A stretch of DNA of 64,000 nt, from contig SXYX01000006.1 in NCBI GenBank assembly GCA_005788175.1, forward strand, positions 1-64,000, read 5' to 3'. Position 1 is the first letter of the stretch; the number at the start of each line of letters is the position of its first letter. The position numbers and the translations under genes are program-made. Source of the DNA: Acidobacteriota bacterium (GTDB lineage: Bacteria; Acidobacteriota; Holophagae; Holophagales; Holophagaceae). Of the stretch, positions 1-64,000 are shown one piece after another. A model generated the notes under the pieces. It saw nothing but the letters and a program-made list of their open reading frames with translations. It was not told the origin of the DNA and ran no database searches.

Positions 1-530
1 CGACAAGCGCGGAGCATCCTTAAAGGGTCCTCCGAAAATCGTTCGGTGGGTTCACCTACACACCGAATAATCTTTTGATCGATGTCTTGCCTACCCCCAA
101 AGGGATCGATCAAAAAATCATCCCAGGATGCATCCGACATACGAGCGAGGGGGATGGCGAGAGCATTCATCGTGAAATCTCTGCGGGATAAATCCTCTTC
201 TAGGGTTACATTGAAGACCACTTCATCGGGATGTCGAAAGTCGCTATAGCCCTTTTCAGATCGAAAACTCGTAATTTCATATTTTCCATCGCCGATGAGC
301 ACGGTGATGGTCCCATGTTTCCAACCCGTGGGAATAACCATCATCCCAAGCTGTTCGAAAGCGTTTCGCATCGCCTGTGGAGACAGCGAACAGGCTAAAT
401 CTACGTCTCCCACTAACCTCACCATTCCGTTCCCCGTCAAAATACGGTCACGAATGGCTCCTCCTACTCCATAAAGTTGATCTTTAAGAGTGGGTGAAAG
501 TTTTTGTATAAAATTTTCAAGAATGTTCAA
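1..530 (-). CDS. cca: CCA tRNA nucleotidyltransferase, N-terminal part (runs off the left edge)
   Basis: Adds or repairs the 3' CCA of tRNAs in the cytoplasm. I translated the frame by hand: a GVGGAIRD nucleotide-binding loop at residues 21-28, the metal-binding GDVD at 41-44, RRDFTMNA at 116-123, a DPFGG turn, and EDPLRMLRAC at the window edge. This order is the class II polymerase-beta-like head domain. The C-terminal helical part lies outside. The start must be TTG at 530 because an in-frame TGA lies 12 bases upstream and no other start codon intervenes. That TTG overlaps the stop of the upstream GNAT gene as TTGA, so translation is probably coupled. The three tRNA genes in the window already encode CCA, so repair is a likely role. 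Confidence 0.92.
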   Translation of the reverse strand, partial: MNILENFIQKLSPTLKDQLYGVGGAIRDRILTGNGMVRLVGDVDLACSLSPQAMRNAFEQLGMMVIPTGWKHGTITVLIGDGKYEITSFRSEKGYSDFRHPDEVVFNVTLEEDLSRRDFTMNALAIPLARMSDASWDDFLIDPFGGRQDIDQKIIRCVGEPTERFSEDPLRMLRAC

Positions 531-1021
531 GGTAAATGCTCACTATGCTGATTCGCTAATTGGAAAAGGGACTCATTATCGACCCGACAAGTTAACCATG
601 CATCCATGGTTTTAGCTCCCATTTGACGATAGAAATTAATGCTAGGTTCGTTCCAGTCAAGAACTTGCCAGACGAATCGTGTGCAATTATTTTTGACTGC
701 TAGGCGAGCTATATGGATCAGAAGCGCTTTACCAATTCCATTTCGGCGATATTCAGGCCGTATAAAGAGATCCTCAAGATAAATACCTGCTTTACCTTCC
801 CAAGTACTGAAGTTATAAAACCAGAGAGCAAACCCTGCAGGCTTCCCCCCCCATTCAGCCATCACAACATAAATCAAAGGATGATCGCTAAAGGCGAAAT
901 GTAAAATATTATCCGGCGTCACAACGGCAGCTTCGGGATCCCGTTCATATTCGGCGAGTTCTTTAATGTAAGAGACGACCAAAGGAGCGTCTTCAGGCGT
1001 CATTGGGCGTAAAATTAGCAT
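527..1021 (-). CDS. GNAT family N-acetyltransferase, SSAT/thialysine-acetyltransferase-like
   Basis: Transfers acetyl from acetyl-CoA to an amine. Visible features are the N-terminal LRPMTPEDAP strand-turn, the central YLEDLFIRPEYRRNGIGKAL segment holding the pyrophosphate-binding RxxGxG loop near residues 92-97, and VLDWNEPSINFYRQMGAK near the C-terminus. That set is typical of the spermidine/spermine and thialysine acetyltransferase branch rather than ribosomal-protein acetyltransferases. At 164 residues the length is normal. The gene is divergent from arfB with 38 bases between starts, and its stop overlaps the start of cca. The substrate (polyamine, thialysine or another amine) cannot be settled from sequence. 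Confidence 0.85.
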   Translation of the reverse strand: MLILRPMTPEDAPLVVSYIKELAEYERDPEAAVVTPDNILHFAFSDHPLIYVVMAEWGGKPAGFALWFYNFSTWEGKAGIYLEDLFIRPEYRRNGIGKALLIHIARLAVKNNCTRFVWQVLDWNEPSINFYRQMGAKTMDAWLTCRVDNESLFQLANQHSEHLP

Positions 1022-1059
1022 TGATCTATTCTATCTACAAGTTCTCCTATCGAGGGTCC

Positions 1060-1488
1060 ATGCAGCATACATTTCGAATCAATGCCAAGGTGCTTATTCC
1101 ATCTCAGGCTATTCGTATCGAGACCACTCGGTCCTCGGGTCCAGGAGGTCAGAATGTAAACAAGCTATCAACGAAGGTCAAAATATATATTCATCTTTCG
1201 TCAATTCAGGGGCTCACAACCGAGGAATCCATCCGATTACATAAACGACTTACCGGTAAAATCTCTCTTAAAGGCGAGGTGCTTGTCGTCAGTCAGCGGA
1301 CCCGAAGCCAACTGAAAAACCTAGAGGATGCAAAAGAAAAAGTCATTGCGCTCATTGTTAAAGCCATTACTTCTTATAAAACTAGGATTCCCACTTCGGC
1401 TTCAGCAGGGGCGTCGCAGCGACGAATTCAATCTAAGAAATTAAGATCTGAGATAAAAAAAAGAAGATCAGCTAAAAATTGGGATTGA
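1060..1488 (+). CDS. arfB: Alternative ribosome-rescue factor ArfB (peptidyl-tRNA hydrolase, RF-1 domain protein)
   Basis: Small class I release-factor-like hydrolase that frees peptidyl-tRNA from ribosomes stalled at the end of mRNAs. The catalytic SSGPGGQNVNKLSTKV segment lies at residues 23-38 of the chosen start, and a basic tail (SKKLRSEIKKRRSAKNWD) matches the tail that enters the empty mRNA channel. There is no codon-recognition domain, which excludes RF1/RF2. The frame stays open to 1003, but ATG 1060 is preferred: it starts MQHTFRI, follows a GAGGG, and does not run into the divergent GNAT gene. About 142 residues is the family's usual size. No tmRNA gene is visible here. Confidence 0.9.
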   Translation: MQHTFRINAKVLIPSQAIRIETTRSSGPGGQNVNKLSTKVKIYIHLSSIQGLTTEESIRLHKRLTGKISLKGEVLVVSQRTRSQLKNLEDAKEKVIALIVKAITSYKTRIPTSASAGASQRRIQSKKLRSEIKKRRSAKNWD

Positions 1489-1496
1489 GGCATCCC
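1473..1496 (-). terminator. Possible intrinsic terminator after tRNA-Lys
   Basis: On the minus strand a GGGAT/ATCCC stem with a six-base loop (1481-1496) is followed by a T-run (complement of 1473-1478). It lies just past the 3' end of the tRNA-Lys gene and inside the last codons of convergent arfB. The stem is only five base pairs, so the call is tentative. Confidence 0.4.
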
Positions 1497-1507
1497 GTCC
1501 CTTAAAT

Positions 1508-1584
1508 TGGTGCTCCCGACCGGACTCGAACCGGTGACCCGCTGATTAAGAGTCAGCTGCTCTAACCAACTGAGCTACGGAAGC
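1508..1584 (-). tRNA. tRNA-Lys (anticodon CUU)
   Basis: A complete cloverleaf on the minus strand: acceptor stem GCTTCCG with CGGGAGC (one G-U pair), D arm GCTC/GAGC, anticodon stem GCTGA/TCAGC around the loop CTCTTAA giving anticodon CTT, T arm ACCGG-TTCGAGT-CCGGT, discriminator A and encoded CCA (1508-1510). It lies 51 bases downstream of the trpS stop on the same strand, so it may be co-transcribed with the mltG-to-trpS operon or have its own promoter. Confidence 0.97.
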
Positions 1585-1635
1585 CCCTCTAGTTTCTCAG
1601 TTTTTTACCAATTCTCAAGCAAAAAAAAAGTAGGG

Positions 1636-2625
1636 TTAGAATTTTGGTAATTTAACGACGTCTCTAACTTTTTCCATTGTACCTTCGGCAACTTTTCGAG
1701 CTTGGGTATTCCCATGATCGAGTACTTCATCTAAAGACTTAGAATTTTGTAGACTAGCCTGAACGCGTTCTCGAACTGGTGCGATTTTGATGATTAGTTT
1801 TTCGGCTACCTTCATTTTGCAATCAAAACATCCTATTGAAGCACCTCGACAGCCTTTATTGATTTCATCTTGCGTCTCTTGAGATGAGAATATTTTGTGA
1901 TAAACGAAAACGGGACACTGATCGGGATTACCTGGATCTGTTTTTTTGACTCGATTAGGGTCAGAAATCATTTGTCGTGTGCACTTTTCCTTAATTGAAC
2001 TGTCCTCATCCGATAAATAGATGCAGTTATCGTAAGTCTTTGACATTTTTCGGCCATCTAGACCTAATACTTTTGCAGTGGGGGTTAAAACAGCCTGAGG
2101 TTCTTTAAAGAAGTTCGTATGGTAGATATGATTGAATCTTCTGGCAATTTCACGAGTGAGCTCAAGATGAAAAAGCTGATCTTCCCCCACAGGGACTTTA
2201 TCAGCTTGATACATCAGAATGTCGGCTGCCTGCAATAGCGGATAACCTAAGAAGCCAAAACTATTGAGATCCGCATTGGCATTCACTTGTTTTTCTTTAT
2301 AGGTTGGGACCCGCTCGAGCCACGAGAGGGGTGTGGTCATGCTTAAAAGTAACTGCAGCTCTGCGTGTTCTTTGATGGCACTCTGGACAAAAATAGAGCT
2401 GGTATTCGGATTGATACCTACGGCTAAAAAGGTAGCTGCCAGCTCATAGACTGAAGGCTGTATCACTTCTACCTGGTTGTATTTAGATGTGAGGGCATGC
2501 CAGTCGGCAATCATGTAGAAAACGCTATTGCCTTTTTGAAGTGAAACGAAATTATCAAGGGCTCCCACTAAATGGCCAATATGCAAGGATCCACTTGGTT
2601 GAATGCCTGATAAAACTATCGACAT
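1636..2625 (-). CDS. trpS: Tryptophanyl-tRNA synthetase, with an iron-sulfur-type cysteine set
   Basis: Class I synthetase that charges tRNA-Trp. HIGH is at residues 15-18 and KMSKT at 193-197; 329 residues is the usual bacterial length. The C-terminal half has cysteines at 237, 259, 266 and 269 (spacing x21, x6, x2), ending in GCFDCK. From memory, Thermotoga maritima TrpRS uses an almost identical C-x22-C-x6-C-x2-C set to hold a [4Fe-4S] cluster near the anticodon-binding region, so cluster binding is a reasonable inference here. It is the last gene of the left-going mltG-tlyA-oxidoreductase-M50-trpS group, five bases after the M50 gene. Confidence 0.97.
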   Translation of the reverse strand: MSIVLSGIQPSGSLHIGHLVGALDNFVSLQKGNSVFYMIADWHALTSKYNQVEVIQPSVYELAATFLAVGINPNTSSIFVQSAIKEHAELQLLLSMTTPLSWLERVPTYKEKQVNANADLNSFGFLGYPLLQAADILMYQADKVPVGEDQLFHLELTREIARRFNHIYHTNFFKEPQAVLTPTAKVLGLDGRKMSKTYDNCIYLSDEDSSIKEKCTRQMISDPNRVKKTDPGNPDQCPVFVYHKIFSSQETQDEINKGCRGASIGCFDCKMKVAEKLIIKIAPVRERVQASLQNSKSLDEVLDHGNTQARKVAEGTMEKVRDVVKLPKF

Positions 2626-2630
2626 AACCT

Positions 2631-3371
2631 TTACCCCAAGAAGACGGTTTGCAATAGTCCGAGTATACCAATCAGGAACATAAACACTGGGTAAAGAATG
2701 AATTGAAATAATCCGGTAAAGACTAGGATCAAAAGGACACCTGACATATAAGGTTGGACACGATCATAACCAGGTAACCATTGATCGGGAACAAATGCTC
2801 GCAGAACCGAAGAACCGTCGAGGGGTCCTAAGGGGAGAAGATTAAAAATAGCCAAACCCATATTAATCAGAATGCATTGTCCCGAGAGTGCAATTAAAAT
2901 CGTTTGATTAGATACAGTTCCCAATCGCTCGATTCCTGCATAGCCCGTAAGGGCAGATTCGAAAAGAATTTTTCGTTGATCGACATCGACAACATTGATC
3001 TTTACCAAAAAAACTGTGATAAAGAAAAAAAGTAGACTAAGGATGATATTCGAAGCGGGACCCGCAAAAGCTACCAGCGCATAGGATATCTTCATTCGTA
3101 ATCGGCGCGTGAGGTTTACAGGATTAACGGGAACAGGCTTAGCCCAGCCAATAAAAGGAATACCTGTAGACATTCCGATAAGTGGGAATAAAAAAGTGCC
3201 GATAGGATCCATATGTGCCAGAGGATTAAGCGTCATTCGTCCCATACGCTGTGCTGTTCGATCTTCAAGAAGGAAAGCTGCAGTTGCGTGGCTCGCTTCG
3301 TGAACACTTAGAGAAAAAAGAAGTGCTACATATGAAATCAAGATGGCGGGAAGTGAAAAGTTATCGAACAT
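2631..3371 (-). CDS. Site-2 protease family (peptidase M50) membrane protein
   Basis: Polytopic zinc metalloprotease of the compact M50B type (no PDZ domain), acting within the inner membrane. The zinc motif HEASH is at residues 24-28 in the first hydrophobic helix. The third ligand motif NLLPLGPLDG is at 177-186, with Asp185. Several other hydrophobic segments are visible and the C-terminus is hydrophobic. At 246 residues it matches the short YdgC/Rv-type family rather than RseP. Its ATG overlaps the upstream oxidoreductase stop as TAATG, so it is translationally coupled. No anti-sigma factor or other obvious substrate is encoded nearby, so its target is unknown. Confidence 0.9.
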   Translation of the reverse strand: MFDNFSLPAILISYVALLFSLSVHEASHATAAFLLEDRTAQRMGRMTLNPLAHMDPIGTFLFPLIGMSTGIPFIGWAKPVPVNPVNLTRRLRMKISYALVAFAGPASNIILSLLFFFITVFLVKINVVDVDQRKILFESALTGYAGIERLGTVSNQTILIALSGQCILINMGLAIFNLLPLGPLDGSSVLRAFVPDQWLPGYDRVQPYMSGVLLILVFTGLFQFILYPVFMFLIGILGLLQTVFLG

Positions 3372-4618
3372 TAAATGACAATCGTCTCCTTAACTAGTTT
3401 ACCTTCTCTAAATCGACTCCACCTAAGGGGACTACAGTCTATAGTCCGATATGCCCCGAAAAAGATGAGTTCAGCCAAGCAGAGTCCGACGGCTGGTGAC
3501 TCCATAGCTCCATGGCCACTGTAGCCCACCTGGAGCATGAGGTTTTTGCAATTATCGTGCCAACCTACAATGGCATTATGGTCGAGTGAATTCGTGTCAT
3601 AAAGGCCGCCCCACCCTGATTTCAACTTACAAGATGCTGCAGAGGGTATTCTCTCTTGCATTGGAAGATTCACCTCGTTGATATAGTAATCATGCTCAAA
3701 TGTAGTATCGAAACTATCGGGTTCAGCTTTTCTAGCTTTACCAATCATGAGATTTCCGCTTTCGTACTTGAAATAAATACCTTGATCAATAATCGTAAGG
3801 GGTATGTCTTTCCATCGAGAATCCACATTCGGATACCCTGGGAATTCTGTTATGAACATCATTCTTTTTTGGGCAATGACGGGTGTAAGATCCTCTTCCT
3901 TCATGCCTGATCGTTTTAGCAACTGATTAATCCACGGGCCGGTACAGAGGGCAACCGTACCTGCACTAACCGACTCCTCGATACCCTCGGAAGTTTTCAA
4001 AATGATGCCTGTGGCAACTCCATTTTTAATAGATATACTCAAGACTTCCGTATTCAATTCAATGACGGGGGGATTGGGATAGTCATTCAAGGCCCTTTCG
4101 AAATAACCCACGGCTGCTTGGCTTGGGTCAAAACTTCCGCAGTCTTTACCAAAGATGCCCCCTACGATAGGTTCAAATTCAAGGGCCTCAACAATTTCAG
4201 GATCCATGTGGTCGACACCGCAAAGAAGCCCGGGAATTTTATTTTCAATATCAGCGGGTTTAAGGATTTCAAAATTAACCCCATTAGCATTCCATTGATC
4301 AAAAGCTTCGGGTATTTTATCCCAAGCTTTTTGATAATAAGTGAATAGGTATCCAGATCCTTGATACGCACAACTCACTCCCATATCTTGTGAGAAATTC
4401 TTCAAGAGGCGCATCGAGTAAGAACAGAGTTTTTGATTAATGTCTGTTGTCCACAGATTACGAAAGCCTCCTGCACTGAAAGCGGTGGGGCCACTTGCGA
4501 TCTTATCCCCTCGGTCTAAAACAAGGATGCTTCCTTTGAAGCCAAGTTTGAGGAGGTTGTAGATCAGGGAACCAGAGCTGATTCCTGCCCCCACCACAAT
4601 AAGATCATATTTACGCAT
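3371..4618 (-). CDS. FAD-dependent oxidoreductase of the DAO/DadA fold
   Basis: Predicted flavoprotein oxidising an amino acid or related amine or hydroxyl substrate. The dinucleotide-binding loop VVGAGISSGSL is at residues 9-19, followed by a strand ending LDRG. An FNLW-like region (SAGGFRNLW) and the C-terminal GYSGHGAMESPAVGLCLAEL FAD-contact segment are typical of the D-amino-acid-oxidase / sarcosine-oxidase-beta superfamily. At 415 residues the length fits. There is no signal peptide, so it is cytoplasmic or peripheral to the membrane. It sits between tlyA (8-base gap) and the M50 protease (TAATG overlap), neither of which suggests a substrate. Glycine, proline, D-amino-acid or hydroxyglutarate oxidase activity are all possible. 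Confidence 0.85.
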   Translation of the reverse strand: MRKYDLIVVGAGISSGSLIYNLLKLGFKGSILVLDRGDKIASGPTAFSAGGFRNLWTTDINQKLCSYSMRLLKNFSQDMGVSCAYQGSGYLFTYYQKAWDKIPEAFDQWNANGVNFEILKPADIENKIPGLLCGVDHMDPEIVEALEFEPIVGGIFGKDCGSFDPSQAAVGYFERALNDYPNPPVIELNTEVLSISIKNGVATGIILKTSEGIEESVSAGTVALCTGPWINQLLKRSGMKEEDLTPVIAQKRMMFITEFPGYPNVDSRWKDIPLTIIDQGIYFKYESGNLMIGKARKAEPDSFDTTFEHDYYINEVNLPMQERIPSAASCKLKSGWGGLYDTNSLDHNAIVGWHDNCKNLMLQVGYSGHGAMESPAVGLCLAELIFFGAYRTIDCSPLRWSRFREGKLVKETIVI

Positions 4619-4626
4619 TGTTAGAT

Positions 4627-5358
4627 TTAATCATACTGAAGAAACATTAGGAATTCTTGATTACCCTTTTGGCCCAAGAGAGGGGATCGAATGATCTCGT
4701 GAGGTTTGAGTTTGGTTGTGTTGAAAAACAAGAAGAGCTCATCGCAGATCCTTTGGTGAATGAGAGGATCTGTTACGATACCCCCTTCACCGACCTCTTC
4801 CTTTTTCGCTTCAAATTGTGGTTTGATCAACAAGATGGCCTTAGATTTTGTTTTAAGTGACACAAGAACAGAAGGAATAATTTTTTTGAGGGAGGTGAAG
4901 CTTAAATCTGCACAAAGGAAATTGACTGGATCAGGAATCCATGAAGGATCCCAAAAACGGGCGTTTGTATTCTCCATAGAGATGACTTTGGGATGATTTC
5001 TTAGTTTCCAATCTAGTTGGTTAGTTCCTGAATCAACGGCATATACTTTTTGAGCACCGTGTTGGATTAGGCAATCCGTAAAGCCACCTGTGCTCGAGCC
5101 TAAGTCTAAACAAATCTGCTCATGGATTGAAAGTTTCCAATATTCGAGGCCTGCTTTTAATTTAAACCCCCCGCGACTAACAAAAGGTATTTTTTCTTGC
5201 TTTACTCGGATATGAGCGCTGACAGGAACCATTAGGCCAACCTTATCGGCGATTTGGTTATCTACTAATATCTCTCCAGCTAAAATAAGACCTTGAGCGT
5301 GATTCAGATCTCTTGCTAAGCCGAGCTTCAATAGAAATTGATCAAGCCTCATGGTCAT
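4627..5358 (-). CDS. tlyA: TlyA family rRNA (cytidine-2'-O)-methyltransferase
   Basis: 2'-O-methylates cytidines in 16S and/or 23S rRNA using SAM. An N-terminal S4 RNA-binding domain (MRLDQFLLKLGLARD onward, residues 3-62) is joined to an FtsJ-like Rossmann methyltransferase whose SAM loop is LDLGSSTGGFTDCL. VSRGGFKLKAGL between the two is the TlyA hallmark. The ATG directly abuts the mltG stop (TAA then ATG), so the pair is probably coupled. At 243 residues it is standard. Older annotation often says haemolysin; nothing in the sequence supports secretion. Confidence 0.93.
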   Translation of the reverse strand: MTMRLDQFLLKLGLARDLNHAQGLILAGEILVDNQIADKVGLMVPVSAHIRVKQEKIPFVSRGGFKLKAGLEYWKLSIHEQICLDLGSSTGGFTDCLIQHGAQKVYAVDSGTNQLDWKLRNHPKVISMENTNARFWDPSWIPDPVNFLCADLSFTSLKKIIPSVLVSLKTKSKAILLIKPQFEAKKEEVGEGGIVTDPLIHQRICDELFLFFNTTKLKPHEIIRSPLLGQKGNQEFLMFLQYD

Positions 5359-6375
5359 TTATTGAGCTTCCTGCTTTATAAGTTTATTTTGAGCCTTTGT
5401 CTTTCGGTAAGCCTGGACAGCCTTGAGATGATCCTCGAGATTAGATGAAAATATGTGATATCCATTCCCATCCGCTACAAAATATAGATCCTCAGTTGAT
5501 AAGGGATTGGCAGCCGCTTGCATAGATCTCAGACCGGGTGAAGATATAGGACCCGGGGGGAGTCCGGAAATACGATAAGTATTGTAAGGATGTGATCTCT
5601 CTAGATCCTTTCGGCCAATTTTTAAAGGGTTTGATAACGCTAACTTAAACTTAACGTATTGAACGGTCGGATCACATTGAAGGAGCATGCCCTTCTTTAA
5701 TCGATTGAGAAATACACCCGCAATATGTTCACGTTCCGAATTCATAGTTGCTTCTGACTCAACGAGGCTTGCGAGTATGAGGGTTTCGTAAGCCGTAAGT
5801 CCATTCAAGGACTGGCGAGGTGGGTAGTATTTTTTGGATTGCCCCACAATCATCTTGATAATGTCTACAGGGTCCATAGCGTGATTAATATAATAAGTAT
5901 TGGGGGCTAATAGGCCCTCGAGATTTCTGGCGAGCGGCTCGCCGGTTGAGAGAAGGATCTCGGGATCTGTCCAAAGAGCCCAAAATTGATCGCGCGGGAC
6001 GAAATCTGCCAGGATTTTCTCAATCTGCCAACTATTTGAGCCTTCAGGTATAACAACCGGTACAAAAGTACTGCGACCACCCCAAATAATACTTATGACC
6101 TCGAATAAGGTGGCTTGGGGTGGAATACGATATTCACCCTCCATAACTTTGCGGAAATCTAATTTAGCCCAAATTCTGATCGGTAAGTCAGATTTGATGA
6201 TTCCAAATGTTTTAAGTTGACGGATAACCTGAAAAGCCGACATGCCCTTTTTAACAAGAACAACTTGAGGTTCGTTTAAATCGCTTCGTTGTCTCAATAA
6301 AAGCACGCTCGCCGATACAGCAAGCGCTAGGCTGATCACAAGAGCTTTGGTTAATTTAGAGACATTTAGAGACAT
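5359..6375 (-). CDS. mltG: Endolytic murein transglycosylase MltG
   Basis: Inner-membrane YceG-like lytic transglycosylase that cuts nascent glycan strands and sets their length. One N-terminal membrane anchor (residues 9-27) is followed by a LysM-like N-domain (VVLVKKGMSAFQVIRQL) and the catalytic region. EGLLAPNTYY, then LASLVESEA with the predicted catalytic Glu206, and YNTYRISGLPPGPISSPG match the family core. At 338 residues it is normal. It is first in the left-going operon mltG-tlyA-oxidoreductase-M50-trpS and is divergent from the APC permease with only 53 bases between starts, so the two promoters must overlap or be very compact. Confidence 0.95.
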   Translation of the reverse strand: MSLNVSKLTKALVISLALAVSASVLLLRQRSDLNEPQVVLVKKGMSAFQVIRQLKTFGIIKSDLPIRIWAKLDFRKVMEGEYRIPPQATLFEVISIIWGGRSTFVPVVIPEGSNSWQIEKILADFVPRDQFWALWTDPEILLSTGEPLARNLEGLLAPNTYYINHAMDPVDIIKMIVGQSKKYYPPRQSLNGLTAYETLILASLVESEATMNSEREHIAGVFLNRLKKGMLLQCDPTVQYVKFKLALSNPLKIGRKDLERSHPYNTYRISGLPPGPISSPGLRSMQAAANPLSTEDLYFVADGNGYHIFSSNLEDHLKAVQAYRKTKAQNKLIKQEAQ

Positions 6376-6428
6376 AATGCTTTATTATCCCTTAGATAGA
6401 TCTATGGGGCGACGACGAGAGGTATCGG

Positions 6429-7859
6429 ATGGCTAACAACACTTACCAAAGGCATATGGGTCTTTTCTCATCGGTCATGTTGATCGCAGGATCTATGATT
6501 GGCTCAGGTGTTTTCATCGTTGCAGCGGATATGGTTCGCATTGGGCATACAGGTAGTTCATTGCTTCTTGGATGGCTTCTGACAGGCATCATTACAATTT
6601 TATGTGCCTTGTCCTTCGGCGAACTTGCCGGTATGTTCCCAAGAGCTGGGGGTCAGTATTCCTATATCAAAGAAATTTATGGGCCGATGACAGCCTTTAC
6701 TTTCGGATGGACTTTTTTCACTGTGATCGAATGCGGAACTATTGCCGCAGTGGCGGTGGGTTTTGGAAAATATTTGGGGACATTCTTTCCAGGTATATCC
6801 GACACAGTATGGCTAGGTTCACAAATACACATCGATCAATTCAATCTCCTTAACATCAAAGATCAATTCATAATTAGCCTCGGGCCTTATGATATGGGAC
6901 TCACGACATCAAGGCTTTCAGGCATCTTTATTATTGCCTTACTAACGGGTATCAACCTTTTGGGCGTCAAAGCAGGATCTTGGATTCAGAACATCCTAAC
7001 CGTCATTAAGATTGGAAGTTTAGCTCTACTAATTTTTTTGGGACTTTACCTCAAACCCCAAGTTGCTCCGAGCCCAAGCCCACTCCCCTTTACACAAGAT
7101 TCTATTTATCATGGGTTTTTAATCAGTTTATTGATCATGCAGACAGGGAGCCTCTTTAGCGCGACGGCCTGGGAATCTCTTACATTTGTTGCTTCTGAGG
7201 TCAAGGACCCAAAGCGTGTCATCCCATTGTCTCTTTTCATTGGAACAACCTTGGTTTGTGGAATCTATTTCATTGTGAATTTCATTTATATCAAATTCCT
7301 CGGACCCGTAGGTATTGCGACCGCTCCGAATGATCGAGTTGGTAGCTTGGCGCTTCAGGCCATGATCGGATCTTCGGGAGCTTACCTCATGGCGGGCGGT
7401 ATTTTGATCAGCATGTTTGGCTGTGTTAATGGCATTGTCCTATCTGGTGCTCGAGTCTATCAATCGATGGCTGAAGACGGGCTTTTCTTTAAAAGCGTTA
7501 AAGCTTTGAATAATAATGGTGTCCCGGCCTATGGATTAGCCTATCAAGCAATTTGGAGTTGTATCCTTACGCTTACTGGAACGTATGGACAACTTCTCGA
7601 CTTCGTCATGTTTGCTGCAATTTTATTTTTCTTCATTACTGTACTAGGCGTGATCCTTTTGCGTATTCGAAAACCAGAATTAGATCGACCCATCAAGGTG
7701 ATTGGCTATCCTGTAACACCACTTTTATATCTTGCTTTAGCGGGTTCTGTGATGATTGCTCTACTGATTTATAGACCAAGCTATACCTGGCCAGGGCTAT
7801 TGATTGTTTTAATGGGAATTCCAATATATTGGCTAAGACCCCATAAAGAACGGGTCTAA
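6429..7859 (+). CDS. APC family amino acid permease
   Basis: Inner-membrane transporter with about twelve hydrophobic helices in 476 residues. MLIAGSMIGSGVFIVAADMV near residues 17-36 is the unwound first helix of the amino acid/polyamine/organocation family, and FGELAGMFPRAGGQYSYIKE is the conserved helix 2-3 loop. Later FVASEVKDPKRVIPLS is the usual cytoplasmic loop. It probably exchanges or imports amino acids; the substrate is not readable from sequence. Its TAA shares four bases (CTAA, 7856-7859) with the stop of convergent secA. Confidence 0.88.
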   Translation: MANNTYQRHMGLFSSVMLIAGSMIGSGVFIVAADMVRIGHTGSSLLLGWLLTGIITILCALSFGELAGMFPRAGGQYSYIKEIYGPMTAFTFGWTFFTVIECGTIAAVAVGFGKYLGTFFPGISDTVWLGSQIHIDQFNLLNIKDQFIISLGPYDMGLTTSRLSGIFIIALLTGINLLGVKAGSWIQNILTVIKIGSLALLIFLGLYLKPQVAPSPSPLPFTQDSIYHGFLISLLIMQTGSLFSATAWESLTFVASEVKDPKRVIPLSLFIGTTLVCGIYFIVNFIYIKFLGPVGIATAPNDRVGSLALQAMIGSSGAYLMAGGILISMFGCVNGIVLSGARVYQSMAEDGLFFKSVKALNNNGVPAYGLAYQAIWSCILTLTGTYGQLLDFVMFAAILFFFITVLGVILLRIRKPELDRPIKVIGYPVTPLLYLALAGSVMIALLIYRPSYTWPGLLIVLMGIPIYWLRPHKERV

Positions 7860-10477
7860 TTTTCCGTATCTAAGCCACCTGCATTAAACCTTAGGATGCG
7901 TTTAACTTCATTCTGTAATTGTTCAGATGAAAGTTCATTTGTCCGACGCTTAGGAGCCTTTAGCTTAGGAAGTTCTTCCCGTGATTGTTCTTCTTGTGGC
8001 TCAATACGATAAAGATGAGTGATAATTTCATCTTCAAAGCCATACCGCATTTCCTGAAAATAATCAAAACTCTCTCGTTTGTATTCAACCAAGGGATCTT
8101 TTTGGCCATATCCCCTGAATCCAATGGCCTCCTTGAGATGATCCATAACTAGAAGATGGCGTTTCCATGCTGCATCAATGATTTGAATGATTGATATCTT
8201 TTCATGCCATCGCAGCATTTCTGGTCTTTGAAAACGAAGTTCTTTTTGGTCATATCTTTCTTTCATTGCTTGGTTAATCTGAATTACAGCTTGTGCTGAA
8301 TCTACTGGCAGTGTTGCTTGATCAATTGAAGGAGATCCGAAAAGTTGTATTAAGCGATCAGAAAAATGCTGGGGGTTTCGTGTAGCGACAGTGGCACACA
8401 ACTGATGGTGTAGGCCCTCTATAATTTCGAATGAAATCTGTTGAATATATTCCTTGGTATTCCCTTTGAGAATGTCATTTCTCAAATTATAGAAAAAGAT
8501 ACGTTGTTTGTTCATTACGTCATCGTATTCAAGTAAATGTTTTCGAATCTCAAAGTGATGAGTCTCAACTCTCTTTTGGCTCTTTTCAATGGAGGAGCTG
8601 ACCATTCGACTTTCAATGGGTTCATCGTCGTTGAGACCAAAAGCACCCATGAGAGTTTTAATCCTCTCCCCACCAAATATGCGCATTAAATCGTCTTCTA
8701 GGCTCAAAAAGAATCTTGATGAGCCCGGATCGCCTTGACGACCTGCACGGCCTCGGAGCTGGTTATCAATTCGACGACTTTCATGACGTTCGGTGCCTAA
8801 AATATGTAAGCCTCCGATACCAATAACCTCTTGCTTTTCTTTTTCAGTCTCGACTTGTAGACGTGCGAGAGTTTGCCTATACTCGGGGGTTTCTTGATTA
8901 TCTTGATCATAAACATCTTTTTTAGATTGAAGATGTTCATTTTTCGCCAGCGCTTCAGGATTACCACCAAGTAGAATATCTGTTCCTCGACCCGCCATAT
9001 TGGTTGCAATAGTTACAGCCTTCTTGCGTCCTGCTTGCGCAATAATCTCCGCTTCTTTTTCATGATGCTTAGCGTTGAGCACTACATGCTTAATACCAGA
9101 TTTCTTCAATTCTCTTGCAAGCATTTCACTACTTTCAATACTGGCGGTACCGATAAGAATAGGTTGACCTATTTCATTGAGTTTTTGAACTTCCCCAACA
9201 ATCGCCTTGATCTTAGCAGCAGCTGTTGCAAAAACCATATCGGAGTAGTCACTTCGAATCATGGGCTGATTTGTAGGGATTACAACGACTTCAAGTTTAT
9301 AAATTTGATAAAATTCCTTAGCTTCTGTTTCTGCTGTTCCAGTCATACCGGACAGGCGCTTGTACATTCGGAAAAAGTTTTGAAACGTGACGGTTGCTAA
9401 AGTTTGGTTTTCAGCATTAACTTCAACACCCTCTTTGGCTTCAATGGCCTGATGAAGACCATTGGACCAACGGCGTCCTGGCATAAGACGACCTGTGAAT
9501 TCATCAACGATAACCACTTCTTTGCCCTTGCCTTCAGTTTTATTTGACACCATGTACTCTTTATCTCGGAAATACATGTGGTGGGCTAATAATGCTTGGC
9601 TAAGTCCGTGAAGACGCTCGATATTATTCGGATCATAAAGATTACCGACTCCTAGTAATTCCTCGGCGCGTCGAATACCTGCATCGGTTAAAACAACTTG
9701 CCGATCTTTTTCTTCGATTTTGAAATCTGTATCGCGACTTAATTTAGGGATAATCGCATCTATTTTATGGTACTTAGACGTATCTTCTTCACTCGAGCCC
9801 GCAATAATAAGAGGGGTTCTAGCTTCATCGATCAGAATACTATCTACTTCATCAACAATAGAGAAATGGAAGCCGCGCTGACAAAAATCAGCGAGGTCCC
9901 ATTTCATGTTGTCGCGCAAGTAGTCAAAGCCGATTTCATTATTAGTAGCGTATGTAATATCTTTTCCGTATGCCTCGCGTCTCTCGTCGTCGCTGAGGCC
10001 ATGTTGAATTACCCCGACAGTTAGCCCTAACCACGAATAGAGGCGCCCCATCCACTCTGCATCTCGACGTGCAAGATAGTCGTTCACCGTTACTAAGTGG
10101 GCGCCCTTACCTGCTAGAGCATTTAAATAAAGGGGAAGTGTCGCAGTTAGCGTCTTACCCTCTCCAGTGCGCATCTCAGCTATTTTACCTTCATGGAGGA
10201 CAATCCCGCCGATAAGCTGAACATCGAAGTGACGCATACGGAGGACGCGTTTGGAGGCCTCACGCACCACAGCAAAAACTTCAGGTAAGATGTCATCTAG
10301 CGTTTGTCCCTGGCTTAATAAATCTCTGAAGTAAGGTGTTTTGGCCCTTAAATCCTGATCCGACAAGGATTGTATAGTAGATTCAAACTGATTGACTAAT
10401 TGGACAATTTTCCAAAGTCTTTTAAGTTCGCGGTCATTTTTTGACCCTACAATTTTTTTAATTAGGCTATCGATCAT
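7856..10477 (-). CDS. secA: Preprotein translocase ATPase SecA
   Basis: Motor ATPase that drives unfolded preproteins through SecYEG. Walker A MRTGEGKTLTATL, Walker B IVDEVDSILIDEARTPL, the preprotein cross-linking region, TNMAGRGTDILLGG and LRGRAGRQGDPGSSRFFLSL are all present in order. The frame is open to 10585, but the start is placed at ATG 10477 (MIDSLIKKIVGSKNDR), which matches where family members begin and gives 873 residues. The C-terminus ends in a charged stretch followed by a Gly-rich tail without the zinc-binding SEC-C motif (CxCxSGxxxxxC[HC]) found in SecB-binding SecAs. It stands alone on its strand. Its partner SecG is encoded at 27980. Confidence 0.97.
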   Translation of the reverse strand: MIDSLIKKIVGSKNDRELKRLWKIVQLVNQFESTIQSLSDQDLRAKTPYFRDLLSQGQTLDDILPEVFAVVREASKRVLRMRHFDVQLIGGIVLHEGKIAEMRTGEGKTLTATLPLYLNALAGKGAHLVTVNDYLARRDAEWMGRLYSWLGLTVGVIQHGLSDDERREAYGKDITYATNNEIGFDYLRDNMKWDLADFCQRGFHFSIVDEVDSILIDEARTPLIIAGSSEEDTSKYHKIDAIIPKLSRDTDFKIEEKDRQVVLTDAGIRRAEELLGVGNLYDPNNIERLHGLSQALLAHHMYFRDKEYMVSNKTEGKGKEVVIVDEFTGRLMPGRRWSNGLHQAIEAKEGVEVNAENQTLATVTFQNFFRMYKRLSGMTGTAETEAKEFYQIYKLEVVVIPTNQPMIRSDYSDMVFATAAAKIKAIVGEVQKLNEIGQPILIGTASIESSEMLARELKKSGIKHVVLNAKHHEKEAEIIAQAGRKKAVTIATNMAGRGTDILLGGNPEALAKNEHLQSKKDVYDQDNQETPEYRQTLARLQVETEKEKQEVIGIGGLHILGTERHESRRIDNQLRGRAGRQGDPGSSRFFLSLEDDLMRIFGGERIKTLMGAFGLNDDEPIESRMVSSSIEKSQKRVETHHFEIRKHLLEYDDVMNKQRIFFYNLRNDILKGNTKEYIQQISFEIIEGLHHQLCATVATRNPQHFSDRLIQLFGSPSIDQATLPVDSAQAVIQINQAMKERYDQKELRFQRPEMLRWHEKISIIQIIDAAWKRHLLVMDHLKEAIGFRGYGQKDPLVEYKRESFDYFQEMRYGFEDEIITHLYRIEPQEEQSREELPKLKAPKRRTNELSSEQLQNEVKRILRFNAGGLDTEN

Positions 10478-10647
10478 TATGTACTTAGATCCAATAAATA
10501 GGATCTTTAAGTGTATCGCTAAACTGTTCATGGGGCTCGTTAGAAAGCCATGGATTGCCCTTCTTCTGTTGATCTCAACCCTCAAGTAGAACTTCCTTTA
10601 CTAGGTGAATTCTGCGAAAATGAAATCTATCAACTGGAGAGAGAATA

Positions 10648-11067
10648 ATGGCTATCGAGCGAACTTTTGCCATCATTAAGCCGGATGCCGTTGCATCTCG
10701 TTTCTCTGGACAGATCATTCAAGCTATTGAAGACTCTGGTTTACAAATCATTGGCCTTAAAAGAGCCCGTCTGACCCCCGGTATTTGTAAGGGTTTCTAT
10801 CATGAGCACGTGAGTAAAGGTTTTTATGCTGAATTAGAAGCATTCATGACAGAAGGACCTGTCATTCTTATGTGTCTCTCCGGAGATGATGCTATAAAAA
10901 AATGGAGAGATTTAATGGGGGCAACGAATCCTGCTAATGCTCAAAATGGATCACTTAGAAAAAAATTTGGAACGTCTATCGGGCGAAATGCTACCCACGG
11001 ATCAGATTCACCTACGAGCGCAGCGTTTGAGGTTTCCTATTTTTTCGATTCTTCAGAACTCAATTAA
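10648..11067 (+). CDS. ndk: Nucleoside diphosphate kinase
   Basis: Transfers the gamma phosphate of ATP to (d)NDPs through a phospho-histidine. ERTFAIIKPDAVAS opens the protein, and the active-site histidine is in GRNATHGSDS near residue 117. At 139 residues it is full length. A GGAGAGAG ribosome-binding sequence lies just before ATG 10648. It is divergent from secA and converges on proS, sharing the four-base double stop TTAA (11064-11067). Confidence 0.97.
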   Translation: MAIERTFAIIKPDAVASRFSGQIIQAIEDSGLQIIGLKRARLTPGICKGFYHEHVSKGFYAELEAFMTEGPVILMCLSGDDAIKKWRDLMGATNPANAQNGSLRKKFGTSIGRNATHGSDSPTSAAFEVSYFFDSSELN

Positions 11068-12818
11068 TCAAACGTTTTATTAATATCATAAATTACGGAT
11101 TGAAGTTCTTTAATTGGGATTTTAAGTACATCTTTGGTTTTACGATTTCGAATTTCTACGAGTCCATCTTTGAGTCCCTTAGATCCAATAGTGATTCGAT
11201 AGGGTAAGCCTAAAAGATCGGCATCCTTGAATTTTGCTCCAGGACTGAGGGCAGACCTATCATCGATAAGAAATTCTATTCCCTCATTTCTTAGGAAAAC
11301 CTCAAGATCCTCAATGACGGCTGAAGTTTCCGCATTATCAGCATCCAAATTAAGGATATGAAAATGATAAGGTGCAATCGATTCTGGCCAGATAATTCCA
11401 TCTTCGTCATGATTTTGTTCAATGGCTGCTGCAACGGTCCGAGTGATACCAATTCCGTAACACCCCATAACCATTGGTTTTTCTTTTCCGCTCATGTCTA
11501 AAAAATTACATTTCATAGGCAGCGAATATTTAAGGCCTAGCTTAAATACTTGGCCAACTTCAATTCCCCTGAATGATAAATATTTTCCTGCTTCACATCG
11601 AGCGCAGCGATCACCAGCCTCAGCATTATGAATATCTCCCCAGTGTATATTTTTTATATCGCGGTCGGGGGTAAAGCCAAAATGATGAAAGTCTGTTTTA
11701 TTGGCACCACAAGTTAGTCCTGTTTGACCCTTTAATTTAAGGTCGACGATGAATTTGACTTTCTCTAGTCCTACCGGGCCCATGAAGCCTGATTTACATT
11801 GAGTCAGGGACTCTGCTAATTTGAGGTCTAGAGGTTCGATAGATTTAGCCTGAAGTGCATTTTTCATTTTTACTAAATTCAGCTCATAAGCCCCACCGAT
11901 CACGGCTCCCCAAATTGATTCCTTATCCGAATAATCTAAGATTTTCATCAAATAAAGTTTAGTCGTTTTTTCAAGGGGTACTCCTTGGGGGTGATCGGTA
12001 TCAACCATATGATGCGCTTGATCAACTAGTCCCACAATTCCTGGCGTTGAGAAATGACATTGCTTTAGAGCAACAGGAGCCTCGGGAGCAGAAGAAATAG
12101 GGCGACATTCTGTTTTCTCTAAATTCGACGTATAGTCGCAGTGACTGCAGCTGAGGATCGCATCTTCTCCGCTATCAGCTAAGACATGGAATTCGTGGGT
12201 GAACGATCCCCCAATCGCACCACTATCAGCTTCTACTGGCCTAAAAGCAAGACCTATGCGGGTGAAAATGCGCTTGTAGGTCTCGAACATATTCCAGTAC
12301 TCTCGGTCGCAATCTGTATCATCGACATGAAAGGAATATCCATCTTTCATAATGAATTCTCGGCCCCTTTGGAGTCCGAAGCGTGGTCGAATTTCATCTC
12401 TAAATTTGGTTTGAACCTGGAACACATTGATAGGAAGTTGTTTGTAACTTTTGATGGTCTTACGAACCATATCAGTAACCACTTCTTCATGAGTGGGCCC
12501 TAGGCAAAAATCATTATCTTTACGGTCCTTAAAACGTAAGAGCTCTTTACCGTAGGCCCCCCAACGTCCACTTTCAATCCAAAGGTCGGAAGGTTGAACG
12601 AAAGGCATGAGCAATTCTTGACAACCTGATTTTTCTAATTCCTCGCGAACAATAGATTCAAACTTCTTAATAGCCCTGAGGAGGAGAGGAAAATAGCTAT
12701 AAACTCCCGAGGAGAGCTTTAAGAGCATGCCCGATCGCATCATTAATTGATGACTAATGACTTCTGCGTCTTTAGGAATTTCGCGGTGGGTTTGGAATAA
12801 GAATTTAGATTGGCGCAT
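11064..12818 (-). CDS. proS: Prolyl-tRNA synthetase (bacterial type with editing insertion)
   Basis: Class II synthetase charging tRNA-Pro. Motif 2 (GPTHEEVVTDMVR), an FRDEIRPRFGLQRGREFIMKD region and motif 3 (VMGCYGIGITRTVAAAIEQN) are evident, followed by an anticodon-binding domain. The 584-residue length includes the YbaK-like insertion domain between motifs 2 and 3 that edits Ala-tRNA-Pro. It follows the yqeY-like gene by five bases on the same strand, so the two form a small operon. Its stop shares four bases with convergent ndk. Confidence 0.96.
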   Translation of the reverse strand: MRQSKFLFQTHREIPKDAEVISHQLMMRSGMLLKLSSGVYSYFPLLLRAIKKFESIVREELEKSGCQELLMPFVQPSDLWIESGRWGAYGKELLRFKDRKDNDFCLGPTHEEVVTDMVRKTIKSYKQLPINVFQVQTKFRDEIRPRFGLQRGREFIMKDGYSFHVDDTDCDREYWNMFETYKRIFTRIGLAFRPVEADSGAIGGSFTHEFHVLADSGEDAILSCSHCDYTSNLEKTECRPISSAPEAPVALKQCHFSTPGIVGLVDQAHHMVDTDHPQGVPLEKTTKLYLMKILDYSDKESIWGAVIGGAYELNLVKMKNALQAKSIEPLDLKLAESLTQCKSGFMGPVGLEKVKFIVDLKLKGQTGLTCGANKTDFHHFGFTPDRDIKNIHWGDIHNAEAGDRCARCEAGKYLSFRGIEVGQVFKLGLKYSLPMKCNFLDMSGKEKPMVMGCYGIGITRTVAAAIEQNHDEDGIIWPESIAPYHFHILNLDADNAETSAVIEDLEVFLRNEGIEFLIDDRSALSPGAKFKDADLLGLPYRITIGSKGLKDGLVEIRNRKTKDVLKIPIKELQSVIYDINKTFD

Positions 12819-12823
12819 AGGCT

Positions 12824-13276
12824 TTAAGAATTCAAAAGCTGTGCAACGAGGGAACTTGCTAATTTTCCATCGTAGTTTCCAGCGTGCTCAGACTGCAGAT
12901 ACTTCATCACTTTGCCTAAATCTTTAATATTGTGGGCCTGAGTAGCCCCCATGGCTACTTGAATAGCTTGGTGAAGCTCTGATTCCGTCATTTGTTTAGG
13001 CAGGTAGATATGTAGAAGATCAATTTCAAGTTGTTCAGCGGCAGCGCGCTCATGTTGTCCAACTGACTTGAATTGATCAATGCTGTCTAGTCGAGACTTA
13101 ACAAGTCTTTTAATAACAGCTAAGCATTCAGGAGAAGTAAGTTCTCCTTGGGGGCCCAAGCCTTTCGCTATACTTTCATTTCTCAGAGATGCTATAGCCA
13201 TGCGTAGGACTTGAACATGCATAGTCTTTTTTTCGAGCATCGCCTTTTTTAAATCAGCTTGGATTTGATTCAGCAT
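12824..13276 (-). CDS. GatB/YqeY domain-containing protein
   Basis: A 150-residue helical YqeY protein, related to the tRNA-binding tail domain of the GatB amidotransferase subunit. Recognisable are the MLNQIQADLKKAMLEKKTM start, LRMAIASLRNESIAKG, a central IDQFKSVGQHERAAAEQLEI helix, YLPKQMTESEL and the KVMKYLQSEHAGNYDGKLAS end. The exact function of stand-alone YqeY is not established; an effect on aminoacyl-tRNA is suspected. The position immediately upstream of proS (5 bases) fits a translation-related role but does not prove it. Confidence 0.88.
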   Translation of the reverse strand: MLNQIQADLKKAMLEKKTMHVQVLRMAIASLRNESIAKGLGPQGELTSPECLAVIKRLVKSRLDSIDQFKSVGQHERAAAEQLEIDLLHIYLPKQMTESELHQAIQVAMGATQAHNIKDLGKVMKYLQSEHAGNYDGKLASSLVAQLLNS

Positions 13277-13358
13277 AGAGTTCCTTACGCAACCTAGAGC
13301 TACGCTTTCTTAAGATTATCCCCAAACCCGTAAATAAGTGTCTAATTAACTGAGGTTC

Positions 13359-13613
13359 TTAGATTTTATTGTATTTTATGACTTCAACAGGGCATCCTGC
13401 CGCTGCAGCAATAATGCTGTCTTCAAGAGAGGTTTGAAGATCGGAATTGAGTTCAGCTTTTTCATCACGGTTTTCGGATTCCACACCATCTTGACGAACA
13501 CCATCACGAATCGTGCAAGTGGTATCAGTCACATGGAACACGTCTGGGCATTCTGCTTCACATGCATTGCAAACAATACAACCTTCTTCGATCCAAACTG
13601 AGGTTATGGGCAT
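13359..13613 (-). CDS. Single-cluster [4Fe-4S] ferredoxin
   Basis: Small acidic electron carrier of 84 residues. The motif C12-IV-C15-NA-C18-EAE-C22-P, plus a remote Cys-Pro (AAGCPVEVIKY near the C-terminus), gives one cluster site; an additional Cys33 is probably not a ligand. Compared with the usual form of this family (about 60-75 residues), there is an extra acidic stretch between residues about 40 and 62 (GVESENRDEKAELNSDLQ). The gene stands alone between yqeY and divergent thiL. No partner oxidoreductase is adjacent, so its electron donor and acceptor are unknown. Confidence 0.9.
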   Translation of the reverse strand: MPITSVWIEEGCIVCNACEAECPDVFHVTDTTCTIRDGVRQDGVESENRDEKAELNSDLQTSLEDSIIAAAAGCPVEVIKYNKI

Positions 13614-13696
13614 ATCTACTCCTGAGACACTATTATTTTATCGAATTTTAGATTTTTTTCTCATTAGTTTTTTATAGATCGAGTCAAGATAACATC

Positions 13697-14596
13697 ATGG
13701 CATTGTGGACTGAAAACTCTATTATCGAGAAAGCGAGGCGACTTCTGCCTGGCGGCGAATTCTTAGTAGATGATTGTGGCCTTCTTGCATTGGAATCTAG
13801 ACAAAGGCTAATTATCTCCACGGATTCAATGCAAGAGGGAACGCATTTCAATCTCAACTGGCACCCACCTCGTCTGCTTGCACGAAAACTATTGAATGTT
13901 AATCTTTCTGACATTGACGCCTCGGGGGGTGTTCCCTTGGGTTTTACCTTCAACTTTGGGCTCTCTCCCGATATCGCTGAGGGATGGATCGATACTTTTC
14001 TTGAAAGCTTAGGTGACTGTGCCCGAGGCCACGCCATTAAAGTATTTGGGGGAGATACTTTTAGAAGTTCTCAAGGACTACATTTAACGGCTACTGTTTT
14101 GGGACGAGTAGATCGCCATTTAACTCGATCAGGAATCAAGATGGGAGACAGTATTTATATTGACGGTCAATTGGGCCTTAGTCATGAAGGGCTGTGTGCA
14201 CTCCGATCAGGTGAGCGTTGGAACGATCAGAATATTAGCCCTGCCCTTTCCCAACACCTTGATCCTAGAATCAATATTGGACTAGGCGTAGCCTTGGCAC
14301 AAATTCCAGAAGTACATGCCTGTATGGATCTTTCTGACGGCTTATCAAAGGATTTAGCTATACTTGCTGAAATCAATCAAACAACTATTCGTATGGCTCG
14401 ATCCTTTATTGATTCAGAACTTCATGGCGGTGAAGATTATCTTCGTTTATTCGCTTCCTCCCTAACACTAGAGGAACTGAGCAAACGCTTTCCTTTTGGT
14501 TTCGAGCGAATCGCACAGGTTGAAGCGTTTCAGGGCTCTTTTTTGATTGATTCATTGGGGCAAAGGATCGAAAACCATACCTTTAATCATTTTTAA
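13697..14596 (+). CDS. thiL: Thiamine-monophosphate kinase
   Basis: Phosphorylates thiamine monophosphate to thiamine diphosphate. Family marks in order are VDDCGLL (metal and ATP site, usually GDDAA), STDSMQEGTHF, FGGDTF, MDLSDGLSKDL and the C-terminal HGGEDYLRLF. At 299 residues it is slightly short of the usual 310-330. It is divergent from the ferredoxin gene and 63 bases upstream of recR. With thiD at 16061 it gives two separated thiamine genes in the window, and no thiE, thiC or thiG is present here. Confidence 0.92.
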   Translation: MALWTENSIIEKARRLLPGGEFLVDDCGLLALESRQRLIISTDSMQEGTHFNLNWHPPRLLARKLLNVNLSDIDASGGVPLGFTFNFGLSPDIAEGWIDTFLESLGDCARGHAIKVFGGDTFRSSQGLHLTATVLGRVDRHLTRSGIKMGDSIYIDGQLGLSHEGLCALRSGERWNDQNISPALSQHLDPRINIGLGVALAQIPEVHACMDLSDGLSKDLAILAEINQTTIRMARSFIDSELHGGEDYLRLFASSLTLEELSKRFPFGFERIAQVEAFQGSFLIDSLGQRIENHTFNHF

Positions 14597-14659
14597 AAAG
14601 GATAGAGGCTTTAAACTTTAAAAACATGTGCGTCATTTTCTAGAGGCTCCTTATATTTT

Positions 14660-15256
14660 ATGAAACTACCTAAAACACTTGAGTCGGTTGTTGAAGCTCT
14701 ACAATCCCTTCCAGGGGTAGGTCGAAAATCTGCTCAAAGAATGGTGATCTCTCTCTTAAAAGATGGTGCTGCATCGATGAGTAATCTTGGATCTGTGTTG
14801 AGTGACGCTTCGAGTAAATTATGTTTTTGTAGTCAATGCGGAGGTTTTTCAGATCAAAAAGTTTGCACGGTATGCTCCGATGAAAAACGTGACGGTACCT
14901 TGCTGATTATTGTTGCTGAAGCTTCTAATATATTAACGATTGAAAAATCCGGAAAATATAATGGTCACTACCATGCATTAAGCGGGCTAATTTCTCCCCT
15001 TAAAGGAGTGGGGCCCCAGCATCTGCGTATCAAAGAACTAGAAGCGCGAATCTCAAATAAAGCTTTCAAGGAAATTATTATTGCCACAAATCCCACAGTT
15101 GACGGAGAAGCCACCGCTTCCTGGCTTTTAAAAAATCTAAAAACCGAGGGTTTTATTGTGAGCAGGATTGCGCTGGGGCTTCCTTTCGGAAGCGATATTG
15201 AATACGCCGACGAATTAACCTTAGGTCAATCGATACAAGGCCGCACTAAGTTATAG
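14660..15256 (+). CDS. recR: Recombination mediator RecR
   Basis: With RecO it loads RecA on SSB-coated single-stranded DNA at gaps. The helix-hairpin-helix (LPGVGRKSAQRMVISLL, residues 17-33), a four-cysteine zinc finger (CFCSQC plus CTVC, near 54-72) and a Toprim domain (LIIVAEASNI, ATNPTVDGEATASWL) are in the standard order. At 198 residues it is full length. The last 31 bases overlap the 3' end of convergent truA. Confidence 0.96.
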   Translation: MKLPKTLESVVEALQSLPGVGRKSAQRMVISLLKDGAASMSNLGSVLSDASSKLCFCSQCGGFSDQKVCTVCSDEKRDGTLLIIVAEASNILTIEKSGKYNGHYHALSGLISPLKGVGPQHLRIKELEARISNKAFKEIIIATNPTVDGEATASWLLKNLKTEGFIVSRIALGLPFGSDIEYADELTLGQSIQGRTKL

Positions 15257-16023
15257 GGTTCGTTTAAACCTAATGCTGGATCGAGCCATATTTTTTCGAG
15301 TGTGAGACCATGCGGTGGGGCTGTAGGCCCTGCTTTAGTCCGATCCTTGAATACAAGAATAGAACGCAGGTCGTCTGAAGTAAATTTGTTTTTCATGAAC
15401 TCAACGAGAGTACCTGTAAGAATACGAATTTGATGCATCAAAAATTGATTGCCATCGAATAAAATGCTAAGGCCCTGACTATCTTCAATTAACTCAAAAC
15501 GATAGAGAGTTTTAATAGGCGATAGAGCTACGCATTCAGAGGCACGAAATGAACTGAAGTCGTGAGTTCCTAGATAATATTTAAGGGCTTTATTCATTTC
15601 AAAAAGGTCTATCTGAAAAGATCCTGGAAGGTACCAGCGATGAAAGTTTTCCTTAGGATTTCGTTGAGGCCCTGTGGCTAAACGATAGCAATAACGCTTA
15701 GCGACAACGGCCTTTTTAAAAGTGAAATCCTCAGGCACAGCGTGAATGGTATTAATTTGTATATCGTCGTGTAAATAGGCTTGAATAGCTTTTTTTAAGA
15801 TAGTTAGATCCCATGGTTTTTCAGTTTTAAAAAATACTTTTTGGTCCTCGGCATGAACGCCTGCATCTGTTCGACTAGCCCCTGATGGTAGGCCGACCAT
15901 TGGATCGATATTTTTAAGAGAATTCCAAATAGTCCCTTGTATGGTTGGAAGGGTTGATTGGATTTGAAAGCCAGAATATCTAGTTCCGACGTAGGAGACA
16001 GAGGCTAAATAGAAAGAGGTCAT
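15226..16023 (-). CDS. truA: tRNA pseudouridine(38-40) synthase TruA
   Basis: Makes pseudouridine at positions 38-40 of the tRNA anticodon arm. The catalytic aspartate is in GASRTDAGVHA (residues 48-58), followed by FHRWYLPG and DFSSFRASEC, and GNQFLMHQIRILTGTLVEF near the end. At 265 residues it is typical. It stands alone, divergent from thiD by 37 bases, and its 3' end overlaps that of recR by 31 bases, an unusually long convergent overlap. Confidence 0.95.
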   Translation of the reverse strand: MTSFYLASVSYVGTRYSGFQIQSTLPTIQGTIWNSLKNIDPMVGLPSGASRTDAGVHAEDQKVFFKTEKPWDLTILKKAIQAYLHDDIQINTIHAVPEDFTFKKAVVAKRYCYRLATGPQRNPKENFHRWYLPGSFQIDLFEMNKALKYYLGTHDFSSFRASECVALSPIKTLYRFELIEDSQGLSILFDGNQFLMHQIRILTGTLVEFMKNKFTSDDLRSILVFKDRTKAGPTAPPHGLTLEKIWLDPALGLNEPYNLVRPCID

Positions 16024-16060
16024 TTAAGAAGTTTACAAAGAAGCGGTCACAATACTATAT

Positions 16061-16882
16061 ATGGTTGCTCGTAAACACACTGCTCTATGTTTTAGCGGTC
16101 TAGACCCTTCGGGGGGCGCTGGACTCCTTAGGGATCTATCTGTCCTCAATGACCATCAAATACACGTTATGGCCGTTCTGATGTCCGAAACGGTTCAAAG
16201 CAGCGACGAGTGCAAGGAGATTCAAGGCCCTACTTGCGCTCCGGCGACTATATTCTCTACCCTCGTGCCCTTTTTGCCTGAGGTTTGGGGAGCCAAATTT
16301 GGTCTACTCTCGATTCCAATAGATGAATTGCATCAGTTGATGAAATTACTCAAACAATTTCCGCCTCGATTTTTAATTTGGGATCCCATCATGGGCCCTA
16401 CGCAAGGCGTCGCTCATCATAACGCAGAAGATCTCAAAGAAATCGCTAAGTCAATTGGTTCGACTCATTTTTTTGACCATGATTGGGTAATAAGTCCCAA
16501 TTTGAATGAATTTAAGTTTCTGGCTAATCCCATTGATTCTATGAACGCAGAAGATCTGATCCGTGCATCAAAGCCTATTTTTGATTCTGGATTTACTAAT
16601 GTATGGCTTAAGGGTGGGCATGGATCGAGCGATGTTATTGATGATTACTGGATCTCTGACAAGGAGTGTCATTTAATCGCATCACATCCTCGAAGTCAGA
16701 TCAAACCTAGAGGAACAGGATGTTATTTATCTTCATCGTGGCTTGCCTATAGACTTGGGGGGCTGAGCGCATTTGAATCTGCTCGTCAGGCCACTCTAGA
16801 TCTACAAAACATATGGACACTTGCAGACACGCTACCTAAAAGTTCAAGACCTATTTTGGGGCTTAAAAAGAATTACTCCTGA
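16061..16882 (+). CDS. thiD: Bifunctional hydroxymethylpyrimidine kinase/phosphomethylpyrimidine kinase
   Basis: Phosphorylates HMP and HMP-P for thiamine synthesis. A ribokinase-like fold is shown by SGLDPSGGAGLLRDL near the N-terminus, the substrate-binding SPNLNEFKFL, KGGHG, and the anion-hole RGTGCYLSSSWLAYRL near the C-terminus. At 273 residues it is normal. The central region is more divergent than in proteobacterial ThiD, but all nucleotide-binding elements are present. The stop overlaps convergent dus by ten bases. Confidence 0.92.
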   Translation: MVARKHTALCFSGLDPSGGAGLLRDLSVLNDHQIHVMAVLMSETVQSSDECKEIQGPTCAPATIFSTLVPFLPEVWGAKFGLLSIPIDELHQLMKLLKQFPPRFLIWDPIMGPTQGVAHHNAEDLKEIAKSIGSTHFFDHDWVISPNLNEFKFLANPIDSMNAEDLIRASKPIFDSGFTNVWLKGGHGSSDVIDDYWISDKECHLIASHPRSQIKPRGTGCYLSSSWLAYRLGGLSAFESARQATLDLQNIWTLADTLPKSSRPILGLKKNYS

Positions 16883-17862
16883 AGAGCTGGCGTATGTTTA
16901 AGTTCTTCAATATCTAAAATTAATTGCCCAGCGTCATGACAACTATTTAATTTTTGCCTGAACTTTACACCCCCTGGTAAGCCCTTCGTGAACCATGATC
17001 CTATTTTTTTTATCTTATGCAAAGCTTCACGAGGCTCCAGGAGTTCGGTAAGAATATTTAGAAAGCGAGTCATGGCTTGGATGCGCATTTCAGAAGTGAC
17101 TCTTAGGTTTGGATTGAGAATCTGCTGAAATATAAAAGGATTATAAAGAGCTCCGCGGCCAATCATAACAGCTTGGCATCCTGTTTCTTCATGCATTCGA
17201 TAGGCATCTTGCGGAGTGATCACATCGCCGTTACCAATGATAGGAAAAGTCAATTTTGATTCAACCGCAGTTCGGATCATAGACCAATCGGCTGAACCTT
17301 CATACTGCTGTGCTTTTGTTCTTGGATGAATGGCTACTGCTTGAACACCCACAGATTCGAACATTTTCAAAAAATCAATAAACTCTGCACGATCTTTTTG
17401 GGATTGATCCCATCCAGCTCGCATCTTCACTGTGACGGGAATAGATACAGATCGTGTCATCGCTCTTAAACATCTCTCGGCTAACTTGATATCCTTCAGT
17501 AGTGCTGATCCTGCCCCTCCGCTAGTCACATTACTTGCCGGACACCCCATATTGAGATCGACAAAATTAGCACCGGATGATTCGCATATTTGAGATGCTA
17601 TTTCTAAAACTTCTGGCGATCCGCCTGCAATTTGCATCGAAAGGGGCCGATCCTCAGAACCTGCCATCATGCGCTCAGCTTTGCGTGCTTTGCGGATCAA
17701 GGCCTCAGAACTAATCATTTCGCTGACAACCAAACTGGGTCCGCCGATCTCGCGAATAAAACGTCGAAAGGGCTGATCTGTTATTTCGTGAAGAGGTGCC
17801 ATCACGAGTTGCGGAGATAGAGAAGTTGTCGCAATTTTAAAAGAATCAAAAGGAAAGGCCAC
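16873..17862 (-). CDS. dus: tRNA-dihydrouridine synthase
   Basis: FMN- and NADPH-dependent reduction of tRNA uridines in the D loop. The TIM-barrel start VMAPLHEITDQPFRRFIREI, the active-site cysteine in DLNMGCPASNVTSGGAGSAL, VKMRAGWDQ, HPRTKAQQYEGSADW and IGNGDV / MIGRGALYNPFIF are all present. At 329 residues it fits the DusB-like branch. The start gives MAFPFDSFKIATTSLSPQLV. A 188-base intergenic stretch without obvious genes separates it from the divergent helicase. Confidence 0.93.
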   Translation of the reverse strand: MAFPFDSFKIATTSLSPQLVMAPLHEITDQPFRRFIREIGGPSLVVSEMISSEALIRKARKAERMMAGSEDRPLSMQIAGGSPEVLEIASQICESSGANFVDLNMGCPASNVTSGGAGSALLKDIKLAERCLRAMTRSVSIPVTVKMRAGWDQSQKDRAEFIDFLKMFESVGVQAVAIHPRTKAQQYEGSADWSMIRTAVESKLTFPIIGNGDVITPQDAYRMHEETGCQAVMIGRGALYNPFIFQQILNPNLRVTSEMRIQAMTRFLNILTELLEPREALHKIKKIGSWFTKGLPGGVKFRQKLNSCHDAGQLILDIEELKHTPALQE

Positions 17863-18050
17863 AAAGCACCAGAAGGATACTAAAGATTATTGTTGCAGAG
17901 CATGGCAACTTTTAACAATGAGTCATCGGAGATCATGCTTTAGACTTTAACGTTAGGTAATTGGCTAATACGTGAGAGACTAGAAGTAAGCAGCCAAGCT
18001 AAATACCTGACACTAATGTATAGGATTAACTTGGATGGGTTGGAGTTGAA

Positions 18051-19472
18051 TTGAGCGGGATTACGTTTAGCGAATTAGGCTGTAAAGAGCCCTTTCTGTC
18101 TATATTGAATCGACGAGGATTCACGAACCCTCTACCCGTCCAAGCTTCAACCTTCAAGATGGCATTATCGGGTCGAGACGTCCTTGTGCAAAGCCAAACG
18201 GGTTCAGGTAAAACTCTAGCTTATGCCCTGCCTCTTCTCCATCGAGGACACCCGGCTTCTAAACCTCAAACGATTGTTTTAACGCCCACTCGGGAACTAG
18301 CACAACAAGTTCATGCAGAGGTCAGAATACTCCAGCCCAACATCCCGATTGCTCTTCTGGTCGGCGGTGTTTCTTATGTCCCCCAACTCAAAGCACTTTC
18401 AACCGGTGCTTCATTCATCGTTGGAACGCCTGGGCGTGTTCTCGATCACGTTGAAAGAGGAACTCTAAAACTAGCAGATATCAAACATATCGTTTTGGAT
18501 GAGTGTGACGAAATGCTTAACGTTGGTTTTTTAGGTGATGTTGAGAAAATTCTTACCAAAATTAAGGGCAAACCACAAATCCTTCTCTTTTCAGCTACGC
18601 TTCCACTACCCATCAAAAAACTCTCAAACCGTTTTCTCAAAGATCCTTTTCTTTTTAATCAAGCAACTGAATCCAGCACAGGAAGCCATATAGATATTGA
18701 ACATACTCCCATTCAAGTAGAGGATCGCCAGCAGGTTCATGCCATCGTAAACCTGGTAGCTCATGATCAACCCCATGCCGCTCTTATTTTTTGTAAGACT
18801 AAGCACAAATGTGAGCAAGTGTCTGATGAATTGAATGCGTTGGGACTCAGTGCTGCGTTTCTTCACGGTGATCTCAAACAAAACTCTCGAACTCGAGTAC
18901 TGGATAAATTTAAACACCGTAAACTCAAATATCTTGTGGCAACCGATGTAGCAGCAAGAGGTTTAGACATCAGCGGATTACCCATGGTTATACATGTAGG
19001 TGTCCCCAATCAAATGGAAAATTATATCCACCGAAGCGGACGTACTGGCCGTGCTGGAGCTAAAGGCGTTAGCGTTGCTTTGGTGAACAGAAAGGAGTCC
19101 CAACTCCTGAAATCATGGTCCAAGCGATTGGGTTTTCAACTTCAATGGAGAAACGTCCCCGACCCTATCGCAGTCATGAGATCCAAATCAGTTGGACTTC
19201 TTGAAAGAATACAGGCCAAAATATCCCCGTCCATGCTCGAGAGTGCTCGAACTCTTCTTGAATCTGACACACCTGAAAATCTAATCGCTGGCTTACTGGG
19301 AATGACTGAAATGAATGGCGTGTCCTCCCTTCCTGCGATCGAGAGACCTTCCGAAACTGATTACAAATCGGATCGAAAACGACCCTTTCGCTCTCATGAC
19401 AAAAAGTTTGATCGAAGGAAAAAATTCGGCGGAAAATCCTCAAGGTTTAAGAAAAACTTTAGCGGCTCTTAG
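18051..19472 (+). CDS. DEAD-box family ATP-dependent RNA helicase with a DECD motif II
   Basis: ATP-dependent RNA unwinding in ribosome assembly, cold response or decay. Motifs in order: a Q-motif region (FSELGCKEPF), Walker A SQTGSGKT, PTRELA, GTPGR, motif II DECD at residues 150-153 in place of DEAD, SAT, ARGLDI and HRSGRTGRAG. The C-terminal extension is strongly basic (DRKRPFRSHDKKFDRRKKFGGKSSRFKK in part), suiting RNA binding. The start is TTG 18051, five bases after GGAG (18042-18045), and no better start exists. The 188-base leader region is long for this window and could hold a regulated 5' UTR. It converges on the PBP gene with a 6-base gap. Confidence 0.93.
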   Translation: MSGITFSELGCKEPFLSILNRRGFTNPLPVQASTFKMALSGRDVLVQSQTGSGKTLAYALPLLHRGHPASKPQTIVLTPTRELAQQVHAEVRILQPNIPIALLVGGVSYVPQLKALSTGASFIVGTPGRVLDHVERGTLKLADIKHIVLDECDEMLNVGFLGDVEKILTKIKGKPQILLFSATLPLPIKKLSNRFLKDPFLFNQATESSTGSHIDIEHTPIQVEDRQQVHAIVNLVAHDQPHAALIFCKTKHKCEQVSDELNALGLSAAFLHGDLKQNSRTRVLDKFKHRKLKYLVATDVAARGLDISGLPMVIHVGVPNQMENYIHRSGRTGRAGAKGVSVALVNRKESQLLKSWSKRLGFQLQWRNVPDPIAVMRSKSVGLLERIQAKISPSMLESARTLLESDTPENLIAGLLGMTEMNGVSSLPAIERPSETDYKSDRKRPFRSHDKKFDRRKKFGGKSSRFKKNFSGS

Positions 19473-19478
19473 TTTTAT

Positions 19479-21878
19479 TTACTTATTAGGTGTCCAAATC
19501 ATCATTTGTGGTTTTTGAGATGAAGCTTTGGCCCTAGTCTGTTTAATGTTCTGAATCGACGACGTGTTTGCTTTCAAAGTAGGTTGTTGCCCAATCGGAA
19601 ATGCAACTCCATTGATAACTTTTTCGCTCTGGTCAGAGGCAAGGTTGCCTGTTGTTTGATCAATATCCACCGAAACCATTCCCTCTGGTGCCAAGAAATC
19701 TTCCTTAAGAGTTGTTGGGAGAATAGATTTTGCAAAGTTAATCCAAATAGGCAGCGCTACTGTAGCTCCATCAGCGCCAGCAAAAATCTTTTTCTTTTCA
19801 TCGAATCCTACCCAGGTTCCGAAGGCTACTTTGGTTGAAAATCCGATGAACCAACCATCCGTATAGTCATCTGTCGTGCCTGTCTTACCTGCCACTGGCC
19901 AACCTAGCTCATTGGTCTTGGCTGCGGTTCCGCGTTGGGTTACTCCCTGGAGACTTTGTATAATTTGAAATGCAATTTTAGGATCTATAACAATATCTGC
20001 CGTTGGAGGTTGCGCCTCCTCAAGGATATTTCCTTGTCGATCTTTAATCCTGAGTATTAAAAAGGGTTTTGGTGATTGAATACCGCGATTTGAGATCGTT
20101 GCATAACTCCGAACTAATTCAGCCAAGGATACTTCGGGGCTTCCTAGAGCTAAGCTTGGTAGCAAAGGTAGGTTACTTTCTAGTCCTGAGCGTTTAGCAA
20201 AATCAATTACTTTTTGGGGTCCCACTTGAGTATAGGTCCTCATTGCAGGTACATTTCTAGATTCGACTAAGGCTTCCCACATAGTGATTGGACCAACGTA
20301 ATCGTATTTGTAATTTTTAGGTTCATAAACTTTTGAAATTTCAAAAAGAGGTTTGAAATCGAAGGTTCCGTCTGACCGAATTGGGCTAATCGAAAACTCC
20401 TGAGTACTAATAAAGCGCGTAGGCATATCCATCACTAACGAATTGGGGGCAAATCCATTTTCGAATGCAGCACCGTAAATAAATGGCTTGAGGGTTGAGC
20501 CTGCTTGTCTCTTTGCTTGGGTTGTTCGATTAAATTGAGATCGATTAAATTCGTACCCCCCAACCATGGCACGAATTTCACCCGTTAACGATTCAACAGC
20601 TAAAAGTGATCCCTGTATGATGGGGTTTTGATCCAGCTCAATCTGGGTGGGGATACCACCGTCTGCCTCAATGACCAAAAACTTAGCCACAGTCCCTCGA
20701 GTTAACACCTTATCAATTTTTGATCCCGCCCATTCTAGGGATTCACGAGCCAGAGAAATTTGTGTCTTGTCAATCCTAACTTTAAGTTGATCACTTTCCC
20801 AACCCAAGACGATACCGTCGACTTGCGAGCCTTTGGATATATATTGATCCCAGCTTATGAAATGACTTTTCATAATATTTTTTACCCGCTTTAGGTTTTC
20901 TGTACGATAACCTAAACGGCGATCAATATTTTTGAGACCTTGGCGTACGGCGTCTTGAGCTGCCAATTGCCAGAGAGAGTCGATCGTTGTGGTTATTTCT
21001 AGTCCTCCATTTAGGACCATTTCTTTGCCATATTTTGCATAAACATACTTACGAACTTCTTCTATGGCGTAGGGGCCTATAACTTCACCCAATGTATTTT
21101 CTCTAGCAGTCACAATAGGGCGTTTTTTTAGAATATCGGCTTGGAGTTCCTTCAAGTAACCCTCGATGACCATGCGATCAAGCACATAGTTTCTCCGATC
21201 GATAACGACTTGACGATCTTTGGCACTTTTACCAAGAATCATTTTGGAATATCTCTCGGGAGCCTGAACAAGACCAACCAATAGGGCGGATTGCTCGATA
21301 CTCAACTGTGACGCACTTTTTGCAAAATAATATTGCGACGCAGTTTCTATCCCATAGCGACCGCCACCAAAATAAACTTCATTGGCATATTGTTCAATGA
21401 TTTCCTTCTTGGTATATTTTTTTTCAAGCGCAAGGGCTAGATTGATTTCCTGAATTTTTCGACTTATTTTCTTTTGCCTTTTTTGGGTCACATTTCTTAC
21501 TAACTGCATCGTGAGGGTGGAGCCTCCTTGTTTTTTTGACCCTAGAGATAAAACAAAGTTTTTACCTGCTCGCAAAAGTCCTTTTACAGAGACACCGTTA
21601 TGCGTCCAGAATCCTGCATCTTCAGTAGCAACAAGAGCATCAATAAAACTTTTAGGAATATCTCCGTAGGGAATAATGATCCGGTTTTCTTCGGAGAATA
21701 TTCCGAGCGTATTTCCTGTATGATCTAAAACTTTTGTAATAGTCTTAGGAGTTCTAAGAGCAAAAAGTTTTAAAAATTCTTCGGTGTCATCATAAATTGA
21801 TAAGCTTGGACTCAATGGGGGCATAAAACCAAACGAACACATCAATAAAATGGGGATAAGGTGCCGTTTGACTCGCAT
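19479..21878 (-). CDS. Class A penicillin-binding protein (PBP1A family)
   Basis: Bifunctional peptidoglycan synthase in the inner membrane with its catalytic domains in the periplasm. After a short hydrophobic anchor (HLIPILLMCSFGFM) comes the GT51 glycosyltransferase (VATEDAGFW, GGSTLTMQLVRN, EQYANEVYFGGGRYGIETAS). A linker/OB region follows, then the transpeptidase with SxxK in QAGSTLKPFIYG, SxN in SRNVPAM and KTGTTDDYTDGWF. ATG 21878 (MRVKRHLIP) is preferred over the longer open frame to 21983, which would overlap divergent nadK. This gives 799 residues. Confidence 0.94.
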   Translation of the reverse strand: MRVKRHLIPILLMCSFGFMPPLSPSLSIYDDTEEFLKLFALRTPKTITKVLDHTGNTLGIFSEENRIIIPYGDIPKSFIDALVATEDAGFWTHNGVSVKGLLRAGKNFVLSLGSKKQGGSTLTMQLVRNVTQKRQKKISRKIQEINLALALEKKYTKKEIIEQYANEVYFGGGRYGIETASQYYFAKSASQLSIEQSALLVGLVQAPERYSKMILGKSAKDRQVVIDRRNYVLDRMVIEGYLKELQADILKKRPIVTARENTLGEVIGPYAIEEVRKYVYAKYGKEMVLNGGLEITTTIDSLWQLAAQDAVRQGLKNIDRRLGYRTENLKRVKNIMKSHFISWDQYISKGSQVDGIVLGWESDQLKVRIDKTQISLARESLEWAGSKIDKVLTRGTVAKFLVIEADGGIPTQIELDQNPIIQGSLLAVESLTGEIRAMVGGYEFNRSQFNRTTQAKRQAGSTLKPFIYGAAFENGFAPNSLVMDMPTRFISTQEFSISPIRSDGTFDFKPLFEISKVYEPKNYKYDYVGPITMWEALVESRNVPAMRTYTQVGPQKVIDFAKRSGLESNLPLLPSLALGSPEVSLAELVRSYATISNRGIQSPKPFLILRIKDRQGNILEEAQPPTADIVIDPKIAFQIIQSLQGVTQRGTAAKTNELGWPVAGKTGTTDDYTDGWFIGFSTKVAFGTWVGFDEKKKIFAGADGATVALPIWINFAKSILPTTLKEDFLAPEGMVSVDIDQTTGNLASDQSEKVINGVAFPIGQQPTLKANTSSIQNIKQTRAKASSQKPQMMIWTPNK

Positions 21879-21957
21879 TAAAATCGTTTTCCTTTGTACT
21901 ATAGCGATCTTTTTATGATACCTCAAAGACAATCGCGATCTTGTTAAACTAGATGTA

Positions 21958-22827
21958 ATGTCCCAGCCTCTCCTAGCTATCATCGCAAAAACTAAATCCG
22001 ACCTGTTGCCTCAAGTTTTGTCCAATGTCATCCCTTTGTTCGAATCAAAAGGATGGAGATTCATGTCGGAATCTACGATTCGGGAAGCATGGCTGAAATC
22101 CAAAATATCTAGCACTTTCGTGGACCAATCTCCTGATCTAGAGAAACCCTCTTTATGCTTAAGTTTAGGCGGTGATGGCACCCTGCTAGCAGCTGCGAGA
22201 ACATTTGGCACCCGTGGCGTCCCTATCTTAAGTATCAATCTGGGCTCACTAGGCTTTATTGCTTCTAATCCAGCCCCTGGAGCCCATTTACTCATCGAAC
22301 ATTATTTTCAAAACCGGCTAGCCTCTAATCAACGACACACTCTTGAAGTTAGGCTTTTGAGATCCGGAAAAATGATCGCCGGGGGAAATGTCCTAAACGA
22401 TGTAGTTATTTCTAGGGGATCACTTTCTCGTATGATAGAAATGGATTTAAGCGTTCAAGGATTCGAAATAGGTACTTTAAGAGCTGATGGTCTGGTCATT
22501 TCAACCCCTACCGGATCGACAGCTTACTCCTTCTCGACGGGAGGTCCTATTGTCCAACCTGAATTGGACGGGTGTATCCTCTCACCTATATGTCCACATT
22601 CTCCCTCTTGGAGACCCATTGTCCTAAGGGGTGAAACAGCTATTCAAGTCGGACTTCGATCTTCTGACGAAGCTTTTCTGACGCTAGATGGTCAGGTAGG
22701 CTTTCCGTTACATACTGCAGATTTAGTTCAAGTAGAAAGAAGTGAAAAAAAGATAACGCTACTCCATGAGCCAGATCAAAATTATTTCTCTCTTTTGCGA
22801 GACAAACTTAAGTGGGCCTCGCGCTAA
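21958..22827 (+). CDS. nadK: NAD kinase
   Basis: Makes NADP from NAD with ATP or polyphosphate. The diagnostic LSLGGDGTLLAAAR (near residues 69-82), GSLGFIA, NDVVISRG and TPTGSTAYSFSTGGPIV segments are all present. At 289 residues it is standard. The gene is divergent from the PBP gene (79 bases between starts). Its TAA shares the four bases CTAA with the stop of convergent truB. Confidence 0.96.
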   Translation: MSQPLLAIIAKTKSDLLPQVLSNVIPLFESKGWRFMSESTIREAWLKSKISSTFVDQSPDLEKPSLCLSLGGDGTLLAAARTFGTRGVPILSINLGSLGFIASNPAPGAHLLIEHYFQNRLASNQRHTLEVRLLRSGKMIAGGNVLNDVVISRGSLSRMIEMDLSVQGFEIGTLRADGLVISTPTGSTAYSFSTGGPIVQPELDGCILSPICPHSPSWRPIVLRGETAIQVGLRSSDEAFLTLDGQVGFPLHTADLVQVERSEKKITLLHEPDQNYFSLLRDKLKWASR

Positions 22828-23705
22828 AGACCACCTCTTAAGTTTGCGAATGCTTTTAATTTGCCTTCTTCATATCGCAATAGGGCAACTAGGCGATTCT
22901 GGAATATGCCTCTTATGACAAGTGGTACCGGCGAAAATCCGTCTGGAAGAAAAAACTCTGGTTCAATGTAAGTTCTACTAGCAATCTTTTGACCAAAGGA
23001 AAGAGCCGTGAACTCGTCTTCTTTTAAGTCGATATGGGGGTACCAAGGTAATAATTGGGGACCTTCTATGTGAACTTCAACCCCTTTGGATGGACATTTC
23101 CAAGGTCCGATAAAAGTCCGATGTAGCTCTTGAAGATGGGCTGCAGATCCAAGCCCTTGTGCAAGATCTCTAACAAAACTTCGAACATAAAAACCACCCT
23201 TGCAGGTAAGAGAAACATATTTGAGGGAGTTAAGATCTGAAAGTTTAGCTTCATGAAGATAAACTACGGATGGTTGAAGATCAACCTGTTCACCTCGGTG
23301 CGCTAATTTATAGGCTGAAACGCCTTTAATTTTTTTTGCACTCGTTGCAGGTGGTACTTGATTAGTCCATCCTAAAAAGGAATCAAGACCTTTTTGTACC
23401 TGCTCACATGAAGGTATGAAATTGGAATTTCGAACGATAACTCCATGGTGATCACTCGTATCCGTTTCGCTTCCCCAACTAATAGTTGCGTTATAACCTT
23501 TGGGTAAAGGGTGAAATAGTTCCATTAAACGCGTCGCTTGACCAACCATAATTATTAAGAGCCCGCTTGCAAAAGGGTCTAGTGTGCCGGCGTGTCCAAC
23601 CGGAAGGTTAAGTCCTGCATCTTTTATTTTCATCTGAAAATCACGAACTAAAGATGCACTGCTGGGTCCCACAGGTTTATGGATGAGATATAGACCTGAT
23701 TTCAT
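22824..23705 (-). CDS. truB: tRNA pseudouridine(55) synthase TruB
   Basis: Forms pseudouridine 55 in the tRNA T loop. HAGTLDPFASGLLIIMVGQATRL carries the catalytic Asp, preceded by LIHKPVGPSSASLV. KGYNATISWGSETDTSDHHG and CKGGFYVRSFVRDLAQGLG follow. At 293 residues it is normal. The ATG overlaps the rbfA stop as TAATG, so the rbfA-truB pair is coupled. In many bacteria this pair follows nusA-infB, which are not next to it here. Confidence 0.96.
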   Translation of the reverse strand: MKSGLYLIHKPVGPSSASLVRDFQMKIKDAGLNLPVGHAGTLDPFASGLLIIMVGQATRLMELFHPLPKGYNATISWGSETDTSDHHGVIVRNSNFIPSCEQVQKGLDSFLGWTNQVPPATSAKKIKGVSAYKLAHRGEQVDLQPSVVYLHEAKLSDLNSLKYVSLTCKGGFYVRSFVRDLAQGLGSAAHLQELHRTFIGPWKCPSKGVEVHIEGPQLLPWYPHIDLKEDEFTALSFGQKIASRTYIEPEFFLPDGFSPVPLVIRGIFQNRLVALLRYEEGKLKAFANLRGGL

Positions 23706-24085
23706 TAGTCCTCATTGGAAGATCGCGTATTACGTTCCTTTTCAATTTCAGTAAAAAGGGTTTCTATTTTATTTCCTTCATTTATACTGTCGTCGAAAAT
23801 GAAATATAACTCTGGAACTCTACGGATAGTTAGACGCGCAGCGACACGAGACCGAAGTAATCCCTTTGATTTATTCAAAACAGAGAGAGTTGAAGCCACC
23901 TGTTGTTCCTGTGGCTGTCCATTCATTGGAAGTACCGTAAAGTAAATTTTAGCTTGGGTTTTATCGGATGAAAGACGAACTGCCGTCACTGTTAGAAAGC
24001 CTAAATCTGGATCACGAACTTCCCTCTGTATGAGATTAGAGATGAGAAACTGTATTTGATCTTCTAGGCGTTCTGGGCGGTTCAT
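23705..24085 (-). CDS. rbfA: 30S ribosome-binding factor RbfA
   Basis: Late assembly factor for the 16S rRNA 5' helix. The 126-residue KH-like protein begins NRPERLEDQIQFLISNLIQR, with VRDPDLGFLTVTAVRLSSD and VAARLTIRRVPELYFIFDDS further on, all family signatures. It is followed by truB through a TAATG overlap. It is divergent from a methyltransferase gene with about 32 bases between starts. Confidence 0.94.
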   Translation of the reverse strand: MNRPERLEDQIQFLISNLIQREVRDPDLGFLTVTAVRLSSDKTQAKIYFTVLPMNGQPQEQQVASTLSVLNKSKGLLRSRVAARLTIRRVPELYFIFDDSINEGNKIETLFTEIEKERNTRSSNED

Positions 24086-24117
24086 AATGCCATCATTGTA
24101 TCGCGTTAGAATTGAAC

Positions 24118-24840
24118 ATGGCTCAATGGTATGAAAATTGGTTTGATGAAGACTACCTCGAACTTTACCCTAATCGCAACCAAGATGAAGCACGCCGTGC
24201 AATCCACTCCATCCTGCCACTGATGTCATCTATGCCTAAAGGACCCATGCTGGACTTAGCGTGTGGGCAAGGACGCCATCTAACTTTGTTATCTGAAATA
24301 TATGCTGATACTTTTGGAATAGACTTATCTTTAATTTTATTAAAGAAGATTCCATACCCCTATAGATCCCAAGCAATCTGCGCAAACATGCTGCAACTTC
24401 CCGTAAAGCCTTCTTCGCTTTCAGCAGTTTTTATGTGGTTCACCTCCTTCGGATATTTTGATGAAGCCGATAACAGAGCTGTAATTAAAAAAATTAGTAA
24501 AACATTAAAACCAAATGGTTTTTTCTTAGTTGATCTCTTAAATGAGAAGCTAATTCGACAATCCTTAATCCATGAAGACACCATAGAAACGGATAACTAC
24601 CGATTTTTTAATCAGCGACGCCTAGAGGGTTCAATACTAACGAAAGATGTGGTAATCACTCGAAAGTCTACAGGGTCCCAGCGACGTATTCAGGAGCGCC
24701 TTCGACTATACAGTCCTGAAGAAATGACTAACCTAATGAGTTCTAGTAATCTGAGATTAAAATTAACCCTAGGGGACTATGATGGCAATAGCTTTCATCC
24801 CTCATCGCCTAGGTGGATAGGCATCTATCAACACTCTTAG
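24118..24840 (+). CDS. Class I SAM-dependent methyltransferase
   Basis: Predicted small-molecule or RNA methyltransferase of about 240 residues. The SAM loop is MLDLACGQGRHLTLL (near residues 44-58) with the acidic strand-2 residue in FGIDLS. FMWFTSFGYFDEADN fits motif IV-V and LKPNGFFLVDLLN motif VI of the Rossmann fold. A TTG six bases upstream is an alternative start; ATG 24118 (MAQWYENWFDEDYLELYP) is typical of this subgroup. The substrate is unknown. It heads a right-going run into pgk, 20 bases downstream, but shows no functional tie to glycolysis. Confidence 0.82.
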   Translation: MAQWYENWFDEDYLELYPNRNQDEARRAIHSILPLMSSMPKGPMLDLACGQGRHLTLLSEIYADTFGIDLSLILLKKIPYPYRSQAICANMLQLPVKPSSLSAVFMWFTSFGYFDEADNRAVIKKISKTLKPNGFFLVDLLNEKLIRQSLIHEDTIETDNYRFFNQRRLEGSILTKDVVITRKSTGSQRRIQERLRLYSPEEMTNLMSSSNLRLKLTLGDYDGNSFHPSSPRWIGIYQHS

Positions 24841-24860
24841 ACTTATTTTTTAAGGTAACT

Positions 24861-26054
24861 ATGGATTTAAGGCTCCCCCAAGATTTACCCTTGAGAAATC
24901 AAAAAGTTTTTTTGAGATGTGATTTTAATGTTCCACTTAAAGATGGCTGCATTCAAGATCCAAGCCGAATTCATGCGGTACTTCCGACCATTGATTACCT
25001 TATTCAACATGAATGCTCCATTATTTTGGCTTCGCATTTAGGTCGACCTAAATCTAAATTTGATTCCGAATTATCTCTCAAGCCAATTGAAATCTACCTA
25101 AAAAGCAAGGGATACGATGTTCAACTCGACGATTTTCACGATAGAAATGCAACACGTATTAAATCTCAGAAATTACTAAAGGGGCAAATTCTTCTTCTAG
25201 AAAATGTAAGATTTTATGAGGGTGAAACGAAAAATGATCAATTCTTAGGTCAATTTTATGCATCCATGGCTCCCTTTTTTATTAATGATGCTTTTGGTGC
25301 CGCTCACCGAGCTCATGCATCGGTTGTTTCAACGCTCAAATATTATGAGCCCAACAATATAGCTGCAGGGTTCTTAATGGATAAAGAAATTAAGGGACTT
25401 AATCAAATCCTTCAACCCAAAAAGCCTTTGATCTGTATATTTGGTGGTTCAAAAATCGCTGACAAAATTTCATTAATTAAACACTTTATTAACCGAGCCG
25501 ATCATATTTTAATAGGTGGGGCAATGGCTTATGCATTTTTGAAAGCTCAGAATATCTCTATCGGACTGAGTTTAATTCATGAAGGAAGCATGGAGCAGGC
25601 ACAAGAAATTATAAACCTCATAAAATCTAGCTCTACGCAACTTCATTTACCAATTGATCATATAATTTCTCCGCCTGAGGGTAGTGAGGTACTTGCAAGT
25701 ATCACTGATGATGTTCAAATTCCAACAAATCAAAAAGCACTAGATATTGGCCCAGAAACTATCGCGTCATATAGCGAAGAAATACAAAAAGCGTCTACGA
25801 TTCTTTGGAACGGCCCTATGGGTTGGTTTGAGGAGCCAACATATGCGACTGGAACCCTTGCTATTGCAGAACAAATCGCTGAGCGGTGCCAGGCCGGAGC
25901 CTATGCAGTCGTAGGTGGCGGTGATAGTTTAGCGGCCATCAATCTTGCAGGTGTAGCAGGCAATATTTCACATATGAGTACTGGAGGAGGGGCAAGTTTA
26001 GAGTTTCTTAGCGGAGTTAAACTGCCGGGTCTCGTTAATCTTATTAAAGCTTGA
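24861..26054 (+). CDS. pgk: Phosphoglycerate kinase
   Basis: Reversible transfer of phosphate from 1,3-bisphosphoglycerate to ADP. RCDFNVPLKDG near residues 20-30 is the substrate-binding start, followed by LASHLGRPK, LLENVRFYEGE, FINDAFGAAHRAHAS, ILWNGPMGWFE and the nucleotide loop VVGGGDSLAAI. The start is ATG 24861 after a TAAGG ribosome-binding sequence; the frame extends 48 bases further upstream into the methyltransferase gene, but without support. About 397 residues is normal. It is followed by tpiA after 22 bases. Confidence 0.96.
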   Translation: MDLRLPQDLPLRNQKVFLRCDFNVPLKDGCIQDPSRIHAVLPTIDYLIQHECSIILASHLGRPKSKFDSELSLKPIEIYLKSKGYDVQLDDFHDRNATRIKSQKLLKGQILLLENVRFYEGETKNDQFLGQFYASMAPFFINDAFGAAHRAHASVVSTLKYYEPNNIAAGFLMDKEIKGLNQILQPKKPLICIFGGSKIADKISLIKHFINRADHILIGGAMAYAFLKAQNISIGLSLIHEGSMEQAQEIINLIKSSSTQLHLPIDHIISPPEGSEVLASITDDVQIPTNQKALDIGPETIASYSEEIQKASTILWNGPMGWFEEPTYATGTLAIAEQIAERCQAGAYAVVGGGDSLAAINLAGVAGNISHMSTGGGASLEFLSGVKLPGLVNLIKA

Positions 26055-26076
26055 ATTCTAGATAAACTGTAAGCAT

Positions 26077-26850
26077 ATGATTCATCAGCATCTTATCGCC
26101 AATTTCAAAATGAATCTCTTAGATTCAGAAATTCGCGAGTATGTAGATGGTTTAGGCCAATCGACCCTCTTAAAAAAGCCCCGACCTGATCATATACATG
26201 TCGGGATAGCGCCCTCCTTTCCTTATTTAATCAGTTGTAATGATCAAATTTCGAAGCAGTCCTACACCATTGATTTGTACGCTCAAAATGTATCTCGGGC
26301 TATGGAAGGTTCATATACGGGAGAGATTAGCGCGCAACAAATACAAGATTGTGGTGCTTTGGGATCCATTATTGGGCATAGTGAACGACGAACTTTACAT
26401 CACGAATCTTCTGAAATCATAACGGATAAGATGAAAATCCTTGCAAAATTGAATATGCGAGCCATCTATTGCCTAGGTGAGGAGTCACGGGATATTCCCG
26501 ATAAATATCTACAACATCTAATAGAGGACCAAATAAGTATCTTAAATGATTTTCCACCCGCTCATTTAATTTTGGCATACGAGCCCAAATGGGCTATTGG
26601 CACGGGCCAAGAAGCAGATCCTCAACATATACACAAAGTTTCTACTTACATTCGTCAGTACTTAGAAAAAATTTATAGCCAGAAACAGGCTAAAAATATC
26701 CCCCTCCTGTATGGGGGAAGCGTGAACGCTAAGAACCTTCCTCCTATCCTAGAAATTTCTAATATCAATGGGGCTCTAGTAGGATCATCAAGTCTAGATT
26801 TAGAGCATTTTATTGCTTTGATCGAACTCTTTATTAACGCTAACCTATAA
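26077..26850 (+). CDS. tpiA: Triosephosphate isomerase
   Basis: Interconverts DHAP and glyceraldehyde 3-phosphate. LIANFKMNL carries the N-terminal Asn/Lys pair, IIGHSERRTLHHES the electrophilic His, AYEPKWAIGTGQEA the catalytic Glu and flexible loop 6, and LYGGSVNAKN the phosphate-binding loop. At 257 residues it is full length. It lies between pgk and aroF. The frequent tpiA-secG adjacency of bacteria is interrupted here by aroF. Confidence 0.96.
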   Translation: MIHQHLIANFKMNLLDSEIREYVDGLGQSTLLKKPRPDHIHVGIAPSFPYLISCNDQISKQSYTIDLYAQNVSRAMEGSYTGEISAQQIQDCGALGSIIGHSERRTLHHESSEIITDKMKILAKLNMRAIYCLGEESRDIPDKYLQHLIEDQISILNDFPPAHLILAYEPKWAIGTGQEADPQHIHKVSTYIRQYLEKIYSQKQAKNIPLLYGGSVNAKNLPPILEISNINGALVGSSSLDLEHFIALIELFINANL

Positions 26851-26881
26851 AATAAATCGATATCTACTATTTTGGGATTTT

Positions 26882-27913
26882 ATGTTGATCGTTCTAGACG
26901 CCAAAGCTTCTATCGCATCCGTCAAACAGATTCAATCATTTTTGAAGGATCATGGTATCGAGAGTCAAGCGCATTCCGATCTTTATTCACAAACAATTGT
27001 TGCGCCTAATGCTTCAAAGAAATTCACAATTAGCGAATTGGAGTCATTTGAGGACGTCGTTAGAGCAGTTCCAATCACTAGTCCATACAAATATGCCTCC
27101 ATACAGGGGGTCAATGCTCCTACAGTCATTGATATCGGTAGCATTAAAATAGGCGACGGCTCACTGTGTATTGTCGGAGGTCCTTGTGCCGTAGAATCCA
27201 AAGAACAACTCTTCAACATCGCTCGATACGTAGCAGAATCCGGTGTCAAATTATTCAGAGCAGGTGCCTATAAGCCTCGCACTAGCCCTTACGCTTTCCA
27301 GGGGCTAGGTCTCGAGGGCCTTGCCCTACTTGAAAAAGTAAAAAAAGAATTTTCGCTTAATATAGTAACTGAGTGCCTAGATAACATGACTTTTGATGAA
27401 GTCGAGGAAGTCGCTGATCTTATTCAAATCGGTGCACGTAATATGCAAAATTTTAGTCTGTTGAAAAGAGCAGGACGCTCTACAAAACCGATTCTCCTCA
27501 AACGTGGAAACTCGGCATCTCTCAACGAATGGCTTTTGGCTGCTGAGTACATCTTAAGCGAAGGTAATTCGCGTGTAATCTTGTGCGAACGCGGTATTCG
27601 AACATGGTCTGACCATTCTCGTAATACTCTAGATTTATCAGTAATTCCTGCAGCTCGAAAGCTTACGCATCTACCAATTTTTGTTGATCCAAGCCATGCC
27701 GTAGGGCGGCGCGACAGCGTACTACCGTGTGCTCGAGGTGCTGTTGCTATAGGTGCGGATGGTTTATTAATCGAAACCCACTGCCAACCTGAACAAGCGC
27801 TTAGTGATGGTTCTCAGGCACTCTTACAGTCAGATTTTATTGATCTCGTTGATCAATGCAGAGAAATTCATAAACTTCTTCAGGGAAAAACGACCCTTCA
27901 TTTAGGTTTCTAG
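26882..27913 (+). CDS. aroF: 3-deoxy-7-phosphoheptulonate synthase (DAHP synthase), class I-beta
   Basis: First step of the shikimate pathway: PEP plus erythrose 4-phosphate gives DAHP. An N-terminal ferredoxin-like regulatory domain of about 80 residues precedes the barrel. The barrel shows VGGPCAVESKEQL, RAGAYKPRTSPYAFQGLG, LLKRGNSASLNEWL, IFVDPSHAVGRRDSV and the C-terminal ETHCQPEQALSDGSQAL with metal-binding His. That arrangement matches the AroF/Thermotoga type, in which the N-domain mediates feedback by aromatic amino acids. At 343 residues it is typical. It sits between tpiA and secG. Confidence 0.94.
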   Translation: MLIVLDAKASIASVKQIQSFLKDHGIESQAHSDLYSQTIVAPNASKKFTISELESFEDVVRAVPITSPYKYASIQGVNAPTVIDIGSIKIGDGSLCIVGGPCAVESKEQLFNIARYVAESGVKLFRAGAYKPRTSPYAFQGLGLEGLALLEKVKKEFSLNIVTECLDNMTFDEVEEVADLIQIGARNMQNFSLLKRAGRSTKPILLKRGNSASLNEWLLAAEYILSEGNSRVILCERGIRTWSDHSRNTLDLSVIPAARKLTHLPIFVDPSHAVGRRDSVLPCARGAVAIGADGLLIETHCQPEQALSDGSQALLQSDFIDLVDQCREIHKLLQGKTTLHLGF

Positions 27914-27935
27914 TTATTAACAAACTCACATTTAG

Positions 27936-27956
27936 TCAGATTCTTTAAGAATCTGA
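27936..27956. repeat. Perfect 21-base inverted repeat upstream of secG
   Basis: Arms TCAGATTCTT and AAGAATCTGA are exact complements around a single central T. It lies 22 bases after the aroF stop and 23 bases before the secG ATG. No T-run follows on the plus strand (TATTCTAGG comes next), so it is not a standard Rho-independent terminator for aroF. It could be an operator, an mRNA hairpin or a processing site. Confidence 0.7.
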
Positions 27957-27979
27957 TATTCTAGGTGTTGGAGAATGCA

Positions 27980-28294
27980 ATGTCGGGTCTCATATTAACT
28001 TTTCATATTTTAGTGAGCATTCTCTTGGTCGCATGCATTCTTTTGCAGCCTGGATCAAAGGGTCGCGGAGGCCTTGGATCAGCCTATGGGGGGGGATCTA
28101 GCGGTGCTTTTGGTCCCCAAGGTGCCACGCCATTTTTAGCTAAGGCTACCTATTGGTTAGCTGCGGGCTTTCTGACTACATCCTTCGTAATCGAACTGTT
28201 AATTGTGAAATCTAATCAATCAGTTTTAGATACAAAACCTTCCCTCAGCACTCCTGCTCCGTCTAATATACCCACAAACACCCCTTCCCGCTAA
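27980..28294 (+). CDS. secG: Preprotein translocase subunit SecG
   Basis: Small inner-membrane subunit of SecYEG that assists SecA cycling. Two hydrophobic helices (LILTFHILVSILLVACILLQ and a second near residues 55-75) flank the conserved cytoplasmic loop GSKGRGGLGSAYGGGSSGAFG. The Ser/Thr/Pro-rich tail is weakly conserved. The start is ATG 27980 with GGAG six bases upstream; the open frame reaches 27965 without a ribosome site. About 105 residues. Confidence 0.93.
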   Translation: MSGLILTFHILVSILLVACILLQPGSKGRGGLGSAYGGGSSGAFGPQGATPFLAKATYWLAAGFLTTSFVIELLIVKSNQSVLDTKPSLSTPAPSNIPTNTPSR

Positions 28295-28340
28295 TCTGAC
28301 ATTGACTCTAGACTTCGTAAAGGTAATATAGAAAGACGTA

Positions 28341-28426
28341 GCCCGCGTGGTGAAATTGGTAGACACGCCATCTTGAGGTGGTGGTGGCCACAAGCCTTAG
28401 CAGTTCGAGTCTGCTCGCGGGCACCA
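28341..28426 (+). tRNA. tRNA-Leu (anticodon GAG)
   Basis: An 86-base type II tRNA: acceptor GCCCGCG with CGCGGGC, D arm with the GGTAGACAC run, anticodon stem CCATC/GGTGG around TTGAGGT giving anticodon GAG, a long variable arm (TGGCCACAAGCCTTA), T loop TTCGAGT, discriminator A and encoded CCA. It lies 46 bases after secG and 26 bases before mutY on the same strand, so it may be part of a secG-tRNA-mutY transcript. Confidence 0.97.
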
Positions 28427-28452
28427 CGTTAAGATAATAAACGAGCAACATC

Positions 28453-29550
28453 ATGATAACAATCTTGGAATCTAAGAGCGCGCCAAGAATATTAGCTCCG
28501 TTATCCCTATGGTTTGATAAAAACAAGCGATCTCTTCCATGGAGATCGGAAAACCTAAAGGTAGAACACGCAGATCCATATATCGTTTTAGTATCTGAAT
28601 TTATGCTTCAACAAACTCAGATCAATACTGTTATTCCTTATTTTGAACGATGGATGAAGCGCTTTCCTACCCTAAAAAAATTAGCTAGCGTCTCTCCAGA
28701 GATCGCAATGAAACATTGGGAGGGGCTCGGCTACTATCGACGATGTCGTAATCTACAGAAGAGTTGTCAGCAAATTCAACAACATGGTTGGCCGAGAAAT
28801 CGCGATGAGATGAAATTACTTCCTGGAATCGGGTCTTATACATCCGCTGCGATTGGATCGATAGCTTTTCAGTGGCCTACGCCCGCAATAGACGGTAACG
28901 TTATTCGTCTCCTATCTCGTCTCCATGCGAAGAATTTTGAGAATCAAAAAGAATTAATGATCGTGGAAGCTTGGCTCGAACCAGCTCTTCGAAAACATGG
29001 GCCTTCTAGGTTAACGCAAGCACTAATGGATTTTGGAAGTTTGATATGTAAAAAAAATAATCCTTTTTGTATGCAATGTCCATTGAAGAAACACTGTAAA
29101 GCTTATAACTCAGATCAAATTAGTTCTTTTCCTAAAACGAAAAGTAAGCCTAGTCCTAAGGAAACACACCAAGGCCTACTTATTATTTTCAATCAGGACC
29201 TCATATTGATACAAAAGCCAAAAATAGGGGGGCTTTTAGATAGTGTCTATACCTTTCCTTCAGTGAGATTGTCGGGAAAGGAACGAATTGGAATTTCCTA
29301 TCTCCATCGTTATACGCACATTAAGGAATACACATATCCACTAGCTATTCATGTGAAGAACAAATCTATCCGTTCGCCTTATCTCTGGGTAAATCGAAAA
29401 GAATTGTCAAGATTACCACTAGGGAATAGGGATAAACTAATGCTCAAGCGAATTAAATCACTTAAGCCTATAAAAAAACTTCCTAAAAATATCCAGATTT
29501 TGATCAATAAGGATATTTTCAAAGATTGCTATCAATTCCCTACTGACTAG
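28453..29550 (+). CDS. mutY: A/G-specific adenine DNA glycosylase
   Basis: Removes adenine mispaired with 8-oxoguanine. Catalytic Glu lies in EFMLQQTQ, the helix-hairpin-helix in LLPGIGSYTSAAIGSIAF, and the catalytic Asp in AIDGNVIRLLSRLHAKN. The [4Fe-4S] loop has the exact C-x6-C-x2-C-x5-C spacing (CKKNNPFCMQCPLKKHC). The C-terminal third (about residues 235-365) should be the Nudix-like 8-oxoG recognition domain but is divergent and basic. A separate MutT-like Nudix gene lies at 32251. Confidence 0.94.
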   Translation: MITILESKSAPRILAPLSLWFDKNKRSLPWRSENLKVEHADPYIVLVSEFMLQQTQINTVIPYFERWMKRFPTLKKLASVSPEIAMKHWEGLGYYRRCRNLQKSCQQIQQHGWPRNRDEMKLLPGIGSYTSAAIGSIAFQWPTPAIDGNVIRLLSRLHAKNFENQKELMIVEAWLEPALRKHGPSRLTQALMDFGSLICKKNNPFCMQCPLKKHCKAYNSDQISSFPKTKSKPSPKETHQGLLIIFNQDLILIQKPKIGGLLDSVYTFPSVRLSGKERIGISYLHRYTHIKEYTYPLAIHVKNKSIRSPYLWVNRKELSRLPLGNRDKLMLKRIKSLKPIKKLPKNIQILINKDIFKDCYQFPTD

Positions 29551-29560
29551 CCTTGTTGCT

Positions 29561-30304
29561 TTAGGAGACGCCTAGATCATCAAGCTCTTGTCGCGCAATA
29601 GATGCTTCTTGTGTACCCGAAAAACCTTCAGCGAGTTCGCGGAATGCTTTAATGGCAGCAGGCTTCAAATTTTGGCGGAGTAAACATTGGGCTCTTTTGA
29701 GCTTGGCCGGCAGAAACTGGGAAGAAGAGGGGGCTTCGCGAATGATCTGATCGAAGACGATCTGGGCAGTGTCGAATGCTTTCGTATTGTAGGAACATAG
29801 TCCCAAAAAGAAGAGGGCTTCTGGTTTCTTAGAGCTAGTCGGATAGGCTTCAATAAAATTCTTAAGGGCAGTCGATGCAACGATGTAATTTCCTCTATTA
29901 TAGTCAAGTACTGCCGCATTAAAGCTAGTTTCATCACCCTTCAAATTACTCGGAGATGGTTTATCGGATGATAGAGCAGCATTTTGTTCAGAGGACTGAT
30001 CATCGGACTTTGACGAGGATAAGATCCGAGAGGGGGCTGCAAGTCGAGCATTGATCACCTTGACGGCCTCAGAAATCTCATCGAGAGATGATTGAAGATC
30101 TGACTGAAATCGTTTATCTTGAGTTCTATTTATCACCATTTCATTTCTTGATACTCCATTACTATCCTCAATCTGACGGCGAAGTTTAAAGACTTCGATC
30201 TTGAGATCTCCTACTTCACGTTCAACGCGATTTAATTGCTCGGGCGAATCACATGCAATATTTAATAGGACAGCGAAAACAAAAGGAGTAAAGAGTTTCT
30301 GCAT
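29561..30304 (-). CDS. ybgF: Tol-Pal system TPR protein YbgF/CpoB
   Basis: Periplasmic protein that links Tol-Pal constriction to PBP activity in proteobacteria. A signal sequence is followed by a coiled coil (LNRVEREVGDLKIEVFKLRRQ region), a Ser-rich linker (SSSKSDDQSSEQNAALSSDK) and C-terminal TPRs (FNAAVLDYNRGNYIVASTAL, FFLGLCSYNTKAFDTAQIVF, LKRAQCLLRQNLKPAAIKAF). The start at 30304 gives MQKLFTPFVFAVLLNIAC. Cys18 with Ala at -1 looks like a lipidation site, although -3 is Asn where Leu is usual; E. coli CpoB is not a lipoprotein. It is last in the tolB-pal-ybgF group. Confidence 0.87.
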   Translation of the reverse strand: MQKLFTPFVFAVLLNIACDSPEQLNRVEREVGDLKIEVFKLRRQIEDSNGVSRNEMVINRTQDKRFQSDLQSSLDEISEAVKVINARLAAPSRILSSSKSDDQSSEQNAALSSDKPSPSNLKGDETSFNAAVLDYNRGNYIVASTALKNFIEAYPTSSKKPEALFFLGLCSYNTKAFDTAQIVFDQIIREAPSSSQFLPAKLKRAQCLLRQNLKPAAIKAFRELAEGFSGTQEASIARQELDDLGVS

Positions 30305-30335
30305 GCCTAATTCTCTAATGATCAAAAGGAAGATT

Positions 30336-30875
30336 TTAGTTTATTGCTATGAATTCAGCACGTCGATTTTGAGACCAGCAAGATTCATTACTTTCGGTGC
30401 ACAAGGGCTTTTCCTTCCCAAAACTAATTGATTGCAGCCTTGATTCTTCAATTCCTAGGCTTTTAAGATAGGATAGGGTTGCCGAAGCACGTTTATTACC
30501 TAAGGCCAAATTATATTCATTCGTTCCTCGTTCATCAGCATGTCCGCTAATTTGTATTTTTATTTGTGGATATTTAATTAGAAAACTAGCAAGCCCTTGA
30601 AGAGAGTCTTTATCTTCATCGCGGATTGCTGATTTATCATATTCAAAATAGATATTTGACATAGCTTTAACTTTAGCTTCTTGGAATTCTAGTTCAGATT
30701 TTTTACGTACCTCATCAGCTAATTTCAATTTCGCTTCAGCTTCTTCTGCGACTTTCATATCAACTACCGCTTCTTGAGCAACTATGGGTTCGGGGACTGG
30801 AACTGGCTTTTTACACGCTTGTTGCAGCAAGAGGCAAAAGATTACAATAGCGTAGGCTTTGCGATTAATAGGCAT
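30336..30875 (-). CDS. pal: Peptidoglycan-associated lipoprotein Pal
   Basis: Outer-membrane lipoprotein whose OmpA-like domain binds peptidoglycan and TolB. The signal peptide ends LLLQQAC, with Cys21 the probable lipid site (Gln at -3 is atypical), then a Pro-rich stretch and a charged coiled segment (EEAEAKLKLADEVRKKSELE). The OmpA-C domain has NIYFEYDKSAIRDED, ISGHADERGTNEYNLALGNK and ISFGKEKP, with the conserved Asp and Arg of the diaminopimelate pocket. At 179 residues it is normal. It lies 67 bases after tolB and 31 bases before ybgF. Confidence 0.94.
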   Translation of the reverse strand: MPINRKAYAIVIFCLLLQQACKKPVPVPEPIVAQEAVVDMKVAEEAEAKLKLADEVRKKSELEFQEAKVKAMSNIYFEYDKSAIRDEDKDSLQGLASFLIKYPQIKIQISGHADERGTNEYNLALGNKRASATLSYLKSLGIEESRLQSISFGKEKPLCTESNESCWSQNRRAEFIAIN

Positions 30876-30942
30876 AATTGGCTCCTTGTCTGTAATATTA
30901 ACTCATTTATTTTGGTTAAGGGTACAATTTCGCTCGATCAAA

Positions 30943-32208
30943 TCAGTATTTTGATGACCATACAGGACTTTGACATTGCCCCAAATTACTTACTTGAAAA
31001 AGAGAAGCCCCTGAGATATCGGATCGATATAACGTCCCGCCAGAACTGCGCGAACCTATGAAAACGAGGCTTCTCCCATCGGGCGCCCATGAAGGTGATT
31101 CGTTTGAACTAATGCCAGTTGTAATTTGGTAGGCTTTACCTTCCGCAAGTTTGAAAATGAAAAGGTCAAACTTTCCCTCAAACCTTGAAACGAAGGCAAT
31201 CATATCACCCAAAGGACTCCAGCTTGGCGAGGCATTGAAAGTACCATCGAAAGTTAATTGGCGTACATTGGTACCATCATCTTCCATTAGAAAGATTTGA
31301 GGTCCTCCGCTACGATTCGAAGTGAATGCAATTTGAGTCCCTCCTGGATTCCAAGTGGGTTCAGTATTAATGCCTTGGCTAGATGTCAATTTACGAAATT
31401 TTAAGTTTGTAAAATCGTATAGAGCTATATCACTTCGTCCTTGAGCGTCGCCCATTACAAAAGCAAAGCGTTTACCATCAGGTGACCATACGGGAGAAGA
31501 ATAAAAGGAGGATCTATCCCTTGAGTCATTGGGAAAGATTCTTACCTGAGGGCCTCCAACGGATTTTTGGCCCCAGATTTCAGGCATTCCTGCTTTATAA
31601 GTGACATATAGTAGTCTCCCGTCTTTGGCGACTGATGGCGCGAGAGTAAGACTACCCCATCTGGTCAATTGGATGATATTTTCTCCATCTGAATCCATTT
31701 GAAATAATTCTTTGACACCTGGTTTAATTTGACGGGCAAAAGTAATCTTCGAGAAAGCGCTTCCTTTTTCACCGGTTAACCACATAACTATGTCATCCGC
31801 CAGTATATGCGCATAGTTGTGAATTGCTAGAGCTCCGAATTGATACCTACCCTCATGAATCACCTTGAGGCTTCCTGCATCCGTAATTTGAGCTTTGACT
31901 TCAAACCCACTTGGAGTTTCGATAATAGTATATGTAAGTAACCAATCAATTCCCTGATCCTTCATGTCTTTTTTATCGATTAATTTCGATGAAGACATAA
32001 GAAAAACACTAGAGTTTTTGATATTCATCGCTAGGGTGACAGAAAAGTCTTTGACGGCACGCTCTATACCTGCTCCAACAAATTGTGGCTCGTCGATATG
32101 TAAAACAATCTTTGAACTAGCACTTACTTTAAGACTAACTTCGGTGGGTACCTGGGAAACAAGCAGTGAGGTTAACGAAATAGCGATTAAAAAAGAAATT
32201 TGGCGCAT
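30943..32208 (-). CDS. tolB: Tol-Pal system beta-propeller protein TolB
   Basis: Periplasmic component of Tol-Pal. A cleavable signal peptide (MRQISFLIAISLTSLLVSQ) precedes an N-terminal alpha/beta domain (IERAVKDFSVTLAMNIKNSSVF). The six-blade propeller shows repeated PxWSPDGxxxAF-type strands (SSPVWSPDGKRFAFV, TEPTWNPGGTQIAFTSNRSG, ASPSWSPLGDMIAFVSR, ESPSWAPDGRSLVFIGSRSS). At 421 residues it is full length. tolQ, tolR and tolA are not in the window. It lies 42 bases after the Nudix gene, at the end of the long left-going run. Confidence 0.95.
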   Translation of the reverse strand: MRQISFLIAISLTSLLVSQVPTEVSLKVSASSKIVLHIDEPQFVGAGIERAVKDFSVTLAMNIKNSSVFLMSSSKLIDKKDMKDQGIDWLLTYTIIETPSGFEVKAQITDAGSLKVIHEGRYQFGALAIHNYAHILADDIVMWLTGEKGSAFSKITFARQIKPGVKELFQMDSDGENIIQLTRWGSLTLAPSVAKDGRLLYVTYKAGMPEIWGQKSVGGPQVRIFPNDSRDRSSFYSSPVWSPDGKRFAFVMGDAQGRSDIALYDFTNLKFRKLTSSQGINTEPTWNPGGTQIAFTSNRSGGPQIFLMEDDGTNVRQLTFDGTFNASPSWSPLGDMIAFVSRFEGKFDLFIFKLAEGKAYQITTGISSNESPSWAPDGRSLVFIGSRSSGGTLYRSDISGASLFQVSNLGQCQSPVWSSKY

Positions 32209-32250
32209 AGGGCTATCTTAACTTATCCGTAAGCTTCTGGGTGGGGGGCT

Positions 32251-32631
32251 TCACAGTATGAGATTAGAAACGATCTCTTGAGTTACAACTGGGAGCTTGA
32301 GACGAAGAGCCTCCAATGGAGAAAACCAGCCCCATGATAAAGACGTAATCAAATCGCCTTCAAAATTAGTACCATATACATACATAAGGGTACCTATTTT
32401 CCCCCCTTGATCAGCCGATGCAGGAATAGGTGCCCACTGAAGTCCCGAAATCCCCAGTTCTTCAAAGATTTCCCGTTCTAATCCCTCTATGGGCGTCTCA
32501 TCCATTTCCTTTTTGCCTCCTGGAAGTTCCCAGTAATTTGGCATTACAGGATTTTCTGCATGACGCTTTTGGAATAAGAAGCGCCCCTTATTATTTCCAA
32601 TTAAAGCAACAACGATCTCAGTCTGTTTCAT
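32251..32631 (-). CDS. Nudix (deoxy)nucleoside triphosphate pyrophosphohydrolase, MutT-like
   Basis: Hydrolyses an oxidised or non-canonical NTP. The complete Nudix box G-x5-E-x7-REUxEExGU is seen in GKKEMDETPIEGLEREIFEE followed by LGI, preceded by FLFQKRHAENPVMPNYWELP. This region resembles MutT / 8-oxo-dGTPase. The start at ATG 32631 is two bases after the rnhB stop; a TTG six bases upstream would overlap that stop. About 126 residues is the usual size. Together with mutY (28453) it could form an 8-oxoguanine defence, though the genes are on opposite strands. Confidence 0.9.
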   Translation of the reverse strand: MKQTEIVVALIGNNKGRFLFQKRHAENPVMPNYWELPGGKKEMDETPIEGLEREIFEELGISGLQWAPIPASADQGGKIGTLMYVYGTNFEGDLITSLSWGWFSPLEALRLKLPVVTQEIVSNLIL

Positions 32632-32633
32632 TC

Positions 32634-33437
32634 TCAAGATTCCCTATGAAAAGATACTAAACGTTCGAGATAGATATTTCTGAGTAGACTAACGCGCTCT
32701 ATCTTGATTTTTCCATAGTTGTGAATAAAAATTTCATGGAACCATGACAAAAGATCTATTTGATTCTCAGTGTCTTGTAGCGTTTCTTCGAGCATTTTGA
32801 AAATACCAAGATCCTCTTGAATGCGTTGTGTGACAGGCCTAAAAGTTAGGCGATGGATAGGCGATGCCCCATGTAGATCGAGGGCTCGCAGATGTTCTTT
32901 GGTTCCGTAACCTTTATGTTTCTCAAACCCATACTGAGGATACTTACCGCCTAGATCATGCATGAGTTTATCCCTATATACCTTTGCCAAGATACTGGCT
33001 ACAGCAATAGAGCAACTTGTATCATCCCCTTGGGGAACCAAAACTTCATTTTGGCCAAGTTTCGGCGATATTGTGCCATCAATATAGTAATGGTCCACAG
33101 GGATCGAGATATCATCAGCTGCTTGTTTCATGGCAGCGAGAGAAGCCTGGAGAATATTATCTCGATCTATGCCTATAGAATCAATAATTCCATAACTATA
33201 TGCTGGAAGAATTTCATGGAAATTAGCAGCTAAATATTCCCGTTTTGTCTGTGAAACCTTTTTGCTATCTCGAGCTTGATCAAAAATATCACGATGTATT
33301 TCAATCACTTCAGAATTGATGACGATACAACACGCCACCACGGGTCCAGCCAAGCAGCCTCGTCCAACTTCATCGATTCCAGCCCAACTATGAGGGGCTT
33401 GGTTATGATTTAAATCCCATGTGATCAAACGTGACAT
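32634..33437 (-). CDS. rnhB: Ribonuclease HII with a C-terminal extension
   Basis: Cuts RNA-DNA hybrids at single ribonucleotides or RNA stretches. AGIDEVGRGCLAGPVVACCIV holds the catalytic Asp-Glu of motif I; ARDSKKVSQTKR, HYYIDGTI, SIAVASILAKVYRDKLM and YGFEKHKGYGTKEHL continue the active site, and HRLTFRPV marks the usual end. About 65 further residues follow, where most RNases HII stop near 200-210. The start is ATG 33437 with AAGG six bases upstream; the frame reaches 33479 but would overlap the M61 gene. Confidence 0.93.
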   Translation of the reverse strand: MSRLITWDLNHNQAPHSWAGIDEVGRGCLAGPVVACCIVINSEVIEIHRDIFDQARDSKKVSQTKREYLAANFHEILPAYSYGIIDSIGIDRDNILQASLAAMKQAADDISIPVDHYYIDGTISPKLGQNEVLVPQGDDTSCSIAVASILAKVYRDKLMHDLGGKYPQYGFEKHKGYGTKEHLRALDLHGASPIHRLTFRPVTQRIQEDLGIFKMLEETLQDTENQIDLLSWFHEIFIHNYGKIKIERVSLLRNIYLERLVSFHRES

Positions 33438-33451
33438 TCGGTGCCTTGAAA

Positions 33452-35281
33452 TTATTGACCAAATGGATGGCCCGACCAATTAGAAAAATTCTTTTGCGCT
33501 TCGGGGGATGCTGTTTTCGAAAAAGATAGTTTTAGATTTTTCGAATTATTCACAACAGCAGTGAGGAATATCATTTTTTGACGGCCCCTCTGTGATGCAA
33601 TGATTTCAATCTTTGTGCCTACTTTAACTTCTGCAATTCGTTTGTTAACCTCATTAGCATTAGTTGTTCTCCATCCATTTACAAAGAGAATCTCATTACC
33701 ATTAGATAGTCCAGCTTGATCCGCAGGTCCTCCCGGAAAAACCGAGCTAATGATATTCGTTCCGCCCGAAGTATTGACTGCAAATTTAATCCCTGAGTAA
33801 ATTTTACTTCGCTCTACAATTTGTGGATTCTTTTTATCATCCTCTGATAATCTTTCATCGGGAGATTGAAATTTAAAGATTAGTCCGAAAACAGAAGCTA
33901 ATGTTTTGCTATCAGGGGCGCTCGAGCTACGAATGTAGCGGTCCCAAAAAAGTGATGCCGATTTTCCCGAGACCTTCTCGTAAGCTTTTTGCACATCTGC
34001 ATCAGTAATCCCTTGGGTTCCGCGACTATTCCATAGCTCCTTGAATAGATCTTTAAGCCCTCGTTTACCCATACTGCCATCAACTATTTCGCCCTCCATG
34101 AGCCAGGCGGTTAACTCACCGTGAGCGTAATAGTTAATCGATGTGACTTCAGTCCATTCATTTTGTTTATAGTAACGAATCCAAGTATCAAAACTAGCCT
34201 CTTCAAGATTTTGACTTAATCGACCCGGATCCTGTGAGACTGAATTCCAAAGATTTTCGTAACCCTTCATAGAATGTTTCCAAGGAACAACCCCTGCCCG
34301 GTTGACTATCTGATGTTCCATATAGGAAGTAAATCCCTCGTGAAACCAAAGTAGTTTGGTGTAATTTTCTTGAGAGTAATCAAAAGGGCCAAGCACTACA
34401 TCCTTAATACGTTTTACATTCCACGCATGGAAGAATTCATGGGCGACTAATTCATAAAGGGCATAATATCCCTCTTCCTTATCAAATACAAAAGGATCCA
34501 TCAATAATGAGGTACTTTGTAGGTGTTCAAGACCGCCGCGTATATTAGGAGAGAACCCTAATAGAAAAATATACTTCTTAAAGGGAAAACTGCCAAAAAT
34601 TGCTTTTGTTTCATTCGCAATCTTGGCAAAATCCTTAACGAATCGATTTTCATCTCCATTGTGGTCACCAGTAACCGCTAGTTCGAATTGAGTATCTCCA
34701 CTTCTCCAAGTATGTGAACGAAAAGTGCCGAGCTGTATGGGTGAGTCGACAAGAAGGTCATAATTGGGTGCGCGGAGTACGCCATCTTCATCCTGAAGAT
34801 TACAAGCGATCTTCCAGGTCGAAGGGAAGCCCTTGAACCTTATTTCATAAGGAAGATCTAGATGCCCAGGTACGTACATAAAGGTGTTAGCTCCCATAAG
34901 ATGTGCCTGAAATTCATCGATATAGTTTTCCCGGACCGTCATGAGATTGCCGTAAACACGGTAGCGAATTGTAAGAGCGCCTTCATGTGGGGGGACTTTC
35001 CATTGTTGCTTATCAACCTTAATGAGAGTGCCGCCAGAAGGGATACGGACCTGATCTATGAACCTTGCGTAATCTCGAACCAAATAACTCCCTGGGGTCC
35101 ATGTGGGTATGGCTATGGTGCCACCTTGATTCAAGAGGCCATTTGGAATCACTAACTCAACTTCAATTTGATGTTGGGCTAAATTGATGGGCGTGACCGT
35201 GATTTTGATAGGAGTGATCATAACTGAATTAGTTGCAGACAATATACAACCCAGGGCTAAAAAAAAGATATATCGAATCAT
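33452..35281 (-). CDS. M61 family metallopeptidase with PDZ domain (glycyl-aminopeptidase-like)
   Basis: Exported zinc peptidase. From the chosen ATG 35281 there is a signal sequence (MIRYIFFLALGCILSATNS), an N-terminal beta domain (GTIAIPTWTPGSYLVRDYAR), the catalytic AHEFFHAWNVKRI with zinc ligands near residues 281-285, and LLWFHEGFTSYMEHQIV with the downstream Glu. A PDZ domain lies at about 525-590 (IISSVFPGGPADQAGLSNGN). At 609 residues it is typical of the Sphingomonas glycyl-aminopeptidase group. Its physiological substrate is unknown. It lies in the left-going run between guaA and rnhB, 14 bases before rnhB. Confidence 0.92.
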   Translation of the reverse strand: MIRYIFFLALGCILSATNSVMITPIKITVTPINLAQHQIEVELVIPNGLLNQGGTIAIPTWTPGSYLVRDYARFIDQVRIPSGGTLIKVDKQQWKVPPHEGALTIRYRVYGNLMTVRENYIDEFQAHLMGANTFMYVPGHLDLPYEIRFKGFPSTWKIACNLQDEDGVLRAPNYDLLVDSPIQLGTFRSHTWRSGDTQFELAVTGDHNGDENRFVKDFAKIANETKAIFGSFPFKKYIFLLGFSPNIRGGLEHLQSTSLLMDPFVFDKEEGYYALYELVAHEFFHAWNVKRIKDVVLGPFDYSQENYTKLLWFHEGFTSYMEHQIVNRAGVVPWKHSMKGYENLWNSVSQDPGRLSQNLEEASFDTWIRYYKQNEWTEVTSINYYAHGELTAWLMEGEIVDGSMGKRGLKDLFKELWNSRGTQGITDADVQKAYEKVSGKSASLFWDRYIRSSSAPDSKTLASVFGLIFKFQSPDERLSEDDKKNPQIVERSKIYSGIKFAVNTSGGTNIISSVFPGGPADQAGLSNGNEILFVNGWRTTNANEVNKRIAEVKVGTKIEIIASQRGRQKMIFLTAVVNNSKNLKLSFSKTASPEAQKNFSNWSGHPFGQ

Positions 35282-35338
35282 AAAGACTCCAAATAAATTG
35301 ATGATTAAATGCACGAAGATCAGGGATAAACATTATCA

Positions 35339-36880
35339 TTATTCGTACTCAATGGTGGCAGGTGGTTTAGAGGTGATATCGAAGGTAACCCGATTAATGC
35401 CTTTAACCTCATTGACGATTCGTTGAGCAACCTTTTCTAAAAGATCGTAGGGCAATCGTGCCCAATCGGCTGTCATGAAATCTTCACTAGTTACCGCACG
35501 AAGAGTACATAAATACTCATAAGTTCGTTCATCCCCCATAATACCAACGGTTTTAACCGGTAGTAGAACCACGAAAGCTTGAGCCGTTCGTTCGTACCAA
35601 CCGGAGATCATTAGTTCATGAATAAAAATAGAATCTGCTTCCTGCAGAATGCGTACCTTCTCCCGATCCACGTTCCCAGGAATACGCACAGCAAGACCTG
35701 GTCCGGGAAAGGGGTGTCTGGCTACCATTTGAGGATGTAGACCTAGAGTTCTACCAACCGCACGTACTTCATCTTTGAAAAGTTCTCTAAGAGGTTCTAC
35801 GATTTTGAGATTCAATCGCTCGGGGAGTCCACCGACATTATGATGCGATTTAACTAATACAGCTCCCCCAATTCCTTTACTTTCTATCACATCTGGGTAG
35901 GTAGTGCCCTGAGCTAGGAATTTAGCATTTAGTTTTTTTGCTTCCCGCTCAAAAACTTCTATAAAAATTGCCCCAATTTTTTTTCGCTTAGTCTCGGGAT
36001 CGGAAATTCCAGATAGCCCATGAAAAAATTCTTCGGAGGCATCAATCCAATGGACATGAAGAGCAAAAGGCTCGAAGCTCTCTTGAACTTGTACTCTTTC
36101 ATTGAGCCGGAGAAGTCCCGTGTCAATGAACATACAGTGCAATCGCGATCCAATCGCCTTGTGGAGGAGTAGCGCTGCAACACTCGAGTCAACACCACCG
36201 CTGAGCCCTAAGATTACAAGATCCTTACCGACTTGATCGTGTATTTTCTTTATTTTTTCCTCAATAAAATTTTCGGAACTCCAGTCGCAATTCATGCCTG
36301 AAAAGTCACAAAAATTCTTGAGTATTTTTAGGCCTGACTCAGTTTGGGTAACTTCTGGATGGAATTGAATAGCGAATATTTTAAGACTTTCTGATTCCAT
36401 GGCGGCGACGGGGACAGAAGCGGTCCGTCCAACAACCTTAAACGTGTTTTGTATGGATTCTACGTGGTCTCCGTGGCTCATCCATACTTGTTGGGATGAT
36501 TGAAGTCCCCGGAATAAAACTGAATCATCGCTTAAAACATCAATAGAGGCCTTGCCATACTCTCGAGCTTTGGATCGATGAACATTCCCTCCAAATTCTT
36601 TGGCAATGAGTTGTTGACCATAGCAGATACCTAGAATTGGTGTGCCAGATTTTAAAATTTGAGGATCTAGGCGCGGAGCTCCTTCCTCGAATACCGAGCT
36701 AGGACCCCCGCTTAAAATAATACCTTTAAGGTCTGGGCCTTGAATGTCCTCGAAGGAAACATTAGAACTATAAACAAGCCCAAATGCTCCCACCTCTCTT
36801 AATCTTCGAGCAATTAAACGAGTGTACTGACTTCCGAAGTCGATGACAGCAATACGTTCGTGATGGAAACTATCAGACAT
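35339..36880 (-). CDS. guaA: GMP synthase (glutamine-hydrolysing)
   Basis: Converts XMP to GMP with glutamine and ATP. The class I amidotransferase domain has the nucleophile in ILGICYGQQLIAKEFGG and His/Glu in AIQFHPEVTQTESG. The ATP-pyrophosphatase domain has LGLSGGVDSSVAALLLHKAI, and the dimerisation tail ends NRVTFDITSKPPATIEYE. ATG 36880 (MSDSFHHERIAVIDFGSQ) matches family starts; the frame extends five codons into the end of glyS. About 513 residues. The upstream gene glyS is nine bases away. Confidence 0.96.
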   Translation of the reverse strand: MSDSFHHERIAVIDFGSQYTRLIARRLREVGAFGLVYSSNVSFEDIQGPDLKGIILSGGPSSVFEEGAPRLDPQILKSGTPILGICYGQQLIAKEFGGNVHRSKAREYGKASIDVLSDDSVLFRGLQSSQQVWMSHGDHVESIQNTFKVVGRTASVPVAAMESESLKIFAIQFHPEVTQTESGLKILKNFCDFSGMNCDWSSENFIEEKIKKIHDQVGKDLVILGLSGGVDSSVAALLLHKAIGSRLHCMFIDTGLLRLNERVQVQESFEPFALHVHWIDASEEFFHGLSGISDPETKRKKIGAIFIEVFEREAKKLNAKFLAQGTTYPDVIESKGIGGAVLVKSHHNVGGLPERLNLKIVEPLRELFKDEVRAVGRTLGLHPQMVARHPFPGPGLAVRIPGNVDREKVRILQEADSIFIHELMISGWYERTAQAFVVLLPVKTVGIMGDERTYEYLCTLRAVTSEDFMTADWARLPYDLLEKVAQRIVNEVKGINRVTFDITSKPPATIEYE

Positions 36881-36888
36881 ATTTAAGA

Positions 36889-38967
36889 TTACCATTTCGA
36901 GAAGTCTGCAATGTAGTCGAATTGAGATCTTAATTTAAAGAGTAAGTTTAATCGTTGTTTCCTAATATTGATATCTTTGTCTAGAACCATCACCTCTTTA
37001 AAAAATTCTTCAAGAGGCTCGGCTAACTCTGCAAGTGCTAAGCAAAAAGCATCAAGTTGGTCATTACCCATTAATCCATCGATCAGATGACTTTTTTCTA
37101 ACAGTTTTTTTTCAGAGGGGGTTTCGAGAAGATCATACATTAATGGGTTAGCGATCTTTTGATCAACTAAAATATTATTAATACGCTTAGCATTTTCAAT
37201 TAATTGCCCGAAATCGGCGCGTACTATGACACGCTTAAGCGCCTGACATCGCATTATCAATTGCAAATGATCATGCCATGGTGCTGCCATAACAGACCGA
37301 AGTAACTGCTGTTCAAATCCATCCTGTGATAGCGCAAAGGCCATACGTTCATCCCAAAAAACTTTCAGGGCCGGTTCAACTTTTTCAATGTCTTTAACGG
37401 TGAATTGGTTGATGAAAATATTGAGAGACTGATGAATCGCTTCTACTGGAGAAAGTGGAATATTTTGATTTTTCAAAATACGAACAAGGCCCGAGCCTGC
37501 TCGACGGAGACCCAAAGGATCCTTGGAGCCTGTTGGTATTTGACCAATGGCAAATGCTGCAACGAGTGTATCTAATTTGTCGATTACTGCCAAAAGAGAG
37601 CCGAGGGGAGTTGATGGGAGAGAACCTTCGGCGGAGACTGGAGCATAGTGTTCCTCAATAGCCTTACAAACAGATTCGGGTAGTCCCTCATTCCTGAGAT
37701 AATCCGAACCCATTTTGCCTTGCAGCTCTGGAAATTCCACTACCATTTGAGTCGTGAGATCCAATTTGGATAAATGGGCAACTAAGCGAGCTTCCAAAGG
37801 ATCAACGCTGAAGAGTGGGGCAAAATGACCCGCCAATGTGGATAGTCGTTCGGTTTTTTGTAAGTACGTACCGGCACCACGGATAAAAGTCAACTGTTCG
37901 AGTCTAGATCGTCTACTTTCAAGAGAAGTTTTAGTATCTTCATTATAAAAAAACTTGGCATCGAAAAGCCTGGCATTAAGAACCCACTCATTCCCCTTTG
38001 TAATAGTTTCTCGTGCCTTGTGGTCTTGTGATAAATCTCGATTAGCAATAGATAAAAAATATGGTAGGAGTTTTCCATCAGAATTTTGTATACAAAAAGA
38101 TTTTTGATGCTCACGTAATGAACACGTAAGAATGGATTGAGGAAGGGTGAGAAATTCTGGCGAGAACTGACCTAGTATTACTGAAGGGTATTCAACAATC
38201 TCCGATACTCCTCTTAATAAAGATTCATCCGAAATCAAATTACCGTTTATCGAAGAAGCTGCGGCTGTCAAATCTTTTTGTAAAAGGGTTCGGCGAGCTA
38301 TACAGGAGACAATTACGTGATGATTGGCTAATTTTGATTCATACTCGCTAGGTTGAGTGACCTCAATTGGCCCTGGACTAAGACGATGACCCAAAGTGGT
38401 AGATGAACTTTTAACGGTATCCACTTCAAAGGGAACCACTGTGGTGCCTAACAAGCATAAAATATTTCTTATGGGACGAACAAAAACAAAAGAGGAATGA
38501 CCCCATCTCATTGCTTTAGGGACAGATAGTGATGCAATCAAGGCAGGTAAGGTTTCTGATAAAACTTCTACAGCAGGAAGTCCCTTTACCGCTCTTCGCA
38601 GAACGGCGTAATCGCCTTTCTTGCCTTTGACCTCTTCATAAACAATTTCCCCAAAATTTGACTTCCATTTATCAGCAAAACGGAGACCGGCATCTGTGGG
38701 TTGTCCTAGACTATCGAGGCAAATTGACTTTGAAGGACCCACCTCAAGGGATTGTGTGTCGGGCTGTATTTCATGAATACCGGGTAAGAAAACTGCAATT
38801 TTTCGCGGAGAATACCAATCCGGACTCCGTGGGCAAGTACCTCGACCAACAAGTCCCTTACCTTCGAATAATTGGATTAACTTATCCTGAAGTTCCAAAT
38901 GGAGTGGTGCCAAAAACTTAGCCGGTATCTCTTCACAGTGGATTTCTAATAAAAAATCTTTCGACAT
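36889..38967 (-). CDS. glyS: Glycyl-tRNA synthetase beta subunit
   Basis: Large subunit of the bacterial alpha2-beta2 GlyRS, required for tRNA binding. It begins DFLLEIHCEEIPAKFLAPL; PKAMRWGHSSFVFVRPIRNI, EHQKSFCIQNSDGKLLPYFL, NEWVLNARLFDAKFFYNEDTK and LRRAGSGLVRIL are conserved landmarks, and the C-terminal helical region is the anticodon-binding domain. At 692 residues it is full length. It lies three bases after glyQ. Confidence 0.96.
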   Translation of the reverse strand: MSKDFLLEIHCEEIPAKFLAPLHLELQDKLIQLFEGKGLVGRGTCPRSPDWYSPRKIAVFLPGIHEIQPDTQSLEVGPSKSICLDSLGQPTDAGLRFADKWKSNFGEIVYEEVKGKKGDYAVLRRAVKGLPAVEVLSETLPALIASLSVPKAMRWGHSSFVFVRPIRNILCLLGTTVVPFEVDTVKSSSTTLGHRLSPGPIEVTQPSEYESKLANHHVIVSCIARRTLLQKDLTAAASSINGNLISDESLLRGVSEIVEYPSVILGQFSPEFLTLPQSILTCSLREHQKSFCIQNSDGKLLPYFLSIANRDLSQDHKARETITKGNEWVLNARLFDAKFFYNEDTKTSLESRRSRLEQLTFIRGAGTYLQKTERLSTLAGHFAPLFSVDPLEARLVAHLSKLDLTTQMVVEFPELQGKMGSDYLRNEGLPESVCKAIEEHYAPVSAEGSLPSTPLGSLLAVIDKLDTLVAAFAIGQIPTGSKDPLGLRRAGSGLVRILKNQNIPLSPVEAIHQSLNIFINQFTVKDIEKVEPALKVFWDERMAFALSQDGFEQQLLRSVMAAPWHDHLQLIMRCQALKRVIVRADFGQLIENAKRINNILVDQKIANPLMYDLLETPSEKKLLEKSHLIDGLMGNDQLDAFCLALAELAEPLEEFFKEVMVLDKDINIRKQRLNLLFKLRSQFDYIADFSKW

Positions 38968-38970
38968 AGG

Positions 38971-39855
38971 CTAGGAAGAAGCAGGAGGAAAATGATGATT
39001 AAGGTATGCTTGTGCACATCCAGACGCTAAATCTCTTACGCGCTTAATAAGGCCTGGGCGCTCACTAACACTGACAGCACCTCGGGCATCTAGAACATTG
39101 AATGCATGGCTCATTTTGAGCATTTGTTCATAGGCTGAAATGAAATGCTTGTGTTCATTGAGAAGGAACGTACCTTCTTTTTCATGGAAATCAAAAAGAC
39201 TCCGATGAAATGGAATATCGGCCAAATTGAAACTGTAATGAGACATTTCTAATTCCTCACGGTGACGGAGTTTTCCGTAGGAAATTGGCACGGAGCCTTT
39301 AGAATCCCCAATCAAACCGTAGGTTGTATCGAATATATTACTAGTGTCCCCAAGGAACATGCATAGACGCTCAATACCGTAGGTAATTTCAGCACTAACC
39401 GGTTTACAGTCTACACCTCCCATTTGTTGAAAATAAGTGAACTGACTTATTTCCATTCCATCCAACACGACTTGCCATCCAACGCCCCAAGAACCCAATG
39501 TGGGGGACTCCCAGTTATCCTCTTCGAATCTTAAGTCATGATTTTTGAGATCTATCCCAAGACTGGCTAATGATTCAAGATATAGATCTTGAACATCGGC
39601 AGGTGAAGGTTTGAGTAGAACCTGAAACTGAAGATGTTTATAAACACGAAATGGATTATCGCCATAGCGACCGTCTGCAGGTCGACGACTAGGCTCCGCA
39701 TAGGCTACACGCCATGCATCAGGTCCAAGGGCACCAAAAAAGGTGAGCGGATTCATCGTCCCTGCCCCTTTTTCGATGTCGTAAGGCAACCCGATTAAAC
39801 AGCCGTTTTTCAACCAAAATTCTTGCAAACTCAAAATCAATTTTTGGATCTGCAT
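38971..39855 (-). CDS. glyQ: Glycyl-tRNA synthetase alpha subunit
   Basis: Catalytic class II subunit. QEFWLKNGCLIGLPYDIEKG, AGTMNPLTFFGALGPDAW, YAEPSRRPADGRYGDNPFRV and QVVLDGMEISQFTYFQQMGG are diagnostic. At 294 residues it is standard. It is the first gene of the nine-gene left-going run that ends at ybgF, divergent from murC with 133 bases between the two starts, which must hold both promoters. Confidence 0.97.
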   Translation of the reverse strand: MQIQKLILSLQEFWLKNGCLIGLPYDIEKGAGTMNPLTFFGALGPDAWRVAYAEPSRRPADGRYGDNPFRVYKHLQFQVLLKPSPADVQDLYLESLASLGIDLKNHDLRFEEDNWESPTLGSWGVGWQVVLDGMEISQFTYFQQMGGVDCKPVSAEITYGIERLCMFLGDTSNIFDTTYGLIGDSKGSVPISYGKLRHREELEMSHYSFNLADIPFHRSLFDFHEKEGTFLLNEHKHFISAYEQMLKMSHAFNVLDARGAVSVSERPGLIKRVRDLASGCAQAYLNHHFPPASS

Positions 39856-39988
39856 CTTGTCCCCGGCTCTTACGTTTCAGTTTAGCAGTGGGCCTCCCTC
39901 TATCCAACCCAATGGAGTTGCAACTTGATCATTTTCATAGGTATCCCGTATATCAATCCATCGCTATGATTAACTCTAGTGAGGCTAC

Positions 39989-41350
39989 ATGTTTGGGAAA
40001 GTCAAGTCCATCCACTTTGTAGGTATAGGCGGAATTGGAATGTCGGGAATAGCAGAGGTTCTCTGTAATCTTGGCTTCAAAATTTCAGGATCAGACTTGA
40101 AAACTTCCCCAATAATTGACCATCTGACTGATCTTGGTATTAAGTTTTCTTTGGGACATAGTCCAGAGAATGTTCAAGGTGCCGAGCTTATTGTCACCAG
40201 TACGGCTGTAAAGATTCAAAATCCAGAAGTTCAAGCAGGTCTCGAACTTGGAATTCCAATGATTTCAAGAGGCGAAATGCTAGCAGAATTGATGAGATTA
40301 AAACGAGGGATCGCTGTTGCCGGCTCCCACGGAAAAACATCAACAACCAGCATGGTAGCCCAAGTCCTATCTGAGTCTGGTTTAGACCCCACCATCGTCA
40401 TAGGAGGTAAACTAGCCGCTCTTGGATCAAACGCTAAATTAGGTCAGGGAGATTATTTGGTTGCCGAAGCGGATGAAAGTGATGGAAGTTTTCTTATGCT
40501 ACGTCCATATCTGGCAGTTATCACCAACATTGATCGAGAGCACGTAGATCACTATCCAGATATGGAGGCCATTAAGCAGGCTTTTGTTATTTTTGCCAAC
40601 AGTCTGCCTTTCTATGGACGCCTATTTGTGTGTTTAGATGATCCCCATCTCGCATCGATCTTGTCCCAAATTAATCGCCCCATATTGACCTACAGCACTG
40701 AAAATCAAGCCGATATCTATGCTACTGACATTCGCCAAAAGGGCTTCGATACCTTTTTCAAGGTCCATACGCGTGAAAATTCTCTGGGGGATTTTTCGAT
40801 TCGCGTACCGGGTACGCATATGGTTGCTAATGCTCTAGCTGCGATTGGAATTGCTTTAGAACTTAACCTATCAACCGAGAGTATTCAAAAAAGCCTCGCC
40901 TCTTTTCAAGGAGCTGATCGTCGCTTTACCCTTCGAGGAGAGCGTGATGGAGTTTTAGTAGTAGATGATTATGGTCATCACCCGACGGAGATTCAAACAA
41001 CTCTTAGGGCTGCAAGAAAGGGTTTTCCAGAACGTCGTATTGTTGCTGCTTTTCAGCCTCATAGGTATACGAGAACCCAGGCTCTCATGAATGAATTCAT
41101 GGCTGCCTTTGATGATGCTGATCTTGTTTTTCTGACAGACATCTATCCTGCGGGAGAAAAACCTATTCATGGTGTCGAAGCTAAGATTTTATCGGAAGGT
41201 ATCAGCAAACAAGGCACAGAGGTCCGCTTCATCAAAGAAATTCAAGATCTTCCATTTGAACTTAAAAAAATCCTGAAAGCAGGTGATTTACTAATTACTT
41301 TTGGTGCCGGATCCATTACCCAAGTAGGTCCAAAATTTTTGAATATATAG
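39989..41350 (+). CDS. murC: UDP-N-acetylmuramate--L-alanine ligase
   Basis: Adds L-Ala to UDP-MurNAc in the cytoplasm. The Rossmann start HFVGIGGIGMSGIAEVL binds UDP, the ATP loop is VAGSHGKTSTTSMVAQVL, and EADESDGSFLMLRPYLAVITNID, DDYGHHPTEI and FQPHRYTRTQALM are family motifs. At 453 residues it is normal. The gene stands outside any dcw-type cell-wall cluster. A GTGAGG ribosome site precedes the ATG, and a TATGAT (39965-39970) could be its -10 element, without a convincing -35. Confidence 0.96.
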   Translation: MFGKVKSIHFVGIGGIGMSGIAEVLCNLGFKISGSDLKTSPIIDHLTDLGIKFSLGHSPENVQGAELIVTSTAVKIQNPEVQAGLELGIPMISRGEMLAELMRLKRGIAVAGSHGKTSTTSMVAQVLSESGLDPTIVIGGKLAALGSNAKLGQGDYLVAEADESDGSFLMLRPYLAVITNIDREHVDHYPDMEAIKQAFVIFANSLPFYGRLFVCLDDPHLASILSQINRPILTYSTENQADIYATDIRQKGFDTFFKVHTRENSLGDFSIRVPGTHMVANALAAIGIALELNLSTESIQKSLASFQGADRRFTLRGERDGVLVVDDYGHHPTEIQTTLRAARKGFPERRIVAAFQPHRYTRTQALMNEFMAAFDDADLVFLTDIYPAGEKPIHGVEAKILSEGISKQGTEVRFIKEIQDLPFELKKILKAGDLLITFGAGSITQVGPKFLNI

Positions 41351-41403
41351 GTGTCTAAATCCCTAGAACATCGTGCCAACATTTTTAAGTGCATACTAAA
41401 CTG

Positions 41404-41976
41404 ATGTCTGAAAAATACACGCTAGCAATTTGTGGAGCCTCCGGGTCTGCCTTTGGCGTCGCTATTTTAAAAAAACTGATACAAAAAGAATCTGTTTCTC
41501 AAATCAATTTGATGGTCTCCACTACTGGAAAACGATGCTTGCTGGATGAAACGCAACTCCGGCCAGAAGATTTAGTGAGCCTTAGCCCTAAGATTTCTTT
41601 AAGATCTGATCAAAATGTTGGCGCTGATATTGCCAGTGGTTCATACCGACACAACGGGATGATCATAGCCCCATGTTCAGCCGGAGCTCTCGGAAGGATC
41701 GCTTGGGGTGTCAGTAATAACCTGATTTCCCGAGCCGCTGATGTATGCCTTAAAGAAAGGAAGCCTCTCGTCCTATGTCTCAGAGAAACACCTTTGAACA
41801 GAATCCATCTTGAAAACATGATTCGACTCCATGATGCTGGAGCCATCATCATGCCTGTCATGCCTGGCTTTTACTCAAATCCAAAAGACTTTGAAGATCT
41901 TTTCGATACATTTGCTTTACGCGTTCTGGATCAGCTAGGTTACTCCGATCAAGACCCACGGCGCTGGAAAGGATAG
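41404..41976 (+). CDS. ubiX: Flavin prenyltransferase UbiX/PAD1 family
   Basis: Makes prenylated FMN, the cofactor of UbiD-type decarboxylases. LAICGASGSAFGVAILKKL is the FMN-binding start, and GMIIAPCSAGALGRIAWGVS and LCLRETPLNRIHLENMIRL carry the conserved catalytic segment. ATG 41404 is preferred over GTG 41389. At 190 residues it is typical. No ubiD-like decarboxylase is present in this window, so its client enzyme must be elsewhere. Confidence 0.93.
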   Translation: MSEKYTLAICGASGSAFGVAILKKLIQKESVSQINLMVSTTGKRCLLDETQLRPEDLVSLSPKISLRSDQNVGADIASGSYRHNGMIIAPCSAGALGRIAWGVSNNLISRAADVCLKERKPLVLCLRETPLNRIHLENMIRLHDAGAIIMPVMPGFYSNPKDFEDLFDTFALRVLDQLGYSDQDPRRWKG

Positions 41977-41982
41977 TATTCA

Positions 41983-42555
41983 ATGAGCCAAAGCTCCTTG
42001 CCTATTCATGCCATTTTCAAAGATACCCTTCGTTTTGAGTGGCCAAATGACCAAATGCTTTTTGTGGGTATGGGCTGTTTTTGGGGAGTGGAGCGTCTTT
42101 TTTGGAAACACCCACTCGTAAAAAGTACCTCCGTTGGTTATGCAGGAGGAATCATTGAATTCCCGACCTATGAACAAGTTTGTAGCGGTAGAACCGGTCA
42201 TGCTGAGGTTGTGCAATTAGTTTTCGCTCAAGGGGAACAGGCCCTAAAGGAAATGTTAAAGCTCTTTTGGGAAAATCATGATCCCACCCAATACCATCGT
42301 CAAGGACCCGACATCGGTTCTCAGTATCGATCAGTGATCTTCACTTTGGAACCCAATCAGATGAAATCGGTCGAAGAGAGTCTGGTTATAGCGAAGCAAG
42401 CGCTCACTAAAAAAGGGCTGGGTGTCCCCACTACAGAAATATTACCCTTCAAAAATTATTATTTTGCGGAAGACTACCATCAGCAATATTTACACAAGAA
42501 TCCTCAAGGATATTGCAGCTTAAAGGGTACCGGTATTCAGTGTGTTATCGGCTGA
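41983..42555 (+). CDS. msrA: Peptide-methionine (S)-S-oxide reductase MsrA
   Basis: Repairs methionine-S-sulfoxide in proteins. The catalytic GMGCFWGVERLFW motif is near residues 28-40, with VGYAGG, GHAEVV and HDPTQYHRQGPDIGSQYRS following. Two C-terminal cysteines (GYCSLKGTGIQC) can resolve the sulfenic intermediate. At 190 residues with no signal peptide, it is cytoplasmic. It follows ubiX after six bases. The last 19 bases overlap the end of the convergent pirin gene. Confidence 0.95.
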   Translation: MSQSSLPIHAIFKDTLRFEWPNDQMLFVGMGCFWGVERLFWKHPLVKSTSVGYAGGIIEFPTYEQVCSGRTGHAEVVQLVFAQGEQALKEMLKLFWENHDPTQYHRQGPDIGSQYRSVIFTLEPNQMKSVEESLVIAKQALTKKGLGVPTTEILPFKNYYFAEDYHQQYLHKNPQGYCSLKGTGIQCVIG

Positions 42556-43262
42556 AGTGTTTTGGCCAAATCGAACCACAATACCTCAGATCCATTTGTA
42601 TGGGAATGAAGATTGAGAACACACGCTTGTTCTACGGCGATCCCATCGCCAGCAAATAAGCGCTCTTCCCCAATTTGTATTTCTCCCCTAGCTACCTGTA
42701 TCCATGCAGCGCGATTTGGTTCAATAGATACCTCTAGATTCAGATCTAAATCCAGCCTAGCTATAGAAATATGAGCGTCTTGAAAAATCTTGAGACCTCC
42801 CTTTAGGAGATTGCAAGAAGCCAGTACGGCCCATCGATTAGTAACTTGGATGCGGGAGAGTTGAACTTGGTCGTAACGAGGAGGTAATCCTTGATGACTA
42901 GGAGTAATCCATATTTGGAGTAAATGAACATGGTCCTCAGTAGACGCATTGAACTCACTATGGCGAATACCTGTCCCCGCACTCATGATCTGAGCCTGGA
43001 GGGGAATAATGCTATCTCGATTGCCTAGCGAGTCTTCATGAGATAAGCGACCTTCGAGAACCCAAGTAATAATTTCCATGTCTTGATGTGCGTGTTCACC
43101 AAATCCATGATTGGGGGAGACGAAATCTTCATTGATCACACAAAGAGATTCGAAGCCCATAAATTGTGGGTCGTAGTATTGGCCAAACGAGAAAGTGTGC
43201 CGAGATCTGAGCCATCCATGGTCAAAATAACCACGCTGATTACTTCGTCGAATCCACATCAT
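42537..43262 (-). CDS. Pirin family bicupin protein (YhhW-like)
   Basis: Cytoplasmic metal-binding bicupin. The N-terminal GYFDHGWLRSRHTFSFGQYY, then PNHGFGEHAHQDMEIITWVL with the His-His-Glu metal ligands, and MSAGTGIRHSEFN are the family signatures. E. coli YhhW has quercetinase activity in vitro, but the native role of these proteins is uncertain. At 241 residues it is normal. It stands alone, divergent from the crotonase gene. Confidence 0.9.
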   Translation of the reverse strand: MMWIRRSNQRGYFDHGWLRSRHTFSFGQYYDPQFMGFESLCVINEDFVSPNHGFGEHAHQDMEIITWVLEGRLSHEDSLGNRDSIIPLQAQIMSAGTGIRHSEFNASTEDHVHLLQIWITPSHQGLPPRYDQVQLSRIQVTNRWAVLASCNLLKGGLKIFQDAHISIARLDLDLNLEVSIEPNRAAWIQVARGEIQIGEERLFAGDGIAVEQACVLNLHSHTNGSEVLWFDLAKTLQPITH

Positions 43263-43339
43263 AGGATTTGATTATATCGTTTCTTAATTGAAACCTACTT
43301 CAACTGAGAGATATCATTAGGACACTCTAAGAGGTGCTT

Positions 43340-44122
43340 ATGTCGGTGGTCGAAACTCAGATTGAAAATCGTTTGGGACGAATTATTATCAATCGGCCCG
43401 ATAAATTAAATGCCCTTAATAACGAAGTCCTAGAAAAACTAGAATCATCCATTTTAGATCTACAACAAAATTCATCTATTGGCGTGATCGTTCTTCAGGG
43501 GGCAGGTGAAAAGTCATTTGTCGCAGGGGCCGATATCGCAGAATTTAATGGCCTCACAGCAGATCAGGCGCGTGTCCAATCTCTTCGAGGTCAGTCCGTA
43601 TTTAATCTCATCGAACAGTCCTCAAAGCCTGTCATCGCCTCTATTCAAGGCTTCGCACTAGGCGGCGGATGCGAACTAGCTCTAGCCTGCCATATACGAA
43701 TTGCCTCTGAAAATGCTCGCTTAGCTCTCCCCGAAGTGAGCCTAGGTCTGATCCCGGGATACGGCGGTACCCAGAGGCTGGCAAGACTAGTGGGAATGGG
43801 CGTAGCCCTGGATATGATTTTATCGGCCGAGATGATCTCAGCAGTCGATGCCCTTCGGATTGGATTAGTAAGCCGTGTCTATCCGGCAGTTGATCTGGAT
43901 GGACAGACAATGAGACTTGCTGAAACGATACTGAGTAGAAGTCCTCATGCTGTATCGCTAGCCCTTAAGGCTGTTCGTGACGGCCTTCTCCTGCCCCTCG
44001 CCAAAGGCCTAGAACATGAAGCCAGTCTATTTGGCCTAATCTCTCAATCTGCTGACGCCCAAGAAGGTACGGCTGCGTTCTTAGAAAAAAGGAAACCTAA
44101 TTTTCAGACCAAGGATATGTAG
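43340..44122 (+). CDS. Enoyl-CoA hydratase/isomerase (crotonase) family protein
   Basis: Probable hydration of trans-2-enoyl-CoA in fatty-acid or amino-acid breakdown. INRPDKLNALN, KSFVAGADIAEF (oxyanion hole), GFALGGGCELALACHIRIA and LPEVSLGLIPGYGGTQRLAR with both catalytic Glu positions mark a true hydratase. The start is ATG 43340, five bases after AAGAGG (43329-43334). About 260 residues. No other beta-oxidation genes are adjacent, so its precise substrate is open. It ends two bases before the convergent propeller gene. Confidence 0.9.
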   Translation: MSVVETQIENRLGRIIINRPDKLNALNNEVLEKLESSILDLQQNSSIGVIVLQGAGEKSFVAGADIAEFNGLTADQARVQSLRGQSVFNLIEQSSKPVIASIQGFALGGGCELALACHIRIASENARLALPEVSLGLIPGYGGTQRLARLVGMGVALDMILSAEMISAVDALRIGLVSRVYPAVDLDGQTMRLAETILSRSPHAVSLALKAVRDGLLLPLAKGLEHEASLFGLISQSADAQEGTAAFLEKRKPNFQTKDM

Positions 44123-44124
44123 TC

Positions 44125-46257
44125 TTATTTCTGAACCACGGGTAATAAATAACTGCTGATTGATTCATTTGTATGACCATCCACAGTTCTAATAAATAGT
44201 TTGGATGAAAGAGGAATGGATAGTTTTAGTCGTAAAGTAAATTCTTCGGTGGTCTGGTCAAAAATACCGTCATCCGGCAGGATTTGTTGCCAATCTTGGC
44301 CGTTAAAACTTATAAAGCAATGGCTAATAATGGAACGAAGATCTTTAAGAAGAAAGCGAGCCAGTAGGGTCTGCTGGTCAATATTCATGGTAATTTGATC
44401 GACCTTTGGAGCCTCATGGTCAATGGTGAACCGAGAGCTTAAAATTCCATCCTGCTGAGTTGAAGTTATCGTTTTCCATCTATCAAAAGCAGTAACCTGA
44501 AGTTCATAAACCCCTTCCTTATAGGAAGTTGTATCAAAGGCAAAGTGGTATGTATTAAATTGCTCCTCAAGCAAAATCTCATTTCCCTGTTCACCCCGAA
44601 GAGCTATGCGAAATAATCTTTGGTCGGTATTTTCAGTATCTGACTTAAATATAAAACCCTGAATTCCCTTTCGAAAGTTCCTCGATGTATCCCCTTGTTC
44701 TTCATTGTCATCCTCGAGAAAATACAGAATTTCAGATGATTGAGGTGGTGCTGTTAATGTATTAGTATTTTTACTAGATAAATAAATACCCGGAGGTAGA
44801 ACTTCGATGGATTTAACTTGCGAAGTTCGTGCTTGAAGTGCCCAAAAAAACTTCACTTCTTTGACCTCCGGAGTCAACCCATCGACAGTGCTCAGCATTT
44901 TGACTCGAAACTGAGCAAACTTAGCGACAGGAACCCCAGGGCGTTCTCCTGATTTCATCAACGGAGACCATGGCGACCAAGTTACATCAGGCCTACGAGT
45001 TTGACCTGAGCGAAATTGAATAGAGACCGAAGTTCCATTTGGTGTCTTGGATTCTATGTAAGGCCTACCCCAACGGGTCAGGCCCGGTGAAACCAATATT
45101 TCGGATTCCAAGTAACCTTCAGTTGAATTACTATCTGAGAGCGTATAAATTTCACCAGGATTCGATCCAACCACATACATGATTGATCCCTGAGAAATAA
45201 ATGCTGTTGCTTGAGCGCAATTCAGTTCTTGAATGAGCGCAAACGATGGTTTTAAGGTAGGGACTTTTTGGATATCAAAAGAAAATATTCTTGATCGGTC
45301 TCCGGTGCCCAAAAGCAAATGATTTTTCCATAGCGTGAGAGCAAAAGCAAAACTTTGCTGACTCTGCCAAAGAGTCCTAGAAAACTTGGAGTCTAGATCG
45401 TACTCGAATAAAATGCTTTTGGTTTTCAAATCTGATTCGCTTGGAAAATAGATATCCTGGGGAGTCACGGTCGGTATCTCTTTGGAAATATCGGGCAGGA
45501 TAGGTCTTTCAATATTGGCTGATGCAAAGACCCGATCTCCAGAGACCACTATATTTCGAACTTCGTCCATACCGCTATCGAATAGAGTCTCAAGGCGGTC
45601 AGTAGCTCGATTGTATTTGACTACTAATCCGTTTCCATGCGTACCTAATAGGTAACTGCCTCGCGCATCTCTGGCAAAAGACGTGAAAGCAATTTCTTCT
45701 GCCATTTCTGCCAGCACACGGCTTGATCCTTCGCGAGCAGATATAAGAACGGCGCCTCGTTCTCCAGCACCTAAAGCAAGTATTTCTCGATTTTCGGATT
45801 CTAACTGCCAAACGATACGCGCATTGATAGCGGCATAAGTTGAGCTCTCTCCAAGAGAATTGATACGAACCAATCTCCTTTGTCCACTAGGTGCAACGAT
45901 TAAATCCTCTCCTAGTCGAGTCATCGCAAAAACAATTCCACCTTTCATCTGAGCAAAAGGCTTCAACTGACCTCCCGATAGGCGAAAAATTCTTCCATCA
46001 TTTCCAGCAGAAATAAAGCCTCCGTCACGACCATCGGGAAGAAAAGCCCATATGATCCCTTCAGGGACCTGGATAATGCGTCGAGAAGTCGGACCAAGCC
46101 TTAGTATTCCTTCTGCATCAACTTGGAGTCCTTTAAATTCTGAATTCTGCCAATCAATAAACGAATTATAGTTCTTGGTAACTTGTTGACCATTTAATGA
46201 AATAACGGTGAAGAGAAACATAATAATTCGACACTGATGTAAAAAAAGTCTCAACAT
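44125..46257 (-). CDS. Exported beta-propeller protein coupled to the S55 peptidase gene
   Basis: A 710-residue protein with an N-terminal hydrophobic signal (IIMFLFTVISLNG). Residues about 40-370 contain repeated short propeller-like strands (IIWAFLPDGRDGGFISAGND, GRIFRL, SYLLGTHGNGLVVKYN, HLLLGTGDRSRIFSFD). A middle beta-rich region (about 390-480, VSIQFRSGQTRRPDVTWSPW) follows. The C-terminal part ends with a domain holding CFISFNGQDWQQILPDDGIF, like the sugar-binding or Ig-like tails of other exported proteins. There is no enzyme motif that I recognise. The ATG overlaps the S55 stop as TAATG, so the two products are probably made together. Its function is unknown; from memory, similar pairs occur in Acidobacteriota. 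Confidence 0.72.
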   Translation of the reverse strand: MLRLFLHQCRIIMFLFTVISLNGQQVTKNYNSFIDWQNSEFKGLQVDAEGILRLGPTSRRIIQVPEGIIWAFLPDGRDGGFISAGNDGRIFRLSGGQLKPFAQMKGGIVFAMTRLGEDLIVAPSGQRRLVRINSLGESSTYAAINARIVWQLESENREILALGAGERGAVLISAREGSSRVLAEMAEEIAFTSFARDARGSYLLGTHGNGLVVKYNRATDRLETLFDSGMDEVRNIVVSGDRVFASANIERPILPDISKEIPTVTPQDIYFPSESDLKTKSILFEYDLDSKFSRTLWQSQQSFAFALTLWKNHLLLGTGDRSRIFSFDIQKVPTLKPSFALIQELNCAQATAFISQGSIMYVVGSNPGEIYTLSDSNSTEGYLESEILVSPGLTRWGRPYIESKTPNGTSVSIQFRSGQTRRPDVTWSPWSPLMKSGERPGVPVAKFAQFRVKMLSTVDGLTPEVKEVKFFWALQARTSQVKSIEVLPPGIYLSSKNTNTLTAPPQSSEILYFLEDDNEEQGDTSRNFRKGIQGFIFKSDTENTDQRLFRIALRGEQGNEILLEEQFNTYHFAFDTTSYKEGVYELQVTAFDRWKTITSTQQDGILSSRFTIDHEAPKVDQITMNIDQQTLLARFLLKDLRSIISHCFISFNGQDWQQILPDDGIFDQTTEEFTLRLKLSIPLSSKLFIRTVDGHTNESISSYLLPVVQK

Positions 46258-48011
46258 TACTCAACCTCGATTTCGAGGGTAACCAAACCCTGAACTTCGC
46301 GTTCAAGCGGTATCAGAGAGCGTCCAATAATTCTTCGTTTCAGACTACTGTTTTTAGAGCCATCCTCCGGATTTACGAGACTAGCAATAGAGGGAGGGAC
46401 GCCCTCGATTCGATCTCCACGAAGGCCCGCTCCTTTTGAGGATTGAACCAAAAGCCCATAGGCAAGATTGTTTTTTAAAGAGCTGTTAAGAATTTGGACC
46501 ACATCACCCAAACTTCCAATTTGAATAGAGGATTGATCTGGATCTGCCGACATGATGGACAGACCATCTCCAACAAGCAGATAGGTTTTCCCTTTTTGCG
46601 CCGACGTCGGGATAAAGACCGAAAAGTTATATGATTCGCGGAGGCCTTGAATATTCTGAACAGTCAGGGTGACAGGTAAAGATGACCCTCTCTTGGGTCG
46701 AGATGTCAGAATACGAGCAGATACTACTGCGCTCAGATCTAACCGCTCCTCGGCCTTAATCGTTAAAGAAATCCCTTCAAATTTGGGTTTCTCAAAAGGA
46801 TTAAAACAGATGGCCTGAAGAACGCCGCCTAAATAGTCAGAGAGTCTTTTGGAGTTAAGATCAGCAACAAAACTTTCAATCTCAATAGGAGGATAACCTG
46901 CAAGTTTAATATTTCCCTGAAGACTCAAACTTTGCATTCCTAATCCACGAATATTCGATTCTAAAGATTGAGATAAAACAGTAGCGGCAAAATACGGAGT
47001 TAATACAGGATGATCAATCATATTAAAGCTTAAATTTAAATTTTTTCTGCCGCCTAAATTAATTCCCAGCCTCAAAGGGATCATCTTAGATTCGACTCCT
47101 AAAGTTCCGCTTACACCGGAGCTTCGGTCAAGCATCACCGATCCTATGGTTCTCCCTGGAGCGGTCAATTTGAAAGAAGAATTGAGATTGGAAACAACCC
47201 CTAAAACATTGCCAGATCGCATTGGGACCTGAAGCGACCCTAAATTAAAAAGCGGGTGCCCATACATTAATACGCGTTTGCCCCTGATATATGTGATGGT
47301 TCCGGCGCTAGATAAATCAAGATCTCCTTCAACTAGACTAGCTACTACAGTGCCTCCCGGCTCAATAGGGCTAGAGATTTGCTCTTCGTTAGTCATCATG
47401 AATGAATTGTTGGCGTCTAGGAAGCGAACTCCTGAACCTTGCCAAAAAGAGGCTGCATCTGATGATAAAGCCGTGCCAGTGAGTACGAGGCTATACGAAT
47501 CTTTAGAGCCCTCGGGCCAAACTTCACTTAACGGAATCATCGTTCCACTTATTGCAGACTTCAAGACTTTAGGAGGATCCATTTTAGGGAGTATTAATGG
47601 GGTATTCTGAACGGACTCATCTGGAATTTGTAAGAGCTGATCAAGCATGTATTGTATGGGAGTTATGCCGGCTATCGGCTCTTTGGAGAATGTGAAACCT
47701 GTACTTAGGGCACCAATAAGCTTTCCGTTGATGTAACAAGGGCTACCGCTCATTCCTGCGAAAACTCCCATTTCCTTCATTTGGGAGCCGAGCAGCTTGA
47801 TAAGGATCGTTGATCGGCCGGGTGACGTATTCTTTTGGATGCCTAAAACTTCAAAATCAAATTGATCGATTTTAGAGCCCAAAAAAACTGTCTTACCTTG
47901 CCCTCTCATACCCGATCGGATATCCCCTAAAGGCAGGATTTCTTGGGATACTAATAATGAAAAAGCCACAAAAAATAGTGTTAAAACCTTGAAAATATTG
48001 GACTTAGACAT
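46257..48011 (-). CDS. Exported SpoIVB-like (S55) serine peptidase, apparently with permuted order
   Basis: From ATG 48011 a signal sequence (FKVLTLFFVAFSLLVSQ) leads to DIRSGMRGQGKTVFLGSKID, FDFEVLGIQKN and VFAGMSGSPCYINGKLIGAL, whose GMSGSP carries the predicted nucleophile (codon 47748-47750). Further on, AGTITYIRGKRVLMYGHPLF supplies a His (codon 47256-47258), and GRTIGSVMLDRSSGVSGTLG resembles the N-terminal half of the SpoIVB peptidase domain. Thus Ser precedes His, the reverse of SpoIVB. The C-terminal 200 residues are beta-rich with no assignment. At 584 residues it has no recognised PDZ. There are no sporulation genes nearby. It lies divergent from the TonB receptor and is coupled to the propeller gene. 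Confidence 0.8.
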   Translation of the reverse strand: MSKSNIFKVLTLFFVAFSLLVSQEILPLGDIRSGMRGQGKTVFLGSKIDQFDFEVLGIQKNTSPGRSTILIKLLGSQMKEMGVFAGMSGSPCYINGKLIGALSTGFTFSKEPIAGITPIQYMLDQLLQIPDESVQNTPLILPKMDPPKVLKSAISGTMIPLSEVWPEGSKDSYSLVLTGTALSSDAASFWQGSGVRFLDANNSFMMTNEEQISSPIEPGGTVVASLVEGDLDLSSAGTITYIRGKRVLMYGHPLFNLGSLQVPMRSGNVLGVVSNLNSSFKLTAPGRTIGSVMLDRSSGVSGTLGVESKMIPLRLGINLGGRKNLNLSFNMIDHPVLTPYFAATVLSQSLESNIRGLGMQSLSLQGNIKLAGYPPIEIESFVADLNSKRLSDYLGGVLQAICFNPFEKPKFEGISLTIKAEERLDLSAVVSARILTSRPKRGSSLPVTLTVQNIQGLRESYNFSVFIPTSAQKGKTYLLVGDGLSIMSADPDQSSIQIGSLGDVVQILNSSLKNNLAYGLLVQSSKGAGLRGDRIEGVPPSIASLVNPEDGSKNSSLKRRIIGRSLIPLEREVQGLVTLEIEVE

Positions 48012-48180
48012 AATTATAGGTGGCCTATTTGTAGTAATGATAGAGATTTTAATAAGATTGGCTTGGCAACTCCAATAGCATAACTCCACAAATGACTTAT
48101 GCCTAAACAGTACTTAAAAAAACCTAGAATTGTCGACTTTTGAGTGCTTTAGTCTTTAAATAGGTATTAATTAAGTCCCA

Positions 48181-48224
48181 TTGAATTTACCTCTAATTTG
48201 ATACTATACCAATATACGGGAGGA
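48181..48224 (+). promoter_or_regulatory. Promoter and ribosome site of the TonB-dependent receptor gene
   Basis: An extended -10 element TG-A-TACTAT (48199-48207) lies upstream of the receptor ATG with a weak -35 TTGAAT at 48181-48186 (15-base spacing; an alternative TATACC at 48205 gives 18). GGGAGGA at 48218-48224 is a strong Shine-Dalgarno seven bases before ATG 48232. No operator was recognised in the 220-base divergent region. Confidence 0.5.
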
Positions 48225-48231
48225 ACTTTTT

Positions 48232-51126
48232 ATGCGTAAATCGCACGTCACTTCATCTGCCATCATGGCGCTCATTGTTGCCTCGGGAGTACCCGCTTTC
48301 ACACAAAGCGCTCTGTCGCAAATCATAGTAAGCGTTACTGATGCTCAAGGCAGGCCGCTTACTGGTGTTGCCATTACTCTTCGAAATGCTGAGACGGGAT
48401 TAGTTCGAGCTTCTCTCACCGAGTCAAACGGCCAGTTTCAATTTGTTAATTTGCCCGTGGGTCCTTACGTAGCGTCTGCAAGCAAAGATGGTTTTCAGTC
48501 CGCAATTGGTGTGAAGTTATACCTGAGCTTAAGTGGCTCTGCCCCCCTCAATTTCCGATTGGCTTCTGTTTCTGAAACCACAATTGAAGTTCTTTCGGCG
48601 GTCTCCTCTATAGATCCAAATCGTAGTTCAGCAACAACTTCAATTTCTCCCGAGAACATGAATAGACTTCCAGTCGCTGGTCGTTCATTCTTAGATTTTG
48701 CTACATTGACCCCTCAAGTTATCGTTGAAGGAAATCGCGGCAATTTAGCCATTGCAGGTCAACGAGGCGTCAATACCTCGGTCAATTTAGACGGCGCTGA
48801 TAACAACGAATCCTTCTTTGGGGGTGCCCTCGGTAGCGCTGAAGGCAAGACTCCATTCACGGTATCGATTGAAGCAGTTCGAGAATTTCAAGTGGTCACT
48901 GACGGCGCTTCGGCTGAGTATGGCCGCATGGGCGGTGGATACATTAATGCTGTCACTAAATCTGGTACGAACGACTTTACAGGCAGTGCATTTTATTACA
49001 AGCGTCCGCAACGTTTTATTGCACTCCGACCTGACTTCGGTGTTCCAGGATCAAATGCGATTATTTCCAGCCCTAATTCTCAACAAGGTTTCTCCTTTGG
49101 TGGTCCACTCATTAAAGACACTCTATTTTTCTTCGTAGCTTATGACGGTCAACGAAGAAGCTCCACCAACAATTTTACTTGGGGTACACAATCACTCCCC
49201 TTGGCCTTAGACCTGACCCAAGCGGCTGATCTAGTACTAGCAAACAGAGGCGGTTCATATGCGAGTCCTCAAAATTCAGATGTTTTCTTCGCTCGTGTCG
49301 ACTGGGTTTTAAACGCTGATAACATTTTCACTTTCCGTTACAACAAGTCTGACTTCACAGGCATATACAACGATGGCTCGAATGTTGCTTTTGAAACCAC
49401 CACCCCTGATATTGTCAATACTGAATCCCTAGTGGGCCAGTGGAATTGGTCGATCGCTCCTAACTTGCTCAGCGAATTTCGTGTGAGCAAATCTGGAAAT
49501 GATCTCCCGCGTAGACAACGAACCTCCAGGCCCCGTGTAGCCATCAGTAATGTGGGAAGCTACGGAGGCAATAACTTCTTTCGTGAATACGAACAGGAGC
49601 GTTTTCAAATTCAAGAAACTCTAACCTACGTTGCTCCTGGTTTCACCATCAAAATCGGAGCTGACTACAACAAAACTAGTATTTACGAAATCTTTGCTGG
49701 AACCGCAAACGGTTCCTACAGCTTTAGCAATATAACGGATTTCAGAGCCGGTAATTGGTCTTCGTACGATCAAAGATTTGGATTGGGCGGTCTCACGGCT
49801 CTTCAATCAGGTGAATTTGATAGCACCTCCCAAGAGGAAGCCTATTTCATCCAAGGCGACTTCAGATTGAATAACGATCTCAAGTTAGGTTTAGGATTAC
49901 GACAAGACCAACAAAAAAATCCTTCCTTCCCTATTGCAAATTTTGCCAATCCCACAACGACAACAGCCCCTTTAACTGAGACCATTCCTGGCAGTAACAC
50001 ATGGGATCCGCGTGTCAGTCTGACATGGACACCTAGTGCCGACAAAGGTAAAACGATCGTGCGCCTCAATGCTGGTACTTATACTTCCCGTACCCCTGCT
50101 GTTTTCCAGTACCAAGTCTATTCAGTGAATGGCGTTAGAGCGACTTCAATTAGATTTACATCTGCCTCTCTAACTTCGGCTTTTGTCGCTGCTAATCCTG
50201 GATTAGTGCGGGGATCTACTTTTAATTGGAATAATCCTTATGCATTCCCCTCATTACCAGTAGGATCTTCTGTTCCTAAGGGCGATATTTTCACCTTCGA
50301 TCCTAACTTTGAAAACCCTCGTACCACCCGATTTAACGCAAGTGTTGAAAGAGCTTACGACTCAGGTTGGGTAGTAGGTATTAATTCAGCTTATGCCGTT
50401 GGAAGCCGCTTAGAACGCCTTAAGGATATCAATCTAGGTATACCTGTAGCGAACGTTGATACCCGGCTTGTTTTTCCTAGTACGCGGCCTAATGCAAACT
50501 TTTCTAAGATGATGATGTACACATCCGATGCAATTAGTAACTATTCCGCAATCACGCTAAGCGCCAAGTATGACAAATCAGATAGCCCTTTCACAGGTCA
50601 ATTTTTCTACACTTGGAGTGTCAACCGAGATAACGATTCCAATGAGCGTAATTTCTCGAGCTACGGTGTCCAAAATACCCAAAGACTTATGGATGACTAC
50701 TCATACGCCGACACGGATCGCCGTCATGTATTTACGGGATTTTTCAGTTACTTCCATGCCGCTACTAAAATCATGAGTGGTGTCAATATTCGTTACTCAT
50801 CGGGTACGCCCTACTCTGCGATAGCTTCTGGCGATCAAAATGCTGACGGTATCAGCGGCAACGATCGTGTCTATTATCTTGGACAAGATACAGGTCGCAA
50901 TGTGTTCCGACGATCCAGTTTCACTACGGTTGATGCTAAATTCAGTCGTGATTTCAAATATGCTGGAACTGTCCTTACCTTGTCAGCTGAAGTCTTTGAC
51001 ATCTTCAATCGAATGGATACGTTCAATGCCATTCGGGGTGGAACTGGGAACACATTCCTTGCTCCTTCTCCAACCTCAGTTGGCCAAACACGGCAGGTAC
51101 AATTAGGAGTCCGGTTAGCTTTCTAA
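48232..51126 (+). CDS. TonB-dependent outer-membrane receptor with carboxypeptidase-regulatory domain
   Basis: A 964-residue Oar-like receptor. A signal peptide (about residues 1-30) is followed by a carboxypeptidase-regulatory beta-sandwich (DAQGRPLTGVAITLRNAETG, FVNLPVGPYVASASKDGFQS). The plug domain holds LPVAGRSFLDFATLTPQV, NLDGADNNESFFGG and VTDGASAEYGRMGGGYINAV, and a large beta-barrel ends RQVQLGVRLAF. The final Phe fits BAM recognition. This architecture is expanded in Acidobacteriota and is thought to take up oligosaccharides or peptides; the ligand cannot be told. A strong ribosome site and an intrinsic terminator bound it as a single-gene transcript. Confidence 0.92.
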   Translation: MRKSHVTSSAIMALIVASGVPAFTQSALSQIIVSVTDAQGRPLTGVAITLRNAETGLVRASLTESNGQFQFVNLPVGPYVASASKDGFQSAIGVKLYLSLSGSAPLNFRLASVSETTIEVLSAVSSIDPNRSSATTSISPENMNRLPVAGRSFLDFATLTPQVIVEGNRGNLAIAGQRGVNTSVNLDGADNNESFFGGALGSAEGKTPFTVSIEAVREFQVVTDGASAEYGRMGGGYINAVTKSGTNDFTGSAFYYKRPQRFIALRPDFGVPGSNAIISSPNSQQGFSFGGPLIKDTLFFFVAYDGQRRSSTNNFTWGTQSLPLALDLTQAADLVLANRGGSYASPQNSDVFFARVDWVLNADNIFTFRYNKSDFTGIYNDGSNVAFETTTPDIVNTESLVGQWNWSIAPNLLSEFRVSKSGNDLPRRQRTSRPRVAISNVGSYGGNNFFREYEQERFQIQETLTYVAPGFTIKIGADYNKTSIYEIFAGTANGSYSFSNITDFRAGNWSSYDQRFGLGGLTALQSGEFDSTSQEEAYFIQGDFRLNNDLKLGLGLRQDQQKNPSFPIANFANPTTTTAPLTETIPGSNTWDPRVSLTWTPSADKGKTIVRLNAGTYTSRTPAVFQYQVYSVNGVRATSIRFTSASLTSAFVAANPGLVRGSTFNWNNPYAFPSLPVGSSVPKGDIFTFDPNFENPRTTRFNASVERAYDSGWVVGINSAYAVGSRLERLKDINLGIPVANVDTRLVFPSTRPNANFSKMMMYTSDAISNYSAITLSAKYDKSDSPFTGQFFYTWSVNRDNDSNERNFSSYGVQNTQRLMDDYSYADTDRRHVFTGFFSYFHAATKIMSGVNIRYSSGTPYSAIASGDQNADGISGNDRVYYLGQDTGRNVFRRSSFTTVDAKFSRDFKYAGTVLTLSAEVFDIFNRMDTFNAIRGGTGNTFLAPSPTSVGQTRQVQLGVRLAF

Positions 51127-51142
51127 TTTTTCCAGACTCAAT

Positions 51143-51172
51143 AAAAAAAGGCAGCCCTGGCTGCCTTTTTTT
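51143..51172 (+). terminator. Intrinsic terminator of the TonB receptor gene
   Basis: AGGCAGCC and GGCTGCCT form an eight-pair GC-rich stem with a two-base loop, extended by A-run and T-run tracts on each side, ending TTTTTTT. It lies 17 bases after the receptor stop and 15 bases before ymdB. The flanking A-run means it could act in both directions. It is the best terminator in the window. Confidence 0.93.
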
Positions 51173-51187
51173 AGTTAGGCTAAATGA

Positions 51188-51958
51188 ATGACAAATTTTA
51201 TGATGATTGGAGATGTTTTTGGCGAACCTGGCCGACGCTTACTAGATCAGCATATTCAACAACTCCGCAAAGAATATGATTTAGATTTTATTGTGGTTAA
51301 TGGCGAGAATGCTGCGCATGGTCGTGGGATTCATTCATCCATTGCTAACCATTGGTTAACTGATCTTGCTATCGACGTGATCACAACTGGAAATCACGCC
51401 TTCGACGTTAAGGGCATCGAATCTTTTTATGATCAAGAACCTCGACTACTTCGACCTCTTAATCTTGAACTACCAAAGGCGGGGCATGGGTACTGGAAAG
51501 GGAGCGTCAATGGGGTATCTTTTTTAGTTGTCAATATCATGGGACAGGTCCACATGCCGATTTGCTCAGATCCATTTCGGGCCATAGATCTCCTACTTTC
51601 TGAGGTATCGGCTGATGTAACGATCGTTGACATGCATGCCGATGCTACTAGTGAATCTCAAGCAATGGGTTGGCATTGTGATGGTCGCGTCACAGCTGTT
51701 CTTGGAACACACACACACGTCCCTACTCTGGATTTAAAGATCTTGCCCTCTGGAACTGCCTACGTTACAGACATTGGCATGACGGGCCCCTACGGCGGCG
51801 TTATAGGGATGGATCGCGAAACCAGTCTGCAGCGATTCTATACTGGCAAACGAGCGTCTATGGCTGTAGCTCAAGATCAACTTGAACTCCATGCTGTCAT
51901 CGTCAGTTGTAATGGCCAGCAAACTCAACATGTGCAACGCATCTGCAGGACGCTTTAG
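51188..51958 (+). CDS. YmdB family metallophosphoesterase
   Basis: Calcineurin-like phosphodiesterase; Bacillus YmdB cleaves 2',3'-cyclic nucleotides. Metal ligands are visible in MIGDVFGEPGRRLL, VVNGENAAHGRGIH, TTGNHAFDVKGIE, HADATSESQAMGWH and GTHTHVPT. At 256 residues it matches the TIGR00282 family. Its role outside Bacillus is unclear. It starts 15 bases after the receptor's terminator, so its own promoter must overlap that hairpin region, or it depends on read-through. Confidence 0.92.
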   Translation: MTNFMMIGDVFGEPGRRLLDQHIQQLRKEYDLDFIVVNGENAAHGRGIHSSIANHWLTDLAIDVITTGNHAFDVKGIESFYDQEPRLLRPLNLELPKAGHGYWKGSVNGVSFLVVNIMGQVHMPICSDPFRAIDLLLSEVSADVTIVDMHADATSESQAMGWHCDGRVTAVLGTHTHVPTLDLKILPSGTAYVTDIGMTGPYGGVIGMDRETSLQRFYTGKRASMAVAQDQLELHAVIVSCNGQQTQHVQRICRTL

Positions 51959-51961
51959 GAA

Positions 51962-53008
51962 TTATTTAAACCAGCTCCCAGAGTGTGTTGCATAGAAATC
52001 AGATAGTTTAATCTGCTCCTGATTAATAAATCCCCTTTGAGGTAAGACCTTAGAGGCAACCAGTTCTATTGCAGCAACTAAACTACCAGCAGTTGTCCAG
52101 CTAATCGCATGCCAAGACTCTCCAAAAATAGTCATGGGGTAATAAAATTTTTCAATACTTTCCTCTTCTCCCGATTTATTTTCTAGGAATGCTTTTACTA
52201 CCACAAGGTCATCTTGGGCTTTTCCTGAAAGCCATTGGAGTCCCTTTTTGAGAAGACTGGGGTAGGCGTTGATAAATGGATTATCGAACATTAGCTCAAT
52301 ACGACCGAAATGGCCCTCATATCGTACAGATTTATAATCGATATTAGGGACCAGATGTTTCATAGTTTGACATAGAGTTCCGAGTCCTCCGCTAGTAGCT
52401 GCAGCTTCGTAAATATGACCATTGATAGTGATCTTTTCAAGACCAGATCGAGCCGGGACCAAAATGATTCGACCATCTTGGACTACTTCGCAAGGGTTGA
52501 GGTATTCATTGACTAGTCCTTCAGGACTCCAAGTTGTTGAGTAGCGAAGAAAGCCCTGAGAAACTTGATCGATTGCCCCTACTCTAAGGCCGAGGCGATG
52601 GAAATCTTTTTTGCGCTCAGAGACTAGATGCGCCCCGAGTATACAAATAAATCCGGGCGCAAGACCACATTGGGGCATTAAAACAGAACGCGAGGTAGAC
52701 GACCACTCCATAATCTTTTGAGTAGTGACTCGGTCTTCCGTTAAATCAAAATAATGTAGACCCTTGTTATAAGATTTCTCGGCGAGTGCTAAGGTTAAAT
52801 TGTGAGGTAAACAACTAACAACCGTATCCACCTGATCGAGTGTAGTTTCTAGATTTGACGTGTCACTCAAATCAATGACCTGTATAGGTAAAATAAAATT
52901 TTCTAACCTTGCTTTATCAACTCCGATAACATTGAAACCCCGATCGGCTAGAAGTAAAGCAGCCAATCGTCCGACTTTACCTAGTCCAAATACGGCAATA
53001 TTTTTCAA
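51962..53008 (-). CDS. Saccharopine dehydrogenase-like NAD(P)-binding protein
   Basis: A Rossmann start IAVFGLGKVGRLAALLLADR is followed by VVSCLPHNLTLALAEKSYNK and CGLAPGFICILGAHLV, as in saccharopine/lysine-6-dehydrogenase family proteins, with the C-terminal domain containing SGGLGTLCQTMKHLVP. I place the start at TTG 53008 because AGAGG lies five bases upstream on the minus strand; the frame continues to 53035 without a ribosome site. About 348 residues. It probably acts in lysine or related amino-acid metabolism, but homologues have diverse substrates and no lysine genes are adjacent. Confidence 0.82.
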   Translation of the reverse strand: MKNIAVFGLGKVGRLAALLLADRGFNVIGVDKARLENFILPIQVIDLSDTSNLETTLDQVDTVVSCLPHNLTLALAEKSYNKGLHYFDLTEDRVTTQKIMEWSSTSRSVLMPQCGLAPGFICILGAHLVSERKKDFHRLGLRVGAIDQVSQGFLRYSTTWSPEGLVNEYLNPCEVVQDGRIILVPARSGLEKITINGHIYEAAATSGGLGTLCQTMKHLVPNIDYKSVRYEGHFGRIELMFDNPFINAYPSLLKKGLQWLSGKAQDDLVVVKAFLENKSGEEESIEKFYYPMTIFGESWHAISWTTAGSLVAAIELVASKVLPQRGFINQEQIKLSDFYATHSGSWFK

Positions 53009-53055
53009 TTTGACCTCTATTGCAAAGATTATCAATAATTAACCAGATATAAACA

Positions 53056-53084
53056 AAAAACCTCGCAATTAAGCGAGGTTTTTG
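53056..53084 (-). terminator. Intrinsic terminator of the groES-groL operon
   Basis: Stem ACCTCGC / GCGAGGT (extended by A/T pairs to about ten) with loop AATTAA, followed on the minus strand by TTTTTTG. It lies 19 bases after the groL stop and before the saccharopine-dehydrogenase-like gene on the same strand. It is nearly symmetrical and could stop transcription from both sides. Confidence 0.9.
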
Positions 53085-53103
53085 TCTTCCTTGCCAGTAA
53101 AGC

Positions 53104-54726
<1,623 letters not shown>

Positions 54727-54748
54727 TTAATACTCCTTGTGAATAAAG

Positions 54749-55039
54749 TTAGTTGAGAATGGCAAGAATTTCATCTTCTCGCACGATAACGTGATCTTCG
54801 AGATCTAGTTTCACTTCGGTTCCACTATATTTACCGATGAGGACTTTTTGGCCTTCCTTGACCGACATCGGAATACGCTTCCCTGCTTCATCGTATTTGC
54901 CATCACCAACAGCAACCACGATAGCCTCCATGGGCTTCTCTTTGGCAGTATCCGGGATAACAATTCCACTTTTGAGAGTTTCGGCAGGATCCAGTCTCTT
55001 CAAAATAACTCGATCGTGAAGGGGAGTGATTGATTTCAT
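54749..55039 (-). CDS. groES: Co-chaperonin GroES (10 kDa)
   Basis: Heptameric lid of GroEL. PLHDRVILKRLDPAETLKSG, with the mobile loop LKSGIVIPDTAKEKP, KVLIGKYSGTEVKLDLED and the end REDEILAILN are diagnostic. At 96 residues it is standard. AAGGAGG lies just before the ATG. It is the first gene of the operon behind the TTGACT promoter and CIRCE. Confidence 0.97.
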   Translation of the reverse strand: MKSITPLHDRVILKRLDPAETLKSGIVIPDTAKEKPMEAIVVAVGDGKYDEAGKRIPMSVKEGQKVLIGKYSGTEVKLDLEDHVIVREDEILAILN

Positions 55040-55085
55040 AAAGGTAAAACCTCCTTAAAATATTGATGGTGGGCAAACGGGCGAG

Positions 55086-55111
55086 TAGCACTCAAACCCC
55101 TAGAGTGCTAA
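55086..55111. promoter_or_regulatory. CIRCE operator (HrcA-binding inverted repeat) before groES
   Basis: TAGCACTC (55086-55093), a nine-base spacer and GAGTGCTA (55103-55110) followed by A match the CIRCE consensus TTAGCACTC-N9-GAGTGCTAA in all core positions. It lies 47 bases upstream of the groES ATG and directly downstream of the -10 element, so bound HrcA would block initiation. An hrcA gene is not in the window. Confidence 0.95.
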
Positions 55112-55137
55112 TTTACCCTAAGTAGTAAAAGAGTCAA
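55110..55137 (-). promoter_or_regulatory. Sigma-70 type promoter of groES-groL
   Basis: On the minus strand TTGACT (55137-55132) and TAAATT (55115-55110) are 16 bases apart. The -10 abuts the CIRCE repeat, the usual layout for HrcA-repressed chaperonin operons. Housekeeping sigma use is inferred. Confidence 0.72.
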
Positions 55138-55172
55138 GTCTGTTTTTTTCAACACTAGCAACGATTTTAGTC

Positions 55173-55193
55173 TTCACATTTAGATTATGTGAA
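55173..55193. repeat. Inverted repeat in the groES/yggS divergent region
   Basis: TTCACAT and ATGTGAA are perfect complements separated by seven bases (TTAGATT). It is placed about 36 bases upstream of the groES -35 and 60 bases upstream of the yggS -35. It may be an operator for either gene; no regulator was identified. Confidence 0.5.
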
Positions 55194-55252
55194 CCTCAAC
55201 ATAAACAGGCTAATCACTAAAAATAGGGATTATTACACTTAGATTTAAATTT

Positions 55253-55281
55253 TTGACAAAAGCCCAAGATCATAAAATATT
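55253..55281 (+). promoter_or_regulatory. Candidate promoter of the leader ORF-yggS transcript
   Basis: A perfect -35 TTGACA (55253-55258) is followed after 17 bases by AATATT (55276-55281), or after 14 by TAAAAT (55273-55278). A transcript would start near 55288, giving a leader of about 90 bases before the yggS ATG. The -10 choice is uncertain. Confidence 0.55.
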
Positions 55282-55305
55282 GATCGAGTACGGCAGGACG
55301 CCAGC

Positions 55306-55371
55306 ATGAGCCTAGCCTACACCCGTCGCCGTCGCCCGCCTATCTCGAACGTTGATTCGGGTATAACCTAA
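55306..55371 (+). CDS. Candidate 21-residue Arg-rich leader peptide upstream of yggS
   Basis: ATG 55306 is preceded by AGGA (55295-55298) at seven-base spacing. The frame encodes 21 residues and ends TAA at 55369-55371. Residues 7-10 are four Arg codons (CGT CGC CGT CGC), followed directly by Pro-Pro-Ile. The frame ends six bases before the yggS ATG, is in phase with it, and yggS itself has no Shine-Dalgarno, so coupling or attenuation is plausible. The stretch is clearly more GC-rich than its surroundings. It could instead be a structured RNA; coding is unproven and I know of no homologue. Confidence 0.4.
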   Translation: MSLAYTRRRRPPISNVDSGIT

Positions 55372-55377
55372 ATTTAA

Positions 55378-56034
55378 ATGAACATAAAACAAAACCTTGA
55401 GCACCTCCATAAGCGTATCAGTCAAAGCTGTGAACTTTCCGGTCGAGATCCTGGATCTATCGAAATTCTGCCAGTTACCAAATCGAAGAATGTTGATCTC
55501 ATTAAACAGTTACAGGCACTTGGATTTAAAAAATTTGGAGAAAACTATATACAGGAAATTGAGAAAAAATTTCCCCTTTTACCTTCCGTAGATTGGATAG
55601 CTATTGGTCATCTTCAAACAAATAAATCTGCCTTGGCTACTCGACTTTGCCATACAATTCTTTCATTAGACTCGATGCGCTTAGCCAAATCATTGGATAA
55701 GGAAAGTCAGCGGATAAAAAAAGATTTAACGGTTTGGATCCAAGTCGATTTATGGGAACAAAGCCCCATGAAGGGTTGCCTAAGGGATGAGGTTGAGTCA
55801 ATTATGGACTTTGTTCGTGAGACACCTAATCTGTGTTTTGGTGGTTTGATGATACTCCCCCCCATAGGTGACTCAAAAGCCTTCTCGGATAGTCATAACT
55901 TCAGATTAGAGATAGAACAAAAAATGCAAAAAAAAGTCTTACTAAGTATGGGCATGAGTGAAGACTTAGAATTAGCAGTAATGAGTGGGACTGACCAATT
56001 AAGAGTGGGTTCTGCCCTATTAGGGGCCAGATAG
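55378..56034 (+). CDS. YggS family PLP homeostasis protein
   Basis: Cytoplasmic PLP-binding protein (PLPHP) that buffers pyridoxal phosphate. The fold-type III barrel shows ILPVTKSKNVDLIKQL with the PLP lysine, FGENYIQEIEKK, WIAIGHLQTNKS, and the C-terminal LSMGMSEDLELAVMSGTDQL-RVGSALLG phosphate site. At 218 residues it is normal. The region before the ATG (CCTAAATTTAA) lacks a ribosome-binding site; translation may depend on the short frame upstream. It converges on tRNA-Leu(CAA). Confidence 0.93.
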   Translation: MNIKQNLEHLHKRISQSCELSGRDPGSIEILPVTKSKNVDLIKQLQALGFKKFGENYIQEIEKKFPLLPSVDWIAIGHLQTNKSALATRLCHTILSLDSMRLAKSLDKESQRIKKDLTVWIQVDLWEQSPMKGCLRDEVESIMDFVRETPNLCFGGLMILPPIGDSKAFSDSHNFRLEIEQKMQKKVLLSMGMSEDLELAVMSGTDQLRVGSALLGAR

Positions 56035-56057
56035 TTAAGCTTTGTCCAAACTTGAAT

Positions 56058-56143
56058 TGGTGCCGGCGAAGGGACTTGAACCCCCACTACCTTGCGATAA
56101 ACAGATTTTGAGTCTGTCGCGTCTGCCATTTCGCCACGCCGGC
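56058..56143 (-). tRNA. tRNA-Leu (anticodon CAA)
   Basis: An 86-base type II tRNA on the minus strand: acceptor GCCGGCG with CGCCGGC, anticodon stem ACAGA/TCTGT around CTCAAAA giving anticodon CAA, a long variable arm (TTATCGCAAGGTA), T loop TTCAAGT, and encoded CCA (56058-56060). It lies 46 bases downstream of nadE on the same strand. It reads UUG codons, the second leucine tRNA of the window. Confidence 0.97.
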
Positions 56144-56189
56144 TAGGACTTTATAGATTAACGCAAACTCAATTGGAAGCTCTAGAATC

Positions 56190-57884
56190 TTAAGAAGTGA
56201 GTGGAATCTGCCGTCCTGACCCAAAAGATTTAGGGCTTATTTTGAGACTAAAAGGCATTTGCTTACGCTTAAATTCAGAAGTCTTCAATAACATTCGAGT
56301 TCGGTCAATTTTGTGTTTCATATCGGGGAAACTGAGTCGGGAACTAATGAGTATTTCTTCAATCGAGTCGAATGGAATATCCGATTCAAGATACATAGAA
56401 AGAATAAGATCAAGTTCACGATAAGGCATTAGGGCTTCTTCATCTGTTTGATTAGGACTCAATTCTGCCATAGGAGGTCTTACGATAATTTCTTCGAGGA
56501 TTTCATCTTTCATGGTGCGTGCTAAGTCAAAGACTCGAGACTTCAAGCAATCTCCGAGAGGGCTTAAAATTCCCACTGTATCCCCATAGAGAGTACAGTA
56601 GCCCACTGCAGCCTCGCTTTTATTTGCAGTATTGATAACAGCCATCTTCTCAGTTTGTAGAAGCTTGTGGACCGATGCCTCGGTTGTAAGACCCATTAAA
56701 ATCTGTCCGCGAATTCGGCTTTGTAGATTTTCTTGAGTTCTAGCGGCTAGGGGTGTTCCTGTTTGGGTTCGAATTGCCCTTTCTAAAGAGGCGTGGATCT
56801 CGGCTATTGGAATCGTTCGAAGTTGGATACCCAATTGTTTACATTGATGCTCAGCTAGACGAATACTTTCGGTTGATGTGACAGAAGAAGGAAGAGCGAC
56901 GCCTAATATTTTGTCTGAGCCCAGGGCTTCTTTTGCTAGCGTTGCTACCACTGCACTATCTAAGCCCCCACTCATACCAATGACGGCTCCTTCTATGCCC
57001 TGCTTGAGAAAATTGTCACGGATTCCTGTTACTAAGGCTTTCCTTAACCAAGTCATATCGTCACAAATCGTCCATAGATCTCCATCTTTATCGGTGTCAA
57101 CCCAAACTATCCCTTCCCAAAAAGCTTGAACACCTTGCCACTTGCCTGCCGAAGAAGCCATCCCCGATAAACCATCATAAATGAGCGAAGAGTCAGCTCC
57201 CACTCTCGAAGAAAATACAATCGGAACTTTATAATGTTGCGCTTGATTCACTAGAATTTTTTTTCTGAGGTCTGCTTTTGAAGGAACTAATCCAGCGTAG
57301 GGAGACGACGGAGACCATGCACCTAGATTTGCAGGACTCACTGAGGCATTAATGAGAAGAGAGGCGCCTTTCTGAACTAGGTCCTCGATGGGGTTTAGAG
57401 CATATCGAATAGTCCCCTGCCCCCATGGGTTCGCCCATAGATCCTCACAGATCGATAAACCTATTTGTTCTCCCCTGTAAGAAACCAGAGGCTGCGGTGA
57501 AGGGTCTGGCTCAAACCAACGATGCTCATCAAAAACATCATAGGTAGGCAGCACGCGCTTACGAATACGATGTTGAATTTGGCCTTCTACGCACCACCAT
57601 AATTCATTCCAAAGTCGACCACTAGGAGCAGGACTGACAGTACCTAATAGTAAAGGGGTGGAACCAGTCAGCCGGACTAATCTTTCAGATTCCAATTGTA
57701 TTCGGTGCCGAAGGGAGGTATCCCAGAGTGTGTCGTTAGGAACATATCCGACAATGTGCATCTCGGGAGTCAAGACGAGCTGAGCACCGCCAGCCACAGC
57801 CTCATTGTATCTCTGCTCAATCACCGAACTATTAAATTCAGGATTTGCGAGTCTTGGGTTTATCTGGAGGATCGCAATCTTCAC
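56190..57884 (-). CDS. nadE: NAD+ synthase (glutamine-hydrolysing)
   Basis: Final step of NAD synthesis. An N-terminal nitrilase-type glutaminase domain (MKIAILQINPRLANP, VLTPEMHIVGY with Glu, RKRVLPTYDVFDEHRWFEP with Lys, GLSICEDLWANPWGQG with Cys) feeds ammonia to the C-terminal synthetase with the pyrophosphatase loop GAVIGMSGGLDSAVVATLAK. ANKSEAAVGYCTLYGD and PPMAELSPNQTDEEALMPY complete it. At 564 residues it is full length. A left-going gene, 63 bases after the flavoprotein start region and upstream of tRNA-Leu. Confidence 0.95.
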   Translation of the reverse strand: MKIAILQINPRLANPEFNSSVIEQRYNEAVAGGAQLVLTPEMHIVGYVPNDTLWDTSLRHRIQLESERLVRLTGSTPLLLGTVSPAPSGRLWNELWWCVEGQIQHRIRKRVLPTYDVFDEHRWFEPDPSPQPLVSYRGEQIGLSICEDLWANPWGQGTIRYALNPIEDLVQKGASLLINASVSPANLGAWSPSSPYAGLVPSKADLRKKILVNQAQHYKVPIVFSSRVGADSSLIYDGLSGMASSAGKWQGVQAFWEGIVWVDTDKDGDLWTICDDMTWLRKALVTGIRDNFLKQGIEGAVIGMSGGLDSAVVATLAKEALGSDKILGVALPSSVTSTESIRLAEHQCKQLGIQLRTIPIAEIHASLERAIRTQTGTPLAARTQENLQSRIRGQILMGLTTEASVHKLLQTEKMAVINTANKSEAAVGYCTLYGDTVGILSPLGDCLKSRVFDLARTMKDEILEEIIVRPPMAELSPNQTDEEALMPYRELDLILSMYLESDIPFDSIEEILISSRLSFPDMKHKIDRTRMLLKTSEFKRKQMPFSLKISPKSFGSGRQIPLTS

Positions 57885-57947
57885 AACTTTAGGATATTCT
57901 CTTTACGGCTTCGCTAAAAGATATCGTTTAATGGACATTTGTGGAGG

Positions 57948-59588
57948 CTAATATTCGTTAACTAATTCTTTAGGATTGACTTGTTTTTCGAATGGTAAAA
58001 AGGGATCTGCCCCAAAAGATTGTGCGATCCATTCGGCTACCCGAATCCCATCCACAGCAGCCGAGGTGATACCTCCCGCAAAACCTGCTCCCTCCCCGCA
58101 CGGATAAAGTTGAGGATGACTAATCGATTGGCCCTGTGGATCTCGAAGTAATTGGATCGGACTCGATGTACGACTCTCCAGGGCGATCAAAATAGCTTGA
58201 GATGAAGTGTAGCCGTGAATTTTCTTATCAAAAGTAGGTAGTGATTGTCGAATTTGTTCTTCAACGAAGGGAGGAAGACACTGAGTAATATCGGCAGGGA
58301 CTGTAAAAGGCTGAAAACTCGACGTGGGCAATTTGCCGCTTGGTTTCTTCGACATGAAATCTTGGACGCTCATCGCGGGAGCACCATAAGTCTCTTGTGC
58401 ACATTGAAAAGCTTTATGCTCCCAGAATCTTTGAAAATACATTCCTCCTAGGACATGGTCACTAACAAAATCTGAAGTGTTGACCTTTGCTACCAGGCCT
58501 GAATTTGCAAATCCGGAGTCTCGAGCTTCGTTGCTCATACCATTTACTACGCAAGCTCCTTCCTCGGACGTGCACTGTGTTACCTCACCTCCTGGACACA
58601 TACAAAACGAGTAGGTGGCTCTATTAAGCCCCAAATTACATACCAATTTATAGTCGGCGGGTGGAAGACTTGGATGACCTCGGTGGGGTCCATATTGGGC
58701 CTTATCGATTAAATCTTGGGGGTGTTCAATGCGAACACCCATGGCGAAGGGTTTTTGCTTCATGGCAACACCTTTACGATGAAGCATCTCAAATGTATCT
58801 CGGGCGCTATGCCCCGGAGCTATAACCAGGGCATCACAAGGAATAATTTCGCCATTCTCAAGAATCGCACCAGTAACTTTGTCGTTTTCAAATTCAAGAT
58901 CAACTAATTTGGCATTCCAGCGATAAGAAGCTCCTCGTTTTTCAGCATCTTTTCTAATAAGAACTGAACATTTTCTGATTACATCTGTACCTACATGCGG
59001 CTTCGCAAGATAGGCAATCCTAGGATGCGCTCCATAACGTACAAAAGTATCAATCACATAACGTGTTGCAGGATGACCGATACGAGTCGTTAACTTTCCG
59101 TCACTAAAAGTACCCGCTCCTCCCTCTCCAAACTGAGCATTAGCATTAGGTTTAAGTTGGGCATCTTTCCAAAGCGCATTAATTCCTGCAACGCGATCGC
59201 TCATGCTTGGACCTCTTTCGAGGATGACTGGCTGCAAACCATAGTCAAGACAACGTAGGGCGCAAAAAGTCCCGGCCGGCCCGCTTCCAACAATAACAAC
59301 TCTACCCTTATAGTTAAGTGGCTTTACGAGAAAAGGTAGATTTGAAGGAGCTAAGGTAAGTTGCACTCCGATAGGGATAGTATCCATAGGAATCTCATTG
59401 CTTGAATCAAAAGAGATAGCAACTAAGAATCTAATTGAGCCCTTATGGCGAGCATCTAGACTTCGTCTTTCGAGACGAGTCTGACTGAATTGATCTTCTG
59501 GCAAATCTAAGGTATTACTGAGTACTTTAGCCAACGACCATGATTCACGGCCAATAGGTAGGGGCAAGTTTGAAAGGAGATATCTCAT
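57948..59588 (-). CDS. NAD(P)/FAD-dependent oxidoreductase of the long 'FAD-utilising dehydrogenase' family
   Basis: A flavoprotein of about 546 residues. The N-terminal small domain (MRYLLSNLPLPIG, RRSLDARHKGSIRFLVAISF) is typical of this uncharacterised family. Then come the FAD loop VVIVGSGPAGTFCALRCLDYG, NAQFGEGGAGTFSDGKLTTR, VIAPGHSARDTFEMLHRKGV, YSFCMCPGGEV and the C-terminal PCGEGAGFAGGITSAAVDGI. The start is ATG 59588, which lines up with family N-termini; the frame continues to 59624. No physiological substrate is known. It is divergent from yfcH across a 126-base region with two small palindromes. Confidence 0.88.
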   Translation of the reverse strand: MRYLLSNLPLPIGRESWSLAKVLSNTLDLPEDQFSQTRLERRSLDARHKGSIRFLVAISFDSSNEIPMDTIPIGVQLTLAPSNLPFLVKPLNYKGRVVIVGSGPAGTFCALRCLDYGLQPVILERGPSMSDRVAGINALWKDAQLKPNANAQFGEGGAGTFSDGKLTTRIGHPATRYVIDTFVRYGAHPRIAYLAKPHVGTDVIRKCSVLIRKDAEKRGASYRWNAKLVDLEFENDKVTGAILENGEIIPCDALVIAPGHSARDTFEMLHRKGVAMKQKPFAMGVRIEHPQDLIDKAQYGPHRGHPSLPPADYKLVCNLGLNRATYSFCMCPGGEVTQCTSEEGACVVNGMSNEARDSGFANSGLVAKVNTSDFVSDHVLGGMYFQRFWEHKAFQCAQETYGAPAMSVQDFMSKKPSGKLPTSSFQPFTVPADITQCLPPFVEEQIRQSLPTFDKKIHGYTSSQAILIALESRTSSPIQLLRDPQGQSISHPQLYPCGEGAGFAGGITSAAVDGIRVAEWIAQSFGADPFLPFEKQVNPKELVNEY

Positions 59589-59603
59589 GAACTCCGGCGA
59601 GGG

Positions 59604-59645
59604 GGACACTGTGTCCAAAGCCAACCTTATTTTAACTTGGGTTAA
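59604..59645. repeat. Two small palindromes in the flavoprotein/yfcH divergent region
   Basis: GGACAC-T-GTGTCC (59604-59616) and TTAAC-TTGG-GTTAA (59632-59645) lie between divergent starts at 59588 and 59715. Each is short enough to arise by chance; together they mark the likely promoter/operator region. No clear -35/-10 pair was found. Confidence 0.35.
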
Positions 59646-59714
59646 CGACTATTCTAGATTTTTATCTCTACGCCATTACTCAAACAGTCCTTATTCTTTA
59701 AGAGGGGGCATTCA

Positions 59715-60632
59715 ATGAATGAATCTAGCGCAAAGCACATCCTCGTAGCCGGTGGAACCGGCCTTGTAGGTAGTCGATTATGCCAAGAACTTCTCAACAG
59801 TGGCTATCGAGTCTCTATCCTTTCTCGTCGCGAAGGTGTGTCTAAAGAAGGTATCCCTCTGCTGTCGTGGAATGCGCTAGATCAGATAATCCCTTCGGTT
59901 TATGCGGTCATTAATCTAGCCGGTGAGGGCATTGCAGATAAGCGGTGGAGCTCTCAGCGCAAGGCAGCTATTCGGTCAAGTAGAACCGAAACGACTTCGC
60001 GTTTGGTCGATGCTTATCGTCGCTGTAGCGATCGTCGTCCTGGAATTTTAATCAATGCGAGTGCTATAGGAATCTATGGATCTCACGATGGAACTCCTAT
60101 CGATGAGAACAGTGGCGTCGGCTTAGGATTTCTATCTGAAGTTTGTCAAGACTGGGAGGCTGCTGCAGATCCTGTTTCAACACTTGGAGTTCGATTGGTG
60201 AAAGTGAGAATTGGTATTGTTCTTGCACGATCAGGAGGAGCTCTGCCAAAGATGAGTCTTCCGATTAGATTTTTTCAGGGTGCCAAACTTGGGAATGGGC
60301 AACAAGGATTTAGTTGGATTCATCTCGATGATTTAGTTTCCATCCTTATTCATTGCATTGAAAATGATCAATATCAAGGCGTACTTAACGCCACCTCTCC
60401 CTTCCCTACTACAAATGAAACATTCACTCGCCTGCTGGGTAAACAATTAAGGCGTCCGATTCTTCCAGTTCCAGCTTTCGTGACTCGATCCGTATTGAAT
60501 TTACTTATGGGAGAAATGGCAGATGCGATGCTCTTAAAAGGAGCATTTGTTTATCCCAAGATTCTACAAAACTTGGGATTTAGGTTCAAATTTGCGAGAC
60601 CAGAAGCTGCAATGAAGGATCTCTTGGGATGA
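59715..60632 (+). CDS. TIGR01777 family epimerase/SDR protein YfcH-like
   Basis: Short-chain-dehydrogenase fold of 305 residues. The NAD(P) loop HILVAGGTGLVGSRLCQELL is at residues 10-29; VINLAGEGIADKRWSSQRKA, SAIGIYGSHDGTPIDENSG and FSWIHLDDLVSILIHCIEND are family signatures. The substrate is unknown. AAGAGGGGG is a strong ribosome site. The stop overlaps the next ATG as ATGA, coupling it to the SRPBCC gene; such YfcH-SRPBCC partners are also found fused in some genomes (from memory). Confidence 0.9.
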   Translation: MNESSAKHILVAGGTGLVGSRLCQELLNSGYRVSILSRREGVSKEGIPLLSWNALDQIIPSVYAVINLAGEGIADKRWSSQRKAAIRSSRTETTSRLVDAYRRCSDRRPGILINASAIGIYGSHDGTPIDENSGVGLGFLSEVCQDWEAAADPVSTLGVRLVKVRIGIVLARSGGALPKMSLPIRFFQGAKLGNGQQGFSWIHLDDLVSILIHCIENDQYQGVLNATSPFPTTNETFTRLLGKQLRRPILPVPAFVTRSVLNLLMGEMADAMLLKGAFVYPKILQNLGFRFKFARPEAAMKDLLG

Positions 60633-61084
60633 GGGAGTACGTTCTCGAGCGAACTCAAATTATTCCTCAATCTCGCAAAAGGGTCTTTGATTTTTTTAGT
60701 GATCCAAGAAATTTGGAACTAATTACACCACCATGGTTACATTTTAAAATCCTTACAAACCCCTTACCGCAAGGGGCTGGATCGATTTTTGATTACACGC
60801 TAAGAGTCAGAGGGATACCAATACGATGGCGCACGCTTATTGAAGAATGGGTATCAAATGAGTACTTTGTGGATCGACAGATTCGAGGACCTTATAAGCT
60901 CTGGCATCACACACATACATTCAAAACATTACCTGACGGATCAACAGAAATGAAAGACCGAGTGAGGTATGTTATCGGATGGGGTTTTCTCGGGCAAATT
61001 GCTCATTGTTTATGGGTCAAACGCGATCTCCAAGCGATTTTTGATTACCGCTTTGCGATCATTGATACCTATTTCAAAAATTAA
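60629..61084 (+). CDS. SRPBCC (START-like) family protein
   Basis: A 151-residue helix-grip fold protein of the polyketide-cyclase/ligand-binding type: YVLERTQIIPQSRKRVFDFF, DPRNLELITPPWLHFKIL, WRTLIEEWVSNEYFVDRQIR and LWHHTHTFKTLPDGSTEMKD. It is predicted to bind a hydrophobic ligand. It is coupled to the yfcH-like gene through ATGA, suggesting a joint role. Its stop shares TTAA (61081-61084) with convergent miaB. Confidence 0.87.
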   Translation: MREYVLERTQIIPQSRKRVFDFFSDPRNLELITPPWLHFKILTNPLPQGAGSIFDYTLRVRGIPIRWRTLIEEWVSNEYFVDRQIRGPYKLWHHTHTFKTLPDGSTEMKDRVRYVIGWGFLGQIAHCLWVKRDLQAIFDYRFAIIDTYFKN

Positions 61085-62391
61085 ACTAATTCTGCCCCTA
61101 AAAAATGAGGGCTTGCTGCCGTAATCCGAGCAGAAACTAATTCACCCATTTGGGGTATGTATCCAACCTTTTCTTTTAGGTGTAGCGTCTTCGAACTGCC
61201 CATTCTACCTACCCAGAATCCATTTTCATTTAGAATTGGATTTTCAATGCGTGCATCCACAACTTTTCCAATCATATTTTGATTATCCAAGAGGGTCCAA
61301 TGGGCCTGACGCGACTGGAGTCTTACTAAGCGTTCTTGTTTAACCTCTGCTGGTAAATCATCTTTGAGGCGAACAGCAGCCGTTCCTGGTCTTAGTGAAT
61401 AAATAAATGAAAAAGATGATTCAAATTGAACATAATCAAGTAAATCTAGTGTTTGCTGGAAATCAGATTCGGTCTCACCGGGAAATCCTACAATAAAATC
61501 TGTACTGAGACAGATACTTGACCGACTAGAGCCAAGATAATCGAGGCGTTCAAGATACTCTTCGATTGTATATTCACGAAGCATCCTTTTCAGGACTGCA
61601 TTGGAGCCACTTTGGACAGGTAAATGTAAAAAAGGTGCGATGCGCGGATTCGTCACGATTTCGTGAGCTAATTCCTTTGTAAAGTTCATTGGATGAGATG
61701 TGGTGAAACGGAGCCATTCAAGCCCCTTTAGAGCACTTACCCTTCGGAGTAACTCTGTAAAGTTGCAACCTCCCGCATAAGAATTAACATTTTGGCCTAG
61801 AAGCTCAATTTCTCTATATCCCTGATCGATTAATCGTATTACCTCATCAATAATGGATTGGTATGGACGACTCCTTTCAATCCCTCGAGTTCTAGGAACA
61901 ATACAATAGGTACAAGCATGATTACATCCCTCGATAATGGTCACGAGAGCTTTAGCAGTAGGTTTTCTCTTAGCGATCTCAGTAGGAAATAAGTGGTTAT
62001 CTGGATAATGTTCCACATCAATCCCCTTTTCACCTTTTATTTGAGCCTGAGAGAGTATATGAGGAAGTTTTTCTAAAGCCATTGTTCCAAGAACAAAATC
62101 AATCTGAGGTGCTCGAGTGAAGAGATGCGACTGTTCCTGTTGCGCTAGGCAACCCGTCACTCCAATAGTAAGAGGTCTTTGTAGTTTTTCTTTTTTTAGT
62201 CGTCCTAGCTCTGAAAAAACTTTATGAACGGCCTTTTCGCGAATGGAGCAAGTATTAAGAATTACAACATCCGCCTCTTTACTCGAATTAACCTCTACAT
62301 ACCCCTCCTGAACCATAACTCCAGTTAATTTCTCGCCATCATGATCATTCATCTGACAGCCCCATGTCTGTATGAAAAATCTTTTAGTCAT
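61081..62391 (-). CDS. miaB: tRNA-2-methylthio-N6-dimethylallyladenosine synthase MiaB
   Basis: Radical-SAM methylthiotransferase acting on i6A37 of tRNA. The N-terminal cluster cysteines are in TWGCQMNDHDGEKL, NTCSIREKAV and TGCLAQQE. The radical-SAM motif is EGCNHACTYCIVPRTRG, followed by LLGQNVNSY, LPVQSGSNAVLKRMLREYT, STDFIVGFPGETESDF and a TRAM domain (MIGKVVDARIENPILNENGF). The start at ATG 62391 (MTKRFFIQTWGCQ) gives 436 residues and overlaps the upstream small gene by eight bases. miaA is not in the window. Confidence 0.95.
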   Translation of the reverse strand: MTKRFFIQTWGCQMNDHDGEKLTGVMVQEGYVEVNSSKEADVVILNTCSIREKAVHKVFSELGRLKKEKLQRPLTIGVTGCLAQQEQSHLFTRAPQIDFVLGTMALEKLPHILSQAQIKGEKGIDVEHYPDNHLFPTEIAKRKPTAKALVTIIEGCNHACTYCIVPRTRGIERSRPYQSIIDEVIRLIDQGYREIELLGQNVNSYAGGCNFTELLRRVSALKGLEWLRFTTSHPMNFTKELAHEIVTNPRIAPFLHLPVQSGSNAVLKRMLREYTIEEYLERLDYLGSSRSSICLSTDFIVGFPGETESDFQQTLDLLDYVQFESSFSFIYSLRPGTAAVRLKDDLPAEVKQERLVRLQSRQAHWTLLDNQNMIGKVVDARIENPILNENGFWVGRMGSSKTLHLKEKVGYIPQMGELVSARITAASPHFLGAELV

Positions 62392-62668
62392 GAGTGGTTT
62401 CTCGGCGAGAATCTGGGACGATCTTTGCTTCAAAATAAGCTTTGATTTCGTCCATCTCCTGCTGTTTTATCACCTCGGATTCAAAACTACAAGGCTCGCC
62501 TTTGAGGTCTTCGTTGGACTGTAATCCCTTCCAAATACCCTCACGATTCTTGAGTATCCAAAATAGCACCGCTAGCGATATAACCCAATACAAATTGAAC
62601 CTCGTCTTCAAGTTTAATGCAGAGGAACAAGAATATGGAAGTTCGAACACATCATTTTGTTCACACAA
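62384..62668 (-). CDS. Small membrane protein, function unknown, overlapping miaB
   Basis: Up to 94 residues from TTG 62668; the true start is uncertain (GTG and TTG codons further in are alternatives). One hydrophobic helix (NLYWVISLAVLFWILK) is followed by a charged tail (EVIKQQEMDEIKAYFEAKIV). The stop lies in ATGACTAA, so it overlaps the miaB ATG, as coupled genes do. The opposite strand also has an open frame here (62442-62690), but that one lacks hydrophobic or domain structure. There is no homologue I can name. Confidence 0.5.
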   Translation of the reverse strand: MCEQNDVFELPYSCSSALNLKTRFNLYWVISLAVLFWILKNREGIWKGLQSNEDLKGEPCSFESEVIKQQEMDEIKAYFEAKIVPDSRRETTHD

Positions 62669-62693
62669 GGCTAAAATTAGAGGGGACTAGTCT

Positions 62694-63257
62694 ATGAATA
62701 TTGCAAATTCCATAACCATCTTAAGGGTCATTGCTATTCCCTTCTTTGCGATAGCAATTTGGTATGGTCGTTTATGGCTGGCTTTAGCTATTTTTATCGG
62801 CGCTGGGCTAACGGATCTATTAGATGGGTGGATTGCTAGGCGATTTAATCAACGATCATACATTGGGGCCATCTTGGATCCAGCAGCCGACAAACTCATT
62901 ATGCTTTCAGCCTTCATCTTTATGTCCCTTACCAATAATACGAGCCTTAACTATCAAATTCCTGTATGGGTATCGATTTTATCCATTAGTAGAGATATTA
63001 TCATCGCAACCGTCTCACTAATGTTCTACATAAGTGACGAGTATTTGAATACAACTCCTTCATTTATTGGTAAGTTTACTACTGGAGCAGAATTCGTAGC
63101 TATTAGTATATGTCTTTTGATCAATGCTATACCTCCACGTCAATGGTTTTATAATTTAAATCTTCTTATATTTTATCTGGTCGCCTTGTTCGTTTTCTCC
63201 TCAGGGGTGCATTATTTGCTGAGAGTTCTTAAGAGCAGTTCTCAGAGTTCCTCGTAA
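62694..63257 (+). CDS. pgsA: CDP-diacylglycerol--glycerol-3-phosphate 3-phosphatidyltransferase
   Basis: Inner-membrane enzyme making phosphatidylglycerol phosphate. The CDP-alcohol phosphotransferase motif D44-G45-x2-A48-R49-x8-G58-x3-D62-x3-D66 is complete (DGWIARRF, then GAILDPAAD). NIANSITILRVIAIPFFAIA is the usual start, and about six hydrophobic helices follow. At 187 residues it is normal. AGAGGGGA lies before the ATG. Cardiolipin or phosphatidylserine synthase is less likely given the N-terminal signature. Confidence 0.92.
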   Translation: MNIANSITILRVIAIPFFAIAIWYGRLWLALAIFIGAGLTDLLDGWIARRFNQRSYIGAILDPAADKLIMLSAFIFMSLTNNTSLNYQIPVWVSILSISRDIIIATVSLMFYISDEYLNTTPSFIGKFTTGAEFVAISICLLINAIPPRQWFYNLNLLIFYLVALFVFSSGVHYLLRVLKSSSQSSS

Positions 63258-63281
63258 TATCTAATCTTATTGAAAGAAACG

Positions 63282-64000
63282 ATGTCTCCTAAAAAAATTC
63301 ATATTAAAAAAAGAGAGAATATTGCTATTTCCTCGAATCAACCCGAGCGCTTGCAGAAAATTATGGCTCAATCAGGGATTGCATCCCGTAGGGCTTCGGA
63401 GAATTTAATTCTCGAAGGTCATGTCCAAGTCAACGGCAAGACTGTAACAACACTTGGGACTAAGGCTATTTTGGGTAGGGATAAAATTACAGTCAACTTT
63501 CAACCAATCCAAAAAGAAAAACATGTGTATTTACTTCTGAATAAGCCTAAGGGCTATGTTACGACCCTTAGAGATCCTGAAGGGAAGCCCACGGTGGCTG
63601 CGCTCATTTCAGGCATTCAAGCGCGCGTGTATCCAGTCGGACGGTTAGACTTCAATTCTGAAGGACTATTATTGATGACCAACGATGGAGATCTTGCCTA
63701 TCAATTGACGGATCCTGATCATGAAATTCCCAAAATTTATGTTGTCAAAGTGTATAGAATACCCACTCCTGAACAGATTAAGGAACTTAGCAGCGGTTTT
63801 AGATTAGATGGTCGTAAATTAAAGCCTTGTCGTATTGAATTATTAGATAAAGCTCTTAACCCTTGGCTTCGAGTAACTCTGACTGAAGGAAAAAACCAGC
63901 AAATCCGACGGATGTTTGCCGCGATCGGTCATCCTGTCAGCAAATTGAAACGCATTCAATTCGGCCCCATTAAAGACGAAAGACTAAAGCCCGGAGAATG
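63282..64000 (+). CDS. Ribosomal large-subunit pseudouridine synthase, RsuA/RluB type (runs off the right edge)
   Basis: Translated by hand from ATG 63282; about 239 residues are visible with no stop before the edge. A basic N-terminus precedes an S4 domain (RLQKIMAQSGIASRRASENL-ILEGHVQVNGK). The catalytic PVGRLDFNSEGLLLMTNDGD follows, with YLLLNKPKGYVTT before it and EGKNQQIRRMFAAIGHPVSK after it. This is the RsuA/RluB/RluE/RluF branch; S4 plus length favours RluB-like 23S modification. It follows pgsA by 24 bases and is probably co-transcribed. Confidence 0.92.
   Translation, partial: MSPKKIHIKKRENIAISSNQPERLQKIMAQSGIASRRASENLILEGHVQVNGKTVTTLGTKAILGRDKITVNFQPIQKEKHVYLLLNKPKGYVTTLRDPEGKPTVAALISGIQARVYPVGRLDFNSEGLLLMTNDGDLAYQLTDPDHEIPKIYVVKVYRIPTPEQIKELSSGFRLDGRKLKPCRIELLDKALNPWLRVTLTEGKNQQIRRMFAAIGHPVSKLKRIQFGPIKDERLKPGE

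Follow-up and report, generated by a model that had tools for sequence, protein, structure and literature searches.

SpoIVB is the closest described relative of the protein reported here. It is an exported peptidase of family S55 (PF05580, TIGR02860; structure 9LNF) with predicted Ser-His catalysis, and it is built from a His half carrying the motifs GT.T....GH and GI.G and a Ser half carrying GMSGSP and GKL.GAV. In all SpoIVB sequences obtained (L074 from a viral contig, L077-L079 from plasmid records, L104-L113 from phage-collection records, and the 9LNF chain), a PDZ domain comes first, the GT.T....GH segment follows, and the GMSGSP half stands last. In chymotrypsin/trypsin and HtrA/DegP (clan PA), the His barrel is first and the Ser barrel second. 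Asp363 was formerly proposed as the acid of SpoIVB. The 2025 SpoIVB structure places Asp363 approximately 24 Å from His236, leaving the third catalytic residue open and proposing Thr393 (PMC12502668). A literature search, with most subscription journals outside it, returned no description of a swapped-half arrangement.

We analyzed a 64,000-nucleotide stretch of an Acidobacteriota contig (the window), in which a putative permuted S55-like serine protease is encoded together with a secreted beta-propeller/Ig-like partner protein (Table 1). A GTG start at 48089 gives the protease a longer open frame (46257-48089, 610 aa), and residue numbers below follow this frame unless the 584-aa frame is named. 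The first-pass annotation had placed a GMSGSP segment near residue 88 and a His segment about 165 residues further on; the serine is indeed residue 88 of the 584-aa frame (114 of 610), and His252 (584), or His278 (610), was counted 164 residues past it within GTITYIRGKRVLMYGHPLF, with GRTIGSVMLDRSSGVSGTLG coming next. Export, also predicted there, is supported by the signal peptide judged from MSKSNIFKVLTLFFVAFSLLVS, and the Ser half starts no more than two residues from the presumed mature N-terminus.

Table 1 Features of the protease gene and its partner in the window; residues are given in the 610-aa frame, with the 584-aa equivalent in brackets.
Feature	Position	Strand	Basis or remark
CDS, putative permuted S55-like serine protease	46257..48011	(-)	584 aa from ATG 48011
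Signal peptide, residues 1-22	47946..48011	(-)	Predicted by inspection of MSKSNIFKVLTLFFVAFSLLVS
Ser half, equivalent of the SpoIVB C-terminal Ser-bearing barrel	47634..47942	(-)	Profile comparison, model and Foldseek
GMSGSP motif with predicted catalytic Ser114 (Ser88)	47739..47756	(-)	Ser in 127/127
Variable linker of ~90 residues, from Ser half end to His half start	47367..47633	(-)	No SpoIVB PDZ match
His half, equivalent of the SpoIVB N-terminal His-bearing barrel	47007..47366	(-)	Profile comparison
Predicted catalytic His278 (His252), equivalent of SpoIVB His236	47256..47258	(-)	Invariant; sole conserved His
Asp321 (Asp295), proposed triad acid, aligned to SpoIVB Asn290	47127..47129	(-)	127/127
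C-terminal region, conserved phylum-wide	46260..47006	(-)	
Partner gene, secreted beta-propeller and Ig-like protein, 710 aa	44125..46257	(-)	Directly downstream of protease

The sole Pfam match of the window protein was Peptidase_S55 (PF05580), at 30 bits against a cut-off of 25, and it spanned only profile positions 129-194 of 210 (residues 69-132), which belong to the Ser half; instead of the whole PF05580 domain, in which a His half is followed by a Ser half, the linear match covered the Ser half, and the His half was found downstream. TIGR02860, the SpoIVB equivalog, scored 26.6 bits over the same stretch (cut-off 305.25), and the best PDB match was SpoIVB 9LNF, in the Ser half only (E 5.7e-10). 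Equivalents of the S55 residues Ser378 and His236 are present as Ser114 and His278. No PDZ domain was recognizable with Pfam or with the SpoIVB PDZ profile, as the first-pass annotation had noted, and one of 48 family members gave a marginal PDZ match (E 0.02). A plasmid search returned no relative, and the matches of a viral-contig search were SpoIVB itself only. Where annotation rests on such a half-match, mislabeling as a spore protease (SpoIVB) is probable, and the label would mask the rearranged, PDZ-less and non-sporulation nature of these proteins.

The order of the two halves is reversed relative to SpoIVB: in the window protein GMSGSP comes first and GTITY...GHP second. When separate profiles for each half were compared by HHalign, the Ser half and its SpoIVB counterpart matched at 98.9% (E 2.5e-17). 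For the His half the match to its SpoIVB counterpart was less than overwhelming, at 79.6% (E 1.5e-5, 74 columns), with the catalytic His aligned on His and with GTxT, GH and GI.G in register across 14 SpoIVB rows. The His-half score was 34.4, whereas none of 48 controls (reversed profiles, windows of the partner gene, and other regions) exceeded 22.3. Ser-then-His order was identical in 127 aligned homologues; both halves are homologous to their SpoIVB counterparts, and their opposite order is constant, as had been claimed from the window sequence. That SpoIVB itself might share this order is ruled out, since its His segment precedes its Ser half. As regards the circular permutation proposed at the same time, the homology of the halves and the invariance of the catalytic residues speak for it, and a single permuted fold would be the best reading of these alignments. 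A vestigial second Ser-half start after the His half, which would be a trace of duplication, yielded a sole match at 3%, which was not significant. MAFFT misplaced the SpoIVB His fragment when it was included as a row, and that alignment was dropped. The window protease shares with SpoIVB the motifs of both halves, export, and predicted Ser-His catalysis; it differs in half order, in having no PDZ domain and an extra C-terminal region, and in its context, which is not one of sporulation.

This arrangement is found throughout the phylum. A single-protein search detected homologues in 187 of 199 Acidobacteriota genomes, and a profile search found the permuted form in 369 of 389 near-complete ones; among the matches listed, from hundreds of Acidobacteriota genomes, most were near full profile length, and the order of the halves is therefore common to them. 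PF05580 matched 112 of 119 Acidobacteriota genomes, and in all 112 it was covered only at approximately positions 94-202, never reaching the His half of the model, so that no Acidobacteriota copy with its halves ordered as in SpoIVB was seen. The permuted protease is no quirk of one genome but the standard S55-type protein of Acidobacteriota. It is absent from all six genomes of family label f3, a family within the window's own class. The relevant passages of a published report (PMC8841776) name S55 as widespread in acidobacteria, without remark on half order, and as absent from Acanthopleuribacteraceae; the absence from f3 is consistent with this account.

Ser114, His278 and Asp321 are each present in 127 of 127 homologues, and no His other than His278 exceeds 60% conservation. 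The candidate acid of SpoIVB, Asp363, has no counterpart here; its position is occupied by Ser, Glu, Lys, Thr or Leu, the adjacent next position being Gly, and the acid that is invariant, Asp321, lies in the His half. At the position of SpoIVB Thr393, 15 residues past the Ser, we found Ala in 73 and Ser in 54 of the 127 homologues. Trypsin Ser214 has the same spacing after Ser195 by sequence order, and this suggests that Thr393 may be the equivalent of Ser214 rather than a nucleophile. Neither Asp363 nor Thr393 has a fixed counterpart in the permuted family, which speaks against both as general S55 requirements. In the HHalign alignment, Asp321 falls on a position where 13 of 14 SpoIVB sequences have Asn (Asn290 in B. 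subtilis, 9LNF numbering); the window protein has Asp for Asn290. Asp321 lies 43 residues past His278, close to the His57-Asp102 spacing of 45 in chymotrypsin. These observations make Asp321 a candidate triad acid, and SpoIVB Asn290 a candidate third catalytic position of S55; because Asp256, with 99% conservation and a counterpart in SpoIVB (Asp213), is a second candidate acid, we infer the assignment to Asp321 rather than read it from conservation. The permuted form, in which Ser, His and Asp are all invariant, amounts to an experiment of nature on how S55 enzymes work.

The ATG of the partner gene and the protease stop codon share 1 base. Of 69 loci, 59 have a partner relative next to the protease, downstream and on its strand, and overlaps of 1 or 4 bases are common. 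Many partner homologues match the repeats of Reg_prop (PF07494) and PF24684 (virginiamycin-lyase-like) propellers; among 29 relatives, Reg_prop was found in 19 and Vgb_lyase in 11, and Ig-like domains were found as well. The partner differs from two-component-regulator-type propellers in having a module of its own (RSGNT..PD.TWS.WS) and an Ig-like tail, with no kinase domain. Using this conserved module as the probe (A6), we detected the partner in 151 of 153 genomes taken as protease-positive, in some of which the two genes lie on different contigs. Protease and partner are lost together: 19 of 20 protease-less genomes are also without the partner, and in the sole exception (G340) the partner stands at a contig end, which may have cut off the protease. 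The resulting table (151/2/1/19) gave a Fisher p of 4e-22, a value that ignores shared ancestry of the losses, which are spread over at least six family labels (f1, f3, f10, f39, f52 and f66). Joint loss of protease and propeller marks a genetically testable two-gene envelope system in an understudied phylum.

Taken with the alignments, the gene pairing makes it likely that the protein is an exported, S55-kind serine protease of clan PA, whose halves are circularly permuted and which works with the downstream propeller/Ig-like protein. In the mechanism we infer, a Ser-bearing barrel would stand at the mature N-terminus, followed by the linker of approximately 90 residues, the His-bearing barrel, and an accessory C-terminal region; the halves would pack in cis as in SpoIVB, with Ser114 meeting His278 and Asp321 of the His half serving as the acid, resulting in ordinary Ser-His-Asp hydrolysis. 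The partner would most likely be an activator, scaffold or substrate-binding subunit, and the enzyme a cell-envelope processing protease. A bolder version, whose chances we regard as evenly balanced, is that this is a natural clan PA permutation with the Ser barrel first, fixed early in Acidobacteriota and kept in approximately 95% of the phylum together with the beta-propeller partner as an obligate envelope system of two proteins, with Asp321 marking the true third position of S55 (SpoIVB Asn290).

That the two genes are closely linked and are lost jointly would also be expected if the propeller/Ig-like protein were the main substrate of the protease, matured by it, rather than its cofactor. 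Linkage cannot separate a substrate from a cofactor, and we regard the substrate role as possible, although the less probable of the two.

SpoIVB also sets a precedent for a signaling role, through its part in the sigma-K checkpoint (PMC6581720, PMC12502668). By analogy, the permuted protease could be a site-1-type enzyme, cutting a membrane-bound anti-sigma factor or other inhibitor ahead of an M50 site-2 protease, with the propeller acting as sensor. M50 proteases do occur in the genome and in its relatives, and one locus (L036) has a convergent zf-HC2 gene downstream, with three clustered counterparts; however, M50 is near universal, giving a match in all 14 controls, and no sigma or anti-sigma gene is conserved in linkage across the phylum, which leaves this role unlikely. 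A sporulation context, which the first-pass annotation had already found wanting, was not seen: Spo0A_C was detected in none of 21 relatives' genomes (the B. subtilis control was positive), and no spo genes occur among the window neighbors checked, which are housekeeping genes and a TonB-type receptor.

We also examined structure models of the putative permuted protease. AlphaFold gave a pLDDT of 33 from the single sequence and 37 for the core with a four-row alignment, in which only core residues 1-80 reached 50-77; of the putative clan PA double barrel, only the Ser half was modeled with moderate confidence. Foldseek matched the four-row model to 9LNF with a probability of 1.00 (2.9 Å over 87 columns), at E >0.05 and with a SpoIVB Ser-half row in the alignment used. 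Further early Foldseek matches were to DegP, Deg1, trypsinogen and viral 3C-like proteases, all at E >0.05. In this model the Ser half resembles the Ser-bearing barrel of the chymotrypsin/trypsin and HtrA/DegP proteases, whose His-first order the window protease reverses, and this agrees with a Ser-bearing barrel at the mature N-terminus. Mean-field coupling (127 sequences, Neff 105, 370 columns) was too noisy to reveal contact between the two halves, F110-Y276 being just one of many ranked pairs. Were two molecules to swap barrels as a domain-swapped dimer, the order within one chain would matter little; the linker is long and variable, and 9LNF has an unusual PDZ-protease strand swap (PMC12502668). 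Against such pairing in trans, both halves are on one chain in every aligned homologue and the linker is long enough for packing in cis, which are arguments from parsimony only, and we consider the swap improbable.

It is similarly improbable that only the Ser half is related to S55 and that the GHP segment is an unrelated chance lookalike, with another general base in use or no protease at all: Pfam and hmmsearch do find the Ser half only, and an earlier His-half comparison with just four SpoIVB rows gave an insignificant 7%, but the match depends on profile depth, and with 14 rows it is in register over its 74 columns, lies above all controls, and includes the one conserved His of the protein.

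In the order-swapped protease (610-aa frame), Asp256 lies immediately ahead of the GT.T strand and is conserved at 99% in the permuted protease family. Its counterpart in SpoIVB, the S55 spore protease of Bacillota, is Asp213, which was found in 14/14 SpoIVB sequences. Asp256 is a candidate for the catalytic acid of the protease, competing with the proposed Asp321. The SpoIVB chain of PDB 9LNF, as aligned, reads GMAGAP, with Ala at both 378 and 380; the crystal construct is described as S378A, yet this chain also carries Ala at 380.

Unrelated sequence abuts the 3′ half of spoIVB in four viral contigs, and this half begins at SGSP (SGAP in L102). The position of the unrelated sequence, directly before SGSP/SGAP, indicates that spoIVB is broken at the catalytic Ser codons. 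From the sequences, spoIVB of Bacillota appears to be a target at which phage-like elements integrate; such a putative insertion inside spoIVB would be comparable to skin in sigK.

Coordinates of the Asp256 codon, the chaperonin-family neighbour and the spoIVB 3′ halves
Feature	Location	Strand
Asp256 codon	window:47322-47324	
Cpn60/TCP-1 family protein, 539 aa	window:53104-54723	(-)
spoIVB 3′ half, viral contig	L100:3001-3123	
spoIVB 3′ half, viral contig	L101:3001-3180	
spoIVB 3′ half, viral contig	L102:3001-3108	
spoIVB 3′ half, viral contig	L103:3001-3114	

A Cpn60/TCP-1 family gene lies near the protease in the window. At three related loci without an adjacent partner, the secreted beta-propeller/Ig-like gene, the protease is immediately preceded by a clustered, co-oriented gene of ~740 aa (L037, L038, L059); the one tested, from L037, is a Peptidase S46. 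Another clustered gene lies downstream of the partner, in convergent orientation, at four loci (L036, L039, L060, L066), of which the one tested, L036, encodes an anti-sigma-type zinc finger (zf-HC2).

Genomes of the window genus (G000, the window genome, G182 and G307) are small, ~1.2 Mb at 96–97% completeness, whereas other members of the family have genomes of ~2–5 Mb. The genus retains the protease despite this small genome size, and the partner is likewise present in G000 and at the related locus L032.
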